Source: Herbidospora yilanensis (GTDB lineage Bacteria; Actinomycetota; Actinomycetes; Streptosporangiales; Streptosporangiaceae). From it: a stretch of 64,000 nt of DNA. Both the position numbers and the translations under genes were made by a program. Location: positions 124,001 through 188,000 of the forward strand of contig NZ_BBXE01000014.1 of the NCBI RefSeq assembly GCF_001570565.1, read 5' to 3'. Positions 1 to 64,000 of this stretch are shown piece by piece. Under the pieces are notes generated by a model, which was not told where the DNA came from, made no database searches, and worked only from the letters and a program-made list of their open reading frames with translations. Position 1 is the first letter of the stretch, and the number at the start of each line of letters is the position of its first letter.

Positions 1-424
1 CAAGATCCTCCGGTACGCCGTCGTCCACGACTGCGGCAAGATGATCAACCCGATGCTGGTCGAGGGGCAGATCCACGGCGGCGTCGCCCAGGGCGTCGGC
101 GGGGCACTCTACGAGAAGATGGTCTACGACGAGTACGGCCAGCTCCTCAACGCCTCGTTCATGGACTTCCTGATGCCCTACGTCACCGAGATCCCCCGCA
201 TCGAGACCGACCATTTGGAGACCCCGTCCCCGCTCAACCCCCTGGGCATCAAGGGGGCCGGCGAGGCCGGGGTCATCCCGGTCTCCGCCGTCGTCGCCGG
301 CGCGGTGGAGGACGCCGAGAAGATCGTCATCGACCGGATGCCGATCTCCCCGTCCGACCTCTACGCGTTGCGCGACTCCAGCAGGACCTCCGGAGCGGTC
401 AGCCTCTTGCGGAACACCCAGTAG
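1..424 (+). CDS. coxL: CoxL-type molybdopterin hydroxylase, C-terminal fragment
   Basis: Partial: the reading frame is open at the left window edge, and 140 codons are visible. The protein is the C-terminal part of a xanthine dehydrogenase/aerobic CO dehydrogenase large subunit. The motif GIKGAGEAG carries the glutamate that acts as active-site base in this family, and GQIHGGVAQGVGGAL is a typical cofactor-side stretch. In these enzymes the subunit binds the molybdopterin (Mo-Cu in true CoxL) centre and passes electrons to FeS and FAD subunits. The CoxL signature loop lies outside the window, so CO as substrate is inferred from coxG at 4082. The last ~20 residues run antisense into the end of cydB, past where relatives usually stop. 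Confidence 0.85.
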   Translation, partial: KILRYAVVHDCGKMINPMLVEGQIHGGVAQGVGGALYEKMVYDEYGQLLNASFMDFLMPYVTEIPRIETDHLETPSPLNPLGIKGAGEAGVIPVSAVVAGAVEDAEKIVIDRMPISPSDLYALRDSSRTSGAVSLLRNTQ

Positions 425-1269
425 GTCCACGCCTGGTAGGCGATGACCCCCGGGAGCGCGATGAGGCCGATCCACGTGAGGACCGTGAGCGTGTAGGGGG
501 CCGAGGCGGCCGACTCGACCGTGAGCCCCGGCAGGGGCTCGGGGTGCAGGGCGAGGAAGGTCGCGGCGGTGGTCAGGGCGATCGTGACCGCCGTGCACCC
601 GAACGCCCACGCCTCGCGCCCGGCCCAGACGAGCGCCACCCCGGCGGCGTACGCCGCCATCGCGGCGTACGCCGGCCAGGCGTCCATCCGCCACAGGGCG
701 AAGGCGACCACCGGGACGAGCACCACGCCCGCCACCCAGGCGGTCTCGCGGGCGCGGGCCCGGACCGGGCCCCTGGTCTTCAGCGCGACGAACACGGCGC
801 CGTGCACCAGCGCGAGGCCGAGCGACAGCAGCCCGCCCATGACGGTGGCGAACGCCGACCCGAACAGCACGTTGCCGAAGATCGCCCCCCACAGGAAGGC
901 GGGCAGCACGCTGCCGGTGACGATCGCGGCGTCCACCAGCGGGGTCTCCCTGGCGCGCACCTTGCCGCGCCATTCGAGCCCCACGCCGCGCACGATCAGC
1001 CCCAGGACGACCATGACGGCCGCCAGGTAGAACTGGCTGAGGAACCCGGCGTACCAGGCGGGGAAGGCGGCGAACATGGCGCCGATCGCGGTGATCAGCC
1101 ACACCTCGTTGCCGTCCCAGACCGGGCCGATGGTGCGCAGCACCTGGCGGCGCTCGGCCTCGCCGCGGGCCAGGACCGGCATCAGCGCGCCGACCCCGAA
1201 GTCGAAGCCCTCCAGGACGAAGTAGCCGGTCCAGAGGAAGGCGATCACGATGAACCAGAACGTGGTCAT
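361..1269 (-). CDS. cydB: Cytochrome bd quinol oxidase subunit II
   Basis: Subunit II of the bd-type terminal oxidase (302 aa), an integral membrane protein that stabilises the haem-bearing CydA. The opening residues, including GYFVLEGFDFGVGAL, and the segment RTIGPVWDGNEVWL are hallmark CydB sequences. About eight hydrophobic segments follow. It starts with ATG 11 nt after the cydA stop, so the two form an operon. Its 3' end overlaps the end of the coxL-type gene on the other strand by 64 bp, so convergent transcripts would be antisense there. The length is slightly short for CydB but no conserved block is missing. Confidence 0.95.
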   Translation of the reverse strand: MTTFWFIVIAFLWTGYFVLEGFDFGVGALMPVLARGEAERRQVLRTIGPVWDGNEVWLITAIGAMFAAFPAWYAGFLSQFYLAAVMVVLGLIVRGVGLEWRGKVRARETPLVDAAIVTGSVLPAFLWGAIFGNVLFGSAFATVMGGLLSLGLALVHGAVFVALKTRGPVRARARETAWVAGVVLVPVVAFALWRMDAWPAYAAMAAYAAGVALVWAGREAWAFGCTAVTIALTTAATFLALHPEPLPGLTVESAASAPYTLTVLTWIGLIALPGVIAYQAWTYWVFRKRLTAPEVLLESRNA

Positions 1270-1280
1270 GTCAGGGCACC

Positions 1281-2711
1281 TCAGTACATCAGGGTCGGGA
1301 CGCGGCGTTCGGTCTCGTCGGGCACCACGGCCGGCATCGGCTCGTCGGGGCCCGCCTTGACGTGCCGGATCAGCAGCACCGCCTCGGCGACCGCGAGGAC
1401 GCCGTACACGAGGGTGAACAGGCCCAGCGAGATCGCGACCTCGGTCAGGCTCACCCCGGGCGACACGCTCGCCGCGGTGAGCAGCTCACCCTGGACGGTC
1501 CAGGGCTGGCGGCCGATCTCGCTCAGCAGCCAGCCGGAGATGATCGCCGCGATCGGCAGCGGCAGCGCCAGCACGCACAGCCGGGCGAACCAGGTCGGCA
1601 CGGGCCGGGCCCGCCGGCCCCGGCCCCGGGTCAGGAACAGCCCGAGGAAGGCCAGCCCGACCGTGGCCATGCCGAACACGATCATCACCCGGAAGGACAG
1701 GTAGACGATCGGCAGGTTCGGCACGTAGTCGCCGGGCCCGAACTGGGCCACCAGGCGCTGCTGGATGTCGTCGATGCCCTGGACGGTGGCGTTGGGGTCG
1801 TGCGCGGCCAGCAGGCTCAGCATGTTGGGGACCTCGATCCCCGGCACCGGCGAGAACGGCGCCCCGGCGGTGTCGTGCCGCAGCCCCTCGGCGGCGGCCA
1901 GCTTCATCGGCTGCTGCGTGTGCAGCAGTTGCCCCGACATGTCCCCGGTCAGCGCGACGATCGCCCCCGCGACGGCCGTCATCACCAGCGCGCCGCGCAG
2001 CGCCGACCGCCACATGCCGGCTTCGCGGCGCATCGGCACGGTGACGTCGCCGAAGTCCCTCCGGCGGGGGATCAGGCCGGTGGCGTCACGCTCCCGCAGG
2101 ATCCGGTATCCGGCCACCGCCAGCACGAACCCGCCGGCCACCACGAACGACCCGGCCACCACGTGGGGGACCTGCGCGAGCGCGGTCGAGTTGGTCAGCA
2201 CCGCCCACAGGTCGGTCATCCGGGCCTTGCCGTCGACCACCTCGTAGCCGACCGGGTGCTTCATCCAGGCGTTCGCGGCCAGGATGAAGTAGGCCGACAG
2301 GTTGGACCCGATGACGGCCGCCCAGATCGTGGCCAGGTGGAGCTTCTTGGGCAGCTTGTCCCACCCGAAGATCCACAATCCCAGGAACGTCGACTCCAGG
2401 AAGAACGCCAGCAGTGCCTCCAGGGCCAGCGGCGCCCCGAAGACGTCGCCGACGAAGATGGAGTACTCGCTCCAGTTCATGCCGAACTGGAACTCCTGCA
2501 CGATGCCGGTGACCACACCCATCGCGAAGTTGATCAGGAACAGCTTGCCGAAGAACTTCGTCAGCGTCAGGTAGTGCTCTTTGCCCGTGCGGTACCAGGC
2601 GGTCTGCAGGCCGGCGACGAACACGCCCAGCCCGATGGTCAGCGGTACGAAAAGAAAGTGGTAGACGGTGGTCACCCCGAACTGCCACCGTGCCAGGTCC
2701 AAAGCGTCCAT
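1281..2711 (-). CDS. cydA: Cytochrome bd quinol oxidase subunit I
   Basis: Haem-carrying subunit of cytochrome bd (476 aa). It oxidises menaquinol and reduces O2 to water with high oxygen affinity. His18 in TTVYHFLFVPLTIGL matches the haem ligand near the N-terminus. The helix with EALLAFFLEST carries the two conserved glutamates of the proton/haem site, and GRQPW marks the quinol-site region. The Q-loop looks like the short type. ATG start with a GGAGGG ribosome-binding site (2721-2726) 9 nt upstream. First gene of the cydAB operon. A striking triple inverted-repeat array at 2731-2779 lies just upstream and probably controls it. Confidence 0.96.
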   Translation of the reverse strand: MDALDLARWQFGVTTVYHFLFVPLTIGLGVFVAGLQTAWYRTGKEHYLTLTKFFGKLFLINFAMGVVTGIVQEFQFGMNWSEYSIFVGDVFGAPLALEALLAFFLESTFLGLWIFGWDKLPKKLHLATIWAAVIGSNLSAYFILAANAWMKHPVGYEVVDGKARMTDLWAVLTNSTALAQVPHVVAGSFVVAGGFVLAVAGYRILRERDATGLIPRRRDFGDVTVPMRREAGMWRSALRGALVMTAVAGAIVALTGDMSGQLLHTQQPMKLAAAEGLRHDTAGAPFSPVPGIEVPNMLSLLAAHDPNATVQGIDDIQQRLVAQFGPGDYVPNLPIVYLSFRVMIVFGMATVGLAFLGLFLTRGRGRRARPVPTWFARLCVLALPLPIAAIISGWLLSEIGRQPWTVQGELLTAASVSPGVSLTEVAISLGLFTLVYGVLAVAEAVLLIRHVKAGPDEPMPAVVPDETERRVPTLMY

Positions 2712-2730
2712 GGTCGGTCCCCCTCCGGAT

Positions 2731-2779
2731 GCTCTACGGGGCGTAGTGCTACCTCAAGTAGTACTACAGCTTGTAGAGC
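2731..2779. promoter_or_regulatory. Triple CTAC-N5-GTAG operator array upstream of cydA
   Basis: Three copies of the inverted repeat CTAC-N5-GTAG lie at 2734-2746, 2749-2761 and 2764-2776. The period is exactly 15 bp and only 2 bp separate the copies. The outermost arms extend to GCTCTAC and GTAGAGC, so all 49 bp are close to symmetrical about 2755. The array ends ~20 nt before the cydA start codon and must overlap or follow the promoter, so a repressor bound here would block cydAB. The half-sites resemble those described for BlaI/MecI-family repressors in mycobacteria; that assignment is from memory and unproven. Confidence 0.7.
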
Positions 2780-2824
2780 TCAACCTCCGGTGTCTGCTGC
2801 GATCTTCGTCACATACGTGGCACG

Positions 2825-2862
2825 ACCGGGATCCGGGGCTCTCCCAACCCCCGGATCCCGGT
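2825..2862. terminator. Perfect 14-bp inverted repeat, 10-nt loop
   Basis: Arms ACCGGGATCCGGGG (2825-2838) and its exact complement (2849-2862). It lies downstream of the deacetylase gene and upstream of the cydA regulatory array, so it probably ends leftward transcription before cydAB. No T-tract follows on either side, as is common for actinobacterial hairpin terminators. Confidence 0.5.
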
Positions 2863-3048
2863 GCTCACAACCCCCGTTGCGGTATCGAGAATGCCGCCCC
2901 GGGTGTCCCGGCCGACAGGGACGGGCGCCCTGTCCGCGCGGGATTTCCCACGCCACCGAATGTCCCGCACCGGGACCCGTGAGGGCGTCCGCCGGGAGGC
3001 TGATTGGGGGGTACACCGCGCGGGTGAGATGTCCCGGGCCGCCGATCG

Positions 3049-3879
3049 TCAGGACGGGGCGGGGAGGAGCTCGTCCAGATAGGCGCCCAGGTCGCCGAAG
3101 GAGAACCCGCGCCTCTCCACCTTCCGCACCAGCCGGGTGAAGTCCTTCGCCAGCGGCGGCCGGAAGTGCAGCAGCAGGATGTCGCCCGGATGGAGCCGCT
3201 TGTCGGGGGTCTGGTACGCGATCCGCGCGTTCGTCTGGACCGAGGCCGTCCACAACACCATGGCCCGCATGCCGCACTCTTCGGCGGCGGTCAGCGTGGT
3301 GGTGTTCCACGAGCCGAAGGGCGGCCGGAACAGCTCCGGCGCCCTGCCGACGTGCCTTCTGATGGTCTTCGCCGCGCCGCAGATCTCCGCCTTCTGCGCC
3401 TCCAGGCCGAGGGTGCGCAGGTCGGGGTGGGTGAGGGTGTGGTTCTCGATCGCCACGCCCAGGTCCTTGAAGTAGGGCCAGCCGCCCGCCCCGACGTACG
3501 TCCAGCCCTGCCCGGCCTCCTGGCCGCCCCTGGCCTCGACGGCGTCCCGGGTCGGGAAGACGGTGATCGGGATCCCGCGCTCCCGGACGATCCGGGCGAA
3601 CCCCGGATCCTGCTCCCAGCCGTCGTCGATGGTGAGGAAGACGACGTTCCGCTCGGTCGGGACGCTGCTGATGACCGGGAACCCGTCCCGCTTCATCCGG
3701 CGCACCTCACCCGGCCGCGGCAGCCCGCTCGGCGTGGGAGACGGGGACGGCGACGACGAGGGGGCCGCCGGTTCCGGCGGCGGGATGACGGGCGGCGGGG
3801 GAGCGGCCAGGGGCGCCGAACAGGCGCTCAGCACGAGGGCCGGCAGGATGATCGCGAAGGCCCGGCGCATGACGCGCAA
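3049..3879 (-). CDS. Lipoprotein polysaccharide deacetylase (CE4/NodB)
   Basis: Predicted surface lipoprotein (276 aa) that removes N-acetyl groups from a cell-wall or exopolysaccharide. The signal peptide ends in the lipobox LSAC (Cys20). A Pro/Ser-rich linker spans residues ~22-57 and the NodB fold fills the rest. Catalytic motif 1 is TIDDGW (Asp85, Asp86), metal-binding motif 2 is HTLTH (His147, His151), and motif 3 is RPPFGSWN. The chosen start is TTG at 3879 because GGAGG sits 6 nt upstream. ATG at 3870 would also give a good signal peptide but is 15 nt from that site. Monocistronic as far as visible. Confidence 0.88.
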   Translation of the reverse strand: MRVMRRAFAIILPALVLSACSAPLAAPPPPVIPPPEPAAPSSSPSPSPTPSGLPRPGEVRRMKRDGFPVISSVPTERNVVFLTIDDGWEQDPGFARIVRERGIPITVFPTRDAVEARGGQEAGQGWTYVGAGGWPYFKDLGVAIENHTLTHPDLRTLGLEAQKAEICGAAKTIRRHVGRAPELFRPPFGSWNTTTLTAAEECGMRAMVLWTASVQTNARIAYQTPDKRLHPGDILLLHFRPPLAKDFTRLVRKVERRGFSFGDLGAYLDELLPAPS

Positions 3880-4081
3880 TCCTAGCCTCCGGGTGCCGGA
3901 ACCGAGGGCCGCGCACGAGCGCGGGAGGAGCCGGGATTCGGCCGGGCGCCGGTCTACGCTGGAGATCGTCGCCGGGGTTGGTGAACATCTGCACGGTGTC
4001 CGCGCCCCCGGGCGGCAGATGTTGCCGTACTCGCCGGTCGCCTGGATTCTCTAGTGTGCTCGGCAACCGAGGGAGGTGGCC

Positions 4082-4732
4082 GTGAAGGTCGTCGGCAGTG
4101 CCCTGATCGGGGCGGAACGGTCGAAGGTCTGGGACGCTCTGCAGGATCCCGCCGTGCTGGTGCGCACCATTCCCGGCTGCCAGCGCCTGGAGGCGGTCGG
4201 GAGCGACGTCTACACCATGACCGTCTCGGCGGGGGTGGCGTCCATCAAGGGGATCTACCAGGGACAGGTGGCGCTCACCGACCCCGAGGAGCCGGAGGCC
4301 TTCGTGCTGAAGGCCCGCGGGCAGGGGGCGCCCGGCACGGTCGACGCCACCGTCCGGGTGCGGCTCACCGAGGAGGACGGCGGCACCCGCGTCGACTACG
4401 ACGCCGACGCCGTCGTGGGCGGCATGGTCGGCGGGGTCGGGCAGCGGATGCTCACCTCCGTCGCCAAGAAGATGGCGGGGGAGTTCTTCACCGCCGTCGA
4501 GAAGGACATCCTCGCGCTGCCCGCGATCTTCCCCGGCGCACCGATCCCCGTGGAGGGACAACCCGTGGGGGAGGCGGCCGTCTTCACCCGCGTGGAGGCC
4601 CCGGCGGCCGGTCCCGTCCCTGATCGCGGCACCCGCGTGTGGCCCGTTCTGGCCGCTTTCGGGATGGGTGCCGGGATCGCCCTGGGAAGCGCCGTCATCG
4701 GCTGGCTTCTCGGTCGTGCGGCGAAACGGTAG
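4082..4732 (+). CDS. coxG: CoxG, SRPBCC-fold CO dehydrogenase accessory protein
   Basis: CoxG family protein (216 aa). Residues ~1-150 form the SRPBCC (START-like) lipid-binding fold. Near the C-terminus a hydrophobic segment (VLAAFGMGAGIALGSAVIGW) followed by LLGRAAKR looks like a membrane anchor. In CO-oxidising bacteria CoxG tethers the Mo-CO dehydrogenase to the membrane and handles menaquinone, which fits a coxL-type gene 3.7 kb upstream and cytochrome bd between them. GTG at 4082 is preferred because GAGGGAGG lies 5 nt upstream; GTG at 4076 would overlap that site. CoxG-like proteins also accompany other molybdenum hydroxylases, so CO specificity is not proven. Confidence 0.85.
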   Translation: MKVVGSALIGAERSKVWDALQDPAVLVRTIPGCQRLEAVGSDVYTMTVSAGVASIKGIYQGQVALTDPEEPEAFVLKARGQGAPGTVDATVRVRLTEEDGGTRVDYDADAVVGGMVGGVGQRMLTSVAKKMAGEFFTAVEKDILALPAIFPGAPIPVEGQPVGEAAVFTRVEAPAAGPVPDRGTRVWPVLAAFGMGAGIALGSAVIGWLLGRAAKR

Positions 4733-4753
4733 CGATCGGGCGATCTTTGGGCG

Positions 4754-4759
4754 TAACTT
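4754..4759 (+). promoter_or_regulatory. -10 element TAACTT of a leaderless promoter
   Basis: TANNNT hexamer 6 nt before the ATG at 4766. Transcription would begin at the start codon, and no ribosome-binding site is present. Confidence 0.5.
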
Positions 4760-4765
4760 GTCCGC

Positions 4766-5662
4766 ATGCGGGAGTCGCACGCGGAGGACGCTCGGGCAGA
4801 GGCACGACGGCTGACCACCGACCTGCTGGGGGAGGACCGTCCAACGGCGGCCACCCTCCTGAGGGAGGCGCAGGCCGTGCTCGGCCGCGAACGCACCCGA
4901 CGCGTGGCGGACCTGGTCCGTCTCGCCCCACTGACTCGGCGTTCAGCCGAACTGGCGGCCGTCGCCGCGCTCCTCGTCGGGACCGATGAGCTCGGCGGCG
5001 GTTGGTGGACCGTCAGCCGCGACGGGAAGTTGCCCGCGCCGGAAGAGGCGCTGGTCAAGGCGCGGCCGATCGAGCCGTGGGGTGACCTGACCGTTCTCGA
5101 GACGCTGGCGGCGTGGATCTCCGACGACGTCGCCGACATCCTGTGGGGGGCGCCCGTCGGCAGTGCCGACCTCAACTCCTGGCAGGCCGAAGACCGGGTG
5201 GCGGTGCCGCCCGGCGCGAAGGCCGGGGCCAGGCTGGTCGTCTCGTTCGACGCGGGCGGCCGGCTCGACGCCGTCGTGGTGCGGCGGCTCGACGACGAAC
5301 TCGGCACCAACCTCGACTTCAACTCCCTCCGGTACGCCCGCCCGGCCGAGGCCCAGTGGTCGTGGGGCGTCGCGGCCGGTCTGGGGCCGCACCCGCTGCC
5401 CGGGGAGGAGCCCGGCCCGTACGCCCGGGAGATCGACCCGGAGGCCGGCCACGTGCTGCGGGAGTGGACGATCCGCCACGGCGCCACCACCGAGGAGACC
5501 GGGCCCGCCTGGCAGACCGTCGGCGACGTCGTGGCGGCCGTGGAGCGGCTCGACTGGATGTGGCGCAGCGCCGAGTGGTTCGCCTGGTGGCGGGCCGTGT
5601 CGGCGCTCGTCGACGGGCACGACGACCAGTTGACCGAACGCCTGCACGATCTGGCCCGATAA
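4766..5662 (+). CDS. Conserved-looking hypothetical protein, 298 aa
   Basis: I do not recognise this family. It is a soluble protein with no signal peptide or membrane segment. Residues 1-60 are helical and charged, residues ~70-180 look like an alpha/beta region rich in Trp and Asp, and the C-terminus carries several Trp residues (WMWRSAEWFAWWRAV). Codon use matches neighbouring real genes. The ATG has no ribosome-binding site but a TAACTT -10 element lies 6 nt before it, so the transcript is probably leaderless. It sits 33 nt after coxG but appears to have its own promoter. Confidence 0.75.
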   Translation: MRESHAEDARAEARRLTTDLLGEDRPTAATLLREAQAVLGRERTRRVADLVRLAPLTRRSAELAAVAALLVGTDELGGGWWTVSRDGKLPAPEEALVKARPIEPWGDLTVLETLAAWISDDVADILWGAPVGSADLNSWQAEDRVAVPPGAKAGARLVVSFDAGGRLDAVVVRRLDDELGTNLDFNSLRYARPAEAQWSWGVAAGLGPHPLPGEEPGPYAREIDPEAGHVLREWTIRHGATTEETGPAWQTVGDVVAAVERLDWMWRSAEWFAWWRAVSALVDGHDDQLTERLHDLAR

Positions 5663-5708
5663 GCGCCACGCGGGAATTCGGCCGTGGCCCGTCCGGGTTG
5701 CAGCCGGT

Positions 5709-6353
5709 GTGAAAGTTGAGATCTTCTCCGACGTCGTCTGCCCGTGGTGTTACATCGGGCACACGCGGTTCCGCGCGGCCGTCCGCGCCTACGGCAAGCC
5801 CGTGCAGGTGGCCTACCGGCCCTTCCAGCTCTCCCCCGAGTCCGTCAGCGACGGCACCCCGCTCACGTCCTGGCTGGAGCGCAGGTTCGGCGGCCAGGCG
5901 CTCCAGATGATCGACCGGGTGGTCGGCGTCGCGGCCGAGGACGGTCTCGACCTCAAGTACGACAAGGCGATCGGGGCCAACACGCTGGAGGCCCACCGGC
6001 TCATCTGGCTGGCCCAGCGTGACGGCAGGGCCCCGGAGATGGCCGAGCGCCTGTTCCGGGCCCACTTCACCGACGGTCTCGACGTCGGCGACGCGGCGGT
6101 GCTGGCCGGGCTCGCCGCCGAGGTGGGGGTGGACGACACCGGCGAGGGCGCCCCGGAGGTCCGGGCGGAGCTCGACCGGGCCCGCGAGCTGGGCATCAGC
6201 GGCGTGCCGCTGTTCCTGTTCGAGGACAAGTACGCCGTCTCCGGCGCCCAGCCCGTCGACGTGCTGGTCGGGGCGCTGCGGGAGGTCGAGGAGCGGGAAC
6301 CGCTGTCGGTGCCGCGGGGCGACGCGTGCGCCGACGGTTACTGCCTCGTCTGA
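5709..6353 (+). CDS. DsbA-family oxidoreductase, FrnE-like
   Basis: Thioredoxin-fold protein of the DsbA/FrnE group (214 aa). The active site CPWC lies at residues 11-14 directly after the first beta strand. The cis-proline loop is GISGVPLFLF and an all-alpha insert fills the middle, as in FrnE. There is no signal peptide, so it acts in the cytoplasm, where FrnE-like proteins handle disulfides or dithiol redox in stress. The end carries an extra pair of cysteines (DACADGYC), which could be a second redox site. GTG start; no clear ribosome-binding site was seen. Confidence 0.88.
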   Translation: MKVEIFSDVVCPWCYIGHTRFRAAVRAYGKPVQVAYRPFQLSPESVSDGTPLTSWLERRFGGQALQMIDRVVGVAAEDGLDLKYDKAIGANTLEAHRLIWLAQRDGRAPEMAERLFRAHFTDGLDVGDAAVLAGLAAEVGVDDTGEGAPEVRAELDRARELGISGVPLFLFEDKYAVSGAQPVDVLVGALREVEEREPLSVPRGDACADGYCLV

Positions 6354-6660
6354 ACGCCGTTTGGGTCCGACCGTATCCGAGCCCGGCTCAGGTCTTCGAG
6401 CTGTGCCGGAAGCCAGGTTTTCGGGTGACTGAAAATAACCAAACGGTGCGGGCGTCCGATGTTCCGGGCAAAACCGGCTCCCCCCGGCTCCCCGTGCGGG
6501 AACCCCGCCCCCATCGGCCCCAGGGCCGCTGACCTGGGGCCGCACGGGCCCGGCCGGGCGGAGGTTCACGACGGCGCCGGGCAGGCTGTGACGAGTATTT
6601 TGGGATTCTTCGGCACAACCCGCTGATTCCCCACGTCGGGCAGGTCGGTAGAAACGGGGC
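6354..6660. other. Intergenic region upstream of hyuA
   Basis: No gene seen. It contains the hairpin at 6515-6542 and, directly before hyuA, the sequence TAGAAA 6 nt from the ATG, a near-match to the leaderless -10 pattern seen elsewhere in this window. GGGG within 5 nt of the ATG is a poor ribosome-binding site. The stretch is GC-rich and otherwise featureless. Confidence 0.5.
6515..6542 (+). terminator. Hairpin after the DsbA-family gene
   Basis: Ten-bp perfect stem CGGCCCCAGG (6515-6524) with its complement (6533-6542) and an 8-nt loop. It is ~160 nt after the upstream stop codon. A U-tract is absent. Confidence 0.45.
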
Positions 6661-8679
6661 ATGTACAGCGTCCGAATCGGTGTCGACACGGGTGGCACGT
6701 TCACCGACGTGGTGCTCGTCGACGAACGCACCGGGCAGATCGTGACGACCAAGACCCCGTCGACGCCGTCGAACCCGGCCGACGGCTTCCTGGCCGGTGT
6801 CGCCAAGGTCCTGGAGCTCCACGGCGGCGGGGTCGACCTGGCGAGCGTCTCGGCGCTGGTCCACGGCACCACGGTGGCCACGAACCAGCTCCTGGAAGAC
6901 CGTCCCGACCGGTCGGACCATCTCGGCTTCATCACCACCGAGGGCTTCGAGTTCATCCTGGAGATCGCCCGCCAGAGCGTGCCGGACGGCTACGGCAACT
7001 CCTACTTCTGGGTGAAGCCGCCCCGGATCGTGCCGGTGCACCGGGTGAAGACCGTGCCGGGCCGCCTCGACCACACGGGGGCGCAGGTCCGGCCGTTCGA
7101 CGAGGAGGCCGCCGCCGGGGCCGCCCGCTCGCTCCGCGACCAGGGCGTCACCGCCATCGGGGTGTGCTTCCTGCACGCGTACGCCAACCCCGCGCACGAA
7201 CGCCTCATGCGCGACGTGCTGGCCCGTGAGCACCCCGAGGCCGTGGTCTCGCTGTCGAGCGACGTGCTCCGGGAGTACCGCGAGTACGAGCGCTCGGTCA
7301 CCACGCTGGTCGACGCCGCGGTGAAGCCGATCATGCGGACGTACATCGGCAACCTGTCCGAGCGGCTCGGCCGGGGCTTCTCGGTGATGAAGAGCAACGG
7401 CGGGGTGTTGTCGGCGGCCGAGGTCGTCAACCAGCCCATCACCACCGTCCTGTCCGGCCCGGCGGCGGGCGCGCTCGGCGCCGCCCTGATCGCCGGGACG
7501 GCCGGCCACCCGAGCGTGATCACCCTGGACGGCGGCGGCACCAGCACCGACGTCGCCGTCATCGTCGACGGGGAGCCATCCCAGACCACGGAGGGCTCCA
7601 TCGGGCGTTACCCCTGCAAGATCCCCATGATCGACATCGTCACCGTCGGGGCGGGCGGCGGCTCGGTGGCGTGGATCTCGCCCGAGGGGACGCTGAAGGT
7701 CGGTCCCCGTTCGGCGGGGGCCGACCCCGGCCCCATCTGCTACGGCAAGGGCGGCACCGAGGTCACCGTGACCGACGCCCACGTCTTCCTCGGCCGGGTG
7801 CCGCCCCACCTGCTCGGCGGCGAGATCCCGCTCGACGCGGCGGCGGCGCGGGCCGGCATCGAGGGCCTGGCCGCCAAGCTCGGCCTCACCCCCGAACGTT
7901 GCGCGACCGGCATCCTGGAGATCAGCGCCTTCAACCAGTCGAACGCGATCCGCCAGATCACCGTGAAGCGCGGCCTGGACGTGCGCGACTTCCCCATGGT
8001 CGCCTTCGGCGGCTCCGGCCCCCTGCTGGTCTGCCGGCTGCTCGACGTGCTGGGCCTGAAGAGCGCGATCGTGCCGCCCGACCCGGGCAACGTGTCGGCC
8101 TTCGGCCTGCTGACGGTGGACGTGAAGAACGACTACGTCCGCACCCACGTCACCACCGACCCGCGCCCCGACGAGATCGAGGCGATCTTCCAGGAGCTGG
8201 AGGCCCAGGCCGGCGAGGCGCTGACCCGCGAGGGCTTCACCGACCACGTGTACGTCCGCACCGCCGACCTGCGCTACTACGGCCAGGCCTACGAGGTGCG
8301 GGTGCCCGCCGACGGCGACGTCGAGGCCCGTTTCCACGAGGCGCACCAGAGGCTCTACGGCTACGGCTACCGCGACGACCCCCGCCACGCCGTCGAATGG
8401 GTCAACCTCCGCGTGAGCGGGGTCGGCCCCATCACCCGCCCGGCGCTGGCCCGCCGCCCTGAGCAGTTCGAGGAGCCCACCCCGATCTGCACCCGCGACG
8501 TCCACTTCGACGGCTGGGCCCGGACGGTGATCTACCGCCGCCGCGACCTCGGCGCGGGGGCCGTGGTGCACGGCCCGGCGGTCATCGAGGAGTACGGCTC
8601 CACGATCCCGGTGCACCCCGGCTTCACCGCGACCATGGACGACTACGGCAACCTGGAGGTGCGCCGTGAGCTTGGCTGA
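6661..8679 (+). CDS. hyuA: Hydantoinase/oxoprolinase subunit A
   Basis: ATP-dependent hydantoinase/5-oxoprolinase family alpha subunit (672 aa, usual length). The N-terminal phosphate-binding motif RIGVDTGGTFTDVVLVD belongs to the ASKHA-like Hydant_A_N domain, and the hydantoinase A domain runs from ~190 to 490 with DGGGTSTDVAVI as a second nucleotide loop. These enzymes hydrolyse cyclic amides (N-methylhydantoin, 5-oxoproline) with ATP, together with the B subunit. hyuB overlaps its end by 14 bp, so the two are translated together. The exact substrate cannot be read from the sequence; acetone carboxylase-like members of the family also exist. Confidence 0.93.
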   Translation: MYSVRIGVDTGGTFTDVVLVDERTGQIVTTKTPSTPSNPADGFLAGVAKVLELHGGGVDLASVSALVHGTTVATNQLLEDRPDRSDHLGFITTEGFEFILEIARQSVPDGYGNSYFWVKPPRIVPVHRVKTVPGRLDHTGAQVRPFDEEAAAGAARSLRDQGVTAIGVCFLHAYANPAHERLMRDVLAREHPEAVVSLSSDVLREYREYERSVTTLVDAAVKPIMRTYIGNLSERLGRGFSVMKSNGGVLSAAEVVNQPITTVLSGPAAGALGAALIAGTAGHPSVITLDGGGTSTDVAVIVDGEPSQTTEGSIGRYPCKIPMIDIVTVGAGGGSVAWISPEGTLKVGPRSAGADPGPICYGKGGTEVTVTDAHVFLGRVPPHLLGGEIPLDAAAARAGIEGLAAKLGLTPERCATGILEISAFNQSNAIRQITVKRGLDVRDFPMVAFGGSGPLLVCRLLDVLGLKSAIVPPDPGNVSAFGLLTVDVKNDYVRTHVTTDPRPDEIEAIFQELEAQAGEALTREGFTDHVYVRTADLRYYGQAYEVRVPADGDVEARFHEAHQRLYGYGYRDDPRHAVEWVNLRVSGVGPITRPALARRPEQFEEPTPICTRDVHFDGWARTVIYRRRDLGAGAVVHGPAVIEEYGSTIPVHPGFTATMDDYGNLEVRRELG

Positions 8680-10486
8680 CCCGATCCTGATCGAGATCGT
8701 CGAGGGGACGCTGGCGTCGGTCGAGATGGAGGTGGAGACCGCCATCGCCCGGACCGCCCGCTCGCCCATGATCCGCGACGCGCACGACTTCCGGGCCGGC
8801 ATCCACGACGTCCGGCTGCGGAAGCTGACCGGGCGCTCCTACAGCGCGCTCGTGCAGCCGATCGTGCGCGACTTCCCGGTCGAGACGATGAACCCCGGCG
8901 ACGTCTTCTTCCACAACGACGTCTACCTGTCCGAGGGCGGCATCGGCCATCTGCCCGACCTGTGCGTGACCGTGCCGGTCTTCCACGACGGGCGGGTCGT
9001 GGCGTTCGTGCAGGCGTTCGGCCACCACGACGACATCGGCGGCGCGTGCCCCGGCTCGATGCCCTCGGGGGCCCGGAGCGTGTTCGAGGAGGGCCTGATG
9101 GTGCCTCCGATCAGGTTGTGGGACCGGGGCGTGCCCAACGACGCCGCGCTGCGGATCATGACGCGCAACTCCCGCATGCCCGACTCCCTGGCCGGCGATC
9201 TCGACGCCGAGTGCTCGGCCTGCCTGATGGGCGCGCGGCGGCTCGGCGAGTTGTTCGACCGCTACGGCCGGGAGGCCGTCGAGGCGTGCTTCGACGCGAT
9301 CCTGGCCAAGACGACCGAGACCTTCCGCCGCGAGCTGCTGGCGAAGATCCCCGAGGGCGTGCACGTCTGGGAGGACTACGCCGAGCACGACGGCGTCGAC
9401 GAGCCCCGCCTGCACGCCCAGCGCATCACCCTGACCGTCGACCACGCCGCCCCCGAGCCGCTGGTGATCGACTTCACCGGCACGTCACCGCAGGCCAAGG
9501 GCCCCATCAACCACGCCGGCGACTACGCCGACGGGGTGTTCCTGAAGAAGTGGCTGGCTCCGATCCTGCGGAACCTGGCCGACACCCCCGAGCGCATGGC
9601 CGAACTCGACGTCAACGAGGGCGTCGTCCCGCTGATCAAGATGGTCTTCCCGGAGAAGGGCACGCTGCTCACGCCGGTCTTCCCCGCGCCGACCAACGCC
9701 CGGACCTTCGTGATCCTGAGGTTGCTGGGCGTGCTGGCCGGGGTGCTGGCCAAGGCGACCGGCGGCCGGATGCCCGCCGACCAGGAGACGATCCGCTACA
9801 CCGGCGTCCACGGCCACGACGCGGCCGGCAACGACTACCTGATGCGCGAGGTCCTCGGCGGCGGCTCGGGCGGCCGGTGGTACGCCGACGGCGAGGACAC
9901 CATCCACGTGGTCCCCGACTCCCGCAACATCCCCGTGGAGTTCGCCGAGGCACGCTGGCCGCTGCGGGTCGAACGCCTGGGCCTGGCCGTCGACAGCGGC
10001 GGTCCGGGCCGCTACCGGGGCGGCCTCGGCTACGACAAGCACATTCGCCTGCTGCGCGACGCGTCGTTCATGAGCATCGCCGACCGCTCGATCCTGAGCT
10101 GCTGGGGCGTCAACGGCGGCCGGGCCGGCCGGCCGTTCGTGGTGACGGTCGACGGCGTCGAGATGGACGGCCTGGTCGACGACTTCCCCGTGCGCGAGGG
10201 CGAGATCGTCCGGGTACGCACGACCGGCGGCGGCGGCTGGGGTTCCCCCTTCGACCGCGAACCGTCACGGGTCGCCGACGACGTCCGCGACGGGAAGGTG
10301 TCGCTCGAAGCCGCGCGGGAGGACTACGGCGTGGTGTTCTCCGGCGGCCTCACGGTCGACGAGGCGGCCACCGAGGCGCTGCGAGCGGAGCTGCGGGGGC
10401 CGCGGGAGGCGTTCTTCGACCGGGGGCCGGGCTTCCCGAAGTTGTCGGGCGGCCTGCCCCACGCGGAGGTGGACGTCCGGCCGTAG
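8666..10486 (+). CDS. hyuB: Hydantoinase/oxoprolinase subunit B
   Basis: Partner subunit of the ATP-dependent hydantoinase (606 aa). Hallmarks of Hydantoinase_B are the N-terminal block EIVEGTLASVEMEVETAI, the run GDVFFHNDVYLSEGGIGHLPDL, and the C-terminal glycine-rich segments GGPGRYRGGLGY and TTGGGGWGSPFDREP. GTG start at 8666 with GGAGG 6 nt upstream inside hyuA. Together with HyuA it should open a five-membered cyclic amide in the cytoplasm. No transporter or carbamoylase gene is next to it, so the rest of the pathway must lie elsewhere. Confidence 0.93.
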   Translation: MSLADPILIEIVEGTLASVEMEVETAIARTARSPMIRDAHDFRAGIHDVRLRKLTGRSYSALVQPIVRDFPVETMNPGDVFFHNDVYLSEGGIGHLPDLCVTVPVFHDGRVVAFVQAFGHHDDIGGACPGSMPSGARSVFEEGLMVPPIRLWDRGVPNDAALRIMTRNSRMPDSLAGDLDAECSACLMGARRLGELFDRYGREAVEACFDAILAKTTETFRRELLAKIPEGVHVWEDYAEHDGVDEPRLHAQRITLTVDHAAPEPLVIDFTGTSPQAKGPINHAGDYADGVFLKKWLAPILRNLADTPERMAELDVNEGVVPLIKMVFPEKGTLLTPVFPAPTNARTFVILRLLGVLAGVLAKATGGRMPADQETIRYTGVHGHDAAGNDYLMREVLGGGSGGRWYADGEDTIHVVPDSRNIPVEFAEARWPLRVERLGLAVDSGGPGRYRGGLGYDKHIRLLRDASFMSIADRSILSCWGVNGGRAGRPFVVTVDGVEMDGLVDDFPVREGEIVRVRTTGGGGWGSPFDREPSRVADDVRDGKVSLEAAREDYGVVFSGGLTVDEAATEALRAELRGPREAFFDRGPGFPKLSGGLPHAEVDVRP

Positions 10487-10489
10487 GGC

Positions 10490-11044
10490 TCAGCGGGTGA
10501 GCCAGCGGAACCGGCCGGTGCTCCGGTAGCGGATGCGCAGCCGCCCGTAGCCCAGCCGGCCCGTCACCCGGAGGTGCGGGTGGCCGGGCACGGGCGCGCC
10601 CGGGACCTTGGAGAACACGCCGCCCCAGTCGGTCTGGACGCCGTCGGCGTCGGCGGTCGCGCCCGGCGGCAGGACGATCGTGGCGCTGCCGTAGGCGAGG
10701 TCGAGCTCGACGTCGATCCGGTCGTGTTCGATCACCGCCTCGGACAGGTCGAAGTGGGGGTGGGCGTATTCGGCCTCGACGCGCAGCGTGCGGGGGACCC
10801 GCCAGGCGCCCTTGCGGACGACGCGGCCCGACTTCGTGCGGATCGTCACCACCTCGCCCGGACGTTCGGGCAGGTCGGCGGTGAGCGCGGCCAGGTCGCC
10901 GCGGGAGACGGCGGTCAGCGCGCGTCCGACGCGCTGCTCCATCTCGCCGGGGGCGAGGCGGCCGTCGGCGTACGCCGACTTGAGGTGGGCGACGGTCGAT
11001 TCCCGGTCCTGGTCGGAGGCGCGGGCTTCCTGGTCCATGGCCAT
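10490..11044 (-). CDS. DUF1707 (SHOCT-like) domain protein
   Basis: Small cytoplasmic protein (184 aa). Residues ~8-60 form the DUF1707 domain, recognised by STVAHLKSAYADGRL followed by EMEQRVGRALTAVSRGDL. The C-terminal half is a beta-rich region (IDVELDLAYGSATIVLPPG) like the C-terminal domain of LiaF/YvqF-type envelope-stress proteins. DUF1707 proteins are common and poorly understood in actinobacteria. Start ATG 11044 is 4 nt after the kinase stop, so the two genes form an operon; ATG 11038 is an alternative. It ends 3 bp from hyuB on the opposite strand. Confidence 0.85.
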   Translation of the reverse strand: MAMDQEARASDQDRESTVAHLKSAYADGRLAPGEMEQRVGRALTAVSRGDLAALTADLPERPGEVVTIRTKSGRVVRKGAWRVPRTLRVEAEYAHPHFDLSEAVIEHDRIDVELDLAYGSATIVLPPGATADADGVQTDWGGVFSKVPGAPVPGHPHLRVTGRLGYGRLRIRYRSTGRFRWLTR

Positions 11045-11048
11045 CAAC

Positions 11049-11603
11049 CTACGGCCAGGCGACCTCGAACGTGGTTCCCTCGACCCGGGCGTCCGGCACG
11101 ACCGGATTCCGGGCGAACCAGGCGTCCTCGGCCGCCGTCCACGTCGCCCAGTTGTCGACGTGCTCCACTCCGTCGCGGGCCAGGACGCGGGCCCGCCGGA
11201 CCTCCCGGGCCACCTCCACCCACACGCGAAGGGCCGCCGGGCACTCGGCGCGGGCCACGCTGACCCCCTCGACGATGACGACGGTCGCCGGGGGCACCTC
11301 GACCTGTTCCGCGTAGGTTCCGGTACGCCAGTCGTACCGGAGGAAAGTGGCTTTTGTCGCACGTTGCAGTGGTTGGAGCACGTCTCGGGTGAGATGCGAA
11401 AACCAGGATTCGGGGCCCTGGTCCCAGGGGATGGGGAAGTCGTCGCTGTGCACCACGGGTGCGCCGTTCAGCGCCCCGGAGAGCAGGCCGGCGAAGGTCG
11501 TCTTGCCGGAGCCTCCCGGGCCGTCGACGGCCACCAGCCGGGACGGGCCGCACGACGGCTCCAGAAGGGCGATCCGGGCGGCCAGGTCGGCGATGGTCGG
11601 CAT
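11049..11603 (-). CDS. Uridine kinase-like P-loop protein
   Basis: P-loop NTPase (184 aa) resembling actinobacterial uridine/cytidine kinase-like proteins. The Walker A motif is DGPGGSGKTT near residue 25. VVHSDDFPIPW is the substrate-side DDF motif, and VVIVEGVSVA corresponds to Walker B. It probably phosphorylates a nucleoside or small molecule, but the substrate is unknown. ATG start at 11603; a weak CACGAT lies 7 nt upstream and no good ribosome-binding site is visible. Cotranscribed with the DUF1707 gene 4 nt downstream. It faces the CoA-transferase gene at 11673 across 69 bp. Confidence 0.85.
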   Translation of the reverse strand: MPTIADLAARIALLEPSCGPSRLVAVDGPGGSGKTTFAGLLSGALNGAPVVHSDDFPIPWDQGPESWFSHLTRDVLQPLQRATKATFLRYDWRTGTYAEQVEVPPATVVIVEGVSVARAECPAALRVWVEVAREVRRARVLARDGVEHVDNWATWTAAEDAWFARNPVVPDARVEGTTFEVAWP

Positions 11604-11672
11604 GCCCCCGATCGTGCCAGCCCCCGTTGGTACGGGTAGCCTGCGGGCTCCCATCGAAATCGGAGGACGATC

Positions 11673-12821
11673 GTGCAGGGACCCCTGACCGGTGTCGTGG
11701 TGCTCGACCTGTCCCGGGCGCTGGCCGGCCCCCACGCGGCCCAGATGCTCGGTGACCTGGGCGCCGACGTGATCAAGGTCGAGCATCCGCAGGGCGGGGA
11801 CGAGTCGCGCGCCTGGGGGCCGCCCTTCGTCGGCGACGTGTCGACCTATTTCCTGTCGGCCAACCGCAACAAGCGGTCGATCACGCTCGACCTCAAGGAG
11901 CCCGCCGGCAAGGACGTGCTGACCCGGCTGATCCGGCAGGCCGACGTCCTCATCGAGAACTTCCGGACCGGGGTGCTGGCCCGGCTCGGCTTCTCCACCG
12001 AGACGATCGAGGAGCTCAACCCCCGCATGGTCGTGTTGTCGATCACCGGGTTCGGGCACGACGGGCCCGAGGCCGGCCGTCCCGGCTACGACCAGATCGC
12101 CCAGGGCGAGGCGGGGCTGATGTCGATCACCGGGCCGCCCGGTCAGCCGCACCGCGCCGGGCCGTCGATCGCCGACCTGCTGGCCGGCATCCACGGGGCC
12201 TACGGCGTGGCCGCCGCCCTCTACGAGCGCGAGCGCACCGGCAGGGGCGGCGTGGTCCGGACCTCGCTGCTGGCCTCGGTCGTCGGCGTGCACGCCTACC
12301 ACGGCACCCAGTGGACGGTCGCGGGCCAGGTCCCGAAGGCCAACGGCAACCACCACTCCTCGATCGCGCCCTTCGGGGCCTTCCGCTGCTCCGACGGCAT
12401 GATCCAGATCGCGGCCGGCAACGAGGGCCAGTGGCGGAAGGTGGCCGCGCTGCTCGGCGTCGACCCCGACCGGCCCGAATACGCCACCAACCGCGACCGC
12501 TTCGCCAACCGCGACGAACTCGTCGGAGAGATGGAGAAGACGCTGACCACCGAGACCCGCGACCACTGGCTCGGCCGGCTCGCCGACGCCGGGGTGCCCG
12601 CCGGGTCGATCCGCACCATCGACGAGGTCTACGCCTGGGACCAGACCCTCTCCCAGGGGCTGCTCGTCGAGGTCGACCACCCGGCCCTCGGCCCTATCGG
12701 GCTGCCCGGCCCGGTCCTGCGCTTCGACCACCACCCGCCCCGGGAGCACACGGCCCCGCCCGCCCTCGGCGCCGACAACCAGGCCGTCCTCGACTGGCTC
12801 ACGGGGAGAGAGGCGACGTGA
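11673..12821 (+). CDS. CaiB/BaiF family CoA-transferase
   Basis: Type III (formyl-CoA transferase family) CoA-transferase (382 aa), which moves CoA between carboxylic acids through an aspartyl-CoA intermediate. The N-terminal block GVVVLDLSRALAGPHAAQML and GADVIKVEHPQGGDE are family signatures. The catalytic aspartate is probably Asp168 in SIADLLAG. GTG start with GGAGG 7 nt upstream. The stop overlaps the start of the next gene as GTGA, so a CoA thioester made here is likely the substrate of the carboxyltransferase. Candidate substrates cannot be named from sequence. Confidence 0.92.
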   Translation: MQGPLTGVVVLDLSRALAGPHAAQMLGDLGADVIKVEHPQGGDESRAWGPPFVGDVSTYFLSANRNKRSITLDLKEPAGKDVLTRLIRQADVLIENFRTGVLARLGFSTETIEELNPRMVVLSITGFGHDGPEAGRPGYDQIAQGEAGLMSITGPPGQPHRAGPSIADLLAGIHGAYGVAAALYERERTGRGGVVRTSLLASVVGVHAYHGTQWTVAGQVPKANGNHHSSIAPFGAFRCSDGMIQIAAGNEGQWRKVAALLGVDPDRPEYATNRDRFANRDELVGEMEKTLTTETRDHWLGRLADAGVPAGSIRTIDEVYAWDQTLSQGLLVEVDHPALGPIGLPGPVLRFDHHPPREHTAPPALGADNQAVLDWLTGREAT

Positions 12822-14317
12822 CCCCCGAGAGACCCGACGCGCGCACCCTGATCGAGGTCGTGCTCGACCCCGGCTCGTGGGTCTCCTGGGACCGGCCGCC
12901 CCTGGAGACGGCCCCGCCCGGCTCCGACTACGCCGGCGAACTGGCCGCCGCCCGGAACAAGTCGGGCTACGACGAGTCGGTGGTCACCGGTGAGGGGCGG
13001 CTCGACGGCCGCCGGGTCGCCGTGGTCGCCGGGGAGTTCTCCTTCCTCGCCGGGTCGATCGGCGTCGCGGCGGCCGAACGCCTGGTCGCCGCCGTCGAGC
13101 GCGCCACCGCCGAACGGCTGCCGCTGCTGGCCGCGCCCGCCAGCGGGGGCACCCGCATGCAGGAGGGCGCGCTGGCGTTCGTCCAGATGATCAAGATCAC
13201 CGCCGCGGTGACGGCCCACAAGGAGGCCGGGCTTCCCTACGTCGTCTACCTGCGGCATCCGACGACCGGGGGCGTGTTGGCGTCGTGGGGGTCGCTGGGC
13301 CACGTCACCGCGGCCGAGCCGGGCGCGATGATCGGCTTCCTGGGGCCGCGCGTCTTCGAGTCCCTGTACGGCTACCGCTTCCCGAAGGGCGTGCAGGAGT
13401 CGGAGAACCTGTTCGCCCACGGCCTGGTCGACGCGGTGGTCCCGGCGGTGCAGGCGCGCGAGATCGCCGTCCGGGCGCTCAGCGTGTTGTGCGCGCCCAA
13501 GGACCTGCCGCCGCTGCCGCCGACCGCCGGACCCGAGGCCAGAACCGACGTCCCGGCCTGGGACGCGATCGTCAGCTCCCGGCGCGACGACCGTCCCGGC
13601 GTCCGGACCCTGCTGAAGCTGGCCGCCGCCGACGTCACCCCGCTGAACGGCACCGGCGCGGGCGAGAGCGACCCCGGTCTCCTGCTGGCCCTGGCCCGGT
13701 TCGGCGCCGCCCCGGCGGTGGTGCTCGGCCAGGACCGGCGCGGCGCGCGGGCCGGCCTGAAGATCGGCCCGGCCGGGCTGCGGGTGGCCCGCCGGGGGAT
13801 GAAGCTCGCCGAGGAGCTCGGCCTGCCCCTGGTGACCGTCATCGACACGGCCGGGGCCGAACTGTCGAAGGCGGCCGAGGAGGGCGGCCTGGCGGGCGAG
13901 ATCGCGCGCTCGCTCGCCGACCTGGTCATGCTCGACGCCCCGACGGTCTGCCTGCTGCTCGGCCAGGGGTCGGGCGGCGCGGCCCTGGCCCTGCTGCCCG
14001 CCGACCGCGTGCTGGCCGCCCAGCACGCCTGGCTCTCGCCGCTGCCCCCGGAGGGCGCCTCGGCGATCCTCTACCGCACGGTCGACTTCGCCCCCGAGAT
14101 CGCCCACGCCCAGCGGGTGAGGGCGGCGGACCTGAAGCGCGACGGCATCGTCGACCGCATCATCGCCGAGTGTCCCGACGCGGTCTACGAGCAACCGGCC
14201 TTCACGAAGAGGGTCGCGCGGGCCCTGGAGGAGGAGATCACCGCGCTCCTGGCCGAACCGGCCGGCGACCGGGTGGCCCGGCGGATCGCCCGCTACCGGG
14301 CCGTCGGAACGAGCTGA
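12818..14317 (+). CDS. Fused acyl-CoA carboxyltransferase (beta-alpha)
   Basis: Carboxyltransferase of the ACC/PCC superfamily (499 aa). The first half has the crotonase-like beta region (ASGGTRMQEGALAFVQM, then GGVLASWGSLGHV) and the second half the alpha region (KIGPAGLRVARRGMKLAEE, IDTAGAELSKAAEEGG). Both halves are in one chain, as in fused AccDA proteins; the AccD zinc ribbon is absent. It would transfer a carboxyl group between carboxybiotin and an acyl-CoA. No biotin carboxylase or biotin carrier gene lies in the window, so it must borrow one or work as a decarboxylase, as malonate decarboxylase subunits do. Start GTG overlaps the CoA-transferase stop by 4 bp. Confidence 0.85.
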   Translation: MTPERPDARTLIEVVLDPGSWVSWDRPPLETAPPGSDYAGELAAARNKSGYDESVVTGEGRLDGRRVAVVAGEFSFLAGSIGVAAAERLVAAVERATAERLPLLAAPASGGTRMQEGALAFVQMIKITAAVTAHKEAGLPYVVYLRHPTTGGVLASWGSLGHVTAAEPGAMIGFLGPRVFESLYGYRFPKGVQESENLFAHGLVDAVVPAVQAREIAVRALSVLCAPKDLPPLPPTAGPEARTDVPAWDAIVSSRRDDRPGVRTLLKLAAADVTPLNGTGAGESDPGLLLALARFGAAPAVVLGQDRRGARAGLKIGPAGLRVARRGMKLAEELGLPLVTVIDTAGAELSKAAEEGGLAGEIARSLADLVMLDAPTVCLLLGQGSGGAALALLPADRVLAAQHAWLSPLPPEGASAILYRTVDFAPEIAHAQRVRAADLKRDGIVDRIIAECPDAVYEQPAFTKRVARALEEEITALLAEPAGDRVARRIARYRAVGTS

Positions 14318-14405
14318 CCTTGGCCCGCCCACCCGGGACCGAGCTCATGGTGCCACCCGTGTCCGACGTTTCGGCATGGCCGACCCGGCCCGGTGGAAAG
14401 CCGGT

Positions 14406-14822
14406 CTAGCCGGAGGTGAGGGGGACGGCGATGCGCTCGACCCTGATCGAGTGCACCTCCTCCCGGGGGACGACGACCTCGTAGGCCCCGTGGTCGACCA
14501 GCCAGTAGCCGAGGGCCTCGGCCTTCATGCCGCTGTGCCCGGTGTAGGCGATGTGCAGGCCGCCCTCCTCGCCGTCGTCCTCGTCGAGGACCAGGCAGGG
14601 TTCGCCGCCGAACTCGCCGACCGTGCGGAGCAGCACGAGGTGGTCGAGCTCCTTGGTCGTCACGGCCAGGCGGTGGTAGCCGCGGCCGCGTTCGAAGCCC
14701 GGCTCGGCCGTCTCGCTGAAGAGGACGACGTCGTCGCCGCCGGGGCCGATGGCGGCCGGGTAGTTGCGGCCCCGGTAGGTCGCCATGAACCCCAGGCCGA
14801 CCGGTTCGACGTCGCCGCTCAT
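14406..14822 (-). CDS. Hypothetical protein, second gene of an unknown pair
   Basis: Unrecognised, 138 aa, soluble, acidic, no signal peptide. It looks like a small alpha/beta protein with alternating hydrophobic strands (YEVVVPREEVHSIRVERIAVPL at the end). ATG 14822 overlaps the stop of the upstream gene as ATGA, which fixes the start and shows translational coupling. An in-frame start at 14837 would lengthen the overlap and is less likely. Its partner at 14819-15277 is equally unknown; toxin-immunity pairs have this layout, but no motif supports that. Confidence 0.7.
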   Translation of the reverse strand: MSGDVEPVGLGFMATYRGRNYPAAIGPGGDDVVLFSETAEPGFERGRGYHRLAVTTKELDHLVLLRTVGEFGGEPCLVLDEDDGEEGGLHIAYTGHSGMKAEALGYWLVDHGAYEVVVPREEVHSIRVERIAVPLTSG

Positions 14823-15277
14823 GCGGCCGGCCGCCACGAGAGGCCGTCGAAGGCCGCGAACAGGCGCTCGCCCTGCCGGGTGAGGTGGACGATCTCGGCG
14901 CCCGCCGGGATCGGCATGGGCATGGTGTGGAACTGCGGCACGACGTGCTCCCGCGAGGCGGTGAAGCCGTTTCCGGCGAAGGGGGGCGAATCGCTCCAGT
15001 CGCCGCCCATGTGGGGGCCGTAGGGAACGACGTAGGTGTCGATCTCCCGCGCCAGCCAGCGCAGGATGTAGAGCTCCGGTACGCCCGGGACCAGCTCCGA
15101 CCCCTCGAAGGAGAGGTCGAGCGCGTCGACGATCGCCCGGGGGGTGGTCAGCCGCTCGCAGTCCTGCACCCGGTAGACGTAACCGGAGATGACGGTGCGC
15201 CGTCCGGCCAGGTATGGCACGAGCAGGCGCGGTGGGATCACCTTCTGCATGCGTGTGCTGTGCCCTGGCTCACTCAT
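14819..15277 (-). CDS. Hypothetical protein, first gene of an unknown pair
   Basis: Unrecognised, 152 aa. Soluble, with several aromatic and proline-containing segments (SGYVYRVQDCERLTTP, VVPYGPHMGG, VVPQFHTMPMPIP). It lacks a signal peptide. ATG 15277 is chosen because TAAACT lies 7 nt upstream, the same spacing as other leaderless starts here; GTG 15310 is the alternative. The stop overlaps the next start as ATGA, so both proteins are probably made in fixed ratio. Confidence 0.7.
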   Translation of the reverse strand: MSEPGHSTRMQKVIPPRLLVPYLAGRRTVISGYVYRVQDCERLTTPRAIVDALDLSFEGSELVPGVPELYILRWLAREIDTYVVPYGPHMGGDWSDSPPFAGNGFTASREHVVPQFHTMPMPIPAGAEIVHLTRQGERLFAAFDGLSWRPAA

Positions 15278-15284
15278 GGGGGAC

Positions 15285-15290
15285 AGTTTA
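15285..15290 (-). promoter_or_regulatory. -10 element TAAACT of a leaderless promoter
   Basis: On the minus strand the hexamer ends 7 nt before ATG 15277. No ribosome-binding site lies between them, which favours this start over GTG 15310. Confidence 0.5.
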
Positions 15291-15327
15291 CGAGCGATTG
15301 ACTTCCTCACCTCCCGTTAGGAGGGAT

Positions 15328-16116
15328 TCACCCGCCAATGTCCCCGATTGTGAATCGCCGGTGCAGCAGGGCGGGCAGCGCCGTCCTGACCGCCTCCGTC
15401 CGGGCCGCGTCGATCACCCCGGCGCCCACGCCCGGCGCGGGGCCGAGACCCCTGGTCACCACGCCCATCGGGTCGACGAGCATGCTGTGCCCGACCCCGA
15501 ACCCGTCGGTGTGGGGCGGCTGGCCGACGGCGATGGTCCAGGTCGTGTTCTCGATCGCGCGGGCCCGGACCATGGTCGTCCAGTGGTCCTCCTTCAGCGG
15601 CCCGGCCGCCCACGCCGCGATCACCGCGAACACCTCGGCGCCCCGGTCGACCAGCTTCCGGAACAGCTCGGGGAACCGCACGTCGTAGCAGGTCGCCAGG
15701 CCCACCCGCAGCCCGGCCACCTCGGCCACGACCGGCTCGGGGCCGGGGCTGACGAACTCCGACTCCCGCGACCCGAACGAGTCGAACAGATGGATCTTCC
15801 GGTACGCCCCCTTCAGCGACCCGTCGGCGTCGACGGCGACCGCGGTGTTGGCGACGCGGCCCCCGTCGGGCTCCCAGACCCCGGCGATCACGGCGGTGCC
15901 GGACTCGCGGGCGGCCTCGCGGAGACCGGTGACGAACGGCCCGTCGAGCGGTTCGGCGACCTCGCCGATGTGGCGGCCGAACCGGCTCAGCGTGGCTTCG
16001 GGGAAGACGACCAGGTCGGCCTCCACCGAGGCCAGCGCCTCACGCACGGCCTCCAGGTTCTTCTTCGGCTCGTGGTCGATCGGGATCTGTCCCAGCGCTA
16101 CTACGGTCACCCGCAA
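15328..16116 (-). CDS. Nitrilase-superfamily amidohydrolase
   Basis: Carbon-nitrogen hydrolase (262 aa, usual size). The catalytic triad is complete: Glu40 in VVFPEAT, Lys107 in YRKIHLFD, Cys143 in ATCYDVRFPE. Sequence context resembles the omega-amidase/Nit branch, which hydrolyses deaminated glutamine or glutathione (alpha-ketoglutaramate type substrates); the precise substrate is inference. Start is TTG 16116 (AGG 7 nt upstream) or GTG 16110. The 5' end overlaps the DUF418 gene by ~77 bp on the same strand, so the two are cotranscribed. Confidence 0.9.
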   Translation of the reverse strand: MRVTVVALGQIPIDHEPKKNLEAVREALASVEADLVVFPEATLSRFGRHIGEVAEPLDGPFVTGLREAARESGTAVIAGVWEPDGGRVANTAVAVDADGSLKGAYRKIHLFDSFGSRESEFVSPGPEPVVAEVAGLRVGLATCYDVRFPELFRKLVDRGAEVFAVIAAWAAGPLKEDHWTTMVRARAIENTTWTIAVGQPPHTDGFGVGHSMLVDPMGVVTRGLGPAPGVGAGVIDAARTEAVRTALPALLHRRFTIGDIGG

Positions 16117-16930
16117 CAGTCTGCCTGTTGGGGACCACCTTCATCCAGGTGAGGCACCGCCAGACCCACTCCAGCGGGCCGTAGCGGAACCGCGAGAGCC
16201 ACCACGCGGAGAACCACCACTGGACGACCAGGGTCACCACCGTGACCACGACCACGGAGCGGAACGACTCGGCCCCGGCCGCGATGATCACGAAGGAGCT
16301 GGTGACGTAGTTGGTCAGCGCCATCCGCCCCAGCGGCTCGAACACCCGGGGGCTCAGCAGCAGGAAGCCCGACGCGTAGACCGCCGCCCCGGCCAGCGCC
16401 GAGGGGAACCCCTCGAAGGGGAAGAACACGACCGCCGCGCCCACGCTGATCAGGAACACCATCAGGCTCGGCTTCGGCCCGCCGTGGTCGACGCAGGCCA
16501 GGCCCAGCAGGAACAGGCCCGCGATGAGGATCCACGGGCTGCCCTGCACCACCGCCCAGGCCACCACGGCGGCCCCGAGCACCGGGTTGAGCCATTTCGG
16601 CAGGTAGCTCGCGGGCAGCAGGACGCCCACGCCGAGCAGGGCGTAGGGCAGCAGCACCTCGCCGGGCATCAGCCACCAGTGGCCCGCGCCGAACAGCGCC
16701 AGCACGGCCAGCCGCCGCAGCATGATCAGCCGGTCGTCGTGGGAGCGCAGGAACAGGGCGAAGCTCACGCCGAACAGGAACGAGAAGATCGGGTAGAACC
16801 GGCCCTCGACGAACCCCATGAACGCGGCGCCCTCTTCGGGGCGCGGGTCGACGTGCTGCCAGGTGTTCACGAGCATGATCCCGCAGACCGCGAACCCCCT
16901 GAGGGCGTCGAGCTCCCGGATCCTGGCCAT
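16040..16930 (-). CDS. DUF418/YeiB-like multi-pass membrane protein
   Basis: Integral membrane protein (296 aa) with about eight hydrophobic helices. The N-terminal motif RIRELDALRGFAVCGIMLVN is typical of the YeiB/DUF418 and related membrane acyltransferase families, and NTWQH with GRFYPIFSFLFGVSFALFL continues the pattern. The function is unknown in general. It is shorter than YeiB proteins of ~380 aa. The ATG has no ribosome-binding site; TACTCT 6 nt upstream suggests a leaderless mRNA. Its 3' end overlaps the nitrilase start. It is transcribed divergently from the aminotransferase across only 22 bp. Confidence 0.82.
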   Translation of the reverse strand: MARIRELDALRGFAVCGIMLVNTWQHVDPRPEEGAAFMGFVEGRFYPIFSFLFGVSFALFLRSHDDRLIMLRRLAVLALFGAGHWWLMPGEVLLPYALLGVGVLLPASYLPKWLNPVLGAAVVAWAVVQGSPWILIAGLFLLGLACVDHGGPKPSLMVFLISVGAAVVFFPFEGFPSALAGAAVYASGFLLLSPRVFEPLGRMALTNYVTSSFVIIAAGAESFRSVVVVTVVTLVVQWWFSAWWLSRFRYGPLEWVWRCLTWMKVVPNRQTVAGDRSSAGTDPDRPRAEEEPGGRA

Positions 16931-16936
16931 GCGAAC

Positions 16937-16946
16937 AGAGTAAATT
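16937..16946. promoter_or_regulatory. Overlapping divergent leaderless promoters
   Basis: Minus-strand TACTCT (16937-16942) lies 6 nt before ATG 16930, and plus-strand TAAATT (16941-16946) lies 6 nt before ATG 16953. The two -10 hexamers share 2 bp, so RNA polymerase can probably occupy only one direction at a time. Confidence 0.6.
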
Positions 16947-16952
16947 GTGCGG

Positions 16953-18107
16953 ATGCTAGTTGGACGTATGAGGGAATTCGGCCCGACGATTTTCGCCGAG
17001 ATGACGGCGCTGGCCGTCCGGACGGGCGCGATCAACCTGGGCCAGGGTTTCCCCGACGAGGACGGCCCCGCCGCGATGCTCGCCGTGGCGACCGAGGCGA
17101 TCCTGGGCGGCCGCAACCAGTACGCCCCCGGCATCGGCGTGCCCGAGCTCCGCCAGGCGATCTCCGAGCACGCCAAGGAGACCCAGGGCCTCTCCTACGA
17201 CCCCGACACCGAGATCCTGGTCACCGTCGGGGCGACCGAGGCCATCGCGGCGGCGGTCCTGGCCCTGGTCGAGCCGGGCGACGAGGTGATCGTCTTCGAG
17301 CCCTACTACGACTCCTACCCGGCCGCCGTCGCGCTGGCCGGGGGCACCCGCCGGGCGGTGCCGCTGCGCCCGGTCGACGGCCGCTTCACCTTCGACCCGG
17401 CCGACCTGCGGGCGACGCCGAAGACCCGGGCGATCATCGTCAACTCGCCCCACAACCCGACCGGCACCGTCTTCACGCCCGCCGAGCTGGAGACCATCGC
17501 GGCCTTCTGCCGCGACAACGACCTGATCGCCATCACCGACGAGGTCTACGAGCACCTGACCTTCGACGGTGTCCCGCACGTCTCACTGGCCACCCTCCCC
17601 GGCATGCGCGAGCGCACGGTCCGGATCTCCAGCGCCGGGAAGGCGTTCTCGGTGACCGGCTGGAAGACGGGGTGGATCTGTTCGACGCCCGAGCTGGTCA
17701 CGGCGGTGACGGCGGTGAAGCAGTTCCTGACCTTCACCTCGGCCGTGCCCTGGCAGCTCGCCGTCGCCCACGCGCTGCGCCACGAGCTCGGCTGGGTCGG
17801 CGGGCTGCGCGACCGGCTCCAGGCCAAGCGCGACCGGCTCTCGGCGGGGCTGGCCGGCGCCGGGTTCGAGGTGCTGAAGACGGCCGGGACCTATTTCGTG
17901 CAGACCGACATCCGGCCGCTGGGGCTGACCGACGGGCTGGAGCTGACCCGCCGGCTGCCCGAGCTGGCCGGGGTGGTGGCGATCCCGACGCAGGTCTTCT
18001 ACGACCACGCCGAGACCGGGCGCCCCTACGTCAGGTTCGCGTTCTGCAAGCGCGACGAGGTGATCGACGAGGCGGTCGGGCGGCTGGCGTCGCTGCGGCT
18101 GGGCTGA
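16953..18107 (+). CDS. PLP-dependent aminotransferase, class I/II
   Basis: Fold-type I aminotransferase (384 aa). The PLP lysine is Lys230 in SSAGKAFSVTGWKTGW, with SPHNPTG (Asn168) and ITDEVYEHL as cofactor contacts. The opening TIFAEMTALAVRTGAINLGQGFPD is characteristic of the kynurenine/glutamine/methionine aminotransferase branch. An omega-amidase-like nitrilase is encoded close by on the other strand; the two activities form the glutamine transaminase-omega-amidase route in other organisms. Start ATG 16953 is supported by the -10 spacing; GTG 16947 and ATG 16968 are alternatives. Confidence 0.92.
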   Translation: MLVGRMREFGPTIFAEMTALAVRTGAINLGQGFPDEDGPAAMLAVATEAILGGRNQYAPGIGVPELRQAISEHAKETQGLSYDPDTEILVTVGATEAIAAAVLALVEPGDEVIVFEPYYDSYPAAVALAGGTRRAVPLRPVDGRFTFDPADLRATPKTRAIIVNSPHNPTGTVFTPAELETIAAFCRDNDLIAITDEVYEHLTFDGVPHVSLATLPGMRERTVRISSAGKAFSVTGWKTGWICSTPELVTAVTAVKQFLTFTSAVPWQLAVAHALRHELGWVGGLRDRLQAKRDRLSAGLAGAGFEVLKTAGTYFVQTDIRPLGLTDGLELTRRLPELAGVVAIPTQVFYDHAETGRPYVRFAFCKRDEVIDEAVGRLASLRLG

Positions 18108-18197
18108 GCCGTCACGGAGAATGATCGGCTGTTAACAGGTGATGAGGATCACATTTCGGAGCCAGTTGGAACGATCCGCGAATGAGATGCTCAATAT

Positions 18198-19256
18198 GTG
18201 ACCCGCGCCTATACCTCTACCGTCAGTGATCCCTTCGACCGCGGCCATGAATTCGGGCAGGCGCACGGCGCCGACATCGCCCGCACCGTCGCCACCTACA
18301 CCGAGGTCTTCCGGCAGAAGGCGGGGGGGCGGCAGCCCGACCTGACCGAGCTCGGCAAACTCGGCATGAAGGCGATCGAGGCGTGGGCGCCCGACCTCGC
18401 CGAAGAGATCACGGGAATGGCGGAAGGCGCCCGTCTCCCCGTGACCGACCTCGCCGCCGTCAACGCCCGGACCGAGATCCTGTCCTACCTGGGCGGCGCG
18501 CGGGAGAGCGAGTGCTCCGCGGTCGTCCTGCTCGGCGACGACGAGGACGCCGCGCCCGTGGCCGTGCAGACGTGGGACTGGATGCGCCAGATGGCGGCCG
18601 GCTGGCTCGTCTGGACCATCCCGTTCCCCGACGGCCGCGTGACCACGACCCTCACCGAATACGGCGTCGTCGGCAAGATCGGCGTCAACGGCAGCGGCCT
18701 GGGCCTGCTGTTCACCCGCCTCCACCACGACGACGACGGCGCCGACGGGATCGGCCTGCCGGTCCACGTGGCCGCCCGCCGGGTCCTCGACGAGTGCGAC
18801 ACGGTGACCTCGGCCGCCTACACCCTCACCACGGCCCCCGTCACGGCCTCCTCGTCGCTGAACCTGGTCTCCCACGGCCCCGCCGGAAACGCGGCCGTGA
18901 CCTGCGAACTCCACCCGGGCGGACCGGGGTGGACCGTTCCCGAGGACGACGGCATGCTCGTCCACACCAACCACTTCCTCGACCCGCGCGTGGTGCCCAG
19001 CGACCCCTATCCGCGCCTGCACCCGGGCACCCTCATCCGCCGCGACCAGTTGCGGCGCGGCCTGCGCCGGCACACCGCCAGGCCCGACGCGGCGACCGTC
19101 CGCAAGGTGATGGCCCGGCACGCCGGCGGCGTCTGCCACCACACCGAGCCCGGCCACGACGACGACCACATCACCCTGGCGACGGTCGAGCTCGACCTGA
19201 AGAACGGCGAGGTGCGGGCCACCGAGGGCGGGCCGTGCGGCCGGCGCACTTGGTGA
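18198..19256 (+). CDS. C45 autoproteolytic acyltransferase/hydrolase
   Basis: Peptidase family C45 (acyl-CoA:6-aminopenicillanate acyltransferase-like), 352 aa. These are Ntn hydrolases that cut themselves before a cysteine. The likely new N-terminus is Cys106 in ARESECSAVVL, followed by WDWMRQ, as in the family. They act on amide bonds of small N-acylated molecules. No signal peptide, so cytoplasmic. GTG start; a near-consensus GATGCT sits 6 nt upstream and no ribosome-binding site was seen. It precedes carbamate kinase by 76 bp on the same strand. Natural penicillin acylation is not implied. Confidence 0.85.
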   Translation: MTRAYTSTVSDPFDRGHEFGQAHGADIARTVATYTEVFRQKAGGRQPDLTELGKLGMKAIEAWAPDLAEEITGMAEGARLPVTDLAAVNARTEILSYLGGARESECSAVVLLGDDEDAAPVAVQTWDWMRQMAAGWLVWTIPFPDGRVTTTLTEYGVVGKIGVNGSGLGLLFTRLHHDDDGADGIGLPVHVAARRVLDECDTVTSAAYTLTTAPVTASSSLNLVSHGPAGNAAVTCELHPGGPGWTVPEDDGMLVHTNHFLDPRVVPSDPYPRLHPGTLIRRDQLRRGLRRHTARPDAATVRKVMARHAGGVCHHTEPGHDDDHITLATVELDLKNGEVRATEGGPCGRRTW

Positions 19257-19320
19257 ATATTGCCCAGGGTCATGACCTTCGACGGCGAGAGTCGCCAATG
19301 CCGGGGAGATGGGCGGCGGA

Positions 19321-19326
19321 TAGTTT
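19321..19326 (+). promoter_or_regulatory. -10 element TAGTTT of a leaderless promoter
   Basis: Hexamer 6 nt before GTG 19333 of arcC; the other GTG at 19331 is out of frame. No ribosome-binding site. Confidence 0.55.
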
Positions 19327-19332
19327 CGCCGT

Positions 19333-20253
19333 GTGACGGGTGAGCGTGTCCTGATCGCCCTCGGCGGCAACGCGATGACCGCGCCGGACGGCTCCGCCGC
19401 CCCGGCCGACCAGAAGCGCGCGATCGAGCGCGCCATGACCCACGTCGCCGACCTGATCGGCCAGGGCCACCGGGTGGCGATCACCCACGGCAACGGCCCC
19501 CAGGTCGGCAACATCCTGCTGAAGAACCAGCTCACCGCCCACGTGGTCCCGCCGGTGCCGCTCGACTGGTGCGGCGCCCAGACCCAGGGCACCCTCGGCT
19601 CGCTGATCATGAACGCGCTCGACCCGATTCCGGCGGCGACCGTGGTCACCCGCACCCTCGTCGACCCCGGCGACCCCGCCTTCGACGACCCCGTCAAGCC
19701 GATCGGGCAGTACTTCTCGGTCGTGGAGGCGCGGCGCTTCCAGGCGCTCGGCCAGACGTGGCGGGAGTTCGAGCGCGGCTGGCGCCGGGTGGTGGCCTCG
19801 CCGCGCCCGGTGGAGATCCTCGACGCGGCCCCCGCCGTGGCGCTGATGGTGGCCGGTTACACGGTCGTCGCGGCGGGTGGCGGGGGAGTGCCGGTCGTCC
19901 GGCACGCCGACGGCGGGCTCCACGGCGTGGAGGCGGTGATCGACAAGGACCACGCGGCCTGCGCCCTGGCCCAGGCGGTCGGCGCGGACATCCTGGTCAT
20001 CGCGACCGACGTCCCGCACGCCATCGCCGGATACGGCACCCCCGCAGCCCGCCCGATCGGGGGCGTGACGCCGAAGGAGATGCGGGTACTCCAGGCCGAA
20101 GGGCATTTCGCCAGCGGCAGCATGGGCCCGAAGGTCGAGGCCGCGCTGCGTTTCGTCGAGGAGGGCGGCGCCAAGGCAGTGATCACGTCACTGGACAACA
20201 TCGCCGCCGCCATTTCAGGAAATATCGGTACAACGGTTAACCGGGAGAGTTAG
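19333..20253 (+). CDS. arcC: Carbamate kinase
   Basis: Carbamate kinase (306 aa). It interconverts carbamoyl phosphate plus ADP with carbamate plus ATP, and in catabolism yields ATP. Signatures: ALGGNAM at the N-terminus, ITHGNGPQVGN, and VIDKDHAACALAQAVGADILVI near the end. All of the amino acid kinase fold is present. GTG 19333 is fixed by the TAGTTT hexamer 6 nt before it. The next gene starts immediately after the stop codon (TAG-ATG), so it forms an operon with a ring-opening amidohydrolase rather than with arginine deiminase genes, which are absent here. Confidence 0.94.
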   Translation: MTGERVLIALGGNAMTAPDGSAAPADQKRAIERAMTHVADLIGQGHRVAITHGNGPQVGNILLKNQLTAHVVPPVPLDWCGAQTQGTLGSLIMNALDPIPAATVVTRTLVDPGDPAFDDPVKPIGQYFSVVEARRFQALGQTWREFERGWRRVVASPRPVEILDAAPAVALMVAGYTVVAAGGGGVPVVRHADGGLHGVEAVIDKDHAACALAQAVGADILVIATDVPHAIAGYGTPAARPIGGVTPKEMRVLQAEGHFASGSMGPKVEAALRFVEEGGAKAVITSLDNIAAAISGNIGTTVNRES

Positions 20254-21351
20254 ATGCCGGACCCCATCGAGGTACGCAAGGTCGCCATCGAGAGCGTGAC
20301 CGACGCCTCCGGGCTCGCGAAGCTGATCGACGACGGCGTGATCGAGGCCGCCCGCGTGCTGGCCGTCATCGGCAAGACCGAGGGCAACGGCGGCGTCAAC
20401 GACTACACCCGCATCCTGGCCGACCGCGCCTTCCGCGAGATCCTGGCGAGCCGGGGCCACCCGTCGCCCGAGAGCGTGCCGCTGGTCTGGTCGGGCGGCA
20501 CCGACGGCGTCCTGTCGCCGCACGCGACGATCTTCGCCACCGTCGACCCGGCGTCCGCGCCGCAGAGCGACGAACCCAGGCTGAGCGTGGGCATCGCGAT
20601 GAGTGAGGTCATCCTCCCCGAGGACATCGGCCGCCCGGCCATGGTCGAGAAGGTCGCGGCCGGCGTCCGCGAGGCGATGAAGATCGCCGGCATCGACGAC
20701 CCGCGCGACGTCCACTACGTGCAGACCAAGACCCCGCTGCTCACCCTGTCGACCATCAACGACGCCAAGTCGCGCGGCCACGACGTGATCACCGAGGACA
20801 CCGGCCCGTCGATGGACATCTCCAACTCCACCACCGCCCTCGGCATCGCCGTGGCCCTGGGCGAGATCGAGATGCCGGCCGCCGACCAGATCCACCGCGA
20901 CCTGTCGCTCTACTCCTCGGTCGCCTCGTGTTCGAGCGGCGTCGAACTCGACGTGGCCCAGATCGTGGTCGTGGGCAACGTGCGCGGCATCGGCGGCCGC
21001 TACCGCGCCGGCCACTCGGTCATGAAGGACGCGCTCGACACCGACGGCATCTGGGCGGCCATCCGCGACGCGGGCATCGACCTGCCCGACCGCCCCCACC
21101 CCAGCGACCTGGGCGGCCGTCTGGTCAACCTGTTCATGAAGTGCGAGGCCGACCCGACGGGCAGCGTGCGCGGCCGCCGCAACATCATGCTCGACGACAG
21201 CGACGTCCACTGGCACCGCCAGATCAAGGCGACCGTGGGCGGCGTCGCGGCCAGCGTGACCGGCGACCCGGCCGTCTTCGTCAGCGTCGCGGCCGTCCAC
21301 CAGGGCCCCAGCGGCGGCGGCCCCGTCATCGCCATCGCCGATCTGGGCTGA
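20254..21351 (+). CDS. Ring-opening amidohydrolase (cyanuric acid hydrolase/barbiturase)
   Basis: Member of the AtzD/TrzD/barbiturase family (365 aa), whose threefold-repeated fold uses Ser-Lys pairs to open cyclic amides. Family-like stretches are [25 protein letters not shown] and [16 protein letters not shown], one per repeat region. The substrate is either cyanuric acid (giving carboxybiuret) or barbiturate (giving ureidomalonate); sequence by eye does not decide. The ATG directly follows the arcC stop and has GGGAGAG upstream. Downstream breakdown of either product can release carbamate or ammonia and CO2, which gives a reason for the carbamate kinase partner. Confidence 0.88.
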
Positions 21352-21368
21352 TCTCCGTCACATTCAAG

Positions 21369-21392
21369 ACGGCTCCGTTACGGCGGAGCCGT
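21369..21392 (+). terminator. Terminator hairpin of the arcC operon
   Basis: Nine-bp perfect stem ACGGCTCCG with its complement and a 6-nt loop, 17 nt after the stop codon. Confidence 0.6.
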
Positions 21393-21447
21393 AAGGGAGG
21401 AAAGCTCTGGCTCCTCGCCGAATCCGGGCCGGGTATCCTCGCCCTTC

Positions 21448-21993
21448 GTGCCTTCGATTCCGCAGCCCCTGGTGCCCGACGACGACGGGCGGGCCGACGC
21501 CGCGCTGGCCGGGACGCTGGCGCGCTTCCAGACCGGAGACGCCACCGTCGCCGACGTCCTGACCGCCCTCGGGCCCGCCCGGCTGCTCGTGCCCGTCGTG
21601 GCGCTGCTGACCGAGGCCGAGGTCGGCGAAGACGGGCTCAAGCGGGAGAAGGAGAGCGAGATGGCCCTCCCCAAGCTCGTCGGGCAGGACGGGCGGATGG
21701 CCGTGCTCGCGTTCACCGGAGTCGAGGCGCTCGCCCGGTGGCGGGCCGACGCGCGGCCCATCCAGGCATCCGCCTCCCAGGTGTGCAAGGCGGCCGTGCA
21801 CGAGCAGGCCGCGGCCGTCGTCATCGACGTCGCGGGGCCGGCGCCGTTCGCGGTCGAGGGGTCCATGCTCCACGCCATGGCCGCCATCGAGGACGCCGCC
21901 GCGCGCCGGAACCTCGACGTCGACGTGCCGGGGGTGACGGTGGCCCGCTTCGAGGCCGCGCCGCCGAAGAAGAGGAGCTGGTGGCGGCGGTAG
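21448..21993 (+). CDS. SseB-family protein
   Basis: SseB N-terminal domain protein (181 aa). Markers are ARLLVPVVALLTEAE, MALPKLVGQDGRMAVLAFTGVEAL and the segment RPIQASASQVCKAAVHEQA. Such proteins are common in actinobacteria next to aromatic amino acid genes and are of unknown function. It ends in a basic tail (KKRSWWRR). GTG start; TATCCT lies 8 nt upstream (21434-21439), so the transcript probably has little or no leader. Soluble, no signal peptide. Confidence 0.85.
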   Translation: MPSIPQPLVPDDDGRADAALAGTLARFQTGDATVADVLTALGPARLLVPVVALLTEAEVGEDGLKREKESEMALPKLVGQDGRMAVLAFTGVEALARWRADARPIQASASQVCKAAVHEQAAAVVIDVAGPAPFAVEGSMLHAMAAIEDAAARRNLDVDVPGVTVARFEAAPPKKRSWWRR

Positions 21994-22044
21994 GGATTTC
22001 CACACCCGTAACACGCATCGGGGCCGCGCGCGCCGAGGAGGGGT

Positions 22045-22050
22045 TAGGGT
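22045..22050 (+). promoter_or_regulatory. -10 element TAGGGT of a leaderless promoter
   Basis: Hexamer 7 nt before GTG 22058 of the prepilin peptidase gene. No ribosome-binding site. Confidence 0.55.
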
Positions 22051-22057
22051 CGGCCGC

Positions 22058-22717
22058 GTGTTGTCTTGGGGGCTGCTCGCGCTGCTCGGCGTGGTCGCCG
22101 GGCGCTACGCGCGCGAGCTCGCGGGAGGGTTCGTGCCCGAGCCCGACGACACGCGCAAGGAGGCGCGGGCGGCGTTGCGCCACGCCTTCGGGGTGGTGCC
22201 CGCGCCGCGCCGGCCCTTTGTCGTCGAGGGGGTCACGGGGCTGCTGTTCGGGGTCCTCGCGTGGCGACATGCCCCCACGCCCGAGCTGATCCCGGCGCTG
22301 CTGATGGCCGCCTGGGCCGGAGTGGTGCTCACGCTGACCGACCTGCGCACGTGGCGGCTGCCCGACGTCGTGACGCTGCCCGCCTATCCCGTTCTGCTGG
22401 CCGCCCTCGCCCCCACCGGGCGGCTGATGGTCGCCACCGCGTGCGGGCTGGCCATGGCCGGGATCTATCTCATTCTGTGGTTCGGGCGGCCCTCGGGGCT
22501 CGGGTTCGGCGACGTGAAGCTCGCCGGGCTCGTCGGGCTGGTCGCCGGAGCGGTCAGCGTCGACGCCGCCATCATCGCCGGGGTGGGCGGGCAACTGCTC
22601 GGCGGGCTCTGGGCATTAGGGCTGCTCATCACCCGGAAAGGCACCCGGACCAGCGAGTTCCCCTTTGGTCCCGCTATGATCGCGGGCGCGCTGGCGGCTC
22701 TGCTGGCGGGAGCTTAA
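22058..22717 (+). CDS. Prepilin peptidase (A24 family)
   Basis: Aspartic membrane peptidase (219 aa) of the type IV prepilin peptidase family. The two catalytic aspartates are Asp95 in [13 protein letters not shown] and Asp152 in the GFGD motif. There are about six membrane helices. The N-terminal cysteine-rich methylase domain of full-length PilD is missing, so it should cleave leader peptides without methylating them, as in many actinobacterial Tad/Flp systems. No pilin or Tad gene is in the window. It lies just before aroC, probably as the first gene of that cluster. Confidence 0.9.
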
Positions 22718-22742
22718 CCGCACATCTGAAAGACTTGGTCCC

Positions 22743-23921
22743 ATGCTGCGCTGGTTGACCGCCGGGGAGTCCCACGGCCCCGAACTCATCGCGATCCTCG
22801 AGGGGCTGCCCGCCGGGGTCGAGATCACCACATCCGAGCTCGAAGAGGCGCTGCGCCGCCGGCGTCTCGGCTACGGGCGCGGCGCCCGCATGAAGTTCGA
22901 GCAAGACGAACTGACCATCTCGGGCGGCGTCCGCCACGGCCGCACGCTCGGCTCGCCGGTCGCCATCCGCGTCGGCAACACCGAGTGGCCCAAGTGGGAG
23001 CAGGTGATGGCGGCCGACCCGGTCGACCCCGCCGTCCTCGAAGGGCTCGCCCGCAACGCGCCCAGGTCGCGGCCCCGCCCGGGCCACGCCGACCTCGCCG
23101 GCATGCAGAAATACGGCTTCGACGACGCCCGGCCCGTCCTCGACCGGGCCAGCGCCCGTGAGACGGCCGCCCGCGTGGCGCTCGGCCAGGTCGCCAAGAA
23201 CTTCCTCAAGCAGGCCCTCGGCGTCGAGATCGTCAGCCACGTCGTGTCGATCGGGTCGGCCGTGACCCCGTCGGCCGAGCTGCCGGCCCCCGCCGACCTG
23301 GCCCGCATCGACGACGACCCGGTCCGCTGCTTCGACCCCGAGGGCAGCGCCGCGATGGTCGCCGAGATCGACAAGGCCCACAAGGAGGGCGACACCCTCG
23401 GCGGCGTCGTCGAGGTCGTCGCCTACGGCCTGCCGCCGGGCCTCGGCAGCTACACCCACTGGGACCGCCGCCTCGACGCGCGCCTGGCCGCCGCCCTCAT
23501 GGGCATCCAGGCGATCAAGGGCGTCGGCGTCGGCGACGGCTTCGAGACCGCCCGGCGTCCCGGGTCGCGCGCCCACGACGAGATCGAGAACACCGAGAAC
23601 GGCGTCCGGCGGGTCACCAACCGGGCCGGCGGCGTCGAGGGCGGCATGACCAACGGCGAGCCGCTGCGGGTCAGCGCCGCAATGAAGCCGATCTCGACCG
23701 TGCCGCGGGCGCTGGCCACCATCGACGTGGTCACCGGAGAGGCCGCCAAGGCCCACCACGAGCGCTCCGACGTGTGCGCCGTGCCGGCTGCCGCGATCGT
23801 CGCCGAGGCCATGGTCGCGCTGGTGCTGGCCGACGCCGCCGTCGAGAAGTTCGGCGGCGACTCCGTCGAGGAGGTGGCCCGCAACGTCTCCGGCTACCTG
23901 TCCTCGCTGATCATCAAGTAG
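22743..23921 (+). CDS. aroC: Chorismate synthase
   Basis: Last enzyme of the shikimate pathway: FMN-dependent elimination of phosphate from 5-enolpyruvylshikimate 3-phosphate to give chorismate (392 aa). Signatures are [20 protein letters not shown] at the start, [13 protein letters not shown], and [20 protein letters not shown] near residue 300. The conserved segment [14 protein letters not shown] is present. ATG start with AAGACT 7 nt upstream and no ribosome-binding site, so it may be leaderless from a weak promoter or be read from the upstream gene. aroK follows after 11 bp. Confidence 0.97.
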
Positions 23922-23932
23922 GGGGAGCGACC

Positions 23933-24466
23933 ATGCCTGTCGTGGTGCTGATCGGCCCGCCGGGGTCCGGCAAGTCGACCACCGGCGAGTTCCTGGCCGA
24001 ACGCCTCGGCGTCGGCTTCCGCGACACCGACGCCGACGTCGAGCAGGTCGCGGGCAAGCCGATCGGCGACATCTTCGTCGAAGACGGCGAAGAGGCCTTC
24101 CGCGCGCTTGAGGCCGCGGCCGTCCGGGCCGCCCTCGACGAGCACGAGGGCGTGCTGGCGCTCGGCGGCGGCGCCATCCTCGACCCGGCCACGCGCGAAC
24201 TGCTCGCCGGCCACACCGTGGTCTACCTGAAGGTCGGCCTCGACCAGGCGGTCAGGCGCGTCGGCCTGGCCTCGGCCCGCCCGCTGCTGGTCCTCAACCC
24301 GCGCAGCCAGCTCCGCAAGCTGATGGAGGAACGCCGCCCGCTCTACGAGGGCCTCGCGGTCCTCACCGTCGCCACCGACGACCTGGAGGCCGACGTGGTG
24401 GCCGACGCTGTGGCCGACGCTGTGGCCGACCAGATCCGGGCCGAGCCGAAGCCGGAGTCCGAGTGA
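23933..24466 (+). CDS. aroK: Shikimate kinase
   Basis: Phosphorylates shikimate at O3 with ATP (177 aa). P-loop GPPGSGKST at residues ~8-16; DTDADVE is the shikimate-binding Dx[11 protein letters not shown] and the lid sequence near [16 protein letters not shown] complete the fold. GGGGGAG ribosome-binding site 5 nt upstream of ATG. Near the C-terminus a 12-bp unit (GTGGCCGACGCT) is repeated almost three times (24398-24430), giving [11 protein letters not shown]. The stop overlaps the aroB start as GTGA. Confidence 0.96.
24398..24430 (+). repeat. Short 12-bp tandem repeat inside aroK
   Basis: 2.75 copies of GTGGCCGACGCT that extend the C-terminal helix of shikimate kinase. Probably slippage-derived length variation, outside the catalytic core. 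Confidence 0.8.
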
Positions 24467-25545
24467 CCGTCACCCGCATCCCCGTCTTCGGCGACAGCCC
24501 CTACGACGTCGTCGTCGGCACCGGCGTCCTGGGCGAACTGCCCGGCCTGGTCGGCGAGAAGGCCCGCACGGTCGCCGTCGTCCGCCCGGTCAGCCTGCCC
24601 GAGCTCGCCGGCCCGGTGACGGGCGTGCTGGAGAAGGCCGGCTACGACGTGCTGGACATCCCGGTGCCCGACGCCGAGGCGGCCAAGGACGTCCACGTGT
24701 TGTCGTCGCTCTGGTCGGCGTTCGGGCGCCACGGCATGACCCGGACCGACGTCGTCGTGGGCGTCGGCGGTGGGGCCACCACCGACCTGGCCGGGTTCGC
24801 GGCCGCCACGTGGCTGCGCGGGGTGCGGGTCGTCCAGGTCCCGACGACGCTGCTGGCCATGGTCGACGCCGCCGTCGGCGGCAAGACCGGCATCAACACC
24901 CCCGAGGGCAAGAACCTGGTCGGGTCGTTCCACCCGCCGGCGGGCGTCCTGTGCGACCTCGCGACGCTGGTGGGCGTGCCGCGCGACGACTACGTCGCCG
25001 GGCTGGCCGAGACGATCAAGGGCGGGTTCATCGCCGACCCCGAGATCCTGCGGCTGATCGAGGAAGACCCCGACGCCGCCCGCCACCCCGAGGGCGCCCA
25101 CACCCGCGAGCTGATTGAGCGCAAGATCCGGGTCAAGGCCGACGTCGTCGGCGCCGACCTGAAGGAGAGCGGGCTGCGCGAGATCCTCAACTACGGCCAC
25201 ACCCTGGCCCACGCCATCGAGCGGGTCGAGAACTACACCGTCCGCCACGGCGAGGCGGTCGCGATCGGCCTCGTCTACGCCGCCGAGCTCGGCCGCCTGT
25301 CCGGCCGGGCCGACCTGGTGGCGCGCACCCGTTCGATTCTGACCTCGGTCGGTCTGCCCACGGTTTACCGTGAAGACGCCTGGCCCCGGTTGCGTGAGCA
25401 CATGAAGATCGACAAGAAGGCGCGGGGGGCCAAGCTCCGGTTCGTCGTGCTCGACGCGCTGGCCGAGCCGTCCCGGCTCGAAGACCCGTCCGAGGAGTTG
25501 CTGGAGGCCGCCTACCGGGCGGTGAGCGGAGGCCCCCATGCGTGA
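24463..25545 (+). CDS. aroB: 3-dehydroquinate synthase
   Basis: NAD- and metal-dependent cyclisation of DAHP to 3-dehydroquinate (360 aa), second step of the shikimate pathway. Signatures are [40 protein letters not shown] and the metal-site region [12 protein letters not shown]. Complete and normal length. GTG start overlaps the aroK stop by 4 bp. The 3' end overlaps aroQ by 8 bp, so aroK-aroB-aroQ are translationally coupled. Confidence 0.97.
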
Positions 25546-25966
25546 CGTCCTGGTGCTGAACGGCCCCAACCTGGGCCGGCTGGGCACCCGCGAACCCGAC
25601 GTCTACGGCGCCACCACGTTCAAAGACCTGGTGCTGATCTGCGAGACCGCCGGTCGCGACCTGGGCCTGGCGGTCGAGGTGCGGCAGACCGACGACGAGG
25701 CCGAGATGGTGCGCTGGATCCACGGGGCCGCCGACTCCCGCACCCCCGTGATCCTCAACCCGGCGGCGTTCACCCACTACAGCTACGCGCTGCGCGACGC
25801 GCTCGCCCAGCGCACCGCGCCGCTGATCGAGGTGCACATCTCCAACCCGGCCGCCCGGGAGGAGTTCCGCCACACCTCGGTCGTGGCGGCCGTCGCCAAC
25901 GGCACGATCGCCGGTTTCGGCGTGCAGTCCTATGTCCTGGCCTTGCGAGCCATCGCGGAGATGTGA
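25538..25966 (+). CDS. aroQ: Type II 3-dehydroquinate dehydratase
   Basis: Converts 3-dehydroquinate to 3-dehydroshikimate (142 aa, dodecameric type II enzyme). The family start [21 protein letters not shown] carries the catalytic lid arginine, [16 protein letters not shown] the substrate loop and [17 protein letters not shown] the catalytic histidine region. Overlaps aroB by 8 bp and is followed after 1 nt by the SGNH hydrolase, so transcription likely continues. Confidence 0.96.
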
Positions 25967-25967
25967 G

Positions 25968-26720
25968 ATGTACGGGTCGTTCGTCGCCCTCGGCGACAGT
26001 TTCACCGAGGGCCTCAGCGACCCGGGCGTGAACGGTTCCTATCGTGGCTGGGCCGACCGCGTGGCCGAGACCCTGGCGAGTCAGAACCCCTCCTTCGTGT
26101 ACGCCAACCTCGCGGTCCGCGGCCGCCTGCTCGACCAGGTGGTGGCCGAGCAGGTGCCGAGGGCGATCGAGATGCGCCCCGACCTGGTCAGCTTCTGCGC
26201 CGGCGGCAACGACCTGCTGCGTCCCGGCAGCGACCCCGACAAGATGGCGAAGACCTTCGCCGGCGCGGTCAGGGCGCTGCGCGAGACCGGCGCCGACGTG
26301 ATCGTCTTCACCGGCGTCGACCCGCGCGACACCCCGATCATGCGCCGCGCCCGCGGCACCTTCGCGACCTACTACCTGCACGTCCGCTCGATCGCCGACC
26401 TCTACGGCTGCCGCCTGGTCGACCAGTGGTCGATGCAGGGCCTGCGCGACTGGCGGGCCTGGAGCGACGACCGCCTCCACATGAACGAGCACGGCCACCG
26501 TCTGGTCGCCGCCAAGGTGCTCGACGTGCTGGGCGTACCGGGCCAGGAATGGCGGTTCACCTGGCCGCCCCGCGACAAGGTCGACCCCCGGGTGAAGCGC
26601 CGCGAAGACGCCGAGTGGTTGCGCGAACACCTGGCCCCGTGGGTGCTGCGACGGTTGCGCGGGAGGTCGTCCGGAGACAACATCGCCCCGAAACGCCCTG
26701 ATTTGTCGCCTTTCGACTAA
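25968..26720 (+). CDS. SGNH/GDSL-family hydrolase
   Basis: Serine esterase of the SGNH fold (250 aa). Block I is FVALGDSFTEG with the nucleophile Ser, block III is GGNDLLRPG, and block V is DRLHMNEHGH with catalytic Asp and His. No signal peptide, so cytoplasmic. Start ATG 25968 has GGAG 7 nt upstream and lies 1 nt after the aroQ stop. The substrate is unknown; members include acyl esterases and polysaccharide deacetylases. Confidence 0.92.
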   Translation: MYGSFVALGDSFTEGLSDPGVNGSYRGWADRVAETLASQNPSFVYANLAVRGRLLDQVVAEQVPRAIEMRPDLVSFCAGGNDLLRPGSDPDKMAKTFAGAVRALRETGADVIVFTGVDPRDTPIMRRARGTFATYYLHVRSIADLYGCRLVDQWSMQGLRDWRAWSDDRLHMNEHGHRLVAAKVLDVLGVPGQEWRFTWPPRDKVDPRVKRREDAEWLREHLAPWVLRRLRGRSSGDNIAPKRPDLSPFD

Positions 26721-26754
26721 TTTGGGCCGCTCTTGAGGTGCACTGTCCGCTTTC

Positions 26755-26772
26755 CGGGGAGGGGGATCCCCG
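26755..26772 (+). promoter_or_regulatory. Small hairpin directly before a ribosome-binding site
   Basis: Stem CGGGGA/TCCCCG with a 6-nt loop, ending next to AAGGAGG (26773-26779) of the following gene. It could limit ribosome access or end upstream transcription; a 6-bp stem in GC-rich DNA is weak evidence. Confidence 0.3.
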
Positions 26773-26785
26773 AAGGAGGACAGTG

Positions 26786-27160
26786 ATGAAGCCAAGTCAG
26801 GCCAAACTCGCGGTGGGCATCGCCCTCGGCTACTACTTCGGCCGCAACCACAAGCTCGCACTGGCGACCGCCGTCGCCGTCGGAGGTCTCGCCGGCGCGC
26901 TCCGGCCCAAGAGCCTGCTGGGCAAGGGCCTCAAGAGCCTCGGCTCGCCCGAACTGGAAGAACTCGCCGGGAAGCTGCAGACCGACTTCATGGAGGTCGG
27001 CCGCGCCGCCGCCACCGCGGCGACCACCGGCCCGATCAACCAGCTCAGCGACCGCATCCACGACAAGGCGGAGCGCCTGCGCAGCCCGCTCGGCACCAAG
27101 ACCGCCGAGAAGACGTCCGAGAAGACCCCCGACACGACCTCCACCGAGGAGGACTCATGA
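26786..27160 (+). CDS. Small YtxH-like protein, first gene of the 11-mer operon
   Basis: A 124-aa protein I cannot assign firmly. Residues ~7-40 are weakly hydrophobic (LAVGIALGYYFGRNHKLALA...), like the membrane-associated start of YtxH-type proteins. The middle is amphipathic helix and the C-terminus is a Lys/Glu/Thr tail. Strong AAGGAGG ribosome-binding site 6 nt upstream. Its stop overlaps the SRPBCC gene as ATGA. A small membrane-associated protein before an SRPBCC protein recalls gvpY-gvpZ of streptomycete gas-vesicle clusters, but no gvpA or other gvp gene is here. Confidence 0.75.
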   Translation: MKPSQAKLAVGIALGYYFGRNHKLALATAVAVGGLAGALRPKSLLGKGLKSLGSPELEELAGKLQTDFMEVGRAAATAATTGPINQLSDRIHDKAERLRSPLGTKTAEKTSEKTPDTTSTEEDS

Positions 27161-28173
27161 CGGAAACCAAGACGGCGTCACCGCTCGGCAGACTGGGCAG
27201 AGAGGTCGGCGGCATGATCGGCGCGGCCGGCAAACGCGGCGCCTCCAAGCTCACCGGCAAGGTCACCGGGAAGATCAAGGGCAAGGTCGGCGACCTCACC
27301 GACCGCCTCACCGAATACGCCACCGGCGAGAAGAGCGGTCTCAGCGACCTGGGCTTCGGGGAGCAGCGCAAGGAGCAGGGTGGCGGCGAGGAGAAGAAGG
27401 AGGGCTTCTTCAAGCGCCTCGGGCACGGCGTGAAGGGCGTCACCGAACTGGTCAAGGCCTTCACCGGCAAGGGCGGCAAGGGCAAGGGCAACCGGAAGGT
27501 CACCAACATCGTCGAGTCGATCGACATCGGCGCGCCGCTCCAGGTCGTCTACAACCAGTGGACGCAGTTCGAGGAGTTCCCGTCCTTCATGAAGAAGGTC
27601 GAACGCGTCAGCCAGGACGAGGACACCAAGCTGACGTGGAAGGCCCAGGTCTTCTGGTCCCACCGCACCTGGCAGGCCGACATCATCGACCAGGTCCCCG
27701 ACGAGCACATCATCTGGCGCTCCCATGGGGCGAAGGGCCACGTCGACGGCTCGGTCACCTTCAGCGGCCTGGCGCCGAACCTGACCCGGGTGCTGGTCGT
27801 GCTGGAATACCACCCGCAGGGCCTGTTCGAGAAGACGGGCAACATCTGGCGCGCCCAGGGCCGCCGCGCACGGCTGGAACTGAAACACTTCCGCCGCCAG
27901 GTGATGAACCAGACCCTCCTGCGCCCCGACGACGTCCAGGGCTGGCGCGGCGAGATCCACGACGGCGAGGTCACTTCCGAGAAGCCGCCCGACGAGGAGC
28001 GGGAGACTCCCGCGGAGGAGCAGGCGACGGAGGCCCCCGAGGCACCCCCGCCCGGTTCGGGAGAGGAGCCCGAGGCGCCGGAGGAGGGAGAAGAGACGGC
28101 CGAACCGGAGGAGAGCGAGGACCACGAGGACGAGGAGAGAGTGCCCGAGGGCCGGGTGAGCGCACGTGGCTGA
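27157..28173 (+). CDS. SRPBCC-fold protein with basic head and acidic tail
   Basis: 338 aa in three parts. Residues 1-~108 are basic and flexible (many Lys and Gly). Residues ~110-240 form a cyclase/dehydrase-type SRPBCC domain (IVESIDIGAPLQVVYNQWTQ, then FPSFMKKVERV), a fold that binds lipids or other hydrophobic ligands. Residues ~255-338 are a Glu/Pro-rich acidic tail. Start overlaps the previous stop by 4 bp and the end overlaps the next gene by 8 bp. It is probably the ligand-binding partner of the membrane and repeat proteins beside it; enzyme activity is unlikely. Confidence 0.85.
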   Translation: MTETKTASPLGRLGREVGGMIGAAGKRGASKLTGKVTGKIKGKVGDLTDRLTEYATGEKSGLSDLGFGEQRKEQGGGEEKKEGFFKRLGHGVKGVTELVKAFTGKGGKGKGNRKVTNIVESIDIGAPLQVVYNQWTQFEEFPSFMKKVERVSQDEDTKLTWKAQVFWSHRTWQADIIDQVPDEHIIWRSHGAKGHVDGSVTFSGLAPNLTRVLVVLEYHPQGLFEKTGNIWRAQGRRARLELKHFRRQVMNQTLLRPDDVQGWRGEIHDGEVTSEKPPDEERETPAEEQATEAPEAPPPGSGEEPEAPEEGEETAEPEESEDHEDEERVPEGRVSARG

Positions 28174-30139
28174 CGAGGACCCCGACGTCTACCTCGACGT
28201 ACCGAATCTCAGCGTCGACGAGATCACCCTCCGGGTCGCCGACCTCAAGGCCCGCGTCAGCGTCAGCGCCGAGGTCCTGGACCTGCTGAAACTCAACGTC
28301 GGAGCGGACGTGTCCCTGGGCGAGGTCGACCTGGGCATCAAGGGCGTCCAGGCCCAGGCCCTGCTGAAGGTCCGCCTGGACAACGTCGCCAGAATCGTCG
28401 GCGACGTCCTGCAGACCCTCGACCACAACCCGCAGATCCTCGAGAACCTGACCAGAGGCCTCGGCAACGCGACGGAGGCCATCGGCGGCGGCGCGGGCCA
28501 GGCCGTCGGCGAAATCGGCAAGGGCGCCGGCAGCGCCGTCAGCGACGTGGGCGCAGGCGCGGGCCACGCGGTCCGCGACGTGGGCTCGGGCGCCGGGGAA
28601 GCCGTCAGCGACGTCGGCAAGGGCGCGGGCCACGCGGTCGGCGAGGTCGGCGAAGGCGCCGGCGCGGCGGTGAGTGACGTCGGTGAGGGCGCTGGTCATG
28701 CGGTCGGCGAGGTCGGTGAGGGTGCCGGCGCGGCGGTGAGTGACGTTGGTGAAGGTGCTGGTCATGCGGTCGGCGAGGTGGGTGAGGGCGCTGGTGCATC
28801 CGTCAGCGACGTGGGTGAGGGTGCCGGCGCGGCGGTGAGTGACGTTGGTGAGGGCGCGGGCCATGCGGTCGGCGAGGTCGGTGAAGGTGCCGGTGCGGCG
28901 GTCGGCGACGTGGGCGAAGGTGCCGGCGGGGCGGTCGGTGATGTCGGCGCGGGCACCGGGAAGGCGACCGAGAGCGTCGGTGGGGGAGCGGGCCAGGCTG
29001 CGAGCCAGGTCGGCGAAGGCGCAGGAAGGGCGACCGAAAGGGCCGCGGCCGAGGGCGCCGGGAAGGCCACCGAAACGGTTGGCGCTGGAGCGGGGGAGGC
29101 TGCTGGTGAAGGTACCCGGCAGGCCGCCGAGCATGGCGATTCCGGTGGTGGCCTGGCTCCCGACGAGGCCGGCGAGGCTGAACGCCGGCGTGACGAAGGC
29201 GAAGAAACCGACCGGGCAGGTCGGCCTGGCCCGGCCTCCGGCGAAGGAAGCGTGCTCACCGGCACTGTGGTCGAGGACCAGCAGCGCTCTGCTGAGAGCG
29301 TTTCCCGCCCGCCGGTCAGGCGCACGAGCAAGACGGAACCGGCCGGTGGTGGGCAGGAAGGCCGAACGTCAAAGGCAGGAGAAGAGGTCGGCGCCGAGAG
29401 ATCCAAAAGCGGCGGCCAGGCGGAGGGTCCAAGCGCAGAAGGCCGAGCTGCGACGGCGAAAGGAGAAGGCGGAGCCGAGGGGCGGCAAGGCGGAGGCCAG
29501 GAGGGTGAGCCAGCAGCAGAAGGCCTGGATGAGACGCCACGACCAGGAGGCCAGGCTGAGAAGACGACGGATGAGGGCCAGGCCGAACGACTGACGGATG
29601 AAGGCACCGAAAAACCGCAGGGTGCGGCGGGGCCCCCGGAATCGACCGATGAGGCGTCAGCTCCAGAGTCGGCGGATGAGAGCCAAGCGGGGGAGCCGGA
29701 AGCTGAAGGTGAGGCCGCAGAGTCGCAGGTCGATGCTGAGACGGAGAGCCCGCAAGACGGAATGGGGGCTCCGGAGTCGGCGGGTGAGAGCCAAGTCGAG
29801 GAGCCGGAAGCCGGCGGCGAGGCCGGAAAGCCGCAAGTCGAAGATCAGACGGAGAGCCCGAAGGGCGGGGCGAAGGCCCCCGAGTCGGCGGGTGAGGGCC
29901 AGGCCGCCGAGCCGGAAGCCGAGGGAGAGGCCGGTGAAAGCCCAGCCGGGAAGCCAGAACATGAGGGTCGAACCCCGAAGCGCAAAGGCAAGGATCACGC
30001 CGGCGAGAAAGCCGACCATTGGCGGCGCGAGAGGCCCGATCGGGCCGGTCAGACGCTCGGTGGTGCGTTGAGGGAGTTGCGTCACGCCGCGTTGCTGGCC
30101 GGAATGCGGCGGCTCGGCAAGCTGGGCAGGCCCCCGTGA
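28166..30139 (+). CDS. Large 11-residue-repeat protein (GEGAGxAVxxV type)
   Basis: 657 aa, unrecognised architecture. Residues 1-~100 form a folded N-terminal domain (PDVYLDVPNLSVDEITLRVA...). From residue 107 sixteen 11-residue units follow in perfect register to 282, consensus GEGAGxAVxxV, alternating GHAVGEV and AAVSDV, with three decayed units to ~316. Residues ~317-600 are acidic and low-complexity, with a 36-residue repeat at 499, 535 and 571. The C-terminus is a basic helix (RELRHAALLAGMRRLGKLG). Eleven-residue amphipathic repeats occur in synucleins, LEA proteins and perilipins and bind membranes or lipid surfaces, which is the inferred role. GTG start overlaps the SRPBCC gene. Confidence 0.8.
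   Translation: MADEDPDVYLDVPNLSVDEITLRVADLKARVSVSAEVLDLLKLNVGADVSLGEVDLGIKGVQAQALLKVRLDNVARIVGDVLQTLDHNPQILENLTRGLGNATEAIGGGAGQAVGEIGKGAGSAVSDVGAGAGHAVRDVGSGAGEAVSDVGKGAGHAVGEVGEGAGAAVSDVGEGAGHAVGEVGEGAGAAVSDVGEGAGHAVGEVGEGAGASVSDVGEGAGAAVSDVGEGAGHAVGEVGEGAGAAVGDVGEGAGGAVGDVGAGTGKATESVGGGAGQAASQVGEGAGRATERAAAEGAGKATETVGAGAGEAAGEGTRQAAEHGDSGGGLAPDEAGEAERRRDEGEETDRAGRPGPASGEGSVLTGTVVEDQQRSAESVSRPPVRRTSKTEPAGGGQEGRTSKAGEEVGAERSKSGGQAEGPSAEGRAATAKGEGGAEGRQGGGQEGEPAAEGLDETPRPGGQAEKTTDEGQAERLTDEGTEKPQGAAGPPESTDEASAPESADESQAGEPEAEGEAAESQVDAETESPQDGMGAPESAGESQVEEPEAGGEAGKPQVEDQTESPKGGAKAPESAGEGQAAEPEAEGEAGESPAGKPEHEGRTPKRKGKDHAGEKADHWRRERPDRAGQTLGGALRELRHAALLAGMRRLGKLGRPP
28484..29113 (+). repeat. 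33-bp tandem repeat array (11-residue units)
   Basis: Sixteen in-frame 33-bp units from 28484 to 29011 and three degenerate units to 29113. Neighbouring units pair into a 66-bp higher-order repeat in the middle (28616-28945), where copies are nearly identical in DNA, which points to recent expansion. Confidence 0.9.
29660..29953 (+). repeat. 108-bp direct repeat (36-residue units)
   Basis: Units start at 29660, 29768 and 29876, each opening with APESA and containing EPEA and GEA motifs; the third is partial. Purine-rich and less GC-biased than the surrounding genes. Confidence 0.85.
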
Positions 30140-30378
30140 GCGGGCGGCCCACCGACGACGACATCGCGCGGGCCGACATCGTGGTCGCCGCCGAGGTCGA
30201 GGCCGAAGAACTCGAAGTCAGAATCGCACCCGGCCACAGGGTCGAGTTCCACGGCGAAGACCAGGCCGCGTCGGGCACCGACCGGGAGAACCTTCCCGAA
30301 AAGGTCACCGAGGGTGAACGATATCGTTCGGTCCGTATCAGCTATGCGCTGGAAGCCCGCGCCGCCGGGCCGGGGTGA
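30136..30378 (+). CDS. Small acidic protein, last gene of the 11-mer operon
   Basis: 80 aa, unrecognised. Acidic N-terminal helix (DDDIARADIVVAAEVEAEELEV) followed by a short beta-like region. GTG start overlaps the previous stop as GTGA, so it belongs to the operon. Its end is ~40 bp before the MOSC gene, which has its own promoter. Confidence 0.65.
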   Translation: MSGRPTDDDIARADIVVAAEVEAEELEVRIAPGHRVEFHGEDQAASGTDRENLPEKVTEGERYRSVRISYALEARAAGPG

Positions 30379-30390
30379 TTCCCGCGTGAT

Positions 30391-30408
30391 CGAGAGAGCG
30401 CTTTCTCG
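30391..30408. promoter_or_regulatory. LacI-type palindrome at the MOSC gene promoter
   Basis: An 18-bp near-perfect palindrome, CGAGANAGCGCTNTCTCG, with one mismatched pair and the central AGCGCT typical of LacI-family operators. It ends next to the -10 hexamer TACAGT, where a repressor would block RNA polymerase. Confidence 0.55.
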
Positions 30409-30414
30409 TACAGT
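30409..30414 (+). promoter_or_regulatory. -10 element TACAGT of a leaderless promoter
   Basis: Hexamer 6 nt before ATG 30421, adjacent to the palindrome at 30391-30408. Confidence 0.6.
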
Positions 30415-30420
30415 CGACTG

Positions 30421-31248
30421 ATGAAGCTCTCCGATATCCGGATCTACCCCGTCAAGTCGGTGACCGGTCTCCGACTCGACCACGCCAAGGTCCTGCCGTG
30501 GGGCCTCGAAGGCGACCGCCGGTGGGCCGTCGTCGATGACAAGGGGGACGGCTACTGGTCGGGGGAGAACCCCGAATATCTCGCCGTCAAGGCCGTCAAC
30601 ACCCCGGAGGGCGGCCTGATCCTCAACGCTCCGGGGCTCGACGAGCTCAAGGTCCCCCCGGCCGACGGGCCGCTCGTGCCCGTCTACTTCCACGGGCTCG
30701 ACGAGGCCATGCTCGCCCACGACGACGCCCATGAATGGTTCACGCGGCTCCTGGGCAAACCGGCCAGACTCGTCTACCTCGACGACCCCAACCGGCGGCA
30801 CATCGTCGACTACCACGGCGGGCTGCCGGGCGAGGTGGTCAGCTTCGCCTGGGACGCCCCGCTGCTCCTGGTCACCCGCGACTCCCTGGCCCGTCTCGAC
30901 GACTGGATCGCCGAGGGCGCCGTCGAGCGCCGGGAGGCCACGCCGCGGCGGCTCGACGTCGCCCGCTTCCGGCCGAGTGTGGTCGTCGAGGGGTTCGCGC
31001 CGTTCGAGGAGGACACCTGGACGTCGGTGCGCATCGGCGACGTCGACTTCCGCGTCTCCGAGCTCTGCGACCGCTGCATCGTCACCCTCTGGGACCCCGA
31101 CACGCGGGAGCGCGGCAAGGAACCCCTGCGCACGCTGGCCAGACACCGCCGGTGGGACGGCAAGACCTGGTTCGGCATCCGGCTGGTCCCGAAGAACCTC
31201 GGCGAACTCCGGGTCGGTGACCCGGTCGTCCCGGTCGTCAGGACGTGA
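30421..31248 (+). CDS. MOSC-domain protein
   Basis: Molybdenum-cofactor-binding MOSC protein (275 aa) with the N-terminal MOSC beta-barrel domain (IYPVKSVTGLRLD, GLEGDRRWAVVD) and the C-terminal MOSC domain. The sequence SELCDRCIVTLWDPDTRERG contains the conserved cysteine that binds molybdenum in mARC/YcbX relatives, which reduce N-hydroxylated compounds or move sulfur. No signal peptide. ATG is the predicted transcription start. Its 3' end overlaps the helicase gene by 11 bp tail to tail. It may be LacI-regulated. Confidence 0.93.
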   Translation: MKLSDIRIYPVKSVTGLRLDHAKVLPWGLEGDRRWAVVDDKGDGYWSGENPEYLAVKAVNTPEGGLILNAPGLDELKVPPADGPLVPVYFHGLDEAMLAHDDAHEWFTRLLGKPARLVYLDDPNRRHIVDYHGGLPGEVVSFAWDAPLLLVTRDSLARLDDWIAEGAVERREATPRRLDVARFRPSVVVEGFAPFEEDTWTSVRIGDVDFRVSELCDRCIVTLWDPDTRERGKEPLRTLARHRRWDGKTWFGIRLVPKNLGELRVGDPVVPVVRT

Positions 31249-33202
31249 GCCGCTTCAGCGCCGCCCGGACCACCGCGGGGTCGGTCGTCCGCCAGTAGGG
31301 CGGCAGCGAGTTCAGCAGGAAGCCGCTGTAACGCGCTGTCGCCAGGCGGGGGTCGAGGACCGCGATCACGCCCCGGTCGTCCATCGACCGCAGCAGCCGG
31401 CCGGCGCCCTGGGCCAGCAGCAGCGCGGCGTGGGTGGCGGCGACCGACATGAAGCCGTTGCCGCCCTTGGCCGCCACATGTCGCTGCCGCGAGGAGGTCA
31501 GCGGGTCGTCGGGGCGGGGGAACGGGATGCGGTCGATGATGACGCAGGTCAGCGACGGGCCGGGCACGTCGACGCCCTGCCACAACGACAGGGTGCCGAA
31601 CAGGCAGGTCTCGGGGTCGGCGGCGAACTGCTTCACCAGGAGCGACGTCGAGTCGTCGCCCTGGCACAGCAGCGGCACCGACAACCGGTCGCGCAGCGCC
31701 TCGGTCGCCGCCTTGGCGGCGCGCATCGAGGAGAACAACCCGAGGGTCCGGCCGCCGGCCGCCTCGACGAGCTCGACCATCTCCTGGATGTAGGCGTCGG
31801 GCAGGCCGTCGCGGCCGGGCTGGGGGAGGTGCTTGGCGACGTAGAGGATGCCGGAGCGGGCGTGGTCGAACGGGGAGCCGACGTCGAGGCCGCTCCAGTC
31901 GTCGTTCTTGCCCAGGCCCCACTGGGCGGCCATGCCCTCGAAGGTGCCGCCGAGCGCCAGGGTGGCGGAGGTCAGCACGACCGTGCGGTCGCCGAACAGC
32001 TTGTCGCGGAGCATGCCGCCCACCGACAGGGGCGCGACCCGCAGCGTCGGCGGGACCCGGCCGGAACCCTCCTCCAGCCACACCACCTCAGCCCGGTCGA
32101 CCTCGGAGTCGGCGCCGAACGCGTCGAGCATGCGCTGGGCGGTGTCGTGGACCTCGTCGAGCGCCGTGAACGCCGCCTTCTTCGCCCCGGCGCCCTCGGG
32201 GTCGTCCTTGTCGGCGTTGCGGGAGCCGAGGGCGGTGATGCAGGCGAAGGCCGCGTCGCGCACGAGCGCCAGGGTCAGCCCGAGCGACTGCGGCAGGTCG
32301 TCGACCCGGCCGGCGGGGGCGGCGGCGAGGAGGGAGCCGAGGTCTTCGGCCGCCTCCTGGAGCCGGTCGGCCAGGCCCTGTTCGATCAGGCGGCCGGCGC
32401 GGCGGGCGGCCAGCCCGGCCGTGGACTCCGACAACTCGTCGGTGACCACCGACGTGACCCGGTCGACCAGCTCGTGGGCCTCGTCGACGACCACGACGTC
32501 GTGTTCGGGGAGGACCTGGAAGTCCTCCATCGCGTCGATGGCCAGCAGGGCGTGGTTGGTCACCACCACGTCGGACAGGCCGGCCCGCTCACGGGCCAGC
32601 TCGGCGAAGCACTCGGCCCCGCTGGGGCAGCGCTGGGCGCCCAGGCACTCGCGCGCCGACACCGAGAACTGCCGCCAGGCGATCTCGCTCACCCCCGGCA
32701 CGAGCTCGTCACGGTCGCCGGTCTCGGTCTCTTCGGCCCATTCCTGGATGCGCTGGACCATGCGGCCCGTGGCGCTCACCTCACGGGGGTCGAAAAGCTG
32801 ATCCTGTTCGTCTTCGGGCATGCCGACCGTTGACTTGTATCGGCACAGATAGTTGCGACGGCCCTTAAGAATGGCGAATTCAGGTCGATGCGGGAGTTCT
32901 TTTTCGAGGGCGTCGGCGAGCCTCGGAAGATCGCGGTCGACGAGCTGGCGCTGTAGCGCGATGGTCGCCGTGGAGACGACGACGGCGCTGTCGGAGATCG
33001 CCGCGTGGCGGATCGCGGGCACCAGATAGGCCAGCGACTTGCCGGTGCCGGTGCCCGCCTGAACTGCGAGATGGTCGCCCTTGTCGAGCGCCTTCTGGAC
33101 CGCCGTGGCCATCGTGACCTGCCCGGGTCTCTCGGCGCCGCCGAGCTCCCTGACGGCGATCGTGAGCAGCTCTTCTACAGTTGGCAGGTCGGATTTCGGC
33201 AC
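31238..33202 (-). CDS. DinG/YoaA-type iron-sulfur DNA helicase
   Basis: XPD-like superfamily 2 helicase (654 aa). Walker A is AGTGTGKS near residue 50 and the DEAH box is VVVVDEAHEL. Four cysteines in the FeS domain are visible: NYLCR, then ARECLGAQRC and GAECF. Motifs near the C-terminus (LWQGVDVPG, QGAGRLLR) complete the helicase core. The N-terminal exonuclease domain of Gram-positive DinG is absent. It unwinds 5'-tailed DNA or R-loops in repair. GTG start is probably leaderless, with TAGCCT 6 nt upstream. Confidence 0.93.
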   Translation of the reverse strand: MPKSDLPTVEELLTIAVRELGGAERPGQVTMATAVQKALDKGDHLAVQAGTGTGKSLAYLVPAIRHAAISDSAVVVSTATIALQRQLVDRDLPRLADALEKELPHRPEFAILKGRRNYLCRYKSTVGMPEDEQDQLFDPREVSATGRMVQRIQEWAEETETGDRDELVPGVSEIAWRQFSVSARECLGAQRCPSGAECFAELARERAGLSDVVVTNHALLAIDAMEDFQVLPEHDVVVVDEAHELVDRVTSVVTDELSESTAGLAARRAGRLIEQGLADRLQEAAEDLGSLLAAAPAGRVDDLPQSLGLTLALVRDAAFACITALGSRNADKDDPEGAGAKKAAFTALDEVHDTAQRMLDAFGADSEVDRAEVVWLEEGSGRVPPTLRVAPLSVGGMLRDKLFGDRTVVLTSATLALGGTFEGMAAQWGLGKNDDWSGLDVGSPFDHARSGILYVAKHLPQPGRDGLPDAYIQEMVELVEAAGGRTLGLFSSMRAAKAATEALRDRLSVPLLCQGDDSTSLLVKQFAADPETCLFGTLSLWQGVDVPGPSLTCVIIDRIPFPRPDDPLTSSRQRHVAAKGGNGFMSVAATHAALLLAQGAGRLLRSMDDRGVIAVLDPRLATARYSGFLLNSLPPYWRTTDPAVVRAALKRLTS

Positions 33203-33208
33203 CCCGAA

Positions 33209-33214
33209 AGGCTA
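33209..33214 (-). promoter_or_regulatory. -10 element TAGCCT of a leaderless promoter
   Basis: Minus-strand hexamer 6 nt before GTG 33202 of the helicase gene; no ribosome-binding site. Confidence 0.55.
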
Positions 33215-33440
33215 GCGCCCACGACCGACAAGAGCGTGCTGTTATCGGACCGTGACCGCCGGACCACATCCCGGAGTTCGGGGGTGCGAAGGGGAGTTCC
33301 CGTGGCACACTGGCCACACGGGGCGCTGGGTCAAAGACGATCCACCTCGGGCAAACGGGGGTAACCCGACCAATCCGAGACGGGCGTTTCTGTAGGGTTT
33401 CTTGAGGTCGAGTGGACGGATAAGGGCAGGTAAAGGCACT

Positions 33441-34718
33441 ATGTCTGTCATGTCGGAAGTCGTCCCGCTGCCATCCTTCGGCGAGGTTTTCTTTGACGCC
33501 CGAGGTCAGGACCGCGTTCTGCGGGTGACCTGGCACGAGGGCACCCTCGTTCTCAGTCTGTGGCGGGGCGAGATGTGCACCGCCAGTTTCCGCATGCCCA
33601 TGGACGACGTCGGCCGCCTTCTGGAGACCCTCCAGATCGGCTACGCCGAGGCCACCGGGCAGCCGACGGCCGGCCCCGACCAGCCCGGCACGGGCCCCTT
33701 CCCGGCGCCCGATCTCGGCGACTACCCGGGTGAATATCCCGGCACGGGGCAGTACTCGCGCCCGCCCGCCCCCGAGCAGCAGCCCATGGCGCCGCAGCAG
33801 CCGTTCCCGCCCTTCCCGCAGGAACAGCAGCCCATGCCGGTCGGCTACGACCCCGGCCCCTACCCCGAGGCCACCCCCGCCTACGGCCAGCCCGCGCCCG
33901 CGGCCCCGGCCGCGCTCGGCCCCAACGACGTGCTGGTCGCCCGGGGCGCCCCCGCGCGCGACCGCCTCGTCGCCGTCGACCAGCAGGCCCCGCCGCGTGA
34001 GCGGCCGCGCCGCCAGGCCCCGCAGCCCGACTTCCCGCCCTTCGAGGGGCAGGTCCCGGCCGAGCCGGTCTACCAGTTCCCGTCCCCGATCCCGGGACGC
34101 CCGGCCTACCAGTTCGACCCCGAGCCCGACGCCGAGGCGGCCCAGCACCAGCAGCAGCACTTCCCGGCCGACGTCTACCAGGCCGACGCGCCGGTCTACC
34201 AGACCGGGAGCTACCAGCCCCAGCAGATCCCGCAGCCGCCGATGCCGCCGCAGATGCCCCAGCAGCAGATGCCTCAGCAGCAGATGCCTCAGCAGCAGAT
34301 GCCTCAGCAGCAGATGCCTCAGCAGCAGATGCCTCAGCAGCAGATGCCGCAGCAGGCCTATCAGCAGTTCCCGCCGGAGCAGCGCCCCCACCTGGTCCAG
34401 GCGGCGCCGCCGTTCCCGCCGGAGCCGTTCGCGCAGGGCGATCCGCAGGCCTACCCGCAGGGCTACGCCCAGGGGGCCGTCTACTCCACCGACCCGTCGT
34501 TCCAGGTCCCGCCGGGGCAGCAGCAGTATCCGCCGCAGCAGTACGCCGACCCCCGCTACCAGCAGCAGCCGCCGCCGCAGCAGGGCGTCGACCCCAACGA
34601 CCCGCTGGGGCTCGGCCCGGTCTCGCGGCCCTACGTGGAGGGGCAGCAGCCGCCCATGTACTCCACGGGCGAGCGGGTCCGTCCCGAGGGCGCCGACGAA
34701 AGGCGTGACTGGAGCTAG
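33441..34718 (+). CDS. Protein with small N-terminal domain and Gln/Pro-rich disordered tail
   Basis: 425 aa. Residues ~5-70 form a compact domain (VVPLPSFGEVFFDARGQDRV, RGEMCTASFRMPMDDVGRL) seen in other actinobacteria without known function. The rest is disordered and rich in Pro, Gln and Tyr, including six exact QQQMP units at residues ~274-303. Such tails often mediate phase separation or protein binding. ATG with AAAGG 5 nt upstream; a TAGGGT element at 33393-33398 predicts a ~36-nt leader. It ends 28 nt before the antiporter gene. Confidence 0.8.
   Translation: MSVMSEVVPLPSFGEVFFDARGQDRVLRVTWHEGTLVLSLWRGEMCTASFRMPMDDVGRLLETLQIGYAEATGQPTAGPDQPGTGPFPAPDLGDYPGEYPGTGQYSRPPAPEQQPMAPQQPFPPFPQEQQPMPVGYDPGPYPEATPAYGQPAPAAPAALGPNDVLVARGAPARDRLVAVDQQAPPRERPRRQAPQPDFPPFEGQVPAEPVYQFPSPIPGRPAYQFDPEPDAEAAQHQQQHFPADVYQADAPVYQTGSYQPQQIPQPPMPPQMPQQQMPQQQMPQQQMPQQQMPQQQMPQQQMPQQAYQQFPPEQRPHLVQAAPPFPPEPFAQGDPQAYPQGYAQGAVYSTDPSFQVPPGQQQYPPQQYADPRYQQQPPPQQGVDPNDPLGLGPVSRPYVEGQQPPMYSTGERVRPEGADERRDWS
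34260..34349 (+). repeat. 15-bp tandem repeat (QQQMP)
   Basis: Six consecutive copies of CAGCAGCAGATGCCT (the last ends in G). Near-identical copies point to recent slippage and probable length variation among strains. Confidence 0.95.
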
Positions 34719-34731
34719 TCGTTGAGGGACA

Positions 34732-34737
34732 TACGAT
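34732..34737 (+). promoter_or_regulatory. -10 element TACGAT before the antiporter gene
   Basis: Hexamer 6 nt before TTG 34744 and 9 nt before ATG 34747. The mRNA would start at or within a few bases of the start codon. Confidence 0.45.
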
Positions 34738-34746
34738 GACCGCTTG

Positions 34747-36333
34747 ATGGAAGCGATCACAATTCTCCAGTTGCTGGCCCTCCCCGCCGGTGCTCTCGCG
34801 GTCTCCGCGCTGGCCCGGCGGATGGACTGGAATGTCCCTCTGCTTCTCGTACTCGCCGGGTTGATCGCGTCGATCCTCCCGTTCGTGCCCGAATACGAAC
34901 TGAGCTCGGAGATCGTGCTCTTCGTGTTCCTCCCCCCGCTCCTCTACTCGGCCGCCCTCGACAGCTCCTACCTGCGGCTCCGTGACGTGAAGCGGCCGGT
35001 CATGCTGTTGTCGATCGGGCTGGTGCTGTTCAGCACGGCCGTGGTCGCCTCGGTGACCTACCTGCTCGTGCCCGAGCTGACCATCCCGGCGGCGATCGCC
35101 TTCGGCGCGATCGTGGCCCCGCCCGACGCCGTGGCGGCCGTGGCCGTCGGGCGCAAGCTGGGCCTGCCCCGCCGGGTCATGACCGTGCTGATCGGCGAGA
35201 GCCTGTTCAACGACGCCACCGCGCTGACCGCCTACCGGGTCGCGATCGGGGTGATCGCCGGCGGCGGGGTGAGCTTCCTCGCGGCGGGCGGGCAGTTCCT
35301 GTACGCGGCCGGCGTCGGCCTGGGCATCGGCCTGGCCATCGCCTACGCCGCGGGCAAGATCCTGACCCGGATCTCCGACGCCCTGGTGGCCAACTCGATC
35401 TCGCTGCTGGTGCCCTGGGGCGCCTACCTGGCGGCGGAGGTCGTGCACGCCTCGGGTGTGATCTCCGTGGTCGTGGTGGGCATCTACCTCGGCCACCAGA
35501 TGAGCCGCACCTCCTACGGGACCCGGCTGCTGTCGGCCGCCGTGTGGCAGGTGATGGACTTCCTGCTGGAGGGCATCGTCTTCGCCCTGATCGGGCTCCA
35601 GCTGCTCCCGCTGATCGCCGGGCTGGAGGGCTACGAGCCCGCCACGGTCGCCATGTACGCCCTGGTGCTGTTCGGGGTGATGGTGCTGAGCCGGGTGGTC
35701 TGGATGGTGCCCAGCGTCTACCTGCCGAGGATCCTGTCGAAGAAGGTCCGGGCCAGGGAGCCCAAGGTGCCCTGGCAGAACGTGGCGACGCTGAGCTGGG
35801 CGGGGATGCGCGGCGTGGTGTCACTGGCGGCGGCCTTCGCGCTGCCCGCCGACGTGCCGCAGCGCGATCTGCTGCTGTTCCTGACCTTCGCCGTGGTGAT
35901 CGGCACCCTGGTCGTCCAGGGGTTGTCGTTCCCGTGGCTGATCCGCAAGCTCGGGATCTCCAACGAGCGCGAGCGGTTCGAAGACGACCTGTCGGAGGCC
36001 GCCGCCCAGCAGGCCGCCGCGGCGGCGGCCACGGCCCGGCTCGACGAGCTGGTGGCCGAAGGGGTGCTCGACATCCACGAGGAGGTCGTGCAGGGGCTGC
36101 GCGACCGGTCGGAGCGGGTGGCGCGGATGGCCTGGGAGCGGCTCGGCGGCGGCACCGGGCCCGAGGGCGAGGAGACGCCCGCGACCGTCTACCGGCGGTT
36201 GCGCCGGGAGATGCTCGCCGCCGAGCGGGCGGTCTTCATCAGGCTCCGCGACCAGCGCAGGATCGACGACGAGGTGCTGCGCCGGATCATGGCCGAGCTC
36301 GACTTCGAAGAGGCCACCCTGGAACGCGACTAA
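34747..36333 (+). CDS. Na+/H+ antiporter (CPA1/NhaP-like)
   Basis: Monovalent cation:proton antiporter of the CPA1 family (528 aa). About 12 membrane helices fill residues 1-415. The ion site includes APPDAVAA in one helix and GESLFNDATALTAYR, the conserved ND pair region, in another. A cytoplasmic tail of ~115 residues is helical, with an Ala-rich coiled coil (EAAAQQAAAAAATARLDEL). It exchanges internal Na+ for H+ in pH and salt control. ATG 34747 is preferred over TTG 34744. Its stop TAA overlaps the opposite-strand stop TAG of the UBP gene (CTAA). Confidence 0.93.
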   Translation: MEAITILQLLALPAGALAVSALARRMDWNVPLLLVLAGLIASILPFVPEYELSSEIVLFVFLPPLLYSAALDSSYLRLRDVKRPVMLLSIGLVLFSTAVVASVTYLLVPELTIPAAIAFGAIVAPPDAVAAVAVGRKLGLPRRVMTVLIGESLFNDATALTAYRVAIGVIAGGGVSFLAAGGQFLYAAGVGLGIGLAIAYAAGKILTRISDALVANSISLLVPWGAYLAAEVVHASGVISVVVVGIYLGHQMSRTSYGTRLLSAAVWQVMDFLLEGIVFALIGLQLLPLIAGLEGYEPATVAMYALVLFGVMVLSRVVWMVPSVYLPRILSKKVRAREPKVPWQNVATLSWAGMRGVVSLAAAFALPADVPQRDLLLFLTFAVVIGTLVVQGLSFPWLIRKLGISNERERFEDDLSEAAAQQAAAAAATARLDELVAEGVLDIHEEVVQGLRDRSERVARMAWERLGGGTGPEGEETPATVYRRLRREMLAAERAVFIRLRDQRRIDDEVLRRIMAELDFEEATLERD

Positions 36334-36587
36334 CCCATCACGTTGTCGATGAAGCACCACTTCCACGCCTCACCCGGTTCGAACGACTGCATGACCGGGT
36401 GATCGGTGTTCTTGTAGTGGGCGGTGGCATGCCGGCGGGGCGAGGAGTCGCAGCAGCCGATATGCCCGCAGTCAAGACATTTACGCAGGTGGACCCACCG
36501 GGTGCCCTCGCGCAGGCACTCCTCGCACCCCTGCGGGGAGGTCGGCTTCGGGTCCCCGGCGACCTGCAGATGTTCGCACATTCCCAT
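36330..36587 (-). CDS. UBP-type zinc-finger protein
   Basis: 85-aa protein made up almost entirely of a ubiquitin-protease-type zinc finger. Zn ligands are visible in MCEHLQV, CEECLREG, CLDCGHIGCCD and the His residues in RRHATAHYKNTDHPV. In eukaryotes this finger binds free ubiquitin C-termini; in bacteria its ligand is unknown. ATG 36587 is set by the -10 hexamer 7 nt upstream; ATG 36581 is also in frame. Tail-to-tail overlap with the antiporter is 4 bp. Confidence 0.9.
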   Translation of the reverse strand: MGMCEHLQVAGDPKPTSPQGCEECLREGTRWVHLRKCLDCGHIGCCDSSPRRHATAHYKNTDHPVMQSFEPGEAWKWCFIDNVMG

Positions 36588-36594
36588 GTGTTTG

Positions 36595-36600
36595 ATCGTA
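36595..36600 (-). promoter_or_regulatory. -10 element TACGAT of a leaderless promoter
   Basis: Minus-strand hexamer 7 nt before ATG 36587. Confidence 0.5.
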
Positions 36601-36669
36601 CGACGCCGCATCGGACACATTCCGACCTGCCCCTTTGTGATGGGGCGCTTAGGGCAGGTTCGCGTGCAT

Positions 36670-36675
36670 TAGGCT
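36670..36675 (+). promoter_or_regulatory. -10 element TAGGCT of a leaderless promoter
   Basis: Hexamer 7 nt before ATG 36683 of the lipoprotein gene. Confidence 0.5.
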
Positions 36676-36682
36676 CCAGGCC

Positions 36683-37072
36683 ATGCGACTCCTCCCTCTT
36701 GCCGCTGTCCCGCTTTCGCTCGTGCTGCTCACCGGTTGCGGCGAGCTCAACGAGATCACCGGGGCGATCGACAAGACGCAGCAGTGTATCCAGGCGGCCG
36801 GCATCGTGACCGAGACCGTCCAGAAGGTGACCGGCCTCGCGAGCGACCCGCAGGCGGTCGAGACGGCCCTCGCCGACGGCGCGAACAAGCTGGAGAACCT
36901 GGCCAACGACGCGGCCAACACGACCCTCGCCGAGGCGGCCAACGACATCGCGGCCAAGCTCGACTCCTTCGACATCCAGGACGCCAACGACGCCGTCGAC
37001 GCACTCCAGAAGCTGGCCGCCGACTCCGTCCAGTGGGCCGAGACCCTCACCTCCGCCTGCGCCGGGGAATAG
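36683..37072 (+). CDS. Small predicted lipoprotein
   Basis: 129 aa. Signal peptide with lipobox LLTGC, then a mature domain that is nearly all helix and rich in Ala, Asp and Asn, with a repeated AND-type pattern (LANDAANTTLAEAANDIAAKL). Three cysteines remain after the lipid cysteine (QQCIQ, SACAGE and the lipid site itself counted separately). No known family recognised. It probably forms a helical bundle at the outer face of the membrane. Followed directly by a strong terminator hairpin whose arm starts at the last base of the stop codon. Confidence 0.85.
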   Translation: MRLLPLAAVPLSLVLLTGCGELNEITGAIDKTQQCIQAAGIVTETVQKVTGLASDPQAVETALADGANKLENLANDAANTTLAEAANDIAAKLDSFDIQDANDAVDALQKLAADSVQWAETLTSACAGE

Positions 37073-37100
37073 CAATTCCGGCAAGACATGCCGGAATTGC
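37072..37100 (+). terminator. Strong hairpin terminator of the lipoprotein gene
   Basis: Perfect 12-bp stem GCAATTCCGGCA with its complement, 5-nt loop, beginning at the stop codon. No long U-tract, as usual for actinobacterial hairpin terminators. Confidence 0.75.
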
Positions 37101-37107
37101 GGTGAAA

Positions 37108-37113
37108 TATCCT
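37108..37113 (+). promoter_or_regulatory. -10 element TATCCT of a leaderless promoter
   Basis: Hexamer 7 nt before ATG 37121 of the first DUF202 gene. Confidence 0.55.
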
Positions 37114-37120
37114 TTTCGGT

Positions 37121-37453
37121 ATGGACGGCAAAGAACCGGACCCCCGGTTCACCCTGGCGAACGAACGCACCTATCTGACGTGGTTGAGCACCTCCCTCGC
37201 GTTGTGCGCCGGGGGAGTCGCCATGGCGGCGGTGCCGCCCGAGATCTTCGTCGCGTGGGTCCGCACCGCGCTCGCCGTCGTCCTGGTGCTGCTCTCGGCC
37301 ATGGCGGCGGCCTTCGCCTATCCGCGCTGGCGCAAGGTCCAGACGGCCCTGCGCCGCGCCGAACCCCTCCCGCCGCCGAGGCTCGCGCCCCTGTTCGGGT
37401 ACGGCGTGGCGGGCGTCGCCGTGCTGGCCCTGGTGCTGATCCTTGTCGGCTGA
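37121..37453 (+). CDS. DUF202 membrane protein (YidH-like)
   Basis: 110 aa with three membrane helices. The N-terminal DPRFTLANERTYLTWLSTSLAL matches the DUF202/YidH family (NERTxLxWxRT-type motif). Function unknown; related domains are found in vacuolar VTC proteins. A second DUF202 protein overlaps its 3' end by 11 bp, so the two are likely a heteromeric membrane pair, like YidH and YidG. Confidence 0.88.
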   Translation: MDGKEPDPRFTLANERTYLTWLSTSLALCAGGVAMAAVPPEIFVAWVRTALAVVLVLLSAMAAAFAYPRWRKVQTALRRAEPLPPPRLAPLFGYGVAGVAVLALVLILVG

Positions 37454-37766
37454 GACCTGGGACCCCGGCCTGCAGAGTGAACGCACTCGGCTGGCGTGGG
37501 TGCGCACCGCCACCGTGCTGGCGACCCTGGGGCTCGGCGGGGCGGGCGTGACCGCCCGTTACTCGGGCCACCCCGTGGCGATCGTGTTCTTCGGGGTCGC
37601 GGCGCTGCTGGGGGCGGTCACGCTGCTCCGTACGGGAAGGCGGTTCCGGCAGGTGCAGGAGGCGCTGCACCAGCAGCGCCCGTTCGAGCACGGCGGCGAC
37701 GCCCTGGTCCTGTGGGCCGGGGTGCTGGCGGCGGTGGTCGGAGCCTTCGTTTTCGTGGTCTTCTGA
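37443..37766 (+). CDS. Second DUF202 membrane protein (YidG-like)
   Basis: 107 aa, three membrane helices, with the family motif DPGLQSERTRLAWVRTATVLA. TTG 37443 is the only in-frame start before this motif and lies inside the upstream gene, so translation is coupled. Probably works together with the first DUF202 protein; no function is known. Confidence 0.85.
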   Translation: MSAETWDPGLQSERTRLAWVRTATVLATLGLGGAGVTARYSGHPVAIVFFGVAALLGAVTLLRTGRRFRQVQEALHQQRPFEHGGDALVLWAGVLAAVVGAFVFVVF

Positions 37767-37798
37767 CCCCTTTTGCCGGGCGGTGACCGTCCACTCCA

Positions 37799-37804
37799 TA
37801 ACGT
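37799..37804 (+). promoter_or_regulatory. -10 element TAACGT of a leaderless promoter
   Basis: Hexamer 7 nt before ATG 37812 of the frameshifted reductase gene. Confidence 0.5.
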
Positions 37805-37811
37805 GCTGGAT

Positions 37812-38772
37812 ATGCGTGCCATCGCCACCAGCGCCGCCGGCCTCGTCGACGTCGACGTGCCCGCGCCGACGCTCCGCCCGCACGACCTGCTCGTCCGGGT
37901 CGAGGCCGTCTTCGGTCAACCCCGTCGACGTGAAGATCGCCGCCGGCGCGGGCGACGGGCGCGTCCTGGGGTTCGATGCCGCCGGGACCGTCGTGGAGAC
38001 CGGGCCGGAGGCCACCGGGTTCGACGTCGGCGACGAGGTCTACTACGCCGGCGACGTCACCCGGCAGGGCGCGAACGCCGAACTCCACGCCGTCGACGCG
38101 CGCATCGTCGGGCACCGGCCCCGGAGCCTGTCGGTGGCCCAGTCCGCCGCCGTGCCGCTGACCACGATCACGGCCTGGGAGTCGCTCTTCACCCACCTCG
38201 GGGCGCACGCGGAGACCACGGGCACGCTGCTCGTCGTCGGGGCGCCCGGCGGGGTGGGCTCGATGCTCGTGCAGCTCGCCAAGCAGTTGACGTCGCTGCG
38301 GGTGATCGGCACGGCCGCGCGGGGCGAGACCCACGACTGGGTGACCCGGCTGGGCGCCGACGCGACCGTCGACCGCCACACGCTCGTCGAGTCGGTCAAG
38401 GCCCTGGCGCCCGACGGGGTCGAGGCGGTGTTCTCGCCGTTCTCCGAGGGCAACATCGAGGCCTACGCCGAGATCGTCAAGCCGTTCGGGCACGTCGTGG
38501 CCATCGACGACCACCATCCCGACCTGTTCCCGCTCAAGTCGAAGAGCATCGCCTGGCACTGGGAGTTCATGTTCACCCACGCCATGTACGAGACCCCCGA
38601 CATGGACAGCCAGGGACGCCTGCTCGAGGAGGCCGCCGCCCACTTCGACGCGGGCCGCCTGCGCTCGACGCTGACCACCGAGATCGACGACTTCACCGCC
38701 GCCGGGCTGCGCCGGGCCCACGAGATGGTCGGCGCCGGGTCGGCGATCGGCAAGGTCGTCGTGCGGCGCTAG
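37812..38772 (+). pseudogene. Frameshifted zinc-type alcohol dehydrogenase/quinone reductase
   Basis: Member of the MDR (medium-chain dehydrogenase/reductase) quinone-reductase group. The first frame gives MRAIATSAAGLVDVDVPAPT and DLLVRVEAV to ~37910; the sequence then continues in the next frame as SVNPVDVKIAAGAGDGRVLG to the end. One extra T at 37911-37912 explains the switch exactly (VEAV-SVNPVDVK is the family consensus). The NADPH fold follows (VVGAPGGVGSMLVQLAKQL). Either a recent null mutation or a sequencing error; no slippery sequence supports programmed shifting. Stop TAG overlaps the opposite-strand stop as CTAG. Without the shift the enzyme would be intact, ~320 aa. Confidence 0.85.
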
Positions 38773-39884
38773 TCGCTCGTGGCGGCGGCGATGGTCTCGG
38801 CGACCTCGACGGCGCGTTCGGTCTCTTCCTTGGCGAAGCGCTCGGCGTCGAGCCTCTCGGCGATCTCCTCGTCCTGGCGCATCAGGTCGTCGAGGTTCTG
38901 GCCGGCCATGTCGAGCACGCCCATGTCGACGTAGGCCTGCTGGAGCCGGGGGCTCCACAGGCCGATGTCCTTCACGCACGGCACGATGCGGCTGAACAGC
39001 AGCGAGCGGAACAGGCGCAGGTAGTGCGACTCGTCGACCAGCCTGTGGGCCTCTTCGACCTCGGTCTTCGACAGGCCCAGTGCCTCCCACTGCTCCCGGC
39101 CGCGCAGCCGGTCGCGCATCAGCCAGCAGCCCTCGATCACGAAGTCCTCGCGCTCGCGGCGTTCGGCCTCGGACAGGCCGGCGTAGTAGTCGCGCAGGGC
39201 CATGCGGCCGAAGGCGACGTGGCGGGCCTCGTCCTGCATGACGTAGGCGAGGATCTGCTTCGGCAGGGGCTTGGTGGTGATGTCGCGCATGACGCCGAAG
39301 GCGGCCAGGGCCAGGCCCTCGATGAGGACCTGCATGCCCAGGTAGGGCATGTCCCAGCGCGAATCGCTCAGGGTCGAGTCGAGCAGCGACTTCAGGTGGG
39401 GGTTGATCGGGTAGGCCAGGCCCACCTTCTCCTGGAGGAAACGCGCGTAGGTCTCGGCGTGGCGGGCCTCGTCCATGGTCTGGGTGGCCGCGTAGAACTT
39501 CGAGTCGAGGTCGGGCACCGACTCCACGATGCGCGCCGAGCAGATCATCGCGCCCTGTTCACCGTGGAGGAACTGGGAGAACTGCCAGGCGGCCCCGTGG
39601 CGGCGGACCTCCTTGCGGGTCTGGTCGTCCATGCGGTGCCACAGCGGGGAGTCGTAGATCGCGATGGTCTCGTCGGGGATGCCGAGCACGTCGTAGGGGT
39701 CGACCTCCAGGCCCCAGTCGACGCGCTTCACCGAGTCCCACTGCTTGTCCTTGCCCTTCTGGTAAAGGGCCAGCATGCGGTCGCGGCCGTCGTCGTACTC
39801 CCAGGTGAACCGGGCCGAGCCGGCCATCTGGACGTCCCAGGTCCGCATGTCCGCGGGGATGGTGTAGAGCTCGTGCGTGGACAC
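38769..39884 (-). CDS. Ferritin-like diiron protein
   Basis: 371 aa, R2-like/ferritin-like fold. Diiron ligands are visible as two E-DEARH pairs: Glu109 (FLHGEQGA) and Glu139/His142 (MDEARH), then Glu189 (VLIEGLAL) and Glu219/His222 (QDEARH). Such proteins include N-oxygenases, fatty-acid desaturase-like and R2-like ligand-binding oxidases; the reaction is unknown. GTG 39884 is supported by GGAGG 7 nt upstream. Faces a TetR gene, with a 15-bp palindrome between them, so it is probably repressed by it. The 3' stop is shared with the reductase gene (CTAG). Confidence 0.85.
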   Translation of the reverse strand: MSTHELYTIPADMRTWDVQMAGSARFTWEYDDGRDRMLALYQKGKDKQWDSVKRVDWGLEVDPYDVLGIPDETIAIYDSPLWHRMDDQTRKEVRRHGAAWQFSQFLHGEQGAMICSARIVESVPDLDSKFYAATQTMDEARHAETYARFLQEKVGLAYPINPHLKSLLDSTLSDSRWDMPYLGMQVLIEGLALAAFGVMRDITTKPLPKQILAYVMQDEARHVAFGRMALRDYYAGLSEAERREREDFVIEGCWLMRDRLRGREQWEALGLSKTEVEEAHRLVDESHYLRLFRSLLFSRIVPCVKDIGLWSPRLQQAYVDMGVLDMAGQNLDDLMRQDEEIAERLDAERFAKEETERAVEVAETIAAATSD

Positions 39885-39899
39885 GTGTGGGCCTCCCGT

Positions 39900-39914
39900 A
39901 CGTACGCTGTACGT
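39900..39914. promoter_or_regulatory. Candidate TetR operator ACGTAC-N3-GTACGT
   Basis: Perfect 6-bp inverted repeat around a 3-bp centre. It lies between the diiron gene start and its probable -35 TTGACC (39942-39947, minus strand), and next to the TetR gene, so it could control both directions. Confidence 0.65.
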
Positions 39915-39957
39915 CTCGACAGTGACACGCAGCTTACCGCCGGTCAATACTGGTCGC

Positions 39958-40590
39958 GTGCCACCGTTGAACCGCGGCCGGATCGTCGCCGCCGCCATCG
40001 ACCTGATCGAGCGCGAGGGCGCCGACGCCGTCTCCATGCGCCGGATCGCCGCCGATCTGGAGGTCGGCGTGATGTCGCTCTACAACCACGTGCCGAACAA
40101 GTCGGCCCTGCTCGACGCCGTGTCCGAGACGATCCTGTCGGAGGTCGAGTTCACCGACGACCCCGCCGCGCCGTGGACCGGCCGGGTGCGCATGCAGGCC
40201 CGCGCCTTCCGGCAGATCGCGCACACCCACCCCCGCTCGACCATGGTCGTGGTGAGCCGCCAGCTCAAGTCGGCGGCGGGCATGCTGCCGGTGGAGCGGG
40301 CGCTGTCGACGCTGCGCGAGGCGGGGTTCGGCGAGCGCGAGGCGGTGCAGATCTTCCGGGTCTTCATCGCGTACGTCATCGGCTCGCTCCTGCGCGAGGT
40401 CGGGGTCACCCCCACCTTCGCCCCCGTCCACGGGGCGATCCGGGCCGACGACGTCGATCCGGAGTTGTTCCCCGAGATCGGCGCGCTGGCCCCCCACCTG
40501 TCGGCCTGCGACCACGAGGCCGAGTTCGACTTCGGGCTCGACCTGCTCATCGAGGCCATCGCCGGACGGCTGGCCCAGCGCACCACCTGA
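39958..40590 (+). CDS. TetR-family regulator
   Basis: 210 aa. The N-terminal HTH (NRGRIVAAAIDLIEREGADA, then SMRRIAADLEVGVMSLYNHV) is typical of TetR, and the C-terminal part matches the TetR_C effector domain of the AcrR/TetR class. GTG 39958 has AATACT 6 nt upstream, a near-consensus -10, and no ribosome-binding site. The start lies 73 bp from the divergent diiron gene. It most likely represses that gene until a small ligand binds. Its stop codon is the first part of a four-copy 13-bp repeat. Confidence 0.92.
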   Translation: MPPLNRGRIVAAAIDLIEREGADAVSMRRIAADLEVGVMSLYNHVPNKSALLDAVSETILSEVEFTDDPAAPWTGRVRMQARAFRQIAHTHPRSTMVVVSRQLKSAAGMLPVERALSTLREAGFGEREAVQIFRVFIAYVIGSLLREVGVTPTFAPVHGAIRADDVDPELFPEIGALAPHLSACDHEAEFDFGLDLLIEAIAGRLAQRTT

Positions 40591-40637
40591 TCACCCGGCC
40601 TGATCACCCGGCCTGATCAACCGGCCTGATCATCGGG
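40586..40637. repeat. Four tandem 13-bp repeats with TGATCA core
   Basis: Units CCTGATCACCCGG at 40586, 40599, 40612 and 40625; the first two are identical, the others have one or two changes. The first contains the TetR stop codon. Each unit carries the palindrome TGATCA. A following hairpin terminator suggests the array lies in the 3' end of the mRNA. Confidence 0.9.
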
Positions 40638-40643
40638 CCCGCG

Positions 40644-40675
40644 ACGCCGCGCCGGGCGTGACCCGGGCGCGGCGT
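40644..40675. terminator. Bidirectional hairpin between TetR and transglycosylase genes
   Basis: Stem of 10 bp (ACGCCGCGCC with its complement) extended by GGG/CCC with a small bulge, in the space between two convergent genes. Confidence 0.65.
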
Positions 40676-40688
40676 GCCGTCCCCCGGA

Positions 40689-41129
40689 TCAGTACCAGTT
40701 GTGGGCCCGGAAGTGCCCCCAGGCCCCGCACGGCGAGCCGTACCGGCCCCTGATGTAGCCGATGCCCCAGCGGATCTGCGTCCTGGGGTTCACCCGCCAG
40801 TCCCAGCCCGCCCGGGCCATCTTGTCGCCGGGGAACGCCTGCGGGATCCCGTACGCGCCCGACCAGCGGTTGCGCGCCTTGTGGTTCCAGTTGCTCTCGC
40901 GTGTCCACAGGCTGTCGAGGCAGCGGAACTCCCGGCGCGCCCAGTCGCGGCGGCTGATCAGGCGGTGGGCGTACATCTTGCTGCTCGCCTTGATCGAGGG
41001 TGCGGCCCGCCGTTTCCAGGTGTGGCCGTCATGCCCGTTCGCGCAGGCGGAGGCGGGGGTGGCCCCGGCGAGCGCGGCGAACGCGAGCATGGCCGCGACG
41101 GTGCCGCGACGTGCGCTGATGCTGTCCAA
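40689..41129 (-). CDS. Secreted lytic transglycosylase-like protein
   Basis: 146 aa with a signal peptide (AAMLAFAALAGATPASA) and an SLT-type transglycosylase core. The catalytic glutamate is probably in LWTRESNWN, followed by SGAYGIPQA and WRVNPRTQIRWGIGYIRGRYGSPCGAW, typical of actinobacterial muralytic enzymes related to Rpf and GEWL folds. It cuts peptidoglycan outside the cell. TTG 41129 is chosen because AAGGA lies 5 nt upstream. The leader upstream contains two GC-rich hairpins; no c-di-AMP (ydaO) riboswitch signature was found although these genes often carry one. Confidence 0.88.
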   Translation of the reverse strand: MDSISARRGTVAAMLAFAALAGATPASACANGHDGHTWKRRAAPSIKASSKMYAHRLISRRDWARREFRCLDSLWTRESNWNHKARNRWSGAYGIPQAFPGDKMARAGWDWRVNPRTQIRWGIGYIRGRYGSPCGAWGHFRAHNWY

Positions 41130-41162
41130 ATCGGTCCTTGTCGTCGGGTCGCGTGCGGTCGT

Positions 41163-41228
41163 CAGGGGCGGACCCCTGCTTCCGGCACGCCCATGGCTCG
41201 GGCGCACCGGTCCGCGCGGCCGGACCGG
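41163..41228 (-). promoter_or_regulatory. Two hairpins in the transglycosylase leader
   Basis: Stem CAGGGG-CGGA-CCCCTG at 41163-41178 and stem CCGGTCCG-N6-CGGACCGG at 41207-41228. A structured leader of ~100 nt is implied, but the sequence fits no riboswitch family I know. Confidence 0.4.
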
Positions 41229-41539
41229 GATAACAGACCAACCCCCGGAGGCACCGCGACGTTTGTTCCCGGCAGATTCATGACGCGAGCCACGACCGGC
41301 CGAGGGCCGTCCGCGTCTCGCTCTCTAGCGCGGATTGAAGTACGCCGGGCGACCACGCCGCCGCGTCTTCGGCCCCCCGAGGACGGTTGTTTGCCGACCC
41401 GGTGCCAAGGCCGGGTGATCACACGGCCCGGCGCTGGCCGGGCGGCGCCGGCGGGGGAGGTCCCGATGGCGGGGAAATGCCCTCCGCCTGGGGTTTCAGG
41501 TCGTCGCAAGGTGGTGAGCGGGACGAATGTGGCGCTCGG

Positions 41540-41545
41540 TAGAGT
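41540..41545 (+). promoter_or_regulatory. -10 element TAGAGT of a leaderless promoter
   Basis: Hexamer 7 nt before ATG 41553. Confidence 0.55.
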
Positions 41546-41552
41546 CGGCCCC

Positions 41553-42020
41553 ATGACGAACCTCGACATCCCCGTGACCACCCTCGACGGCCGGGCCACG
41601 ACGCTCGGCGACCTTCTCCAGGGGCGTTCGGCACTGGTCGTGAACGTGGCGTCCAAGTGCGGCCTGACCCCGCAGTACACCGGGCTGGTCCGGCTCCAGG
41701 ACACCTTCGCGCCGCGCGGCTTCACCGTCGTCGGCGTGCCGTGCAACCAGTTCATGGGCCAGGAGCCCGGCACCGCCGAGGAGATCCAGGAGTTCTGCTC
41801 GGTCACCTACGGCGTCGACTTCCCGCTGCTGGAGAAGGCCGACGTCAACGGCGACGACCGCCACCCCCTCTACCGCGCGCTCGTCGGCGACGGCGAGGAC
41901 ATCAAGTGGAACTTCGAGAAGTTCACCGTCAACGCCGCCGGCGAGGTGACCGCCCGCTTCGCCCCGCAGATCGAGCCCGAGTCGGCCGAGGTCGTGGCGG
42001 CGATCGAGAAGAACCTGTAG
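41553..42020 (+). CDS. Glutathione peroxidase-family thiol peroxidase
   Basis: 155 aa GPx-fold peroxidase. The catalytic cysteine (Cys36, in NVASKCGLT) replaces selenocysteine; Gln70 (NQFMGQEPG), Trp119 and Asn120 (KWNFEKF) complete the tetrad. A second cysteine in FCSVTYG is the likely resolving cysteine, so it should use thioredoxin rather than glutathione, which actinobacteria lack. Removes hydroperoxides in the cytoplasm. The ATG is predicted to be the 5' end of the mRNA. Confidence 0.95.
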   Translation: MTNLDIPVTTLDGRATTLGDLLQGRSALVVNVASKCGLTPQYTGLVRLQDTFAPRGFTVVGVPCNQFMGQEPGTAEEIQEFCSVTYGVDFPLLEKADVNGDDRHPLYRALVGDGEDIKWNFEKFTVNAAGEVTARFAPQIEPESAEVVAAIEKNL

Positions 42021-42142
42021 AGCCGGCGGCAAGTTTCGGTCATGCGGGCGCGTCGCTCGGCGGGCCCGCGCGACCGCCCTCGTAGGAAGGGAGCACCGGC
42101 CCCCGTTCCGGCCGGAATCCGCTGCTCTCTCCGGGGGAGGCC

Positions 42143-42445
42143 ATGCTCGCAGCGCGTGCCCTCGCCTGCGTGGGGCTGATGTGGACCTGCCTGGCCGCCG
42201 CCGTGCCGGTCTCCCACGACGTGGCCGACGCCTTCGTCACCGGTGAGCAGGCCACCGTCGGGTTCTTCGACGGGTGGGACTCGCCCGCGGCCGATCCGCG
42301 CCGTCCGGTCACCGAGGACCTGCCGTTCACCGGGGCTCCGCTGGAGGCGCTGGCCGTGGCCGCGTCGGGGCTGGCGCTGACCGGGGTGCTGCTGGCCGTG
42401 GGGGCCCGGCGGCGCAGGCGCGCCGAAGTGAGGCGTCTGACGTGA
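42143..42445 (+). CDS. Small LPFTG surface protein
   Basis: 100 aa. Signal peptide (residues 1-~25), a short mature part of ~35 residues, then LPFTG at 60-64, a hydrophobic helix and an RRRRR tail: a sortase cell-wall sorting signal. After cleavage only ~40 residues would be exposed, so it may be a small surface tag or a structural peptide. GGGGGAGG just before the ATG. The stop overlaps the DUF4012 start as GTGA, so the two proteins are coupled. Confidence 0.8.
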   Translation: MLAARALACVGLMWTCLAAAVPVSHDVADAFVTGEQATVGFFDGWDSPAADPRRPVTEDLPFTGAPLEALAVAASGLALTGVLLAVGARRRRRAEVRRLT

Positions 42446-43806
42446 GGGTGCGGTGGGCCCGGGTCGGGTGGGCACGCGTCGCCTGGAAGCGCAAGGGGTG
42501 GCTGCGGACCGCCGTCGCGGCGTCCGCGCTGACGGCGACCACGCTGGGCGTGGCCTGGCCGGTATATCTCGGCGTGTCGGCCGCGCGGCACCTGTCGGAC
42601 GCCAGAGACGCGTTCAGGGAACTCGCCGGGTCGACCCGGCTGATCCCGCCCGGTCCCGAGATCGCGGCCCGGATCGGCGAGGCGCGGGCCGGCGCCGAGG
42701 CCGCCATGCGCTACACCTCGGGCCGTGACTGGGCGCTGCTGGCCCGGCTCCCGTTCGCCGGTGAACCGGCCAGGACGGTCCGCGACTACGCGCGGGCCGC
42801 GCTCGACCTGGCCACCGGCCTCGAACTGCTGCTGCGGCAGAACCGCGCCGAGATCCCGCGGGCGGTCACCCATCTGCAGGCCGCGCGGGCGGTGCTGCCC
42901 CAGGTCACCGCGTTGCGGCGGGTCGACACGCTGGCGGCGCTGGCGGGGCTGCGCGGCCGGTTCCTGGTCGCGGTGCAGAGTCCCGACCGGGCGCGGGCGA
43001 CCGGGGGAGTGGTGCGCGGGTTCGGGGTGGTGACGATCGCGCCGACCGGCTGGACCGTCGAACCGGTCCGCCGGGTGCCCGACCCGCCGGGCCCCCTCTT
43101 CGACCTCGGCCCCGGCTACGCCGCCCGCTACGGCGCCGACGCGACCCGCAGCCTGGCCGCCTCGAACCGGTCCCCGCACTTCCCGTACGCCGCCCGCATC
43201 TGGGCCGCCCTCCACGGTCAGCCGGTCGACGGGGTGATCGGCGCCGACGCGGCCACGCTGGCGCGGCTGTCGGGCCTGGCCGGGCTGCCCGGCCTGATGA
43301 AGGTCATCGACCAGGGGCACATCCGGATCTGGTCGGCCGACCCGGAGGAGCAGCGGCTGCTGGAGCGCACCCCGCTGGCGGGTGTTCTCACGCCCGCGCC
43401 GGGGCCGTTCGCCCACCTGGTCGTCAACGACGCGGGCGGGGAGGGGATCGGCCGCAACCTCGACCGTACCGTCGAGTATCAGGTGTCCCCGGAGTGCGGC
43501 AGCACGGTCTCGGCGACGCTGCGCAACGGCGACCGCGACGGGAAGGTGTGGGTGTCGGTGTTCACCGCGGTGGGGTCGCGGCTGGAGAAGGCCTACCTCG
43601 ACGGGAAGGTGGCCGAGCTGAAGCAGGAGACCGAGCACGGCCACCCGGTGTTCTCGACCACGCTCGACCTGGCCGCCGGGGAGACCCGGACCCTGGAACT
43701 GCGGCTCGTGGAGCCGGTCTCCCCGGCCGCGCCGGTCGTGCCGGAGCAGCCCATGGCCAAGCCGCAGCGGACCGTGGTCACCGCCGGGGAGCGCAACTGC
43801 TCCTGA
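42442..43806 (+). CDS. DUF4012 membrane-anchored protein
   Basis: 454 aa. One N-terminal membrane helix (~23-47) anchors a large exported DUF4012 domain. The hallmark block SPDRARATGGVVRGFGVVTI corresponds to the family sequence N-P-x-E-x-R-x-T-G-G-F. Family members of ~590 aa are found beside exopolysaccharide and wall-polymer genes, and this one lies 3.5 kb from such a cluster; it is shorter than usual. Function unknown. GTG start overlaps the LPFTG gene stop. Its end overlaps the lacI-type gene by 29 bp tail to tail. Confidence 0.85.
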   Translation: MRVRWARVGWARVAWKRKGWLRTAVAASALTATTLGVAWPVYLGVSAARHLSDARDAFRELAGSTRLIPPGPEIAARIGEARAGAEAAMRYTSGRDWALLARLPFAGEPARTVRDYARAALDLATGLELLLRQNRAEIPRAVTHLQAARAVLPQVTALRRVDTLAALAGLRGRFLVAVQSPDRARATGGVVRGFGVVTIAPTGWTVEPVRRVPDPPGPLFDLGPGYAARYGADATRSLAASNRSPHFPYAARIWAALHGQPVDGVIGADAATLARLSGLAGLPGLMKVIDQGHIRIWSADPEEQRLLERTPLAGVLTPAPGPFAHLVVNDAGGEGIGRNLDRTVEYQVSPECGSTVSATLRNGDRDGKVWVSVFTAVGSRLEKAYLDGKVAELKQETEHGHPVFSTTLDLAAGETRTLELRLVEPVSPAAPVVPEQPMAKPQRTVVTAGERNCS

Positions 43807-44785
43807 CGATCAGCTCGGTCGGCAGCGACACCGTCCTCGGCCGCCGCCCGTGGCGCAGGACCAGCTCGGCCGCGCGGTAGCCCACGTCGGAGGCGGGCTG
43901 CGCGATCACCGTCAGCGGGGGCGAGCACAGTTCGGCCCACGGCACGTCGTCGAACATGATGAGCGACAGGTCGCGCGGAATGCGCACATAGAGCTCGCGG
44001 GCGGCCAGCACGGCCGCCTCGCCGAGCATGTTGCCCCCGGCGATGACGGCCGTCAGGTCGGCCCGCCGCTGGAACAGCCCGGCCGCGGCGGCGTAGGCGG
44101 AGTCGCGGCTGGCCCGCGCGAACACCACGAGGTCCTCGTCGAGCAGGTCGCCCATCGCCTCGCGGAACGCGGCGACCCGGTGGGACATGCCCTGGCGGGC
44201 CAGGAAGCCGATCTTGCGGTGGCCGAGCCCGGTCAGGTATTCGATCGCGGTGCGCAGCCCCGACCGGTCGTCGGTCAGCACGGCCGGCACCTCGTCGAGC
44301 GTGCGGGCGTGCTGGCCGGGCGACCACACGCGGCGGTCGGCGAACACGACGTTCAGCCCGGCCCGCACCGCGCTGGCCCACATCTCGCCGTCGCCGGTGG
44401 GCACCGCGATGATGCGGTCCATGCTCTGCTCCAGCAGCCCGCCGACCAGGTCGGCCTCCTGCTCGGCGTCGTCGCCGGTCACCCCGATGGTCACCGGCTC
44501 GCGGTAGGACCGCGCGCACGACAACACCCCGTCGCAGAGCCGCGCGTAGAACCCGTCGGTGATGTCGGGCACGAGCAGCGCGACCCCGCCGCTGCGCTGC
44601 TGACGTAGATTGCGGCCGAGGGCGCTCGGCCGGTAGTCGAGCTTGGTCGCCGCGTCGAGCACCCGCTCCCGGGTCTCCGCGCTCGCCGACCCGCCCGACA
44701 ACACCCGCGACACCGTGGCCACTCCGACTCCCGCCAGCTCGGCGACGTCTTTGATGGTGGTGCGGCGTGGTCCAGGAGTGCTCAT
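43778..44785 (-). CDS. LacI-family regulator
   Basis: 335 aa. N-terminal HTH TTIKDVAELAGVGVATVSRVL with hinge helix (RPSALGRNLRQ) and a periplasmic-binding-type effector domain with SLIMFDDVPWAELCSPPLT as a typical late motif. The start codon lies inside the palindrome ATGGAA-ACGA-TTCCAT (44784-44799), so it likely represses itself. A second, looser copy lies at the msiK promoter. The effector is probably a sugar, given the msiK neighbour. The 3' end overlaps the DUF4012 gene. Confidence 0.93.
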   Translation of the reverse strand: MSTPGPRRTTIKDVAELAGVGVATVSRVLSGGSASAETRERVLDAATKLDYRPSALGRNLRQQRSGGVALLVPDITDGFYARLCDGVLSCARSYREPVTIGVTGDDAEQEADLVGGLLEQSMDRIIAVPTGDGEMWASAVRAGLNVVFADRRVWSPGQHARTLDEVPAVLTDDRSGLRTAIEYLTGLGHRKIGFLARQGMSHRVAAFREAMGDLLDEDLVVFARASRDSAYAAAAGLFQRRADLTAVIAGGNMLGEAAVLAARELYVRIPRDLSLIMFDDVPWAELCSPPLTVIAQPASDVGYRAAELVLRHGRRPRTVSLPTELIVRSSCAPRR

Positions 44786-44799
44786 GGAAACGATTCCAT
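44784..44799. promoter_or_regulatory. LacI-type operator over the regulator start codon
   Basis: ATGGAAACGATTCCAT: six-bp arms are perfect, with the central CG of LacI-family sites and one mismatched pair next to it. Confidence 0.65.
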
Positions 44800-44874
44800 C
44801 ATCATTCCATCGTCACCGCCAGTCTCGGTACGATAACGCGACATGCGATGACAAGGTGAAACCGGGCGAGTCGC

Positions 44875-44903
44875 TTGACACGGATGTCCGGTTCGGGTGA
44901 GAT
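44875..44903 (+). promoter_or_regulatory. msiK promoter TTGACA-N17-TGAGAT
   Basis: Consensus -35 TTGACA (44875-44880) and -10 TGAGAT (44898-44903) with the optimal 17-bp spacer. Transcription would start near 44910, inside the LacI-type site at 44907-44920, leaving a ~75-nt leader. Confidence 0.7.
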
Positions 44904-44906
44904 GCA

Positions 44907-44920
44907 TGAAAACGTATCCA
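44907..44920. promoter_or_regulatory. Candidate LacI-type operator at the msiK start site
   Basis: TGAAAACGTATCCA, an imperfect palindrome (two mismatched pairs) around ACGT, of the same type as the site at 44784-44799. Binding here would block the msiK promoter. Confidence 0.5.
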
Positions 44921-44985
44921 CTTTTCCCTCAATGGGAAGGCGGCGCCGGGGTCCGCGCGTGCCTTCCGGAGCGCGAAGGACTGGC

Positions 44986-46209
<1,224 letters not shown>

Positions 46210-46227
46210 CGACATACCCTTCAACGG

Positions 46228-46277
46228 CAGAGCCCGCCCCGCCGGCTTCCCCCCTCCGTTCGGCCGGGCGGGCTCTG
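46228..46277. terminator. Bidirectional terminator after msiK
   Basis: Perfect 12-bp stem CAGAGCCCGCCC with its complement, 26-nt loop, followed by TCCTTTATT on the plus strand. The next gene ends 5 bp away on the other strand, so both use it. Confidence 0.8.
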
Positions 46278-46281
46278 TCCT

Positions 46282-47109
46282 TTATTCGTTCGCGCAGGTC
46301 GCGTACGACCGGACGCTCCATTCCCGGCTCGTGCCGCTCAGCTCGTGCGCGTACGTGATGACCGTCCCGTCGGTCGGGATGAAGTAGGTGAGCACGGTCT
46401 CACCGGCGGCTCCGGGGATCGAGAAGCCCGCGCTCAGCGTCCGCGTCCCGGCGGGGCACTCCCTGATGGCGCCCTTGTCGTCCGAGTCCTCCTCGCTCTC
46501 CTCCGACAGGACCCGCAGCCCCGCCGGGGCGTCCTCGACGCAGATCGCGAACACCCTCAGGTAGTAGTTGCCGGCGTAGCCCCGGTGGTTCTCCTTCGTC
46601 TCCACGAAGACGTCGTCGAGGGTGGGGATGAGCGCGGTGACGCTCACGTTGCCCCGGGCGCCCTCCAGCTGGTAGCCCGAGCCGACCAGCCAGTCGCCCT
46701 CGTGGCAGGCGAGCCCCAGCGTCTTCGGGTTGGGGTGCGACGCGGTCGTCTGGTAGCGGATGTAGGCGTTCGTGCGGGGGTTGCCGCACACCGCCCACAC
46801 CCGGATCGTCCACGCGGCGGTCGTGCCGGTCGGCGTCTCGACGCCATAGGCGCTGACCGTGTAGGCGGTCGGGATGACCTCGTCGATGACGACCGAGCCG
46901 CCGCCGCGGGTGATCTCGGCGCCGGTGCCGAGCACGTGGGTGCCGTCGGGGCAGTGCACCTCGGCGCCCTTGTCGTTGGAGTTGCTCTCGCTGACCTCGG
47001 AGACGATGACGCGCCCCGGGACGTCGGCCGACGACGGACCGGCCGAAGCCGTGACGAACCCGGCGGCCAGGGCGAGGGTGAGCAGGACGGTTCTGAGTCG
47101 GATGTTCAC
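46282..47109 (-). CDS. Secreted triple-repeat protein
   Basis: 275 aa with a signal peptide (cleavage near SADVPG). The mature protein is three tandem ~80-residue domains, each with a cysteine near the front and one at the end: SNSNDKGAEVHCPDGTHVLG ... VWAVCG; then KTLGLACHEGDWLVGSGYQL ... VFAICV; then SDDKGAIRECPAGTRTL ... SYATCAN. A disulfide per domain is likely. No known family recognised; the fold is probably a small beta sandwich. GTG start with AGGAG 5 nt upstream. Shares a terminator with msiK. Confidence 0.8.
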   Translation of the reverse strand: MNIRLRTVLLTLALAAGFVTASAGPSSADVPGRVIVSEVSESNSNDKGAEVHCPDGTHVLGTGAEITRGGGSVVIDEVIPTAYTVSAYGVETPTGTTAAWTIRVWAVCGNPRTNAYIRYQTTASHPNPKTLGLACHEGDWLVGSGYQLEGARGNVSVTALIPTLDDVFVETKENHRGYAGNYYLRVFAICVEDAPAGLRVLSEESEEDSDDKGAIRECPAGTRTLSAGFSIPGAAGETVLTYFIPTDGTVITYAHELSGTSREWSVRSYATCANE

Positions 47110-47248
47110 GGTCTCTCCTCACGGGGAGCCGGCACCGGCTCCCCGACGACCGGAGAGGGGCGCCCCCCTTCCCCGCACTGTCGGCCCGCCGGCGTGCGCG
47201 CACCGCGCCGTTTTACCCGCTGGTTCCGCGTCGTCGTCCGTGGACAGG

Positions 47249-48526
47249 TCAGCGGAAGCTGGTCCGCCGGGCCCGCTCTTCGGGATAGGGCGAGCGGAGG
47301 CCGACCGGCGCGAAGTTCAGCACGCCGCCGACCAGCCGCGCGTCGACCCGCGTGAGCCGCGCCACCGCCTGGGCGAGCGACTCCCGGCGGGTGCGGCCCG
47401 CGCGGGCCACCAGCAGCACCCCGTCGCAGGCCGTCGCCAGCAGGCAGGCGTCGGTCACCGGGAGCAGCGGGGGCGCGTCGACGACGACCAGGTCGTGGTC
47501 GGTGGCCAGCTCCGACAACACGCGGTGCATGCCGGGCGAGCCCGCGAGCTCGCCCGGGTCGGCCGGGACCCGGCCGCTGGGCAGCACGTCGAGGTCGTGG
47601 CGGCGCTGGAGGGCCTCCGGCACGCGGGCCGAGCCGGCCAGGACGTCGGTCAGGCCCATCGACCGGGTGTCCAGGCCCAGGTAGCCCGCCAGCGAGGGGC
47701 GGCGCAGGTCGGCGTCCACCAGGGCGACCCGCCGGCCCGTCTGGGCGACGGCGACGGCCAGGTTGATCGCCAGGGTCGACTTGCCCTCACCGGTGCCGCA
47801 GCTCGTGACGAGCAGCGAGCGCGGCCCCCCGTCCACCCCCACGAACCGCAGGTTGGTGCGCAGGGCGCGGAAGGCCTCGGCCCGCGCGCCGGTGACGACG
47901 AGGGGGCGGCGGCGGTCCCGGCCGACGACCCCCAGCGTGGGCGCCCCGGCCGCCGCGGCGAGGTCGTCGCCGTCGGAGATGGTGGTGTCGAGGCGGGAGC
48001 GCAGCATCAGCAGGCCGTAGGCGAAGACCAGGCCGAGCAGGATCCCGGCCGCCACGTTGACCGGGGGGCGCGGCGAGACGGGGTCGGCCGGCGGGGTCGC
48101 CCGGTCGATGACGGTGACGCCGATCGCGGCGCGTCTCTCCAGGGTGTGGATCAGGCCGCTGAGCTCCCCGCCGATGCGGTTGGCGAGGCGGGCGGCCCGC
48201 TCCGGGTCGCCGTCGGTGACGATGGCGCGCAGCAGCACCGTGCCGGGCACGACCTCCGACCGCACGTCGAGCGTGGCCGGGTCGAGGTGCTCGGCCACCG
48301 CGACCTCCCGCAGCACGCGTCGGCTGGTGACCAGGCGGGCGTACGACTTCACCCGCTGCTGCGACAGCGGGTCGGCCGAGCCCTTCTGGTCGACCATCAG
48401 CGACACGGCCGCCGCGTACCTGACCGGCATGTAACCGGTCACCAGCAGCGCGCAGGCTGCGCCGCCGACGGCGGCCAGGAGGAGGATCCACCAGCCCCGG
48501 CGGACCAGCCCGAGATGTTCCGTCAC
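47249..48526 (-). CDS. Polysaccharide co-polymerase with BY-kinase domain
   Basis: 425 aa, Wzz-type chain-length domain fused to a bacterial tyrosine kinase (CpsD/CapB type). Membrane helices at ~12-30 and ~157-176 enclose the Wzz domain. Kinase motifs: Walker A GTGEGKST (244-251), Walker A' ALVDADLRRP, Walker B LVVVDAPPL. The usual C-terminal tyrosine cluster is reduced to one tyrosine (SPYPEERARRTSFR), so autophosphorylation control may be weak. It sets polymer length in exopolysaccharide export. GTG start overlaps the upstream gene stop as GTGA. Confidence 0.92.
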   Translation of the reverse strand: MTEHLGLVRRGWWILLLAAVGGAACALLVTGYMPVRYAAAVSLMVDQKGSADPLSQQRVKSYARLVTSRRVLREVAVAEHLDPATLDVRSEVVPGTVLLRAIVTDGDPERAARLANRIGGELSGLIHTLERRAAIGVTVIDRATPPADPVSPRPPVNVAAGILLGLVFAYGLLMLRSRLDTTISDGDDLAAAAGAPTLGVVGRDRRRPLVVTGARAEAFRALRTNLRFVGVDGGPRSLLVTSCGTGEGKSTLAINLAVAVAQTGRRVALVDADLRRPSLAGYLGLDTRSMGLTDVLAGSARVPEALQRRHDLDVLPSGRVPADPGELAGSPGMHRVLSELATDHDLVVVDAPPLLPVTDACLLATACDGVLLVARAGRTRRESLAQAVARLTRVDARLVGGVLNFAPVGLRSPYPEERARRTSFR

Positions 48527-49515
48527 ACCGTCACCGCCACCCGATAGACGTCGACCTGCTGGAACGCCAGCACCCCGGCGACCGCCGCGGCCCCGGCGCC
48601 GAACAGGGCGACCAGGGGCGACAACACGCCCAGGGTCATCGCCACCGCCAGCACCCCGCTCACCGCCGCGCTCGCCGCCAGCGCGCAGACGATCACCGGC
48701 GCCGGCAGCCCGACCCGCCGCAGCCGGTGCGCCACGTGGTCGGTCCCGCCGCACGTCAGCGGCCGGTGGTGGAGGGCGCGGGCGAGCAGCACGACACCCG
48801 TGTCGACGGTCGCGGTGAACGTCGCCAGCAGCGCTCCGGCGGGGGCGTGGAAGGGGCCGTCGAAGACCAGCAGGGCGCATCCGGCGACGGTGAAGCCGAT
48901 GAACAACGAGCCGCAGTCGCCCATGAAGATGCGGGCCGGCGTCCAGTTGTGGACCAGGAAACCGGCGGCCGACCCCGCCAGCGCGAACGGCACCAGGGCG
49001 ACCGGCCCGCTCCCGGCCGCCAGCGCGGCGGCGCCCAGGGTCAGGCCGGTCGCCGTCGTCACCGCGCCGAGCGCGCCGTCCATGTTGTCGAGCAGGTTGA
49101 ACGCGTTGGCCGCGAACACCAGCCACGCCGCCGTCAGCGTCACGTCGAGCCACGGCACGCCGGTCAGGTCGGCGCGGACGCCGTTGACCGCGACCAGCAG
49201 GGCGGTCGGGGTCTCCACGGCCAGCCGCGGCAGGCGGCCGAGCGGGCGGGCGTCGTCGACCAGGCCGACCAGGGCGAACACCAGGCCGCCGAAGAACAGG
49301 GCGCGCACGCGCGGGTCGTCGGCCACGCCCGCGACGGCCGTGCCGAGGATGATGGCCGGGCCGCCCAGGCACGGGGTCGGGGCGCGGTGCGCCTTGTGCC
49401 CGCCGGGGTGGTCGACCAGCCCGACCCGCAGCGCCAGGCGGCGCAGCGGCTCGACGGCCAGGGCCCCCACGACGGTCGCCGAGACGGCCGTGCCGAGCAC
49501 GATCGCGGGGTTCAC
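48523..49515 (-). CDS. Undecaprenyl-phosphate sugar-1-phosphate transferase (WecA/TagO type)
   Basis: 330 aa, ~10 membrane helices, of the MraY/WecA superfamily. Motifs: GGHKAHRAPTPCLGGPAI, ALVGLVDDARPLGRLPR, AFNLLDNMDGALG (catalytic Asp and Asn), and FMGDCGSLFIGF. It places the first sugar phosphate (probably N-acetylglucosamine phosphate or a relative) on the lipid carrier in the inner membrane leaflet. Second gene of the operon; it overlaps both neighbours by 4 bp. Confidence 0.92.
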   Translation of the reverse strand: MNPAIVLGTAVSATVVGALAVEPLRRLALRVGLVDHPGGHKAHRAPTPCLGGPAIILGTAVAGVADDPRVRALFFGGLVFALVGLVDDARPLGRLPRLAVETPTALLVAVNGVRADLTGVPWLDVTLTAAWLVFAANAFNLLDNMDGALGAVTTATGLTLGAAALAAGSGPVALVPFALAGSAAGFLVHNWTPARIFMGDCGSLFIGFTVAGCALLVFDGPFHAPAGALLATFTATVDTGVVLLARALHHRPLTCGGTDHVAHRLRRVGLPAPVIVCALAASAAVSGVLAVAMTLGVLSPLVALFGAGAAAVAGVLAFQQVDVYRVAVTV

Positions 49516-50306
49516 CGGACGCGGGCCTCGCTGATCGTGTCGAGCAGGATCTCGTCGAGGTTCCGCCGGGGCCGCCACCCGGTCAGCGCCCGCAGCCGCG
49601 ACGCGTCGGCCACCCGGAAGCCGGGTTCGGGGGCGCCGCCGTGGCAGGTGATGCCCGACGGGCTCCCGGTCAGTTCGACGATCGCCTTGGCGAGCTCCAG
49701 CACGCTGACCTCGTCGTCGGCGCCCACGTCGAAGATGCCGCCGAGGGCGAACGGCTCGTCGAGCAGCAGTGTCAGGGCCTCCACGACGTCGCGGACGTGG
49801 GTGAGAGAGCGCGTCTGCGACCCGTCGCCGGGCACCACCAGGTCGGCCCCGGCCAGCGCCTGCCGGATCAGCCTCGGCACCAGGTGCTCCTCGCGCTGCC
49901 TCGGCCCGGCCACGTCGAACAGCCGGGCCACCACGACGAGCAGGTCCTTCTCCGTCCGGTACGTCCCTCCGCGCGGCGTCTCCCCGCCGGAGAAGGCCGC
50001 GGCGTGGTCGTCGGTGCCCACCAGGACCTTGCGGCCGTGCCGCCGGGCCGCGTCCAGCACCGTCTCGCCGCCGGCCAGGTGCACGACCGCGTCGCACCCG
50101 CCGACCAGGTCGCCGACCAGCGGGGCGTCCAGCGCCGACCCCTGGACGAACCGCAACGACGGATGCCCGCGCAGGTGCCGGAGGCCGGCGGGGGACCCGG
50201 TGGACAGATCGTCCAGCACGGTGACCGTGTCGCCCCTGGCGAGCAGGGCCCCGGTCAGGTGCGAGCCGACGAAGCCGCCGCCCCCGGTGATCAGATGGTG
50301 CGCCAC
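49512..50306 (-). CDS. NAD-dependent nucleotide-sugar epimerase/dehydratase, shortened
   Basis: 264 aa, extended SDR fold. The NAD motif is HHLITGGGGFVGSHL, and the catalytic Tyr-Lys pair appears as GGTYRTEKDLL. Family members are ~310 aa: the stretch after VVHLAGGE that usually holds DPxxxxxxNVxGT is missing, so ~35-40 residues of the core are absent. The frame and codon use remain intact, so it may be a trimmed but working enzyme or a decayed one. GTG 50306 with GAGGAG 4 nt upstream. It opens the exopolysaccharide operon. Confidence 0.82.
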   Translation of the reverse strand: MAHHLITGGGGFVGSHLTGALLARGDTVTVLDDLSTGSPAGLRHLRGHPSLRFVQGSALDAPLVGDLVGGCDAVVHLAGGETVLDAARRHGRKVLVGTDDHAAAFSGGETPRGGTYRTEKDLLVVVARLFDVAGPRQREEHLVPRLIRQALAGADLVVPGDGSQTRSLTHVRDVVEALTLLLDEPFALGGIFDVGADDEVSVLELAKAIVELTGSPSGITCHGGAPEPGFRVADASRLRALTGWRPRRNLDEILLDTISEARVR

Positions 50307-50614
50307 GGTGCTCCTCGCTGTCAGTGGGCGAGAGAGACGGTAGAGACGCCGTCGGCACGGCCCGGCGCAGCCACGCGCGGGCTTGCGCCGCCTTTTGCGG
50401 ATTATTGGCGACCCGCGCACGTACTCGATGGAGACGCCGCGTGGTCGAGCGGCCTACACATAGCGGGGCAAACCGGCCCACCATGGCAAACGAGCCGCTA
50501 ATCCTTCGCAAGCGCATGACATGCCCGCCGGTAAAAGCCGCATCAACCCCCCGCGCTGGACGAGACTGCCCGCCGGGCAGACATACCGCAACAGGGTCGA
50601 AACGGGGGCCAGTG
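50307..50614. other. Divergent promoter region of the exopolysaccharide genes
   Basis: No gene seen. It must hold promoters for the operon to the left and the glycosyltransferase to the right, but no clear -35/-10 pair stands out. A small perfect stem CTGCCC-GCC-GGGCAG (50566-50580) lies ~35 nt before the glycosyltransferase start. Confidence 0.5.
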
Positions 50615-51676
50615 ATGGGCGAGCGCATCAGGGTCATGCGGGTGATCACCGGGCTGGACGCGGGCGGGCCCGCCCTCCAGGCCCTCACGCTGCTCGACCA
50701 CCTCGATCCCGGCCGGTTCGAGCAGCGTCTCTACACCACCACGATGCACGAACGCGCGCGCACCATCCCGGACGACAGCCCGCGCGCGCTGGCCCGGCTG
50801 GTCGCCGAGATGCGCCGGTTCCGGCCGGACATCGTGCACACCCACACCGCCAGGGCGGGCGCGCTCGGCCGGATGGCCGCCACGATGGCCCGGGTCCCGG
50901 CGCGGGTGCACACCTTCGACGTCCACCCGCGCCGGCCCACGATCGAGCGGCGGCTGGCCCGGGTCAGCGACCGCCTGGTCGCCGACTGCGCCCTGGTCCG
51001 CGACGACCTGCTCGCCGCCGGGGTCGGCACCCCGCGTCAGTACGCCGTCGTCCGGCCCGGCGTGCGGACGGGCGGCCGGCCGGCCCGGGAGGTCGCGCGG
51101 GCCCGGCTGGGGCTGCCGGCCGACATCCCCGTCGTGGCGTTCGTCGGGAAGGTCACCAAGGCCCGCAGGCCCGACCGGTTCCTCGACACCGTCGCGCTGG
51201 TGCTGCGCGGCCTGCCGATGACCAGGGTCCTCGTCTGCGGCGGCGGCGACCTGGCCGCCGACCTGCGGGCCAAGGCGGTCAGGTTCGGCGACGCCGTCGC
51301 CTACCTCAGCCGCCGCACCGACCACGAGATCATCCACGCCGCCGCCGACGTCATGCTGCTGACCAGCGACTACGAGGGCATCCCGCTGGACCTCCTCAAA
51401 GCGGCCGCGTCGGGGGTCCCGGCGGTCGCCACGCGGGTCGGCGGGGTGCCCGAGGTCGTCGAGGACCGGGTGACCGGCCTGCTCACCGACCCCGACCCGG
51501 GACTGCTGGCCGCCTCGGTCGTGCGGATCCTGCGCGACCCCGGCTACGCGGGCCGGCTGGGCGACGCCGCCGCCCAGCGGGCCGGGCTCTACTTCGGGCA
51601 GTCACGGTTCGTCGACGACCTGTCGGCCCTCTACCTGCGGCTGCACGAGGAGAGCCGGTCGGGGTCCGCTACCTGA
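50615..51676 (+). CDS. Family 4 glycosyltransferase
   Basis: 353 aa GT-B fold enzyme. N-terminal substrate domain begins RVMRVITGLDAGGPALQALTL, with the acceptor-side DIVHTHTARAGALGR; the C-terminal donor domain has FVGKVTKARRPDRF and the EGIPLDLLKAAASGVPAVAT motif with the conserved glutamate. It transfers a nucleotide-activated sugar, probably to the lipid-linked intermediate built by the divergent operon. ATG 50615 (GTG 50612 also in frame) with GGGGG ~6 nt upstream. Its end overlaps the SDR gene by 8 bp. Confidence 0.92.
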   Translation: MGERIRVMRVITGLDAGGPALQALTLLDHLDPGRFEQRLYTTTMHERARTIPDDSPRALARLVAEMRRFRPDIVHTHTARAGALGRMAATMARVPARVHTFDVHPRRPTIERRLARVSDRLVADCALVRDDLLAAGVGTPRQYAVVRPGVRTGGRPAREVARARLGLPADIPVVAFVGKVTKARRPDRFLDTVALVLRGLPMTRVLVCGGGDLAADLRAKAVRFGDAVAYLSRRTDHEIIHAAADVMLLTSDYEGIPLDLLKAAASGVPAVATRVGGVPEVVEDRVTGLLTDPDPGLLAASVVRILRDPGYAGRLGDAAAQRAGLYFGQSRFVDDLSALYLRLHEESRSGSAT

Positions 51677-52427
51677 ACCGGCGGCCGATGCGGGTGGAGA
51701 TGCGGGCGGTGAGGTTCTGCGGGAGCAGCCGCCCCACGCCGACGACCACCTTGTAGCGCAGGTCGGGCACGCTGACGACCTTGCCGAGGGCCAGGTCGCG
51801 CATCGCCGTCCTCACGACGGGGTCGGCCTCCAGCCACAGGAACTCCGGGATGCTGGTGGTGTCCATCCCGGCCCGCTGGTGGAACTCGGTGTGCACGAAA
51901 CCGGGGCACAACGCCATCACCCGCACGCCGTCGCCCGCCGTCTCGGCGGCGACCGCGCCGCTGAAGTTGACCACCCACGCCTTGGACGCGCCGTAGGTGC
52001 CCCGGGTGAAGAACGCCGCCACCGACGCCACGTTGATCACCCCGCCGCGGCCCTTGGCCCGCATGTGGGGGAGGGCCGCGTAGGTGAGCCGCAGCACCGC
52101 CTCGCAGTGCACCTTCATCATGGTGAGCTCGTCTTCGACCGGCGCGCTGAGGAACATCCCCCGGTTGCCGAACCCGGCGTTGTTGACCAGCAGGTCGACC
52201 CCCTCGCGCAGCCGCTCCTCGACGACCTTCAGGCCGTCGTCGGCCGACAGGTCGGCCGGCAGCACCTCGGCGTGCACGCCGTAACGGCGGCCGAGGAACG
52301 CGGCCTGCTCGGCCAGCCGGTCGCGGTCGCGGGCGACCAGCACGAGAGAGAAGCCGTCGGCGGCCAGGCGGCGGGTGAACGCCGCGCCGATCCCGGCGGT
52401 CGCGCCGGTGACGAGTGCGGTGGGCAT
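51669..52427 (-). CDS. Short-chain dehydrogenase/reductase
   Basis: 252 aa classical SDR. Cofactor motif ALVTGATAGIGAAF at the start, NNAG in LLVNNAGFGNRG, catalytic Ser in INVASVAAFF and YGASKAW (Tyr, Lys). A basic residue after the first strand (VARDRDRL) suggests NADP. The C-terminus ends in a basic tail (RISTRIGRRFR), as in fungal and bacterial DltE-like or acyl-reducing members. Substrate unknown. ATG has TAGGCT 7 nt upstream and no ribosome-binding site, so the mRNA is probably leaderless. Confidence 0.92.
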   Translation of the reverse strand: MPTALVTGATAGIGAAFTRRLAADGFSLVLVARDRDRLAEQAAFLGRRYGVHAEVLPADLSADDGLKVVEERLREGVDLLVNNAGFGNRGMFLSAPVEDELTMMKVHCEAVLRLTYAALPHMRAKGRGGVINVASVAAFFTRGTYGASKAWVVNFSGAVAAETAGDGVRVMALCPGFVHTEFHQRAGMDTTSIPEFLWLEADPVVRTAMRDLALGKVVSVPDLRYKVVVGVGRLLPQNLTARISTRIGRRFR

Positions 52428-52434
52428 GGCCCGC

Positions 52435-52440
52435 AGCCTA
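52435..52440 (-). promoter_or_regulatory. -10 element TAGGCT of a leaderless promoter
   Basis: Minus-strand hexamer 7 nt before ATG 52427 of the SDR gene. Confidence 0.55.
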
Positions 52441-52513
52441 GCCCCATGCCGATCGGCCCGTGCCTGATCACCGGCGGCGCGCCGACATCCGGTACGCCAT
52501 GATTCATCCTTTT

Positions 52514-52559
52514 CGATAGGGCCGATAATGCCTTTCTGTTGCGGGTATCGGCCCTATCG
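52514..52559. repeat. Perfect 14-bp inverted repeat, 18-nt loop
   Basis: Arms CGATAGGGCCGATA (52514-52527) and its exact complement (52546-52559). It lies ~75 bp upstream of the SDR promoter and ~360 bp before the lipoprotein start, so it is placed like a distant regulator site or the end of an unannotated RNA rather than a terminator of a known gene. Confidence 0.7.
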
Positions 52560-52828
52560 CGAGTTCGCCCGCATAAACGGGCGTCGATAATCGGCGGGGA
52601 TTCCGGGTCGTCGCAGGTCCGGGCCGTCCCGATTCGTCCGGACGGCTCTCGTCACATAGGCTTCGCCGGTTCGTGTATCAACGGTCGATCTGGGGGAAGT
52701 GCCGCTTACGCCGGACTTATGCCATGCGGCCTACGCTGCCGCAAAAAGTTGACGTTTCTCACCCAGCGGTCCCGCCGCCCTATGATCACGTCACAAGTAC
52801 AGCTAAGCTCCGGGCAAGATTTGGTCAA

Positions 52829-52876
52829 GTTTTCCAAGATGTAACAACAGTCCCGGTAAGGGGATACTTGGAAAAC
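52829..52876 (+). promoter_or_regulatory. 10-bp inverted repeat in the lipoprotein leader
   Basis: GTTTTCCAAG (52829-52838) and its complement (52867-52876), 28-nt loop. It ends 32 nt before the ribosome-binding site of the lipoprotein gene and could form a leader hairpin or two protein half-sites. Confidence 0.5.
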
Positions 52877-52920
52877 GGGCACTACTACCTCGTAGACCCG
52901 CAAAGCGGAGGTATGGCCCT

Positions 52921-53625
52921 GTGAAGAGATGGCGGGCGGGGTCCGGCGCGACGGCGGCCTTCGGGGTCGCCGCGATGATCGCCGGATTGGCCGGATGCGG
53001 CGGCTCGCAATACACATTCGTCCGTGACTCGGGCGGCAGCACCTACTTCAAAGTCCCCGCCACCTGGCACAAGGTCGACCAGAACGCGGTCGAGGCCGCG
53101 CTCCTCGGGGATCCGTCCTCGGCGACCACCCAGGTGCTGAAGAAGAGGATCTGGACCGTCGCCTACGACGGCCACATCCAACCGTCGATCGACCACATCA
53201 TGACCGCGGGGCCCGAAGACCCCGACGAACCGTTCGCGTTCGCGATGGTGCAGACGCTCTCCGAGGAACAGCAGCAGGACGTCTCTCTGAACGCCCTGCG
53301 AAACGTGCTGGGCTTCCCCGTCGCGGCGACCGCCGCGGAACGCACCCAGAACGAGAAGAACGACGAATACCCGTACAAGAACTTCGAGCTCACCCGTGAC
53401 GACGTGCTCGAAGGCGACAACGGCGCGAAGGGTGTGCGGGTGCAGTTCAGCCTCCGTTACATGGGCGGCCCGCTGCAGACGTTCCAGCAGACGGGCTACC
53501 TGTCGGCCGACGGAACCACCATGTCGACCTTCCTGATCCGCTGCTCCGCGGCCTGCTTCCAGCAGCGTCAGGCCGAGTTCGACTCCATCGCGCAGTCGTT
53601 CAAGGTGAAGAACAACCTCGGGTAA
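52921..53625 (+). CDS. Lipoprotein partner of the AAA+ protease
   Basis: 234 aa. Signal peptide with lipobox GLAGC (Cys ~27); the mature part begins SQYTFVRDSGGSTYFKVPATWHKVD and ends SIAQSFKVKNNLG, a pattern like small PsbP/Mog1-type extracellular domains (W/F-K-V strands). Function unknown. GGAGG 8 nt upstream of GTG. Nine bp separate its stop from the AAA+ protease start, so the two form an operon; it may sense the envelope and feed substrates to the protease. Confidence 0.85.
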   Translation: MKRWRAGSGATAAFGVAAMIAGLAGCGGSQYTFVRDSGGSTYFKVPATWHKVDQNAVEAALLGDPSSATTQVLKKRIWTVAYDGHIQPSIDHIMTAGPEDPDEPFAFAMVQTLSEEQQQDVSLNALRNVLGFPVAATAAERTQNEKNDEYPYKNFELTRDDVLEGDNGAKGVRVQFSLRYMGGPLQTFQQTGYLSADGTTMSTFLIRCSAACFQQRQAEFDSIAQSFKVKNNLG

Positions 53626-53634
53626 GGAGCCCAT

Positions 53635-56568
53635 ATGAAGACGGCTTCCCCGCCGCAATACGAGGGACTCCGGCCACCCGGATCAGGTCCCGACGACCGG
53701 GATCCGCGCACCCGCAAGAAGATGGCGTTCTGGGATCGCTCCAAGATCATCATTTTCCTCGTCGCGGCGTTCCTCATCCTCACCGTCAAGACGATGGGTG
53801 AGTTCGAAGGTGTCATGACCTTCTGGGACGCGGTGGTCTACCAGGCCGAAGCGACCGGCTGGATCCTCTGGCTGATCGGCGTCGACCTGCTCCGCCAGAT
53901 CCACTTCCTGATCTCCGAACGCTCCGCCGGCTACCACCGTCTGTGGACCAAGGGCATCTTCGGCGGTTTCGACCGCTGGGTGCACCGCAGGTTCAGCGAC
54001 TGGACCCGCTACCGGCTGGCCCGAGCGATCAAGGTCGTTTTCTGGATCACCCTCATCGCCTTCATCCTCGCCGAGGTCCTGCCAGGGGACGTGTCGCCCG
54101 TCATGGCGCTGTTCCAGGCCCCGGCGCTGCTGTGGCAGGCGATGCCGATGATCGCGCAGCTCGCCTTCGCGTTCTTCTTCATCGTGTTCCAGTTCATCGG
54201 CCTGTTCTGGTTCCTCTCCCGGGGCGGCGTCGAGACCTACTTCCCCGACGACATCAAGACGCGCTTCGACGACGTCTGGGGCCAGGACCACGTCGTCGAG
54301 CGGGTCAAGGAGAACATCGTCTTCCTGGAGCGCCCCGACGAGATCGAGCAGCGCGGCGGCTACGTGCCCAGCGGCCTCCTCCTGTGGGGCCCGCCCGGCA
54401 CCGGCAAGACCCTGATGGCCGAGGCCGTCGCGGGCGAGACCGGCAAGCCCTACGTGTTCGTCGACCCCGGCGCGTTCACGAACATGTTCATGGGCATCGG
54501 CATCCTCAAGGTCAAGTCGCTGTTCCGCAAGCTGCGCAAGCTCGCTCTGCGGTACGGCGGCGTCATCGTCTTCTTCGACGAGGCCGACTCGCTGGGCCGC
54601 CGCGGTTCGCTCGCCCAGCAGGGCCCCCAGACCGGGCCGGCCTTCAGCGCCTTCGACGACAGGTGCAACGGGTTCTCCTACCTGTCCGAGAACGCCAAGC
54701 AGATGCACCTGCGCGATTCGTTCGCCCAGAGCGGCGTCGACGTGAACGAGTCACAGACCAGCCGCTTCATGATGGGCGGCAACATGATGGGCGGCGGCGG
54801 TGGTGACATGGGCACCCTGCAGGCCCTGCTCACTGAGTTGTCCGGTCTGAAGAAACCGCGCGGCATCGTCAACCGCCACGTCCGGCGACTGCTCGGCATG
54901 CGCCCGAAGCCGCCGCCCAAATACCGCATCCTCGTCATGATGGCGACGAACATGCCCAACGCGCTCGACGAGGCGCTCCTGCGGCCCGGCCGTATCGACC
55001 GGATCTACAAGGTCGGCTATCCGTCCAAGCCGGGCCGGATCCGCACCTACCAGGGCTACTTCGACAAGGTGCGCCACGAGCTGACCGAGGAGAACATCGA
55101 CAAGCTCGCCACGATCACTCCCTACGCCACCGGCGCCACGATCAAGGACCTCGTGAACGAGTCCCTGATCACCGCGATCCGCGACGGCCGCGAAGTGATC
55201 ACCTGGGCCGACGTGACCAAGGCCAAGCGGCTCAAGCAACTCGGTCCGCCCGAGGACGTCGAGTACATCGAGAGGGAGCGCCACGCGATCGCGGTTCACG
55301 AGGCCTGCCACGCCGTGGTCGCCTACCGCACCCGGCATCACCTCGAGATCGACCTCGCCACCATCGAGAAGAGCGACAGCACCCTGGGCATGGTCGCCAA
55401 CATCAAGCCGGAGGATCAGTTCACCGAATGGAGGTCCGAGCTGAAGTCGGACATCCTGGTAAGCCTGGCCTCACTCGCCGGTGAGCGGATGTTCTTCGAC
55501 GACGACAACTCCTCCGGGGTGTCGAGCGACCTCCACAAGGCGACCTACAACACGGCGCTCATGGAGACCCAGTTCGGCATGGGGGTGGGCATCTCCGTGC
55601 TGCCCACGCTCCGGCGGCTCGGTCTCTTCTCCGGTTCGCCCAGTGAGCGGAAGAAGCCCGGGGCCGGGCGGGCGGCCGGGTTCCTGGCCGATGAACTCTC
55701 TCCGAGAGTCGACCACGAGGCGCCCCAGGCGGTGGCCGACCGCATCGAATACATGCTGACGCGCTACTTCGAGGAGGCCGAGGAACTGCTCCGGGCCAAC
55801 CGGGCGCAGGTGCTGGCCGTCGCGCACGCGCTGGAGACCCACAAGACCCTCAACGGCGACGACGTCATCGCGGTCATCAACCGCACCCGCGGCCCGCTGA
55901 TCGACGGCACCGTCTACGCCGACGAGGAGTTCCAGCAGGAGATCGAGGCCTTCCACGAGGCGGCCGTCCGGGCGCATCAGCAGCACACCCCCGTGGACGT
56001 GCCGCTGCCGCAGCCCAGGTCCCGCGTGCTGGCGCTCGAACCGGCGTCCGTGCTCACGCACAGCGGCGCCGGGATCCCAGTCTTCGCCCCGGCGGTGACC
56101 GGCGAGATCGTCCCCGTCAACGGCAACGGGAACGGTTCCGTCGACTTCGTCCCGTGGGCGAACACGAACGGCAACGGCTCCCCGCTGCCCCCGCCGCCGC
56201 CCGAGGCGACGGCGGCCAAGCCCGACGGCTCGCGTTCGCGTGGTCTGCTCTGGGGCCTGTTCGGGGCGGCGCTCGCGCTGGCCGCGCTGGTGCTCGTGGT
56301 GATCGCCGTCTCCGGCGGCGCCATGAACGGCGCGACCGAGGTGGTGCCGGGCCTGCCGGCCGGGACGGTCATCGTGTTCTTCCTGATCCTGCTCGGCATC
56401 GTCGCCATCCTGGCCATCGTGGTCGGGGTGGTCCGCGCCCAGCAGGCCAACCGGCGGCGGGCCGAGGAGGCCAGGGACCGGGCGAACGAGCGGGCCCAGC
56501 TCCTCGCCGCCGCGATGGACCCCGAAGTGGCCATGAGGTTGCTCGGGTACGACGGCCGGGAGAAGTAG
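53635..56568 (+). CDS. Large membrane FtsH-like AAA+ metalloprotease
   Basis: 977 aa. About four N-terminal membrane helices (residues ~36-195), AAA+ module with Walker A GPPGTGKT (252-259), Walker B VIVFFDEAD (310-318) and the arginine motif ALLRPGR (447-453), then peptidase M41 with HEACH (555-559) and third zinc ligand Asp632 in SSDLHKAT. Two C-terminal helices (~871-893, ~911-931) follow, and the tail is charged. Between Walker B and the sensor lie insertions (~65 aa, and ~22 aa) absent in FtsH. This topology (four plus two helices) differs from FtsH, which has two N-terminal helices. It likely degrades membrane proteins. Confidence 0.88.
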   Translation: MKTASPPQYEGLRPPGSGPDDRDPRTRKKMAFWDRSKIIIFLVAAFLILTVKTMGEFEGVMTFWDAVVYQAEATGWILWLIGVDLLRQIHFLISERSAGYHRLWTKGIFGGFDRWVHRRFSDWTRYRLARAIKVVFWITLIAFILAEVLPGDVSPVMALFQAPALLWQAMPMIAQLAFAFFFIVFQFIGLFWFLSRGGVETYFPDDIKTRFDDVWGQDHVVERVKENIVFLERPDEIEQRGGYVPSGLLLWGPPGTGKTLMAEAVAGETGKPYVFVDPGAFTNMFMGIGILKVKSLFRKLRKLALRYGGVIVFFDEADSLGRRGSLAQQGPQTGPAFSAFDDRCNGFSYLSENAKQMHLRDSFAQSGVDVNESQTSRFMMGGNMMGGGGGDMGTLQALLTELSGLKKPRGIVNRHVRRLLGMRPKPPPKYRILVMMATNMPNALDEALLRPGRIDRIYKVGYPSKPGRIRTYQGYFDKVRHELTEENIDKLATITPYATGATIKDLVNESLITAIRDGREVITWADVTKAKRLKQLGPPEDVEYIERERHAIAVHEACHAVVAYRTRHHLEIDLATIEKSDSTLGMVANIKPEDQFTEWRSELKSDILVSLASLAGERMFFDDDNSSGVSSDLHKATYNTALMETQFGMGVGISVLPTLRRLGLFSGSPSERKKPGAGRAAGFLADELSPRVDHEAPQAVADRIEYMLTRYFEEAEELLRANRAQVLAVAHALETHKTLNGDDVIAVINRTRGPLIDGTVYADEEFQQEIEAFHEAAVRAHQQHTPVDVPLPQPRSRVLALEPASVLTHSGAGIPVFAPAVTGEIVPVNGNGNGSVDFVPWANTNGNGSPLPPPPPEATAAKPDGSRSRGLLWGLFGAALALAALVLVVIAVSGGAMNGATEVVPGLPAGTVIVFFLILLGIVAILAIVVGVVRAQQANRRRAEEARDRANERAQLLAAAMDPEVAMRLLGYDGREK

Positions 56569-56590
56569 AAAACACAGAATTGCACCAAGC

Positions 56591-56622
56591 GTCCGCCGTC
56601 CTGAGCGCTCCGGACGACGGAC
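56591..56622 (+). terminator. Hairpin after the AAA+ protease gene
   Basis: Arms GTCCGCCGTCC and GGACGACGGAC, 11 bp with one mismatch, 10-nt loop, 22 nt after the stop codon. Confidence 0.5.
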
Positions 56623-56635
56623 TTGACGGGAGATC

Positions 56636-56676
56636 GTGAGTCGGCCTTGCCTCCTCGGCGGGGCCGATTCACTTTT
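56636..56676 (+). terminator. Hairpin with T-tract before the M14 gene
   Basis: Stem GTGAGTCGGCC with GGCCGATTCAC (one G-U pair), 15-nt loop, followed by TTTTG. A TTGACG at 56623-56628 shows that a promoter for the M14 gene may overlap it. Confidence 0.55.
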
Positions 56677-56682
56677 GTCGAC

Positions 56683-58500
56683 ATGAAGCAGCGCCTGACA
56701 GTCGTTCTGACACTGATCGTCCTGGTCCTGACCACGGGCCTGACGAGCGCCGGAGCCGGGGCCGAACCCCCGCCCAACCGCCAGTACACCGTCGAGGGTG
56801 TGAGCACCCAGGAGCAGCGCACCGCCGTCGCCCGGACGGGTGCCGCCATCGACGAGGTCGCCGCCGACCGGATCGTCGTCACCGCGACGAGCGAGGAGGT
56901 CGCGGCGATCCGGGCCCTGGGCCACACCGTCAAGGCCGCGCCGAACCGGCTCGCGCCGGCCGTGCCGCAGCCGCTCGACTTCCCGGCCGCCGACAGCGCC
57001 TACCACAACTTCGCCGAGCTCAACTCAGTGGTGAACGCGGCCCTGTCGGCCCATCCGTCGATCATCCGCAAGGTGTCGATCGGCACGTCGTACGAGGGCC
57101 GGGAGCTGTTCGCGGTCAAGATCAGCGACAACGTCGCGACCGACGAGAACGAGCCCGAGGTGCTGTTCACCCACAGCCAGCACGCCCGTGAGCACCTGAC
57201 CGTCGAGATGGCGGTCTACCTGCTGAACCTGCTCACCGACTCCTACGGCTCGGACTCCCGCATCACCGACATCGTGAACTCGCGGGAGATCTGGATCATC
57301 CCCAACATGAACCCCGATGGCAGCGAGTACGACATCGCCACCGGGTCGTACCGGAGCTGGCGCAAGAACCGGCAGCCCAACAGCGGATCGAGCGCGATCG
57401 GCACCGACCTGAACCGCAACTGGGCCTACAACTGGGGCTGCTGCGGAGGGTCGTCCGGCACCACGTCATCGGAGACCTACCGGGGTCCGTCGGCCGAGTC
57501 GGCGCCCGAGGTGCGCGCGGTTTCCGACTTCGTCCGCGGCCGGGTCGTCGGCGGCGTCCAGCAGATCAAGGCGCACATCGACTGGCACTCCTACGGCGAG
57601 CTGATCCTCTGGCCGTACGGCTACACCACCGCCAACACCGCCCCGGGCCTGACCCAGGACGACCGCGACGCGCACGCCGTGCTCGGCCAGCAGATGGCCG
57701 CCACCAACGGCTACACGCCCGAGCAGGCCAGCGACCTCTACATCACCGACGGGTCGATCGACGACTGGATGTGGGGCACGCACAAGATCTTCTCCTACAC
57801 CTTCGAGATGTACCCGGTGGCGTCCAACCCCGGCTTCTACCCGCCCGACGAGGCGATCGTGCCGCAGACCACCCGCAACCGCGAGGCCACGCTGCTGCTG
57901 CTGGAGAACGCCGACTGCGTCTACAAGGTGATCGGCAAGCAGGCGCAGTACTGCGGCGGCGGCCCGCCGGCCGTCACCGTCTACGAGGACACCTTCGAGA
58001 CCGCCACCGGCTGGACCGCCAACCCGCTCGGCACCGACACCGCCACCATCGGCCAGTTCACCCGGGCCAACCCCGAGGCGACCACCTCCAGCGGCGCCAA
58101 GCAGCTCGGCACCACCACCAGCGGCTCGTTCGACCTGGTCACCGGTCCGCTCGCGGGAGCCTCGGCGGGCGACTACGACCTCGACGGCGGCGTCACCTCG
58201 ATCCGTTCCCCGCAGATCGCCCTGCCGGCCACCGGCACCCTGACGTTGTCGTTCGCGTGGTACCTCGCCCACGGCAGCAACTCCTCCAACACCGACTACC
58301 TGCGCGTGTCGGTCAACGGCACCCAGGTCTTCCAGCAGCTCGGCGCGGCGAGCAACCGCAACGGCGCGTGGGCCACGGCGTCGGTGAACCTGGCGGCGTT
58401 CGCGGGCCAGAACGTGCAGATCACGGTCAGCGCCGCCGACACCGGCACCGCCTCACTGGTCGAGGCCGCCGTCGATGATGTGAAGATCACCCAGCAGTAA
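56683..58500 (+). CDS. Secreted M14 zinc carboxypeptidase
   Basis: 605 aa, carboxypeptidase T-like. Signal peptide (residues 1-~25), propeptide to ~105, then the M14 domain. Zinc ligands are His167 and Glu170 (HAREH) and His302 (HIDWHSYGE); the catalytic glutamate is Glu375 (SYTFEMYP). A ~150-residue C-terminal domain (from ~430; [15 protein letters not shown]) looks like a beta-sandwich that binds substrate or the wall. It removes C-terminal residues from peptides outside the cell. ATG 56683; a near-consensus CACTTT is 7 nt upstream and no ribosome-binding site exists. Confidence 0.93.
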
Positions 58501-58528
58501 TGGACTAACTACCCTTACCGGTGTAAAC

Positions 58529-58966
58529 GTGGCATGTGTGATTAATGACCGGTCGCGGGGCCGCGAACGGGAGCTCGCCGTCCTGCTCCGCACCGGCCCG
58601 TTCGAACGCGCGCTCCGGGCCGCCATCGCGGCCCGGGGCCTGTCGCTGGAACGCCTGCACGCGCGCCTCGCCGAGCGGGGCGCCCACGTCAGCCTGGCCA
58701 GCCTCAGCAACTGGCAGCGCGGCCGCTCCCGTCCGGAGCGGTCGCGGTCGCTGGCGGCGGTGCGGGAGCTGGAGTCGATCCTCGGGCTGCCCGCCGACTC
58801 GCTCGTCGCGCTGCTGGGGCCGCGGCGTCCCCGGGGGAGATGGCTCGCGCACGATCCGGGCGCGATCCGGCAGCAGCTCCGCGACCTCGTCGAGTCGCTC
58901 GACGACGACGAACTGCCGACTGTACTCGCAGTCGTGCGTGCCCTCAGGGCGTCAGACCGGAAATGA
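58529..58966 (+). CDS. Small HTH (XRE-like) protein
   Basis: 145 aa. The middle (ALRAAIAARGLSLERLHARL, VSLASLSNWQRGRSRPER) reads as an XRE-type helix-turn-helix, preceded by a short extension and followed by a helical C-terminal part (ESIDDDELPTVLAVVRAL-like). Probably a DNA-binding regulator of unknown target; no other domain. GTG 58529 is the track start but GTG 58538 is also possible. It is between two secreted peptidase genes and could control either. Confidence 0.75.
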   Translation: MACVINDRSRGRERELAVLLRTGPFERALRAAIAARGLSLERLHARLAERGAHVSLASLSNWQRGRSRPERSRSLAAVRELESILGLPADSLVALLGPRRPRGRWLAHDPGAIRQQLRDLVESLDDDELPTVLAVVRALRASDRK

Positions 58967-59101
58967 TATACCGCCGGTTTTGCCCGGAAATTTCCTGGAA
59001 GCTCAGCACAGGCGATTGATTCCGCCCTATCTGACCTGGCGTTTCGTCATGCCCTCATTCGGGCCTTTCGTATGCGTGCGCCACCCAGGAAAGGACCCCC
59101 G

Positions 59102-60589
<1,488 letters not shown>

Positions 60590-60961
60590 CCCCGAGCGGA
60601 AAAGGTCCGGCTCCGGCGTGGGGGCCGGACCTTTTCATCGCTCCCGTGCCGGTCCGCACCGGGTCCCTCGGCCGGACGTCCGGCGTGGCCGCTCGGTGGT
60701 GGCACGCCGGTTGATGGCCGAGGCCGGCACCCGGCTTGTGGATCCGCCCATGGATCCTGCCCGTGGTGTCCGGCCTGTAGAACCGGCTTTGACCCGGGCG
60801 TCGCACCCCGTCTCGTGAGCCGTGCCGCCGCGCGCCGATTTGTCGGCCGGACATCCGTCGTCGCGGTGCCCTGCCCGAGCGGGTGGTCGCCGCCGGATAC
60901 GGCGCGGGGCCGGGCGGCGGGCGGTGCCGGGGTGGGCGGAGCCGTAACGGAAGGAAGCCTT
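60590..60961. other. Intergenic region between S8 protease and aldehyde dehydrogenase
   Basis: Holds the terminator at 60600-60635. The rest (60636-60961) contains no gene I can support; both genes end here, so no promoter is expected. Confidence 0.6.
60600..60635 (+). terminator. Rho-independent terminator of the S8 protease gene
   Basis: Perfect 12-bp stem AAAAGGTCCGGC with its complement, 12-nt loop, ending in TTTT. It is the clearest terminator in the window, 10 nt after the stop codon. Confidence 0.85.
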
Positions 60962-62503
60962 TCAGATCCTGTACTCCAGGTCGGGGAGGATTTCCGTGAC
61001 GTCCATCTGGGCCTTCTGCAGCCGGCCCGAATAGTCCCAGTTCATCGCCTGCCAGCGGGTGAACTGGTCGAGCACCCACATGCCCGACTGGCGGCTGCCG
61101 TTGCCCGACTTGCCGTTGCCGCCGAACGGCAGGTGCGCCTCGGCGCCCGACGTCGAGTTGTTGACGCTGACCATCCCGGCCGACACCCCGGCCCGGAAGC
61201 GGAACGCCGCCTGCGGGTCGCGGGTGTAGATCGACGACGACAGGCCGTAGCCGGGCAGGTTGGCCAGTTCGATGGCCTCGTCGAGGGTGGAGAAGGTCGT
61301 CACGCCGACGATCGGGCCGAACGTCTCCTCCAGGAACAGCCGGTCGGTCGGCCGGACGCCGTCGACGATCACCGGGTGGTAGAAGAGGCCCTCGTTCGGG
61401 TCGTCGCCGAGGAAGTGGCCGCACGGGTTGGACTCGGTGATCCGGCCGACCGGGCCGGTGACCGTGTGGTGGTCGCCGATCCAGGTCAGGAACTCCTCGT
61501 AGCGGTCGGCGAACTTCTGGTCGAGCAGCGGCCCCATCAGCACCTTCCGGGCCGGATCGCCGACATGGGCCGATTGCGCGGCGGCGGTGAACCGGGCCAC
61601 GAAGTCGTTGTGGATCGACTCGTGGACGATCACCGTGCCGAGCGAGGTGCAGCGCTGACCGGCGGTGCCGAACCCGGCGAACAGGGCGCCCTCGGTGGCG
61701 AGGGTCAGGTCGGCGTCGGGCATGACCACCATCGGGTTCTTGCCGCCCAGCTCCAGGCACGGCGACTGCAGGTGCCGCCCGCACAACGCGCCGATCCGGC
61801 GCCCGACCTCGGAGGAGCCGGTGAAGCCGACCTTGTGGACGGTCCCCTCGCCGAGCGCGGTCTCCAGCCCGGCGAAGGTCTGCTCCCCGTCGGCGAAGAC
61901 GACGTTGAACACCCCCTTGGGCAGCCCGGCGGCCGAGAAGACCCGGTGCAGCGCGGCGGCGGAGGCGGCGGCGTACTCGGCCGGCTTCCACACCACCGAG
62001 TTCCCGCACAACAGGGCCGGCACCAGATACCACGACGGCACCGCCACCGGGAAGTTCCCCGCCGTGATCACCGCCGCGACCCCGACCGGGGTCCGGAACG
62101 TGAACAGGTTCTTGTCCGGCATCTCCGAGGGAACGGTCTGCCCGTAGAGGCGCCGCCCCTCGCCGATGAAGAAGTCGCAGGTGTCGACGATCTCCCGCAC
62201 CTCGCCCAGCGCCTCGGCGTAGGGCTTGCCGATCTCCTCGCTGACCAGCCGCGCCAGCGCCTCGGCGTTGGCCTCCACGAGCCGCCCGATCGAGGCGATC
62301 ACCCGCCCGCGCACCGGCGCCGGCACCGCCGCCCAGTCGCGCTGCGCGGAGGCGGCGTTCCGGCACGCCGCCGCGAACGTCGCCGCGTCGGCCAGGGCGA
62401 CCTCGGCGACGACCTCCTTCAACCGGGCGGGGTTCCGGGACAGATAGGGCGTGCCGGACGGCTCGTCCTTCCCTCCGATGACGGAAACGATCTGCCGGGT
62501 CAT
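60962..62503 (-). CDS. Aldehyde dehydrogenase (ALDH superfamily)
   Basis: 513 aa NAD(P)-dependent aldehyde dehydrogenase. Catalytic Cys285 (GQRCTS) and general base Glu251 (CLELGGKNPM); cofactor loops VGFTGSSEVGRRI and ITAGNFPVAVPSW. Complete fold with the C-terminal LPFGGNGKSGNG. It resembles the ALDH group of semialdehyde dehydrogenases, but the substrate cannot be fixed. ATG 62503 with GGAGG 7 nt upstream. No neighbouring catabolic gene gives further hints. Confidence 0.93.
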   Translation of the reverse strand: MTRQIVSVIGGKDEPSGTPYLSRNPARLKEVVAEVALADAATFAAACRNAASAQRDWAAVPAPVRGRVIASIGRLVEANAEALARLVSEEIGKPYAEALGEVREIVDTCDFFIGEGRRLYGQTVPSEMPDKNLFTFRTPVGVAAVITAGNFPVAVPSWYLVPALLCGNSVVWKPAEYAAASAAALHRVFSAAGLPKGVFNVVFADGEQTFAGLETALGEGTVHKVGFTGSSEVGRRIGALCGRHLQSPCLELGGKNPMVVMPDADLTLATEGALFAGFGTAGQRCTSLGTVIVHESIHNDFVARFTAAAQSAHVGDPARKVLMGPLLDQKFADRYEEFLTWIGDHHTVTGPVGRITESNPCGHFLGDDPNEGLFYHPVIVDGVRPTDRLFLEETFGPIVGVTTFSTLDEAIELANLPGYGLSSSIYTRDPQAAFRFRAGVSAGMVSVNNSTSGAEAHLPFGGNGKSGNGSRQSGMWVLDQFTRWQAMNWDYSGRLQKAQMDVTEILPDLEYRI

Positions 62504-62563
62504 CGTGCGACCTCCTCGTCGTGCGCGTGCCCTTCACCCTATTCCGGGCGGCAGGATAGGCGG

Positions 62564-63151
62564 GTGTACGTCATCCCCGAGGTCGTCCCCGCCGGTTCCA
62601 TGCGTGATCACCCACAGCCGTCGCTGACGACCGGAGACCTGCTGCTGCGCCCTTTCCGCGAGTCCGGGGACGAGCCGATCGTCATGGCCGCCTTCGCCGA
62701 CCCCGACATCCGCCTGTGGAACCTCGAACACGAGGCCGACGCCGCCAGGGCCGCGACCGTCATCGCCCGCTGGCGGGCCCGCTGGACCCTGGAGACCGGC
62801 GCGTCATGGGTGGTCGAACGCGGCGGTCTCGTCATGGGCCGGGTGGCCCTCCGCATGGTCGACCTGGAACTGGGCCTGGGCGAGGTCGCCTACTGGACCC
62901 TCCCCGAGGGCCGCGGCCGGGGCGGCACCACCGCGGCGGTCGCGGAGGTGACCCGCTGGGCCTTCGACGACCTGGGCCTCCACCGCCTCGAACTCCGCCA
63001 CGCGATCGCCAACCCGGCGTCGTGCCGGGTGGCGGAACGGTCGGGATACGCGCTGGAGGGCGTCCTGCACAGCTCGCTGCTCCACGCGGACGGCTGGCAC
63101 GACATGCACCTCCACGCGCGGATCACCGATCGGCCAGCCGGAAGTCGGTGA
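62564..63151 (+). CDS. GNAT acetyltransferase (RimJ/RimL type)
   Basis: 195 aa GCN5-related N-acetyltransferase. The start of the fold is DLLLRPFRESGDEPIVMAAFADPDI, and the acetyl-CoA loop is GRGRGGTTAAVAEVTRWAFDDLGLHRLELRHAIANPAS, the RimJ/RimL pattern. It acetylates an N-terminal or small-molecule amine. Start GTG 62564; ATG 62600 is also possible and would remove 12 residues. Its 3' end overlaps the DUF985 gene by 29 bp tail to tail. Confidence 0.88.
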   Translation: MYVIPEVVPAGSMRDHPQPSLTTGDLLLRPFRESGDEPIVMAAFADPDIRLWNLEHEADAARAATVIARWRARWTLETGASWVVERGGLVMGRVALRMVDLELGLGEVAYWTLPEGRGRGGTTAAVAEVTRWAFDDLGLHRLELRHAIANPASCRVAERSGYALEGVLHSSLLHADGWHDMHLHARITDRPAGSR

Positions 63152-63557
63152 ACTCGAAGCCGGGGGAGACGACGCAGCTCACCAGCACGCCCTCGGCTCC
63201 CGCCGGCCGGGCCGCCTGCCAGACGCCCGGCGGGATCAGCACCTGGGGCCGCTCGCCCCGCTCGACGTCGGGGCCCAGGACGACGCTCTCACCGCTCTCC
63301 GGGTGGTCGCCGGCGCCGCCGAAGGTGAGGACCAGCGGGCCGCCGCGGTGCCAGAACCAGAGTTCGGCGGAGGCGACGACGTGCCAGGCCGACTCCTCGC
63401 CGGGTTCGAGGAGGAAGTAGATGGCGGTCGCGCTGTGCCTCGGGCCGTCGTAGCCGTCGGGGGAGAACATCACGGGAGACCGCCAGGTCTCCGCGAACCA
63501 TCCCCCCTCGGGGTGGGGCTCCAGCCCGAGCTCCTCGGCCAGCGGCGGCTTCTGCAT
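63123..63557 (-). CDS. Cupin of the DUF985 family
   Basis: 144 aa, single-domain cupin. Markers: LGLEPHPEGGWFAETWRS at the start and the barrel with IYFLLEPGEESAWHVVASAELWFWHRGGPL, plus VLIPPGVWQAARP. DUF985 proteins are small sugar-binding or epimerase-like cupins of unclear role. ATG 63557 is chosen for its GGAGGG ~7 nt upstream; an in-frame start at 63602 has no such site. Convergent with GNAT, 29-bp overlap. Confidence 0.9.
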   Translation of the reverse strand: MQKPPLAEELGLEPHPEGGWFAETWRSPVMFSPDGYDGPRHSATAIYFLLEPGEESAWHVVASAELWFWHRGGPLVLTFGGAGDHPESGESVVLGPDVERGERPQVLIPPGVWQAARPAGAEGVLVSCVVSPGFEFTDFRLADR

Positions 63558-63606
63558 GTCGGCTCCCTCCAGCGGCACCTGTGGTCCGAGGGTATCGATC
63601 ACCGGT

Positions 63607-64000
63607 TCAGTCGGCGGGAGGTCTCACCCCTTCCTGGTGGGCGATGGCGGCGGCCTGGGTGCGGGTGGCCGCGCCGAGTTTGGCCAGGATGTTGGACACG
63701 TGGACGCTCGCCGTCTTCTGGCTGATGAACAGGCGTTCGCCGATCTCGCGGTTGGAGCGCCCGGCCGCCACCTGGGCCAGGACCTCGCGTTCGCGGCCGG
63801 TCAGGCTGTCGAGCACGCCCGCCCGGACGGGCCCGGCCGAGCCGGGCACGGTGAAGCGGGCCCGGCGGCCCAGCAGGTCGAGGGCGTGGCGGAGCGGGGC
63901 GGCGCCCAGGTGGTCGGCCACCTCGACGGCCCGCTCCCACTCGGCGCGGGCCCGGTCGCGGTCGCCCGACTCCAGGAGGGTCTCGGCCAGCCGCCAGCGG
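63607..64000 (-). CDS. LuxR-family regulator, C-terminal fragment
   Basis: Partial: open at the right edge, 130 codons visible. The end is a LuxR HTH (LTGREREVLAQVAAGRSNREIGERLFISQKTASVHVSNILAKL) and the preceding part is helical TPR-like sequence (RWRLAETLLESGDRDRARAEWERAVEVA). Most likely a large ATP-binding LuxR (LAL type) regulator with an N-terminal ATPase outside the window. What it controls is unknown. Confidence 0.88.
   Translation of the reverse strand, partial: RWRLAETLLESGDRDRARAEWERAVEVADHLGAAPLRHALDLLGRRARFTVPGSAGPVRAGVLDSLTGREREVLAQVAAGRSNREIGERLFISQKTASVHVSNILAKLGAATRTQAAAIAHQEGVRPPAD

Follow-up and report, generated by a model that had tools for sequence, protein, structure and literature searches.

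The window, by which we mean the whole analysed stretch of 64,000 nucleotides from Herbidospora yilanensis, carries on its forward strand four genes that we named Y, Z, R and P (the product of P is also called p80), which are listed with their features in Table 1. The four genes are coupled by overlaps of 4, 8 and 4 bps, as the preliminary description of this DNA had stated: the open reading frames are present, and three other Herbidospora loci (L005, L006 and L007) carry the four genes too, in unchanged order and with identical overlaps.

Comparing the window with these three loci, dN/dS was below 1 for the parts compared, namely 0.12-0.16 for the head of R, 0.18-0.32 for P, 0.29-0.44 for Z and 0.28-0.72 for Y, the R head being the slowest-evolving part among those compared. 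The R proteins differ in length within the genus, and the basic C-terminal tail of R could be recognised in 6 of the 6 Herbidospora-type relatives compared, being most diverged in L005. The gap before Y (26720-26785) is short, well conserved in six aligned Herbidospora-type sequences and devoid of a SigB-type promoter.

Table 1. Position of the genes, domains and signals of the operon in the window.
Feature	Position	Strand	Basis
Ribosome-binding-type sequence AAGGAGG ahead of the ATG of gene Y	26773..26779	+	read directly
Gene Y: small protein of the GvpY family, 124 aa	26786..27160	+	relatives precede gvpZ in gvp clusters
Gene Y: basic amphipathic stretch after a moderately hydrophobic N-terminus	within 26786..27160	+	helix and hydropathy scores
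Gene Z: protein of the GvpZ family, 338 aa	27157..28173	+	PF03364 and relatives
Gene Z, layout: N-terminal residues 1-111 (net +10), SRPBCC domain, acidic tail (net -20)	within 27157..28173	+	charges
SRPBCC domain of Z (Polyketide_cyc, PF03364), residues 124-244	27526..27888	+	E 8e-19
Gene R: repeat protein, 657 aa	28166..30139	+	ORF
Conserved head domain of R, about 90-105 residues, no family found	28166..28480	+	relatives; dN/dS 0.12-0.16
Sixteen in-register 11-residue units of R, G-x-G-A-G-x-A-V-x-[DE]-V	28484..29011	+	lag identity
Acidic low-complexity region of R, residues 317-620, net -39	29114..30025	+	charge count
Basic amphipathic C-terminal tail of R, residues 621-657, net +6	30026..30136	+	charge count
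Gene P (p80): acidic protein of 80 aa, net -8, core [ST]xRENLP..V..G..YR	30136..30378	+	relatives, charge

The four proteins and the 11-residue repeat of R

Regarding the family assignments, the SRPBCC lipid-type fold that had been proposed for the second gene is confirmed, Z matching PF03364 of Pfam with 68.6 bits against a cut-off of 23.4 (E 8e-19). The YtxH-like nature proposed for Y was rejected, since Y matched 0 Pfam families at E <= 1 and since the list of 24 families obtained with 20 relatives of Y does not include YtxH. No Pfam or NCBIfam family scored above its cut-off for the Y, R or P of the window, the best score for R being that of Apolipoprotein (E 0.022, 14.9 bits versus a cut-off of 90), and nothing credible was obtained for their family members, that is for 34 heads searched against NCBIfam and for 26 P and 20 Y proteins searched against Pfam. 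We also rejected, by profile, a solved PDB structure as a relative of the head (best E 0.31) or of p80 (best E 1.2). Three further ideas were rejected, namely that the head and p80 are homologous (hhalign probability of 0.2), that the head came from phages, as neither phages nor viral contigs gave a match, and that the operon is a defence system, as the four proteins of the window had 0 PADLOC matches at E <= 0.01. Judged by these searches, the head and p80 look like two new protein families.

The sixteen 11-residue units previously described in R are there, in exact register and with no indel. The identity of the repeat at lag 11 was 0.69, whereas 1000 shufflings of its residues gave no more than 0.33 at any lag from 2 to 44. 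It was higher still at lag 22 (0.77), and the DNA identity was 0.75 at lag 66 versus 0.69 at lag 33, both of which are a sign of 22-residue higher-order units. Furthermore, the repeat has an amphipathic period, as had been suggested: compared with 1000 column permutations, its hydrophobic moment at 98.2 degrees ranked within the highest 0.4% on the Eisenberg scale and the highest 0.8% on the Fauchere-Pliska scale, and the conservation profile fits an 11/3 helix as well. In this profile, which was built by phase only and whose 57 tails were preselected for an 11-residue period, the seven lowest-entropy positions 1, 3, 4, 5, 7, 8 and 11 (mainly G, G, A, G, A, V and V) make up one arc of the 11/3 helix (196 to 33 degrees); positions 2, 6, 9 and 10, which vary most, make up the other (65 to 164 degrees). 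Val is nearly the only large apolar residue of the repeat, and the small-residue face of the consensus unit has GxxxG spacing. The net charge per 11-mer averaged -1.17 (range -2.7 to 0) and was positive in 0 of 56 proteins, these being the proteins in which at least five units fit a pattern with Gly required at positions 1 and 3 and with limits on other positions.

We surveyed the repeat in 95 unique R proteins, six of which were excluded because their tails were too short. Among the remaining 89, 56 showed a dominant period of 11 or a multiple of it together with a lag-11 identity of at least 0.35, and 33 did not, five of them peaking at lag 7. L145, L151 and some others peak at lag 19, yet they contain 11-residue units. 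In L203, L215, L268 and L271 the tails of the head proteins peak at a 7-residue period, as if a coiled coil had replaced the repeat.

The 11-residue consensus and its amphipathic phase recur in the family of the window (f1), in a Streptomyces-like family (f3) and in a family outside the class of the window (f19), that is, in two classes. The label of f3 is inferred from L163, L164, L165 and L166, which match named Streptomyces loci at 92, 85, 81 and 70% DNA identity, these best matches being taken among L005-L084 and one of the four being named 'Actinobacteria bacterium OV320' (L055). Such a recurrence argues against the view that the head and P do the work, for instance as a binding pair, and that the repeat is a spacer with no function of its own. 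This view would agree with the slow evolution of the head and with tails that differ in length and type, some being heptad-like or having no clear repeat; nevertheless, we consider it very unlikely.

Structure prediction, which had been suggested for both the head and the repeat, gave a helical repeat in the best model and no usable head. In this AlphaFold model, which was based on five sequences, residues 89-199 form one unbroken helix, the final 60 residues having pLDDT block means of 71-88. The other four models averaged a pLDDT of 33-43, so that this is one good model of five. The head obtained a pLDDT of about 30 and p80 a mean of 47, each from five sequences.

The preliminary description had proposed that the operon coats a membrane surface or lipid bodies, in the manner of perilipins or phasins. 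The amphipathic 11/3 helix, the lipid-type fold of Z and the PspA protein present in 5 of 13 f19 loci would agree with this, and so would the basic amphipathic stretches, which are found in Y, at the N-terminus of Z (+10 over 111 residues) and in the C-terminal tail of R (+6), and not in the repeat. However, membrane binders of the synuclein or perilipin type have 11-residue repeats that form an 11/3 helix and whose 11-mers are net basic, and the finding that the repeat of R is never net positive speaks against a synuclein-like coating. In addition, the most hydrophobic 19-residue window of Y scores just 1.18, the usual threshold for a membrane helix being 1.6, and therefore does not indicate such a helix, and no phasin or perilipin profile of Pfam or NCBIfam scored above its cut-off for the four window proteins. 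The proposal is weakened also by the fact that the repeat has hardly any large apolar residue other than Val, and we now regard it as unlikely.

The same small-residue face, with its GxxxG spacing, could serve a different end, in that R might polymerise through Gly, Ala and Val and be placed by its partners, thus giving a structural scaffold or a positioned organelle. In f19, the vicinity of R and P includes DnaJ-like, E3-binding and coil proteins and, in 5 of 13 loci, a ParA-type ATPase, which would suit this possibility. Nevertheless, ParA is limited to those 5 of 13 loci, and by reading there is no such neighbour in the region 24000-33500 of the window, so we think it decidedly unlikely.

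Occurrence of the unit with and without gas-vesicle genes

The search of other actinobacterial genomes confirmed that a conserved multi-gene unit exists. A query with the full-length repeat protein was biased by its low complexity, and the later R counts use the head alone. The head of R was found in 24 of the 396 genomes of the phylum sample and P in 14 of the 396. Regarding the single families, the head occurs in 44 of 220 f1 genomes, including all the seven members of the own genus that were listed (among them G428, G544 and G525, whose strains are those of L007, L006 and L005, respectively), in 22 of 200 f3 genomes and in 20 of 39 f19 genomes. Of 72,556 plasmid records, 4 had it, two of them from Deinococcus.

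We classified 62 neighbourhoods of R from f1 and f3, counting both R copies of G577 apart and leaving aside the R-bearing genomes G000, G441, G474, G489 and G511. P follows R in 42 of these neighbourhoods, Z stands directly upstream of R in 23, and Y, Z and R occur in order in 16, ten of which also have P. Homologues without the repeat or without the neighbours, which had been taken in advance as a sign against a conserved system, are thus found alongside complete units, given that our criterion for an 11-residue period selected 56 of 89 R proteins, p80 in 42 of 62 neighbourhoods and Z directly upstream in 23 of 62. When the predicted proteins of 61 loci were clustered, five groups were present in at least seven loci; by reading, these were an antisense-frame artefact, R, Z, P and an ABC-transporter-like protein (10 loci).

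Other arrangements were observed outside these neighbourhoods. In the f19 loci L134 (6523-14560), L135, L136 and L142-L151, R and P lie beside E3-binding-domain, DnaJ-like and coil proteins, and the ParA-type ATPase and the PspA protein occur in five of the 13 loci each; one of the E3-binding-domain proteins shares a segment with the C-terminus of R, and a second, repeat-less paralogue of the head is often near R. Plasmids of Deinococcus deserti and D. taeanensis (L181 9389-10720 and L182 9704-10711) encode the head after what by eye appears to be a signal peptide. These Deinococcus proteins have no clear 11-residue repeats and no p80 match, and their C-terminal part resembles that of the f19 proteins. 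Finally, in L140 (17608-18739; G261, another family) a Z-type gene adjoins a p80 gene, with no R in the stretch examined.

The order of the first two genes had been said to recall gvpY-gvpZ, and indeed Y and Z belong to these two families. The names are used for SCO6503-SCO6504 of a gvp cluster of S. coelicolor, where the gene order is given as gvpG-gvpY-gvpZ-gvpJ (PMC5839063); GvpY and GvpZ are also names of Serratia proteins of unknown function (PMC4982088), which does not imply a kinship to the actinobacterial ones. In our scan for Z, at least 571 of at least 598 pattern-matched stretches encode a Z relative. Among the best 80, which were kept, gvpA was present in 71 loci, and in most of these the pair lies among gvpF, gvpG, gvpL and gvpK. 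R-linked and gvp-linked copies are intermingled in a tree built from 92 Z domains, and the Z of the window lies inside the mixed part. The label R changes 9 times in this tree, which was made by a quick method with 92 of 122 Z rows after thinning the gvp-linked ones, and at least four of the changes are forced by well-supported branches. Therefore, the Y-Z pair appears to have changed its context several times.

The statement that no gvpA is present holds for the window and not for its genome. The window is on contig C14, whereas all the GvpA-type genes of the genome, three in number, are in a gvp cluster on contig C43, which places the Y-Z pair of the window outside that cluster. This cluster (L004 5074-8372) has gvpA-, F-, G-, O-, L-, S/J- and K-type genes, and there was no match to gvpY or gvpZ in the 13-kb stretch of C43 that was examined.

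In 31 of the 66 R-bearing genomes of f1 and f3, a relative of Z scoring at least 150 bits is found no more than 3 kb away from R. Such a relative is present in 42 of the 43 R-bearing genomes that have gvpA, and near R in only 19 of them. Of the 23 R-bearing genomes in which gvpA was not found, 13 keep it, 12 of these within 3 kb of R, 8 are without any Z match at E <= 1e-15, and the other two carry weaker relatives only. Z thus tracks gvpA strongly and is optional for R and P. The high count of Z in gvpA-bearing genomes, in only 19 of which it is near R, speaks against a tight partnership of Z and R; where gvpA is missing, Z is kept, if at all, mostly beside R.

As for R itself, gvpA was found in 29 of 44 R-bearing f1 genomes and in 101 of 176 other f1 genomes, so there is no association (Fisher p 0.39), and 15 of the 44 have no gvpA. 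In f3, 14 of the 22 R-bearing genomes have gvpA and 8 lack it. GvpA, which had been a point to look for elsewhere, is present in the genome of the window and in 43 of the 66 R-bearing genomes of f1 and f3, and was not found in the other 23. The 16 loci with Y, Z and R in order include 9 from gvpA-less genomes, and single-contig assemblies make up four of these nine. The phylum sample has 31 gvpA-positive genomes, none of which belongs to f19; 38 of the 39 f19 genomes come from this sample. A role in gas vesicles only was rejected on this distribution of gvpA across R-bearing genomes, and the data support that the R-P unit does not depend on gas vesicles.

It could still be argued that R is an actinobacterial stand-in for GvpC which stiffens the vesicle wall, and that the four genes are an accessory set whose Y and Z moved out of the gvp cluster. 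The own genome has gvpA in a gvp stretch without Y-Z, which are in the operon of the window instead, the seven listed genomes of the genus carry both gvpA and R, and Z is in 42 of 43 gvpA-bearing R genomes. GvpC likewise has helical repeats, although these are of 33 residues. However, R occurs without gvpA in 15 of 44 (f1) and 8 of 22 (f3) genomes, the f19 genomes are missing from the 31 gvpA-positive ones, and no gvp gene was seen in the R neighbourhoods L238-L297. Moreover, no window protein matched the GvpC profile at E <= 1, and the repeat showed no 33-residue unit, its period being 11 with a higher order of 22. We therefore find this explanation most improbable.

Promoters, proposed function and known systems

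Published SigB-type promoters of S. coelicolor share the form GTTT-N14..17-GGGTA (PMC8346170). A search of both strands of 60 loci, 2.1 Mb in total, gave 13 matches to this motif, of which 11 precede R on the strand of R. In the 500 bases before the head it was found in 11 of 60 upstream regions, versus a mean of 0.2 for 79 permuted motifs, the runner-up of which was found in 6 regions, a number consistent with the same sites read one base later. Distances were measured from the start of the head rather than from a start codon of R, and the site of L272 falls inside the longest ORF. The 11 sites are all in f1, in five genera and six of them in one genus, and being so confined they represent fewer than 11 independent events. 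One f19 locus (L149) has a strict site, and none was found before R in 20 loci of f3. In the window there is no strict site on either strand of the 64 kb and no relaxed one in 26386-26800, so a stress link of this operon would follow by homology only.

Among soil actinobacteria, the conserved unit occurs in some relatives in genomes without the gene of the gas-vesicle shell and in others behind a stress-type promoter, and it therefore resembles an independent system for protection or scaffolding. Thus, we tentatively propose, as a reading that is plausible rather than probable, that the operon encodes a gas-vesicle-independent and probably stress-induced protein system which acts as a LEA-like shield or scaffold and shares the Y-Z pair with gvp clusters. 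Its core would be R, with a head and an acidic tail of amphipathic helical 11-residue repeats, together with its small partner P, and Y-Z would be a module held in common with actinobacterial gas-vesicle clusters through repeated exchange. The head, probably in contact with P, would be the ordered part, and the repeat tail would be loose in growing cells. We infer that under changed water or ion conditions the tail folds into long 11/3 helices with a face of Gly, Ala and Val, which may then pack on itself or on hydrophobic or partly unfolded surfaces to give the protective shield or the scaffold. Y and Z, with their basic amphipathic stretches and the lipid-type pocket of Z, could tether the acidic R to a membrane or to another apolar surface.

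A wider version of this proposal, which we hold to be rather doubtful, is that R and P constitute an undescribed stress-response system that builds a coat or scaffold of 11/3 helices in two actinobacterial classes and, with the head but without P, in Deinococcus. In such a case the gvp genes of soil actinomycetes, whose vesicles are said never to have been found, would share Y-Z with it because both serve the response to osmotic stress or drying and not buoyancy. Osmotic stress has been proposed before as the reason for the gvp genes of soil actinomycetes (PMC5839063, PMC2631018). Among open-licence papers, judged by title and the start of the abstract, we found none on the four-gene unit or on R. 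The operon separates gvpY and gvpZ from the shell protein and links both to a widespread unnamed protein; therefore Y-Z or R-P in species without gvpA offer a direct route to learning what these genes do.

Among the known systems, the closest in gene content is the actinobacterial gvpY-gvpZ pair, since Y and Z are of the same families and the Z tree mixes both contexts; however, pairs of the window type stand with R and P, partly in genomes without gvpA. R resembles GvpC in being a repeat protein linked to genes named gvp, and differs from it by its period of 11/22, the missing profile match and its occurrence without gvpA. With synuclein and perilipin it shares the geometry of the 11/3 helix, whereas its repeat is acidic, Gly-rich and net positive in none of the 56 proteins. 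Judged by profile, R is not a GvpC nor is Y a YtxH, and judged by consensus R is not a group 3 LEA protein. Nevertheless, like the latter (e.g. DosH of Deinococcus radiodurans), R has tandem amphipathic 11-mers, and the SigB-type promoter of some relatives (11 of 60 loci, none in the window) suggests a stress link. In the 57 tails, the repeat of R is without the two conserved positively charged positions of the LEA consensus as given in PMC10295645; instead, R is Gly-rich and acidic, and it comes with a conserved head and a partner gene.
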